Shown: positions 1 to 21,648 of the stretch, piece after piece
How positions within the stretch are numbered: position 1 is the stretch's first letter
Layout of the letters: the number at the start of each line of letters is the position of its first letter
Assembly (NCBI GenBank): GCA_030141585.1
Contig: JAQIFP010000091.1
Span: 1 to 21,648, forward strand
Origin: Ophryocystis elektroscirrha
Lineage: Eukaryota; Apicomplexa; Conoidasida; Neogregarinorida; Ophryocystidae
Direction: 5' to 3'
DNA length: 21,648 bases
The notes under the pieces: generated by a model
Seen by the model: the letters and a program-made list of their open reading frames with translations, nothing else
What the model was told of the DNA's origin: nothing
Databases searched by the model: none
Translations under genes and position numbers: made by a program

Positions 1-130
1 ATATATACATATATATACATATATATACATATATATACATATATATACATATATATACATATATATACATATATATACATATATATACATATATATACAT
101 ATATATACATATATATACATATAAATACAT
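1..130. repeat. Tandem 10-bp AT repeat at left edge
   Basis: Twelve head-to-tail perfect copies of a 10-bp unit (ATATATACAT) fill positions 1-120, followed by decayed copies. The array runs to the first base of the window, so its true length is unknown. It is probably a minisatellite in the intron or upstream region of the gene whose last exon starts at 272. It could also be where an assembly stopped. Confidence 0.95.
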
Positions 131-271
131 ATAAATATATAAAATTAGTACATATACTTATGTGTACGTATATATATACATATATGTATAAAATTATATA
201 TCTATCTATATATAGTAGTTATTATATTATTTTGTAATCACTAAAGAATTGTAATAAAATAATTATTTTAG

Positions 272-595
272 ACTATCACTATGAACCCCCCACAAATGCA
301 AACAACGTCTCCATGGAGTTCAATATCTGCTTTCCCATCTAAACCGTTGAACAATACAACCATCATAAATGACTCATTATTCAAAAACAGCATCTCTATC
401 CCAACTAAATCATCGATAAATCCTCTAACGACTGGTGGCGCAGCTGGACCGTTTGGTTCTGTAACTTCAACTTTTGGTACCCCCAACGACGGACAAAGTA
501 TATTTTCCTCAAAATTACCGAATTCCAATACTTATAAGAGTTCTATGCAAGGAAGCCCTTTTGGCACTTTCAGAATACCAGATGCTACTAATTAG
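272..595 (+). CDS. 3'-terminal exon of an FG-dipeptide-containing protein (partial), or a small protein
   Basis: An open frame ends at TAG 593-595. An ATG lies at 281, but the frame is open back to a good splice acceptor (T-rich tract and TAG at 269-271). I therefore read it as the last exon of a gene starting left of the window; a complete 104-residue protein starting at 281 is possible. The product is rich in Ser, Thr, Asn and Pro, with no predicted globular core. It carries three FG dipeptides in GPFG, STFG and SPFG contexts. FG dipeptides in a Ser/Thr/Asn-rich background occur in nucleoporin tails and in some endocytic adaptor tails; three copies are too few to assign either. No function is assigned. 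Confidence 0.5.
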   Translation, partial: TITMNPPQMQTTSPWSSISAFPSKPLNNTTIINDSLFKNSISIPTKSSINPLTTGGAAGPFGSVTSTFGTPNDGQSIFSSKLPNSNTYKSSMQGSPFGTFRIPDATN

Positions 596-806
596 ATCTA
601 AATTGTGTACAAATATCTTTAAATGTTTTTATTCTATAAATATACATTAAAAAAAAGACATAAAAAAAACAAAAAAAAAGATATATTTCACATTTATATT
701 TGAAATTCCAGTTAAAAGTTCCTGTGAAACGCGAAATATATATAATTATGTAAAAAAGTGTATATGTATGTAATTTCTTCGGTTTTTTATATATGGTTTA
801 ATTAAA

Positions 807-2556
807 ATGATTCGGACTAAACAAAACTTGCAATCTCAAATAAATGCAAAATCGCCTTATCGTTTCAAACATGGTATTATATAATTAAAAAAAAAAAAAA
901 AAAAAAAGAAAATCTATTCTAGCTTATGACTATATTTTTTTAGATAATTCAGATGTGAAATATTGCTCTAGTAGTAATGACAGCAAAAGAGCAAATGTAC
1001 CTCTCAATATGGCTTACGAACAGCCCATGTTGAAAAAAAAAATGGAGGACACTTTAAAGATAGAAAATAAACACCTCTATTTATACATGGTCCGTATTGA
1101 TTTTCTTCAAATCGTGAAACCATTACCAAAACAACCTTCTTTTAGTTTTCGACTACAGTGGGTACTAGGTTGGTTTTAAATAAATATATGAGCAATAAAC
1201 TAATTAAAAAAAAAAAAAAAAAAAAAGTAGATACTAAAATAATATATATTCTCTTAATTTTTTTATATTTTTATGACTAGATTATATATGTTATATGCAT
1301 TGATAAATATATAATGAACTCAAATTTAAATAATTGTTACTGTGTATAGTCATATAAGACTTTTTATACCCTTGTAATTAGTATTTGTTTTATTTTCATG
1401 CATAAAGTCAACCTTTTACTAAAGTCATAACTGTTATCAATATGAAGCAGGATCTAGTGTTCAATCAAGTAATAAAATTTATACCTTTAATGAAAATCTG
1501 AGTGACAAACTACAAATAAACTGGATGATACTGATAGAAGCAAGTAACTCAGAAAATGATAAACATTTATTGTACCTTCGAATAATTAAAGTAATCTAAT
1601 TTATTATAATGATGTTCACATATATACTTTACTCCACATTTTTTTTTAAAAGACATGATATAACTTATTTGTATTACTAATACATTAATTTATTGATGTA
1701 CTTCTAATATTTTGAAAAGCTTGCAACATAACTTTATTCTAAAATACATAAAGCTATATATATATATATATATATATATTATGTTGTTATTTTGATTTTC
1801 TCATATCAAGATATTATAGATAATCTTGATAATTGCATATAAACCAATATAATTTACTAACAATACTAAAAAAAAAAAAAAAAAGTTATATAAGGAAAAA
1901 AAAACCCACAATTTTTTCTTTTTATTTAACTCCATCTTATTCTAGCTAACATTATATTCAAATAGTCAATAAGTTTATAATCTTCTTGATAGGAAAACCC
2001 TGGCTCTTGCGACGTAGTTGCACATGGTTCCTGTGATCTTAGTAAATGGCAAGGCATCAACACAGTCCAAAAATGTGCACTAAAAATTTATTCTACTTCT
2101 GGTTTGTTTGCCAAAGCATTTGTAAGAATAAAAAAGATTTATTTGATCTTAGTTAACTCGAGCAATACAAGTTCGTTATTCCTTACAAAATGGAAAAATA
2201 TACCAAGTTATGAAACCTATTTCTTCTGACTCAAACACTTCCGTAGCTGAGTTTATAGACGATGAAAATGATTACCAAGCTGCTGTTCTAATTCAGGTAA
2301 AATAGTTACTTATAATTTTATTAATTCACTCTTAATAAACTAATGCCATTTAAAAATGATTCAAAACACATCTATTTCATATGTGTATGTTAATATATAT
2401 ATATAGTATAAAATCAAATTATATGCAAATATATGTATATATATATGTGCTTATAATATATATACATATATATGTACTTATAATATATATACATATATAT
2501 GTACTTATAATATATATACATATATATGTACTTATATATATATAAATTTATAATAC

Positions 2557-2610
<54 letters not shown>

Positions 2611-5600
2611 GTAAGAATATATATACATATATATAAATATATAAATATGTGTAAATATATATCTTTAACCATATTGTGTAATATTCATAAAATATATATA
2701 TATATATATATAAATATATATTGTGTAGTAATAATAAAATAATATATATATATATATATATATTATTTGATTATATTATGTAATTTATGTATATATTTAT
2801 ATTTATGGGTATTTATCACCGCTGAATGTGTATATATCATATTAGCAATTTGTATTATGAATAATTTTTTTTTTAGTTCTTAAGGAGTTTTGAAGAAAAC
2901 GATACAGACTATAAATTGAAGCACAAAGAAGACACGTATTCTAAAAATAATGACTCAGAAGACAAAAATATTTTACTAGAAAGAGGAAGCCTCGAAAAGT
3001 ACTTAGATCATAAAGAGCTTTATAAACCAATAAATAATACAATTGACGAAAATTTCATAAATTCCCATAAATTATGGAATTCTACAGAAACGATGTATCA
3101 AAAAAACACTAATGAGACCTCTGAGAATCATTTAGCTTCAAAAGAAAAAAAAAATGAACCGGTTCCCAAAAATAACGTTAGTAATGATGTTTTATCAAAC
3201 GATAAATTGATGTATCATAAAACGTTTCCTCCCAAAGCTTCTTCTCATACACTTCCTCCAAGTATTCACAAAACTAAATTTAATATAAATAAAAATATAG
3301 AGTCAAATAACTATAATGCAGATGAATTATATTCAAATAACACTGCTATCACAAATTCGAGTGAACTTCTTCAAAGCTATCAGTCGAGATTAAAAAACGC
3401 TGAAGCTAAAATATTAAAAAAACCGACAGTACCATATTTCTCTAGAGAGAGTTCTTTTGCTTTGACTGATACTGTATCAGTTTCTGATAATTGTATGCGT
3501 ACTTTCAAAACGGAATCTGACAAATTAGAGGATAACTCGGTTATGGAGACACCTTATTCTCCATATTTGTCAAAAAGTTCTTTAAATGAGAATAGTGAGA
3601 ACTTAAAGTTGAAGCCAAGCACTATAGGTGACGATATTGATATACCCGATGAAGGCGTCATAGATTACAATAAAGATATTTTTATTGTAAACAGAACCGG
3701 TTCCTTAAATTCATGGTCATTGAAAAACCCCGCTCTTGAAAGAAATTCAGAATATATAACAGAGACTAAAGAAGAGGAAACAATGTTAGAAATAATTGAT
3801 TCAGATGAGGATAATGATGAAGTTAATCAAACTACTGAAAGAGTTTATACTACAACATACGATTCGTCAAACTTTCCAGTAAAATTTTCATATAGCGGGT
3901 TCTCGAGTGATAAACGGAACTCACATGAAAATAATTATTCCGAAGATAACAAGTTTTTTTTTTCGAGCTCTTTAGATAGTGAAAAAATCGTCACCCCCAA
4001 AAGCAATAATAATTATTTAACAAAAAAAAAAAGTTTTAATGAATTTGAAAATGAAGGAAAATGTGAAGAAAATAAAAAAACTCTCTCAAAGACGCCAGAT
4101 AAAAAAAATACGAAAAAAAAAGAACTGAAAGATGATGCAGAAAGTTTTCATAAGAAAATAGAAGAAAATTTTAATAATATTGTAAAAAACCAAGACCAGT
4201 ATACACTAGAAGAAGAAAATAGCGAACAAAGTACTGAAAATATACTGCGAAGTTATGAAGAGCTCAAAGAAAAAATTTTGCTTAATAAACATAATAATAT
4301 ATTGGCAGAGGGAAAAAAAAAAAAAAGTATTGATTCTGAAGGAAAAAAAAAAAATACAAGAAACAAAGAAAGCAATGAACACTATGATTTTAAACACATG
4401 AAACAGCCAACAAATCATCAAAAACTTTATAATCAAAATGACTTTGAAAAACATTTTAAGAATTCGGAAACTGTGGACAAAGCAGTCGATTTCAATACTC
4501 AAATACAACGTGATAATCAATTTGCATACGGCTCTCAAAGCATTTATGGGAGCGAAAATGAATTTGAGTTTGAAAATGAAGGTTATTCTGAAAATGAATC
4601 TGAAGCTAATTACGACACTCAAGTTGAATATGAGTCTCATTCTAACAATGGAATCAACGAGGAAGCTAAATTAAATGATAAAATCCAGGGTAATTATGAA
4701 ACGCAAGCTGGTTATGGGACCCTACCCGACGATGCAACCCAGCCTGACGATGCAACCCAGTCCGACGATGCAACCCAGTCCGACGACGCAACCCAAGCTA
4801 ATTATGCTACTCAAAAAAATCTCGTTCTAAGCAACCTTGGAATCCAGGGCAATTATGGAACCCAAATCGATTTCGAGAGCCAAGTTGACTATGGAGCCCA
4901 GGACAATTACGAGACTCAGGACAACTATTGGACCCAGGGCAACTATGGAACTCAGGGCAACTATGGCACTCAGGGCAACTATGGCACTCAGGGCAACTAT
5001 GGCACCCAGGGCAACTATGGAACTCAAGGCAACCATGGGACCCAGAACAATTATGAAACTCAGGGTAATTGTGAATCTCAAAACAACTGTGAAACTCAAA
5101 ACAAATATGAATCCCAAATGAATTTCGAAACCCATGTTAACTATGAAACTCAAGTTGAATATGTAACCCAAACAAATAATGAAACCCAAGAAAATAATGA
5201 AACCCAAACAAATAATGAAACCCAAGAAAATAATGAAACCCAAGAAAATAATGAAACCCAAGAAAATAATGAAACCCAAGAAAATAATGAAACCCAAGAA
5301 AATAATGAAACTCAGGGAGACTATGTTACCCAGAGCGATTATGGGAGTCTAAATTACAATAAAAGCGAATTTAAGAATGAAATTCAACCTAATTATGAAA
5401 CTCAACCCAAGTATGGAAGCCAACTTGACTATGGAGACCAAAGTAACTATAGACACCATATGAAATACAGAGCCCAATCGGAATATTCTTCCAAAAATAA
5501 TGATGGAGTTCAACCCAAATATCGAACGCAAAAAAGCTTCCAGAACTTTGGAGAGTTTCAAGCGCAAGCTGAAAATGACGTTTGCGAAAAAATGAAAATG

Positions 5601-8600
5601 CAGCAGAATATTAGATCGCAAAAAAAAAACACTACTGGAGCAACCTATAACGCAGAAGAACATGTGTCAAAAAATAAATATGATACCTTGGAAAAATATA
5701 AAGACCAACTAGAAATCGGGATTCAGCCTAAATATGGGAGAACTAATCAAAATAAAAATGAAAATAAGAACCTGAGTATGTATTCAGGACCTTTTGAAGA
5801 CAGCTTGAAACATTTTCATAATGAATCTCTTGGAATATTGGATAATGATAATTTGAAGAAATCTCTATCATATAACTTCAGAACAAACAGTAAAAATAAG
5901 ATATTTCACGAAAACCTTGTAAAACAATATAGTGAAAAAAATAATAATTACGAAATAATGCAAGGTAAACAAGCTAATTATTATAGAAATAATCTAAACT
6001 CACCTAACGATTTTAAACAAGAGATTCACAAAGCCAAATCAGAGAATCAAGAAGACTTAAGATTTCGGACACAGAAAGAAACACAGATGTTTAATGAAAC
6101 GAATAATTGCCAGAATATTCGAATTGAAAAGTTTGATCAAAAATCAGAATATACTGTAAATGAAAGTAATTCTGCATTAGAGATATCTGATCCAATCGAT
6201 TCTGTTATGCAGCAAATAGATCCTAAAATTCCAAGCGTATTTGGTAAAAGTAAGAATCTAAAAAGACGCTTAGACTACGTACACAAAAGAATCAAATCTA
6301 CAGATGAAGCTGTTACACAACAAAGTAGAAGTGTAATTAACGAATTTAGTAGATTCGATCATTTAAAAAGAGAAAAAATTGATTCTAAGCGATATTCTGA
6401 GGATAGCTACAATGTTTCTCATAACAAATTTTTAAAGGAAAATGATGATAACCGTCAAATAGGAAATACTAACTTCAAGTTGCCTAGTAATTCTAACATA
6501 AAGTTATTTTCCAAAAATATCGAAGCAAATGATCCAATCTGTGGATTTAATGAATATGAAGTTGAATTTAAAGAAAATCTATGGGAATCTAGTTTACTGA
6601 ACAGTAAACTTCATATCAAAAAACCTACTTCCAAATATATTACAACTGACTCTTATTCAAAACAAGGTGTAAATAATGGTAGATTCAATTTTGACTCTGA
6701 CTTTTTGAAAAGAATTTCAAACTCAACATTAGATGCTTCACAATTAACAAATCAAATCAATAAATCAATAAACCTTATTAGCAAAGAGTATTACAGACAA
6801 TCAGAAAAACCATCTCATTCAATTTACAATACTGAATCATATGATAAAGACAAAGAAACGATCCAACTCAATACTATAAACCAACATAATCCTTTAAAAC
6901 CTGCATTATACAAAAATTTAAGTTCAACTTCCAATTTATCGAAGAACGAATTATTTAATTTAAATCAGCAAATTAAAGAAAATATCAACAGCGATGAAAG
7001 CGATCAATCAGCTAAAAATACTCCAGTTTTATGTAAATCCTTACAAAATTCAAAATCTCAAAGCCGGGAGTTACTTTCATACAAAAAATACACAGAAAAA
7101 TCGATTAATTATGAAAAAAATGAAAAAAATGTAAATATGCAAGCATCTCTTGATTCTTATGAGCAAATTTGTGATGAAAATGACTACGAAAATTTAAAAG
7201 CTCTTGAAAACAGTCATAAACAATTGCAAAATGCTTCCCAAAAAAATCAATTACTTACAAGCAATAAACTATATGATACTTCAGATTATAATGCATCAAA
7301 TTTTTTGGAAACCGGAAGCCTTAACACGGAGTCTAATTCGCACGTTAGTCGTAATAACGTACCCGATAAAAATTTTTATCAATACAGTACTTCAAAGAAT
7401 AATGAGACTGATCAACATCGTCATGAAGAAAAAATATTTGAATTATTACCAAAACGATCTTCATATAAAAATGTTTTTTCCAAAAAAAGTCTTTCAGAAC
7501 TTCCAAATCACTCTTTAAAAAGGACATCCTATCAAACTAATGAACACGGCATATTATCCAATTTAAAAAGTACTTTACTCAATGATATAAATTACAATGT
7601 AACTAAAGTTGAGAAGTGTGCTTCGGGCATTTTTGAGGACAAAAAACTTAAGAATCATTCGAGTGTACAAAAAGAAGTACCTTTGAGACGCTCAAATAGT
7701 TGTACTGCACCTACCATGTGTAAAAATCCTACTATCCACAAAAATAACAGAAGAATTAATAACAGCATTCCCCTAAAAAATTCATCTCCTAATAATGTAT
7801 TTTATTCCACTTCTTCAATAACTAAAGAGATTCTGAAAATATCAAACGACGGAGACAATGAATTTAAATATAATTTATCTGATCAGCCTTCAATTATGAA
7901 CTCTCAGTACACTGAAACACAGCAAACAAATACTCAATTCAGTCTACTAAATACAAAAAATACCTTAGACGGTATAAACGAAACTATTGAAAAAATTACC
8001 CACGTTGATACAGAAAATATGATAGACAAAGTACTCAACAAAATAGCTGGAGGCGCTGAGTCTCTGATTCCCCTTCTACATCGTTCTCTATTATTAAATA
8101 TGCACTTACTCTCTTTATTAGCCGAAAAACAAAACGACTTTCAAGATTGTCACTCTAAAATAGAAGCTACCCTTATTCAGATTTTTGGGACTTCCGAAAA
8201 TTTATTTTCTTCCACAAAAGAAAACTCTATTCAGTACAATTTAAATAAAAACTTAGCAGACACAAAAAACTCGCACTCAAATGCATCTTTTTTGCCAAAT
8301 AAGACCTTAAATTCAATGAATGTGACTAAATCTGAAACTGGCTACACTTCCGAAAAAGACACATTTAATTATCAGACTTCATCTCAATTACAAGCAACAT
8401 TTGGATCAGATTCTTTGAAAAACACTCAGTTAAGTGAAACGGCATATTTAAATGAGTCTCCTGTATACTCTGAACATAATTTGAGCAGTCAGCAGCCAAC
8501 GGAAAAACCAACCTGTATTGATGGTGAACAATTAGCAAAAAGTCCTCATTCATATACGCAAAATAAAAGAATTGATACTGAAGGACATACAATGCCTTCT

Positions 8601-10088
8601 TTACCCCTTTCAAATAATTCATATTCCATATATCCTGAGATATCTGAATATCCCAAAATAGTTTCATGCCCCAAAATCGACCATACACGCTATAGCGCAT
8701 CTCGAATTGATTCAAATTCTCAATTAGACTATAACAAAAACAAATACCAGTATACTAAACAAAATAATTTGCTCTCAAACCCCACTAAATCTACAGAGCT
8801 TCAAGTGAATTCTTCTCTATTTAGTAAACCATCTTTGAATTATGAATCCACTCCTTTTAAGCATTCTTTTTTTCAAAAGTAAAGTACACAAATAGTTTTA
8901 TACATAAAATCAGGCCTCTTGTCAGTAATGAACAATTACAGAAAAATGACGTCTTAATTAACCCAAATTTCCCACTTGACGTATCTAATATAAATTCTCA
9001 AACTGATGAACTTATCTCACAAGTATGCTGCATGAAAAATGAAGGAATACATCTTTACTATATTTAACCATATAATAAGTATTTTAAATATAATATAATT
9101 ATGATTTAATTAAGACTTATTTCTGTCTTATATAAAATCATATAATTATTAGAGTTTTATACTAATATACACATAAATTATATATATATATATATATACA
9201 TATATAATAGATAAATAAAAGCAAATTGAAATCGTTATTATGTGTAGGAAATACCAGAAAAATACCCTTACTATAAACCCGGTCAAAGACTATCCATATC
9301 AGATGATTGCTATTTAAATCAACCATGCATGTTTGATATTTTAACAGATCGAATTCCAGTATCTGGGCTTACAGGTAAAATTAATAATTTAGCCTCAAAA
9401 GGATCAAAACGTAAAAAAACAGTTGAACTCGAAATAGAAGATTCTTTACCTGTAAACCCGTTTATACCAAAAAAACATCTAAATAAAAAACTCAGCGTCT
9501 TCAAAACTACAAGTATTGCTTTACGTAAAAGATCCAGTGATCAAATACCAAAACTAAATGAGCCATTAAAAAATAGAGTAGTTATACCGCGATGTCCTCC
9601 TAGCCCTATGAGAGGCTTTACAAAAGATACTATACCTAGTTTTACTGTCCCACCTCCCCTTTCCACACAAGCGCGTCAAACTTCAAATAATGGTAACATT
9701 TATACGTTCAATTATATATTATAGACACATAAAAACAAAATTTACACATCAAAAATATAAATACTATTAAAAATTATTAGGTATTACATTATACAACTCG
9801 CCGTCATGCACACGGAACAATTATAAACTTTACAAAGAGAAAGGAGGAGATTATATATCTAAAATATATAATACGCGAAATAGTCAGCAATCGGTTCAGC
9901 AACAACAACAACAAATACAGCAACAAGATGTTTTACTTGGATCATCTTCCTTCATATTAGGGTCTTCGCCAAAATCCCGTCCTCCATTAATGGAGCCATC
10001 TTATCCCGTACCATTATTAAAACCACGAGGGATTTCGTGGCAAAACGAGGCAAATAACCCAACAAGGTTACTTATGCCTCGGTTATAG
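807..10088 (+). CDS. Giant low-complexity protein with probable NT-C2-like N-terminal domain (9 exons, about 2522 aa)
   Basis: Proposed exons: 807-873, 944-1168, 1451-1590, 1993-2121, 2153-2296, 2877-8878, 8914-9022, 9248-9692, 9781-10088. All junctions are GT..AG and phases agree throughout. The introns at 2122-2152 (31 nt) and 8879-8913 (35 nt) are very short; the latter removes an apparent stop at 8880. The ATG at 807 starts MIRTKQN. Residues of about 50-190, from exons 2-5, form a compact beta-rich module including [17 protein letters not shown] and FLTRAIQV. Its spacing recalls the EEIG1/EHBP1-type NT-C2 domain, a membrane-binding C2 variant; this is a fold-level impression. From about residue 236 it is Asn/Ser/Lys-rich, with hexapeptide repeats at about 836-1056. 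A basic [12 protein letters not shown] stretch follows near 6260, then an isolated hydrophobic helical island at 8020-8200 (residues of about 1950-2010). The tail is basic, with PPSP and a poly-Gln run near 9900. The stop TAG is 10086-10088. Cellular role unknown. The exon chain is well supported, the domain name less so. Confidence 0.78.
1754..1779. repeat. (TA)n microsatellite in intron 3 of the giant gene
   Basis: A short perfect dinucleotide tract lies inside the 402-nt intron 1591-1992. It has no coding role. Confidence 0.9.
2447..2605. repeat. 27-bp minisatellite (4 copies) and adjoining (TA)n tract in intron 5
   Basis: Copies start at 2447, 2474, 2501 and 2528, an exact 27-bp period. 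Each begins with GTACTTATAA (GTGCTTATAA in the first) followed by an AT/CA alternation. A pure (TA)n run follows at about 2563-2604. All of it lies inside the 580-nt intron 2297-2876 of the giant gene. More (TA)n tracts occur near 2690-2712 and 2740-2763. Confidence 0.9.
4690..5320 (+). repeat. 18-bp coding repeats: hexapeptide array ending in TQ
   Basis: Within exon 6 of the giant gene, the protein runs for about 200 residues in six-residue steps that mostly end in TQ or SQ. Three sub-families are nearly homogeneous: DDATQ-type units (about 4730-4795), GNYGTQ-type units (about 4930-5040) and ENNETQ-type units (about 5180-5310). Between them are diverged units with Tyr or Asn at position 3. 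Homogeneous blocks inside a diverged array suggest recent local expansions by slippage or unequal exchange. The dense TQ content resembles the SQ/TQ cluster domains that ATM/ATR-type kinases phosphorylate. Whether this array is a target is unknown. Confidence 0.93.
9178..9206. repeat. (TA)n microsatellite in intron 7 of the giant gene
   Basis: An AT dinucleotide run lies in the 225-nt intron 9023-9247, upstream of the acceptor TAG at 9245-9247. Confidence 0.85.
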
Positions 10089-10090
10089 CG

Positions 10091-13000
10091 TTAACGGAAC
10101 TGTGTCTCTTTTCTTATTATATGGTGGTGGTGTGGTGCCTGTTGATGTATTTTTGGCACATATTGTATAAATTGCTGATTATTTGGAATAGACACAACTT
10201 TAGTTCCCGGTATAGTTGTTACTGTTGTTACACTTTGTGTTGGTACCATGTTAGGTACCATATTTCTAAAAGCAATAGCAGGTTGCTTGACGACTGTGGG
10301 GTATGTCAGTGTTACTTGTGAATTAGGTGGGATATTCAAAGGCGAATAAATAACAGGTGGCGCTGCCCCTTGTATAGTAACAGTAGCATGCTGCGGGAAT
10401 TTAAATTCAACAGCGTTACTATTTGCAGACGTCATACCTGCTGGTTGGGAGTACTGTCGTATGATTTCTGTAGTCTTGTGCTCAGTTGTTTGTTGTTGAG
10501 GATTTAAAATAGTTTGCCCGCCTGTCAATATAGGGGGAAGAGTTCCAGATGACTCTTGCCGAGAAATTGTTGTTGTAGTTGTAGTTATATGCTGCCTTTC
10601 AGGATGGTTATGTATTAAAGATTCAGTAGGCTGGTGTTGTATCTGAGACGTCCCATTATAATTTAATAAATTCGGGTGTATCAAACTTATAGGACCAGAA
10701 GTAGTTGTCGTTGTAGTTTGGTTTATTTTTATTGGTTGCTGTTGAATAAATGGAGAATTTTGTTGGATTTGAGGAATTGTATGTTGTATATGTGTTGTTA
10801 TTGGTATGCTTTGCTGCTGATTCAATGGCATGCTTTGCTGTTGATTCAGTGGCATGCTTTGCTGCTGATTCAATGGCATGCTTTGCTGCTGATTCAATGG
10901 CATGCTTTGCTGCTGATTCAATGGCATGCTTTGCTGTTGATTCAGTGGCATGCTTTGCTGCTGATTCAATGGCATGTTTTGCTGCTGATTCAGTGGCATG
11001 CTTTGCTGCTGATTCAATGGCATGCTTTGCTGCTGATTCAATGGCATGCTTTGCTGCTGATTCAATGGCATGCTTTGCTGCTGGTTCAATGGCATGCTTT
11101 GCTGCTGGTTCAATGGCATGCTTTGCTGCTGATTCAATGGCATGCTTTGCTGCTGATTCAATGGCATACTTTGTTGCTGATTCATAGGCACATTTTGCTG
11201 TTGATTTAAAGGCGCATTTTGCTGCTGATTCAAAGAAATCAGAGGTGTAGTTTGTTGCTGAATATGCGTATGTATGTTTTGCGGAGTAGTTGTTTGCGTA
11301 GCAGATTGTTGCATATTTATTGGAATATCTTGTACATTTAGCGTAGGGATTGTGTGATGCTGCACATGCGTTTGGGTTGTGATAGGGATAGTTTCTTGAC
11401 GTATATGTGTCGTAACGGGAATAGTTTGAACATTTATTCCAGCAGGCTCTTTGGGTTGAGCATTATTATTGTTCGGTACTAATATTTGTTGCACAGGCGA
11501 GTTAGATGGTACATTAGATTGATACGTAGTATAATAGTAAGTTGTCGTTGAATCTTGTCTAGTTATTTGAGAATTATTTGGAAATTGTGTATTTATTAAA
11601 GTTGTTTGACTAGGAAGAAGAGACGTTGGATTTTGTAATTGAGGTGTTGTTTGTTCTGCAAGACCAAACGAATCCGTAATAGGAAAGTTCTTTTGTTTGA
11701 TAGTTGTTGTTTGAGTGATTCCCGGTGGTTGCAAAATAGACAGACTAGAAGGATTAGTAATAAAAGGTTTTTCACTAATGTTGGCGCTATTTTGCCTTGT
11801 GGAATAAGTTGTAGTAGTAGTAGTTGTTGTTTGCTGTATAGGAATTTTGACTTCACTCGTAGTATTTTCAGTAATCATTGATTTATTTTCATTAAGACTT
11901 TGTTTGTTTAAAGCGTTAGCTATTGTTTCATTGATTTGATCCGTCGTAACTCCTAATTTAATAGCATCTTTATAATTCAGTATCAGTTGGGGATTTTGCA
12001 GTACCACAAGCTGTGGATTCTGTATTATACTTTGTTCTCCTGATCTCTGTGTTCTTAGTTCATCTTTTTTTGTTTGTAAACCAGTATTTTGTTCATTTAG
12101 TAACATGGAATCCGATTTTCCAATTTCCGTTGAAGTTCCTTCCTTATAAAGACCTGACGATTGTTTCCATAAATCTCCATTATTTTTTTTATGTTTACTA
12201 TTGTCAGGACGCCGTTTACGAAGTTTAGGTGTAGATTTGTCCCTTAATGTATTTTGTGGGGTACCTCCTGTTGGGAATATTTCCGTTGAATTTTGTCTAG
12301 ATTTATATAATGGTGAAAAACTATTTTCTTTAGAATAAACTCCGCTTTTGGACTCATTAGTTTGTACTTCTAAAAGTTCTTCATCCGAAATATATACGGA
12401 ACTTTTACTACTAAATCTATTAAAATTATCATAGCAGAATTCGGAAACTTTGACTTTATCCAAGTGTTTCAACTAAAACAAAAGAATAAATTCACACACA
12501 ATCTACGCATTATTTGAAAATAAAAAGAAAATTATGAAAAAAATGTAAATAATAATTTCTGATAAAGCGGGAGTATAATTCTTTAAAAAATAACATAAAT
12601 TATTAATTAAATGTATATATTACACTAAATCTTTTAAAAAATTTATTTTTTTTAAATATAAAAGTGAGTTGCAAACTGATAAACATTATATAATAATTAC
12701 ATAATTATATTTTCACTTAGAAAAAAGCATACCTCATTATAAAAACCGGGATTAAAATGTTGTTGTTTGTGAGAAACTGCTTGTCCTATAATGTCGGGGT
12801 CTGTTGTGTAATAAGCATAATAATATATTCTTACAATTATTTGGTTTATTTTCTTTATTTATAGCAGCAAGATTATTTTTTAGGTCAAACACGAGCTGCT
12901 GACTTAGCTGAGGCTGTACGTGGAATTTATTGATATTTTCCTCTACATTTTCTTCATTACTTCTTGAAGTAGAGCACACGCTTTCTATAAGTTGGCGTAC

Positions 13001-13762
13001 AGATAAAATAATAACTCCAAGGTCATCAATTAACTGTACATGAAAGTCTCTCTGAGTAAAATTCTCCATATCGTCGATATGGAACAACGTTGAGCCCACT
13101 TTATGATTATTCTTGTAGTCGTCCATTATGGAGAACACCACATTTACGTTAAAATCTGCTTTTGGTACTTTTAACACACATATGCCATCTGTAGGCTTTA
13201 TTAGTCCAAATTTATTTTTGGTAAAATTATTGGATCTGTCTGATATGCCTACTATAGATATAGTGGCTAATATTGAATCCCATGAATGTTTTAATCTCGA
13301 GTCAATCACTTTAAACTCCAAGTATGTATGTCTTTCAGTAAATATATTATATATATTGCTTGCTTCAATTTCTTCAAAGTCTATAGATACTGAAAACTTG
13401 CTTGGATCTGTTTTGGACTTGAAGTCGCTTGATACTTTGCCCATAGTAAGCATTTTAGAAATCAAATATAAATCCACAACTACACATCCTATGTATATAT
13501 CCTCTCCTGTGGATTCATTTGCAAATACTTTAAATTCAATGAATTTATCCATCATATGCGGTTCAACGTCAATTATGTAACATCCAAATATCCAAGACGG
13601 GTTAGATTTCGGTCGCGAAACTTCTGTTGTATATGTTACATTTCGCCAATTAAATGAAACATAATACCCTCTCACGTTATTTGATGGTATCGGCAAATTT
13701 GAAGCCTTCTTAATTGCTACTGATAACCTCATTATTTCTGCAAAAATCAATATTAGTAACAT
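10091..13762 (-). CDS. C2-domain protein with Gln/Thr-rich repeat tail (3 exons, up to 1125 aa)
   Basis: Proposed exons on the minus strand: 13762-12835, 12800-12733, 12472-10091. The first intron (12834-12801) is 34 nt; the second is 12732-12473. Removing the first avoids a stop and gives KPNNY-PDIIGQ. Exon 2 ends Asn-Glu and joins Leu-Lys-His-Leu. Phases agree, so the C2 part and the Gln-rich part are one gene. The ATG at 13762 gives MLLILIFAEI before MRLSVAIKKASNLP. That second Met (13732) is a typical C2 beginning and may be the true start, because TTTTTGCAG, a splice-acceptor-like string, lies just before it. C2 domain 1 is about residues 11-110. A second C2-like half (about 140-265) contains VNVVFSIMDDY and VGSTLFHIDD. 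C2 domains usually bind phospholipid, often with calcium; clustered Asp loops are not obvious here, so calcium binding is doubtful. The rest is disordered, Gln/Thr-rich, with poly-Thr runs and an octapeptide array. Its stop is two bases from that of the convergent gene. Confidence 0.82.
10807..11238 (-). repeat. 24-bp coding minisatellite, about 18 copies (octapeptide NQQQSMPL)
   Basis: Head-to-tail 24-bp units each encode the octapeptide NQQQSMPL on the minus strand. Central units are nearly identical at the DNA level, with a few silent or single-residue variants (NQQQNMPL once; a GGT-for-GAT change in two neighbours on the plus strand). Edge units are more diverged (NAPL, NVPM, SIPI). The unit length is a multiple of three and its other frames lack stops, which creates long false reading frames on the plus strand. 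Confidence 0.95.
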
Positions 13763-13817
13763 TATTTTCTTATCTATATATATTTTTATATATATACAAA
13801 TTTATCTATATATATAC

Positions 13818-13866
<49 letters not shown>

Positions 13867-15341
13867 TGTTTATATGTAAATACATATATATATAAACTCA
13901 TGTATATATATGTATATGTGTATATATATGTAAACATACGTATATATGTATGTATAAGTATATATGTATACATTAGTATATATATGTATGTTTATATAAA
14001 GATTTGTGTCTATGTATGTATAAATAAATATCAAAATGTGTGTATTTATGTTTACAAATAAATTATATAATTCATTATATAACTTTTATATTTCATAAAT
14101 AATTAAACTATGCACCCTTGGTACAATAATTTATAAAAGATAAAAATTTTTTAAAAACTCACAATTTCGTACATAAATAATATAAATAAATACAAGATAT
14201 ATAATCAATTAACAAAATAATATACTATATTGTTTATATAGTATAAATTATCTAAAATTATTAGTTTTATGCACTGAAATTATCAAAAATATATAATTTA
14301 TCGAATGAGAAACTATTATTATAATTTGCACTTAAGGATTTTCTTCGTATATATAAACATACGTTTTTTTTTTAAGAATATGGAATATTATCTTAAATCA
14401 TAACATGTATAATAACATGTATTTTTATTTATTAAAAAACATTTATTATATAAAATAATAAAATATATATTTACACAAGTGGGGTCATAATATTAATATA
14501 GTATAAATATGGTATTTAAATGTTTTATTATAATAAAGTGAAACATATTTTAATATGGGCCAGGTATATATTATATGTATATTGACATTTATAGTAAATA
14601 TAAATATATATTGAACAAATACATATATAAATATTTATAACATACTATAATTGCGGAAAAATTACTTTGTAACTAGAAAGAATGAATCTTTGTTCTTTTC
14701 ATGCTTGCTTCTGAAAAAGGAACAATAGTAACGGTATATATTATATTTACATACTTAAGATACCTTTATTAAATAAATAGTGACAATATACTATCTTGGT
14801 ATAATATATATATTACACTTATTTGAAAAATTATTGATGAAATAACTTAAATCTACACCACGTATCGGAAATATAAATTATTATGCAATATCAACATAAA
14901 AATTAATTATAAATTTATTTACTATGTTACATAAAAATTACTACCTTACCTCTTTACTAAGTTGTAACGTCATATTATATGCATATATTTATGCGGGGTA
15001 ATCTGACCAAAATTTTAACAAATTTATATTAAGCTAAATTAAGTTTATTTAATTATTATATAAATAAATTTGAAACAACGTGTTCAAAGTATATGGAATC
15101 TTATTAATTATGTACTTGAAGTGAACCGCATAATATGCGTATGACAAATATATAATTTTGCAATTTCTTGTCGAGTTTAGATGAGTCGATTAACCATTAT
15201 TAAAACTATTTGTAAATTTTTTATCTAGGAATTATAATAATTATTGTGTATACAGTGTAATAAATAAAGTATTTAATGATTTAAAAAGCATAAATTTATT
15301 GTTTGTTTTTGTTGGGATAAATACTCAGCTCGCTACAAATT
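13763..15341. other. AT-rich divergent intergenic region
   Basis: This 1.58-kb stretch separates the minus-strand C2 gene and the plus-strand LOTUS gene, so it should hold both promoters. It contains a (TA)n tract at about 13832-13862 and degenerate TATA/TGTA-rich DNA to about 14040. The remainder is AT-rich with stops in all frames. I see no coding exon, tRNA or recognisable structured RNA. The frame open from about 13714 to 14061 is Ile/Tyr low-complexity translation of the TA tract. Confidence 0.8.
13795..14040. repeat. (TA)n and degenerate TATATG/TATACA repeat
   Basis: A pure TA run at about 13832-13862 is flanked by degenerate alternating purine-pyrimidine DNA with scattered TG and CA steps. 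It lies just upstream of the minus-strand C2 gene. Confidence 0.85.
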
Positions 15342-17104
15342 ATGGAAAGACCGGCGGCTCCTGAAGATAGACAATATACATATACAAAAATACAAACAAA
15401 GAATAATCATCAAGTAACCATAAATTTACCAGAGTTGTATAAACTACTAACCCCATATACAGTCATAAAAACTGTGGAAAACTTGTATAAAGATAGAACA
15501 AGACCTTCATTGACTGATATATTACAGCGCCTGAAAACAATAATAAAGCCCCCTAATAGCGAGAAACAAACACTTAATGTTTGTTCCTTATATCGATATA
15601 TTAATATCAAATGTTCTGACAAATTACAGCTAGAACTTCCTAGTAATATTTCTACAGATTTGTTTAAATCATTCCTAATTAATGTCAATGATGAAAAGTT
15701 AACTACGAAGTATTGTATACCAGGTTTAAATTCCTACATAGGACAAACCATAGTCAAACTTATAAATTCATCCCATAAATATAAAGCTTGGGTGGATCCC
15801 CACGATCCCAGTAATCCATATGATTCAGAAATATGGGAGCAGTTTTCTGCGTTCCTCACGGAACGTCTCTATGCATCCAAATACATATCCAACGATCTTT
15901 CTTGTCTTCAACCATATCAGTTTAGAGGTGGCAGGTACAATCTTGCAATGGAGTTGCAGCAATCCGAATACCCTCAGCTTAACAAACTCACTTTAGGAGA
16001 ACTTTGTCACATTGTTCAACTTGCAATAAATAACTGTGTCCTTGCCTATGAACTCAGGTTTGCTAAAAGCAAAGAATGTAGACTTATTCATGTTTCTCTA
16101 CTTAGATGTATATATAGACACTTCAATCAAGTGACAGTATGCATATATATATTACATTATATATTTCAGTGTACTCCAACCCGTCGCTGCGTGCAAAGAA
16201 TACACAAAAGCCTTACTAACAGAAAATGAATCTCAACAACAGAACACTTATCAAACATATAAGACTATTGAACAATTTGCTGAAGATCTATATATACTCC
16301 TTTTAAACAAACCAGAGGGTTTAATCACTGCTCAATTGCGAAAAACTATGCAACAATGGTAAATCAACATTTCTTAAATTAAATATAAAATCATTGTAAA
16401 GATAATAATAAATATTATTAGTATTATAATTATTATTATAATTATAATTATTACTATAATTATAATTATTATAAAATATAAAATATAGAAAATTTTAATA
16501 TCATATTTATTTTAATGACAATTATGATATTTTGAATAATATTGTAAACAAAAATATGAATTAATTGTAATTTGGTAATTTAAAATAATTACTTTATATA
16601 AAAACATTGTGTATATAAAATTTATAATAATGATAATAAATTAATTAAATTATGTTTATATAATTCAATATACTATAATTATTTTTATGAATACATCGTA
16701 TGAATATATTTAAAATAAATATTTTTTATTAATTACTTCTTAATTAAGCAATTGGTTAGAATGCATTAATATACCATTATAGGTTCAACAAAGACGTTGT
16801 TCCTCAAGTGTTTGGTTATAAAAAGTTGACAACCTTACTTACTGAAAACGTTATTTTATCATCACTATGCCATATCAACTATTTATACCCATTATATAAC
16901 GTATTACAGTTAAATAAAACAAAGTATCCTGTTACATCTCCGACTTCACAGTCAACAAATGCAACAGAAAATCATCCTTCAAGAACACAAAATGTCTCGG
17001 CATCAGGTTGTAAATTAAAGCAATTACATGAAGTCGATTTTGTTTTCCCATATTCCTATTCCAACCACAATATTTCTTATGCCGCTTGGGCATCAATGAG
17101 ATAA
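15342..17104 (+). CDS. LOTUS (OST-HTH) domain protein with upstream OHA-like domain, MD1-like (about 410-425 aa)
   Basis: The ATG at 15342 starts MERPAAPEDR. The first long exon has a region (residues of about 160-245) with EIWEQFSAF, FRGGRYNLAMEL and LGELCHIVQLAI, which I read as the OST-HTH-associated (OHA) domain. Downstream, another frame from 16170 encodes VLQPVAACKEYTK and then a clear LOTUS winged-helix: EDLYILLLNKPEGLI, then QQW joined across intron 16359-16782 (424 nt) to FNKDVVPQVFGYKKLTTLL. LOTUS domains bind RNA or Vasa-type helicases. LOTUS plus OHA is the layout of Plasmodium MD1, a male-development factor; orthology is inferred. The stop TAA is 17102-17104. The junction between 16058 and 16170 is unresolved. 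The obvious 33-nt intron 16137-16169 keeps the wrong frame. Phase-consistent options are introns 16078-16105 plus 16131-16169 (423 aa), or one intron 16058-16169 (408 aa); both use weak donors. The topoisomerase gene starts 135 bp downstream. Confidence 0.85.
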
Positions 17105-17239
17105 TTATTTTAAGTCATTTTAAGCAGTTTAAGTACTTTTAATGCTTTTCAGTTTCACTAATTTAACTTTGCTATATTTTTTTTTATTTATACGCGACTT
17201 TTAGATTTACTTTTTGTTTTTAATAAAATCTATCAAATT

Positions 17240-18571
17240 ATGCACACATCTGGAGCTTTTTTTATGAATTGTAAAAATAAATACATATTTTTATGTTTTT
17301 AGTTCCCTCACTTAGTGGATTTAGCCATGAAGATGCTCTATTTGCTACAACAAAGGTAAATTATTTGAAAAATCACGCGTATAAAGGAGTTGGTGGAAAA
17401 TTCAATAGATGCATGTCTTAGTTCGTTAGATACAGAAAAATGTCCTTCTACACTACAAATAAACCGAAGAATAGCAGCAACTTTACCAGTGACAAAACAT
17501 CAAATCAATATTCTCATACAACCAGAAATAACTGACTCAAAAGTATATAATGAATCAAATACAGTTATTTTCATTACAAATCTATATATATAAAAAAAAA
17601 AGTTCACTATACTACGAGATTTGTCTCTAAACTAATTTTTATTTTTTTTTTTTTTTTAGAAAAGTAAAGTTATGGTAATAAGAGTATCGGATACAGGTCA
17701 TGGAATTGCGCAGGGATGTATACCGTACTTAGGACAATTTTTCGCTACTACGTATAATAATAATTTTACTTATACAAATATAGAAAAAACAATCAAGAAA
17801 AACTCTCTGAAGTTACAAAAAAAGAAAAGAAGAGGAAAAAAAAACCCCCATCTAATTTCACTTTTGCTTTTGGACGTTTCGGTAAGAATTAAACTTAAAC
17901 TATTAATTGCAAAGGTTTGGGGTTAAAAATGATTTTATTAGTATGTTTAATCCATTTGAATTACTTTATAGCATATAGCAAGATGTCAGCAAGGTTCTTT
18001 AAACTTCAATATATGGAGTAAGTTATACTATGTTCATATATAGATGAACAAAAAAAAAAAAAAAAAAAACTTTTAAGAAAGTTTTATTGTTGTATCTCTG
18101 ATTTTTTTTTTACTGCTAAATTTGTAATTAGTGTGAATATATTTGCTATTATACAAAAGTACTTATATATATATAAATATATGTTATAACAAAATTAGAG
18201 CCTGCTAAATCCACAATAATGTTTTGTTTATTTTACAATCGAGATACTTATCAAATCGAAGCATCCAAGTAATTTCTCTTAGACGCATTAAATTGATCAG
18301 TATTTCTCATCAACCATATAGTGAATATAAACCTTTATGGTCTACAGTTGTAACTGCAACGGTACTAAATACTTAGCACAGCAATTTTCGTCTAAGGTTG
18401 TTTGCTCTGAAGAATTTGATAGTAGAATTTATGGTTATATAGAAGGTCTTTCTCTTCTTAATCACAATGTAATAATTTTAACATAAACACTGTTGCGTTC
18501 TTATTATTGTATAATATATCAACTTTGTAAAATAAGAGTACATTAACAGCAACAATAAAAATAAATTATAT

Positions 18572-18623
<52 letters not shown>

Positions 18624-19468
18624 TAATTTATATTAACATTATAAATATATAATATTTATAGTATAATAAGTATAATAAGTAATGCATATATATACATATA
18701 TTTTTATGCTTTTATAATACAGATTAATTTTACCTTTGAATATATACACGATATTCAAAAAACCATTGTATTATCCGGCATATGGAATGAATCCCATAAC
18801 AATCGAAATTCCTTAGAGAAAATATTGAAATCTTCAAACGATCACACAATTATTGGATCTGCAAACGTTCAAAATACTTTAGAGCAACAAAAGGTGTCCA
18901 TATATGCGTTACTGTCTAAAACCAAAAATGTTTCGGAAGAAGACACAGCACGCGTTTGGGTAAATATAGTATTAAACAATATTTTGTAGTTATGGAGAGC
19001 AGTAAATAATGTGATTTTGACTTCTTCCGATGCTTCTATATGCTTTCTAACTCGAATACTTCAGTACAAAACTATAATTCATCATTTAAACATAGTCTTT
19101 TTTTTAAGCGCCACGGAAGCTGTTACGGAATAAATCACGTATCCAAAGAATATTCTAACGAGCAAGCTCCATTTTTAACAGACGTCCTTAAAGATAGTAA
19201 TGCATCAATATTTAGAGTAAGATAGACTTATCTGTGTTTAAATTTATATTTTTAGTACTAAAAATAAAATGTATATAAAACATTTTATGTAAAATTTATT
19301 ACCTGCACTTATTTTAATGTAAAATTAAGGATAATTTATTTTTTTATTTGCAAATACTTATTCCATATAAAAACTCTTCATAAAAAAACACACTTCATAA
19401 AAAATTTATTATAATAAATAGTAATTATGTAAGTTTTTCTGGAATCCAATTACTTAAAATTGACGTAT

Positions 19469-19517
<49 letters not shown>

Positions 19518-20661
19518 TGTATATATATGAATATATATATATGTATATATATATATTCATATATCAATAATGTAGATATATAAATAATGTGTACATATAG
19601 GTAATGTGTATATATAAATAATGTGTATATATTAATAATGTATATATATGAATATTGTATAAATAGTATTAATAAAAAATTGACAAATGAATGTATGAAA
19701 TTAATTAATTATTATAATAAGAATATAATTTAGAATTATTCATATAAAGATATTAAGATGAAACTTTTTACATTAGCTTGAGTATATAATTTGGTCATTA
19801 TGATGCTATCTCTCAGATGGCTGCACAAACTTCAGTTGTTCGAAGTAAATACGCTACATGGACAGATTTATTTTTAGTAACATATATTCATTTTTATACA
19901 GAGTATGTAGTACATACATTTGCAATCCACTGAAGTACAATTTGGATCTATTGAGAAGTCTTATGTGCGCGTAAGTAAACTTTGTATGTAATTATATTTT
20001 ATAAGTTAGTGTAAATAATAACTTACTGAAAGATGCACTGCCATTCTTCAAGTAAATGAAATTGTTTTAAATGGCTACATTATACAGAGTAGCCAAATAA
20101 TAACAAATTCTTTACATTAATTATATAAACTTGTACGCAAACTTAAATATATATTTGACTATGCTTAATACAGTTAAGATGTGGCTTTTACTTTTTTTTT
20201 TTAGTTCATACACTTACACTAAATTTTTCTCTATTTTACTAGGGAGGAAAAGCTGAGCAAAATTTTATTATGCAAACTATTCAAATGGGATTTGATCTTC
20301 TTCAAAATAAGGTTAATTCGCCCTCAGAATTCGAAGCATCGGCAAAAAGCTCAGTAATGATATATGACTACTAAGTTACGTACAGAATAGAAAAATAATA
20401 TCTATATATTTACCTAATACCATCCAAACTCTAACCAATATAATCAAAAAATCCAAAAATGAAGTTTTTATAAAAGAAATGATGCGGGCTGTTTGTGGAG
20501 ACAATCATAATGAAGATTTTATCAACATATTATCAAGTATTATAGAAAATTCTATTATTAAAGAATATACTCAAAAAACCTATTCTAAATTTAATCCAAA
20601 AATTACCAAAGTTCAAATTCCCGAAGAATTAAAAATTAATTCTAAAAGAACCAAAAAATAA
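17240..20661 (+). CDS. TOP6B: DNA topoisomerase VI subunit B (17 exons, 532 aa)
   Basis: This is the ATPase subunit of the type IIB topoisomerase, which works with TopoVIA/Spo11-like DNA-cleaving subunits. Exons: 17240-17270, 17303-17355, 17387-17542, 17660-17751, 17784-17881, 17915-17940, 17972-18017, 18244-18268, 18301-18361, 18397-18468, 18723-18959, 18990-19063, 19096-19216, 19817-19876, 19911-19970, 20243-20353, 20386-20661. The sum is 1599 nt with every phase matching. The GHKL ATPase motifs are in order: ATTKELVENSIDAC (residues 25-38, Bergerat N-box), VSDTGHGI (89-96) and GRFGLGLKMILL (141-152, G-rich lid). A helical middle region at about 235-325 corresponds to the H2TH domain. The transducer follows, with HLQSTEVQF (387-395) where the family has an STK-P motif, then IEKSYV and a C-terminal tail with IYLPNTIQTLTNI. 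The first Met is chosen at 17240; Met9 (17264) is possible. Oddities: Glu392 in place of the transducer Lys, and a transducer apparently about 20 residues shorter than in plants. MutL, gyrase B and Hsp90 are less likely from the lid motif. Confidence 0.92.
18577..18619. repeat. (TA)n microsatellite in intron 10 of TOP6B
   Basis: About 20 TA dinucleotides lie in the 254-nt intron 18469-18722. Confidence 0.9.
19465..19660. repeat. (TA)n tract and AATGTGTATATATA-type degenerate repeat in intron 13 of TOP6B
   Basis: A TA run ends near 19512. A degenerate array follows in which AATAATGT or TAATGTGTATATAT recurs several times to about 19660. It lies inside the 600-nt intron 19217-19816, the longest in this gene. 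I found no hidden exon there with usable splice sites. Confidence 0.75.
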
Positions 20662-20868
20662 TTGACTTGTTAAAAATAACAATTTAATTGATTGAGATTA
20701 TTTTTGATATAAACACCAAATTCCCACTTTTCATTTTTTAAGAAAATTATAAAATTATTAAGATCACTCGTAATTAAATAAAAATGTTGAAAATATGATT
20801 ATACATAAATCATAACCTTGTTTTGAGCTGTACAAATCAAGGTGGCTCCACAAATTTATTATGGTTGA

Positions 20869-21144
20869 ATGGATCAAAAAGTAAAACCACCCTTAAAAAA
20901 AAAGGCTTTACCCCCTCCTTTAAAATCTTTGAATATATCAGGAGATGCACCCAACGAAAACCTTTCAGCAAAAACTGAGCAAAAAGCTCCGCCACCAACA
21001 AAGACGCTGTCTAAAAAATTGCCTTCTAAAAATATATCTGTGGATGCATTGGCAAAAAATACGATTCATTCTGAGACACCAGAAAACCCTCCAGAGCAGC
21101 TACCAAAAATAAGTCTAAATAAGTTTTCGCTGCCAGGTGAATAA
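20869..21144 (+). CDS. Pro/Lys-rich hypothetical protein, possibly a first exon (91 aa)
   Basis: The ATG at 20869 opens a frame ending with TAA 21142-21144. The product is rich in Lys, Pro, Ser and Asn, with PPLKKKALPPPLK, KAPPPTK and PPEQLPK. It looks like two diverged internal repeats: a Pro/Lys segment followed by NISGDAPNEN in the first copy and NISVDALAKN in the second. It has no transmembrane segment or signal peptide. A GT donor at 21137 (after CTGCCAG) sits seven bases before the stop codon. This may therefore be the first coding exon of a gene that continues past the window, cut off in the right-hand repeat. No acceptor-linked coding exon is visible to 21520. Function unknown. Confidence 0.55.
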   Translation: MDQKVKPPLKKKALPPPLKSLNISGDAPNENLSAKTEQKAPPPTKTLSKKLPSKNISVDALAKNTIHSETPENPPEQLPKISLNKFSLPGE

Positions 21145-21518
21145 TTTTACTGACCATAATATTGAATTATTTGTAATAAATTTATGTAATTAAATGTCAG
21201 ATAATATATTTAACAAATAACGGGCAAAATTGCTTGCAAATTTACATGAATTTGCATATTAAAGATAAAGTTATGAACAGTATATTATGTCAGCTATTAA
21301 AACTCAATTACAAGTTATGAAAAACTATAAATAATAATACATCAGCTTTATCGAAATTGAACTATACAAACGCTATATGCAGTAATGTCGGTATTTAATG
21401 GTGCATTATATAATTAAATTAATATAAGTTATACATATATATATGTATTTATAAATATAAATAAACCGAATAGTATTATAATTGATATGCAATGATATAC
21501 GCGAGATAACAAATTGTA
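21145..21518. other. AT-rich non-coding stretch
   Basis: No frame of useful length, no RNA gene and no clear exon is visible. If the 20869 frame is a first exon, this would be the start of its intron. Otherwise it is intergenic. Confidence 0.65.
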
Positions 21519-21648
21519 TAAATAATATAATATAATATAATATAATATAATATAATATAATATAATATAATATAATATAATATAATATAATATAATATAA
21601 TATAATATAATATAATATAATATAATATAATATAATATAATATAATAT
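21519..21648. repeat. 5-bp tandem repeat (ATAAT)n at right edge
   Basis: About 25 perfect copies of a 5-bp AT-only unit run uninterrupted to the last base. As on the left edge, the window ends inside the array, so its real length is unknown. It is not a telomeric repeat of any type I recognise, since it has no G-rich strand. Confidence 0.95.

Follow-up and report, generated by a model that had tools for sequence, protein, structure and literature searches.

The 21,648-nucleotide stretch analysed here (the window) and a sample of the genome around it very probably represent nuclear DNA, most likely apicomplexan, that is dense in introns, most of them predicted to be about 32 nt long and of the ordinary U2-type (major) spliceosomal kind. 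EF2 points to Apicomplexa, and scans of viral or genome contig collections for the nearest EF2 relative gave no match.

Micro-introns of the window

The first-pass annotation had listed fourteen micro-introns in the window, mostly with GTAA or GTAT donors and TAG or CAG acceptors. All 14 run from GT to AG at the positions given below, with GTAA (10/14), GTAT (2/14) or GTAC (2/14) at the donor and TAG (7/14), CAG (4/14) or AAG (3/14) at the acceptor, and the observation is confirmed at the level of prediction from genomic sequence. Using a learned intron-length prior, a gene finder trained on the host genome, window included, recovered 14/14 of them exactly (13/13 on the plus strand and the one on the minus strand). 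Under a flat length prior, exact recovery was restricted to 3 of the 13 on the plus strand (2122, 17356 and 18960); longer introns were called across several of the TOP6B micro-introns, and at 8879 an in-frame alternative acceptor at 8925 (47 nt) was picked. Single window junctions therefore rest partly on the genome-wide length distribution.

2122..2152, plus strand: micro-intron of a large NYGTQ-repeat gene, 31 nt; GT..AG, flat and learned prior
8879..8913, plus strand: micro-intron of the large NYGTQ-repeat gene, 35 nt; GT..AG, learned prior
12801..12834, minus strand: micro-intron of a C2-domain gene, 34 nt; GT..AG, learned prior in the minus-strand run
17240..20661, plus strand: TOP6B-like gene (DNA topoisomerase VI subunit B), 17 exons, 547 aa when spliced; open frame
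17271..17302, plus strand: TOP6B micro-intron 1, 32 nt; GT..AG, open frame, learned prior; within the NF003218 match
17356..17386, plus strand: TOP6B micro-intron 2, 31 nt; GT..AG, open frame, both priors; within the NF003218 and HATPase matches
17543..17659, plus strand: TOP6B long intron, 117 nt; open frame, both priors
17752..17783, plus strand: TOP6B micro-intron 3, 32 nt; GT..AG, open frame, learned prior; within the NF003218 and HATPase matches
17882..17914, plus strand: TOP6B micro-intron 4, 33 nt; GT..AG, open frame, learned prior; within the HATPase match
17941..17971, plus strand: TOP6B micro-intron 5, 31 nt; GT..AG, open frame, learned prior; within the HATPase match
18018..18198, plus strand: TOP6B long intron, 181 nt; open frame, learned prior
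18269..18300, plus strand: TOP6B micro-intron 6, 32 nt; GT..AG, open frame, learned prior
18362..18396, plus strand: TOP6B micro-intron 7, 35 nt; GT..AG, open frame, learned prior
18469..18722, plus strand: TOP6B long intron, 254 nt; open frame, learned prior
18960..18989, plus strand: TOP6B micro-intron 8, 30 nt; GT..AG, open frame, both priors
19064..19095, plus strand: TOP6B micro-intron 9, 32 nt; GT..AG, open frame, learned prior
19217..19816, plus strand: TOP6B long intron, 600 nt; open frame only
19877..19910, plus strand: TOP6B micro-intron 10, 34 nt; GT..AG, open frame, learned prior
19971..20242, plus strand: TOP6B long intron, 272 nt; open frame, learned prior
20354..20385, plus strand: TOP6B micro-intron 11, 32 nt; GT..AG, open frame, learned prior

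After removal of its 11 micro-introns and five long introns, the TOP6B frame is open from the ATG at 17240 to the stop at 20661; the exon following micro-intron 2 starts ELVENSIDAC, and removing micro-intron 4 joins FGRF to GLGLKM. The learned-prior finder splits the gene into two models (17240-19261 and 19817-20661), having taken a 39-nt intron in place of the 600-nt one and ended the gene there. Every family match of TOP6B scores under its curated cut-off, namely NCBIfam NF003218 (E 1e-9, residues 6-116, 37.5 bits, cut-off 274) and Pfam HATPase_c_3 (E 5.3e-4, 20.5 bits, cut-off 25), and the weak topoisomerase VI-B matches span junctions. As a database query, TOP6B found no match at E <= 1e-3 among 7,600 candidates. 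For the minus-strand gene, the C2 match (E 1.2e-8) lies upstream of the 12801..12834 junction without crossing it. A 33-nt GT..AG stretch in the neighbouring LOTUS gene (16137-16169) was considered as a further micro-intron and rejected, as the finder favours a 112-nt intron (16058-16169), which extends the OHA-domain match. An Rfam search of the window gave no match.

Length distribution and splice signals in the genome sample

In a sample of 271.6 kb of the 8.0-Mb assembly, the learned prior yielded 743 predicted introns, of which 524 (71%) measure 28-37 nt, with peak lengths of 31 (n=104) and 32 nt (n=95). Among these calls are five introns on the wrong strand of the window (10327-13194), placed there because plus-strand models beat the minus-strand C2-domain gene in the overlap, and some gene models are truncated at the ends of the sampled stretches. 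Per intron-bearing model there are about 7.0 introns (743/106), a sample figure inflated by merged models. The narrow spliceosomal class that had been described is borne out and makes up the majority of the sampled calls, but its range and the gap above it were overstated: lengths range between 28 and about 42 nt rather than 30 and 35 nt, and 145 of the 743 introns fall at 36-69 nt, where the first-pass annotation had seen almost nothing, correctly for its own list. Since 89 of these 145 measure 36-42 nt, the class tapers off at about 42 nt with a graded tail at 37-42 nt; the gap is soft, and a class confined to 30-35 nt and followed by an empty gap is ruled out. The longer introns (>= 70 nt) reported earlier do exist, since without a splice matrix GTA[AT] donors account for 0.49-0.62 of the calls per length bin vs 0.23 of all GT. 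Selection against in-frame introns was also considered; the 524 micro-introns are, however, not depleted in lengths of 3n (3n 170, 3n+1 191, 3n+2 163), although stop-free 3n introns are the most easily missed.

The donor consensus is GTAAGT-like (the method itself demands GT and AG) and complementary to the U1 5' end, the U1 locus carrying ACTTACCTG. U6 carries ACAGAGA, and PRP8, SF1, SMU1 and RED are recognisable in the genome; the spliceosomal parts examined look canonical, and the special tuning suggested by the first-pass annotation is at most a hypothesis. A scan for U2 snRNA gave no match, but since control genomes yielded none either, this carries no weight. RBM17/SPF45 was not identified in a limited search, which would miss a domain split by introns; the sole G-patch match lies in a reading frame that we take to be PINX1-like, not RBM17. 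Intron interiors have 19% GC vs 32% in coding sequence. Neither k-mer nor positional searches of the predicted introns found a branch-site motif, and patterns of the TAAC, TAAT and YTNAY type are not enriched in them and, if anything, depleted.

Part of this evidence could speak for two recognition modes, with micro-introns recognised by intron definition via dedicated factors and long introns conventionally, as in a Porospora-like two-class system. Donors and acceptors are somewhat weaker in micro-introns than in long introns (GTAAG donors in 62/524 vs 28/123, p 0.003), micro-introns show an excess of A at -12 (z 4.3, the null 95% maximum being 3.0; the base-by-set tests numbered twelve) that long introns lack, and SMU1 and RED are present. 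Yet both classes share one type of consensus, GTA(A/T) .. T-rich YAG, the differences are modest, and the enrichment of A at -12 drops in the flat-prior set (n=158) to z 2.1, under the null maximum of 2.9. Besides, splice matrices helped to choose both sets, both contain false calls, and the 37-42 nt tail is graded, so that two modes appear unlikely.

Decoy splice sites and conserved proteins

GT and AG are common in an AT-rich genome, and short gaps might be selected simply for bridging stops or frameshifts, which would make the micro-introns an artefact of frame-joining. Decoys indeed bridge frames as well: the run without a splice matrix called 181-233 introns per decoy dinucleotide pair, and forcing the real length prior on decoys gave 152-270 calls at 28-37 nt vs 512 for real sites. 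The minus-strand run similarly placed five introns (30, 30, 301, 34 and 32 nt) across plus-strand exons; together with the forced-prior decoys, this means that in weakly coding stretches an individual call can err. The decoys lack, however, a comparable length peak. Under flat lengths, with the splice matrix left out, there were 98 calls at 28-36 nt vs 5-13 for decoys, and when decoys were trained alike, 10-61 of their 331-480 calls fell at 28-37 nt vs 516 for real sites. The micro-introns exceed chance expectation. The length peak is also seen in a contig kept out of training. Across the whole genome the total of the intron motif pattern is not enriched (177 matches vs 201 in the backward control), and the spacing alone differs, with 48 of the first 100 listed of the 177 matches at 29-37 nt vs 29 expected if even (p 5e-5).

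Alignments to solved structures cross most junctions gap-free, as judged by eye. Within these alignments, 45 of 52 introns in five conserved genes (NMT, AspRS, PRPP synthetase, MCM7 and SMU1) measure 28-37 nt. The scores are 411.7 bits for NMT, 468.6 for MCM7 and 332.5 for SMU1, and in the learned-prior model they rise from 320.5 to 431.9 bits for AspRS and from 262.1 to 294.5 bits for PRPP synthetase, where a 33-nt intron kept by the flat-prior model amounts to an 11-residue insertion. Gaps adjoin junctions at NMT residue 285, AspRS residue 139 and PRPP synthetase residues 204, 270 and 354; the 60-nt intron of AspRS and the 160-nt intron of PRPP synthetase adjoin such gaps and may be mis-sized. 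Spermidine synthase (introns of 33, 178 and 32 nt) was excluded from the count, having a Pfam match and no residue-by-residue alignment. Micro-introns have to be removed for conserved protein families to be restored, as claimed earlier for topoisomerase motifs; for the class, decoys and alignments already refute frame-joining, and as a general account it is highly improbable.

Ciliate IESs are bounded by TA, and although the stretches are short, AT-rich and interrupt coding sequence as IES-like elements removed by programmed DNA elimination would, this reading is the least probable of all, given 14/14 GT..AG stretches in the window, asymmetric GTA(A/T)..T-rich YAG ends in short and long introns alike, the indication of Apicomplexa from EF2 and the presence of spliceosomal genes.

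Putative recognition mechanism and related systems

For an ordinary U2-type system, we propose that U1 would pair with the GTAAGT-like donor, that YAG preceded by a short T-rich stretch would mark the 3' end, and that the branch adenosine probably sits about 12 nt before the acceptor, where A is enriched in micro-introns, in no fixed sequence context. Recognition of donor, branch and acceptor would be joint, with the intron as the unit (intron definition). Given the weakness of the donor and acceptor signals, it is probably the short, fixed AT-rich span that does much of the defining; intron definition by length, though putative, is a good inference. The lower size limit probably comes from spliceosome geometry and the narrow peak from deletion pressure driving introns towards that limit. 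The human B complex could accommodate about 52 nt from donor to branch site with its structure unaltered, and Smu1/RED become essential at shorter distances (PMC6692369). SMU1 and RED may therefore be the best candidates for making micro-introns workable. The picture as a whole, with about seven in ten introns at about 32 nt, canonical parts among those examined, no fixed branch-site sequence and SMU1/RED needed for most introns, is tentative, and we regard it as possible rather than probable.

Comparable short-intron classes are already published for Porospora and Babesia microti, and the host is a further case. Porospora gigantea, also apicomplexan, has a narrow majority class as well (71-72% of introns), of about 25-30 bp with a mode of 28 (PMC9250747), whereas the host class spans 28-37 nt with a mode of 31. 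Small introns of Porospora follow a consensus of their own, in which an A is strongly conserved 6 bp upstream of the acceptor (PMC9250747); that A is absent in the host, where -6 shows no positional A excess (A 0.33, T 0.50). Porospora further differs in 1.8 introns per intron-bearing gene, to be set against the inflated sample figure above, and in 54% GC (PMC9250747) vs 27-30% in the host. In the apicomplexan Gregarina niphandrodes, the mode of 37 bp is near the upper edge of the host class, but with a median of 95 bp there is no dominant narrow class as far as that table indicates (PMC9250747, Table 1). The apicomplexan Babesia microti has mostly ultrashort introns, of 18-21 nt and some of them in frame (PMC5082761, PMC8446681); these are about a dozen nt shorter than those of the host, in which 0/743 learned-prior calls measure 18-21 nt. 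Theileria parva resembles the host in having a short and a long class, with modes, however, of 55 and 80 bp (PMC2612703). Outside Apicomplexa, the ciliate Paramecium bursaria shares narrow lengths, GT-AG ends, intron GC far under exon GC and the presence of SMU1, although its introns are shorter (median 24 nt) and RBM17 is reported there (PMC12862383).

How a spliceosome, which in human extracts favours about 50 nt from donor to branch site, acts on introns of 20-35 nt is an unsettled question, to which the host, from an intron-rich lineage, adds a case with a peak above those of Babesia/Porospora and below that of Theileria. On the practical side, a gene caller whose minimum intron length exceeds about 35 nt would overlook most host introns (475/743 are <= 35 nt). 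The host also makes it testable whether SMU1/RED dependence, branch-site degeneracy and short introns occur together. If the tentative picture is true, the spliceosome would assemble and activate on introns that are, as a whole, shorter than the estimated donor-to-branch spacing of the human B complex.

Intron lengths in the sampled genome

The micro-introns are real, form the majority class in the sampled genome and are of a known kind. Their lengths were assessed with a small generalised hidden Markov model written for this analysis, which was trained on C1:1-100,000 and C2:1-100,000 (two other contigs of the assembly) and the window; its intron-length prior was flat over 12-700 nt. Without a splice matrix, this gene finder called 98 GT..AG introns at 28-36 nt, in contrast to 12, 5, 12, 13, 7 and 7 for six decoy pairs, i.e. 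non-GT..AG dinucleotides put through the finder in their place. There was no clear excess over the decoys at 37-69 nt (47 versus 23-54) or at ≥70 nt (135 versus 144-161), partly because decoys can span those long gaps as well. When each dinucleotide pair was given its own learned splice-site matrices, 159 of 354 GT..AG introns fell at 28-37 nt, compared with 6-25 of 193-271 for eight decoy pairs. On an untrained 50-kb stretch of contig C20, 23 of 71 introns lay in this range with matrices and 6 of 44 without, the latter against 0-1 for four decoy pairs.

After C20 was added to the training (271.6 kb), the finder with the learned prior produced 116 gene models with 743 introns in all, including five wrong-strand introns within the window. 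Five were shorter than 28 nt, 524 were 28-37 nt, 50 were 38-49 nt, 41 were 50-69 nt and 123 were at least 70 nt long, with 31 nt (104) and 32 nt (95) as the commonest lengths. Decoys trained alike gave 55/421, 24/333, 61/480 and 10/331 at 28-37 nt versus 516/735 for GT..AG in the same run. Forcing the real length prior on five decoy pairs without retraining produced 152-270 calls at 28-37 nt versus 512 for GT..AG; these counts partly stem from decoys spanning real introns, and they mean that individual calls can be wrong where a stretch is weakly coding. At locus L028:1429-2794, the finder fused what we take to be a PINX1-like G-patch protein with a presumed proteasome-beta-like protein. This model probably represents two merged genes, and such mergers inflate the number of introns per gene.

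A motif search that uses no gene model points in the same direction. GTAAGT-N(10-40)-TTTYAG has 177 matches in the whole assembly and 201 in the backward control, so the total is not enriched. However, of the first 100 matches, those that were listed and that come from contigs C1 to C45, 48 have a length of 29-37 nt, where an even spread of lengths predicts 29 (p 5e-5).

Reading frames and conserved proteins across the junctions

The first-pass annotation had proposed 14 micro-introns of 30-35 nt in the window, and all 14 start with GT, end with AG and have the proposed length. The learned-prior finder recovered each of them exactly, 13 on the plus strand and one on the minus strand, although the minus-strand run also continued into false introns past the probable gene end; with the flat prior and splice matrices, 3 of the 13 plus-strand introns were exact. 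In the DNA topoisomerase VI subunit B-like gene (TOP6B), removal of the 11 proposed micro-introns and five long introns leaves one open frame of 547 residues (17240-20661).

The NCBIfam model for DNA topoisomerase VI subunit B, NF003218, aligns with residues 6-116 of the spliced protein (E 1e-9, 37.5 bits) across three micro-introns and one long intron, and Pfam HATPase_c_3 aligns with residues 27-155 (E 5.3e-4, under the cut-off) across four micro-introns and the same long intron. As 37.5 bits is far under the curated NF003218 cut-off of 274, TOP6B is a divergent relative; its sequence is very divergent, and a protein sequence database returned no match at E ≤ 1e-3. We take ELVENSIDAC, DTGHGI and FGLGLKM to be the ATPase boxes; the first starts at a micro-intron junction and the last straddles one.

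Other features of the window are:

15342-17104, plus strand: gene for a protein of LOTUS/OST-HTH type that carries an OHA domain (OHA E 3.2e-19; OST-HTH match under the cut-off)
4554-5415: extended arrays built of 18-nt units (residues NYGTQ / NNETQ) within the gene at 807-10088 for a giant low-complexity protein
10802-11233, minus strand: some eighteen copies of a 24-nt repeat (QQQSMPLN; 93% alike), in a C2-domain protein (C2 domain E 1.2e-8)

The LOTUS/OST-HTH-type gene lies immediately upstream of TOP6B and needs a 112-nt intron to bring two parts in frame, with a 424-nt intron further on. Two end pieces of the giant protein gave no Pfam match. Both contig ends (1-185 and 21517-21648) consist of simple repeats, ATATATACAT and TATAA, and therefore the contig probably broke at repeats.

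Five genes were aligned with solved structures: N-myristoyltransferase (NMT, 13 introns), aspartyl-tRNA synthetase (AspRS, 13), PRPP synthetase (10), MCM7 (5) and SMU1 (14), which were picked for looking conserved and are therefore no random sample. Within the best alignments lie 52 of the 55 introns, 45 of them 28-37 nt long, four 39-42 nt and three longer (60, 72 and 160 nt). NMT is the clearest case: none of its 13 introns falls outside 29-35 nt, and its spliced product aligns over residues 32-423 with 411.7 bits. From the flat to the learned prior, the score rose from 320.5 to 431.9 bits for AspRS and from 262.1 to 294.5 bits for PRPP synthetase. Borders are less sure at five junctions adjoined by alignment gaps, namely NMT residue 285 (33 nt), AspRS 139 (60 nt) and PRPP synthetase 204, 270 and 354 (37, 160 and 33 nt). 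Among ten flat-prior proteins compared with Pfam, nine had a family at E 1e-3 or better, and one, RPA2-like by eye, had no match.

Splice signals and spliceosome components

Micro-intron donors (n=524) follow GT-A(0.87)-A(0.66)-A/T/G-T(0.44), and the 3' end is T-rich at about -7 to -4 with a T/C-AG acceptor. Long introns (n=123) have a consensus of the same kind, slightly stronger in GTAAG donors (28/123 versus 62/524, p 0.003) and YAG acceptors (118/123 versus 466/524, p 0.017), differences that are indicative only since the splice-site matrices helped to choose both sets. Without the matrix, long-intron donors are GTA[AT] in 0.49-0.62 versus 0.23 of all GT, which argues that the long introns are probably real too. 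GC content is 19% in intron interiors versus 32% in coding sequence. A k-mer search for a branch site in the introns found none that stands out, with TAAC and TAAT if anything depleted. Micro-introns, but not long introns, carry an excess of A at -12, with z 4.3 against a 95% maximum of 3.0 under the null; in the flat-prior set, which is smaller, z drops to 2.1.

The genome contains U6 with ACAGAGA, U1 with ACTTACCTG, a U4 match cut off at the edge of locus L004, and PRP8, SF1, RED and SMU1. The SMU1 gene (L029; model incomplete at the end) itself has 14 introns, 13 of which are micro-introns of 30-36 nt. A U2 snRNA scan gave no match here or in the control genomes, and RBM17 was not identified, the only G-patch match being the PINX1-like protein.

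The human spliceosome is described as requiring about 50 nt between donor and branch site, and SMU1 and RED as factors that human cells require for introns in which the two lie close together (PMC6692369); some short human introns are reported to use SPF45/RBM17 in place of U2AF (PMC8363638). A branch near -12 in a ~32-nt intron would leave only ~20 nt. While the presence of the parts is observed, we infer as the simplest account that the whole intron would be recognised as a single unit by a spliceosome that is mostly standard and includes SMU1 and RED, intron length itself being a main signal.

Known short-intron systems and placement of the organism

Published micro-intron classes include those of Porospora gigantea (71-72% of its introns, with a mode of 28 bp; PMC9250747), Babesia microti (18-21 nt; PMC5082761) and Paramecium bursaria (median 24 nt; PMC12862383). 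Reported modes are 55 and 80 bp in Theileria (PMC2612703), and 37 in Gregarina niphandrodes and 44 in Cryptosporidium parvum (table in PMC9250747). The present genome differs from the published micro-intron classes in its peak at 31-32 nt. Unlike the Porospora introns described, it has no conserved A at -6, and it carries ~7.0 introns per intron-bearing model (743/106, inflated by merged genes) versus 1.8 (PMC9250747). Among the open-licence papers on short introns in Apicomplexa that the searches listed, no title or abstract opening names a 30-35 nt class in this phylum.

The assembly comprises 118 contigs and 8,008,172 bases, with the window at positions 1-21,648 of C109. Its EF2 is 87% identical to the nearest relative and 81% to that of Babesia microti. 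A tree of 46 EF2 proteins places it with six others (P0003-P0008) in a clade of seven (support 100/100), which is nearest to the apicomplexan rows on a weakly resolved backbone (with Cryptosporidium 86/33). Judged from these sequences, the source organism is most likely an apicomplexan. Two of the six related proteins are encoded on contigs of 83 kb and 15 kb, respectively, and through these contigs the lineage that they form with the present genome may be open to study.
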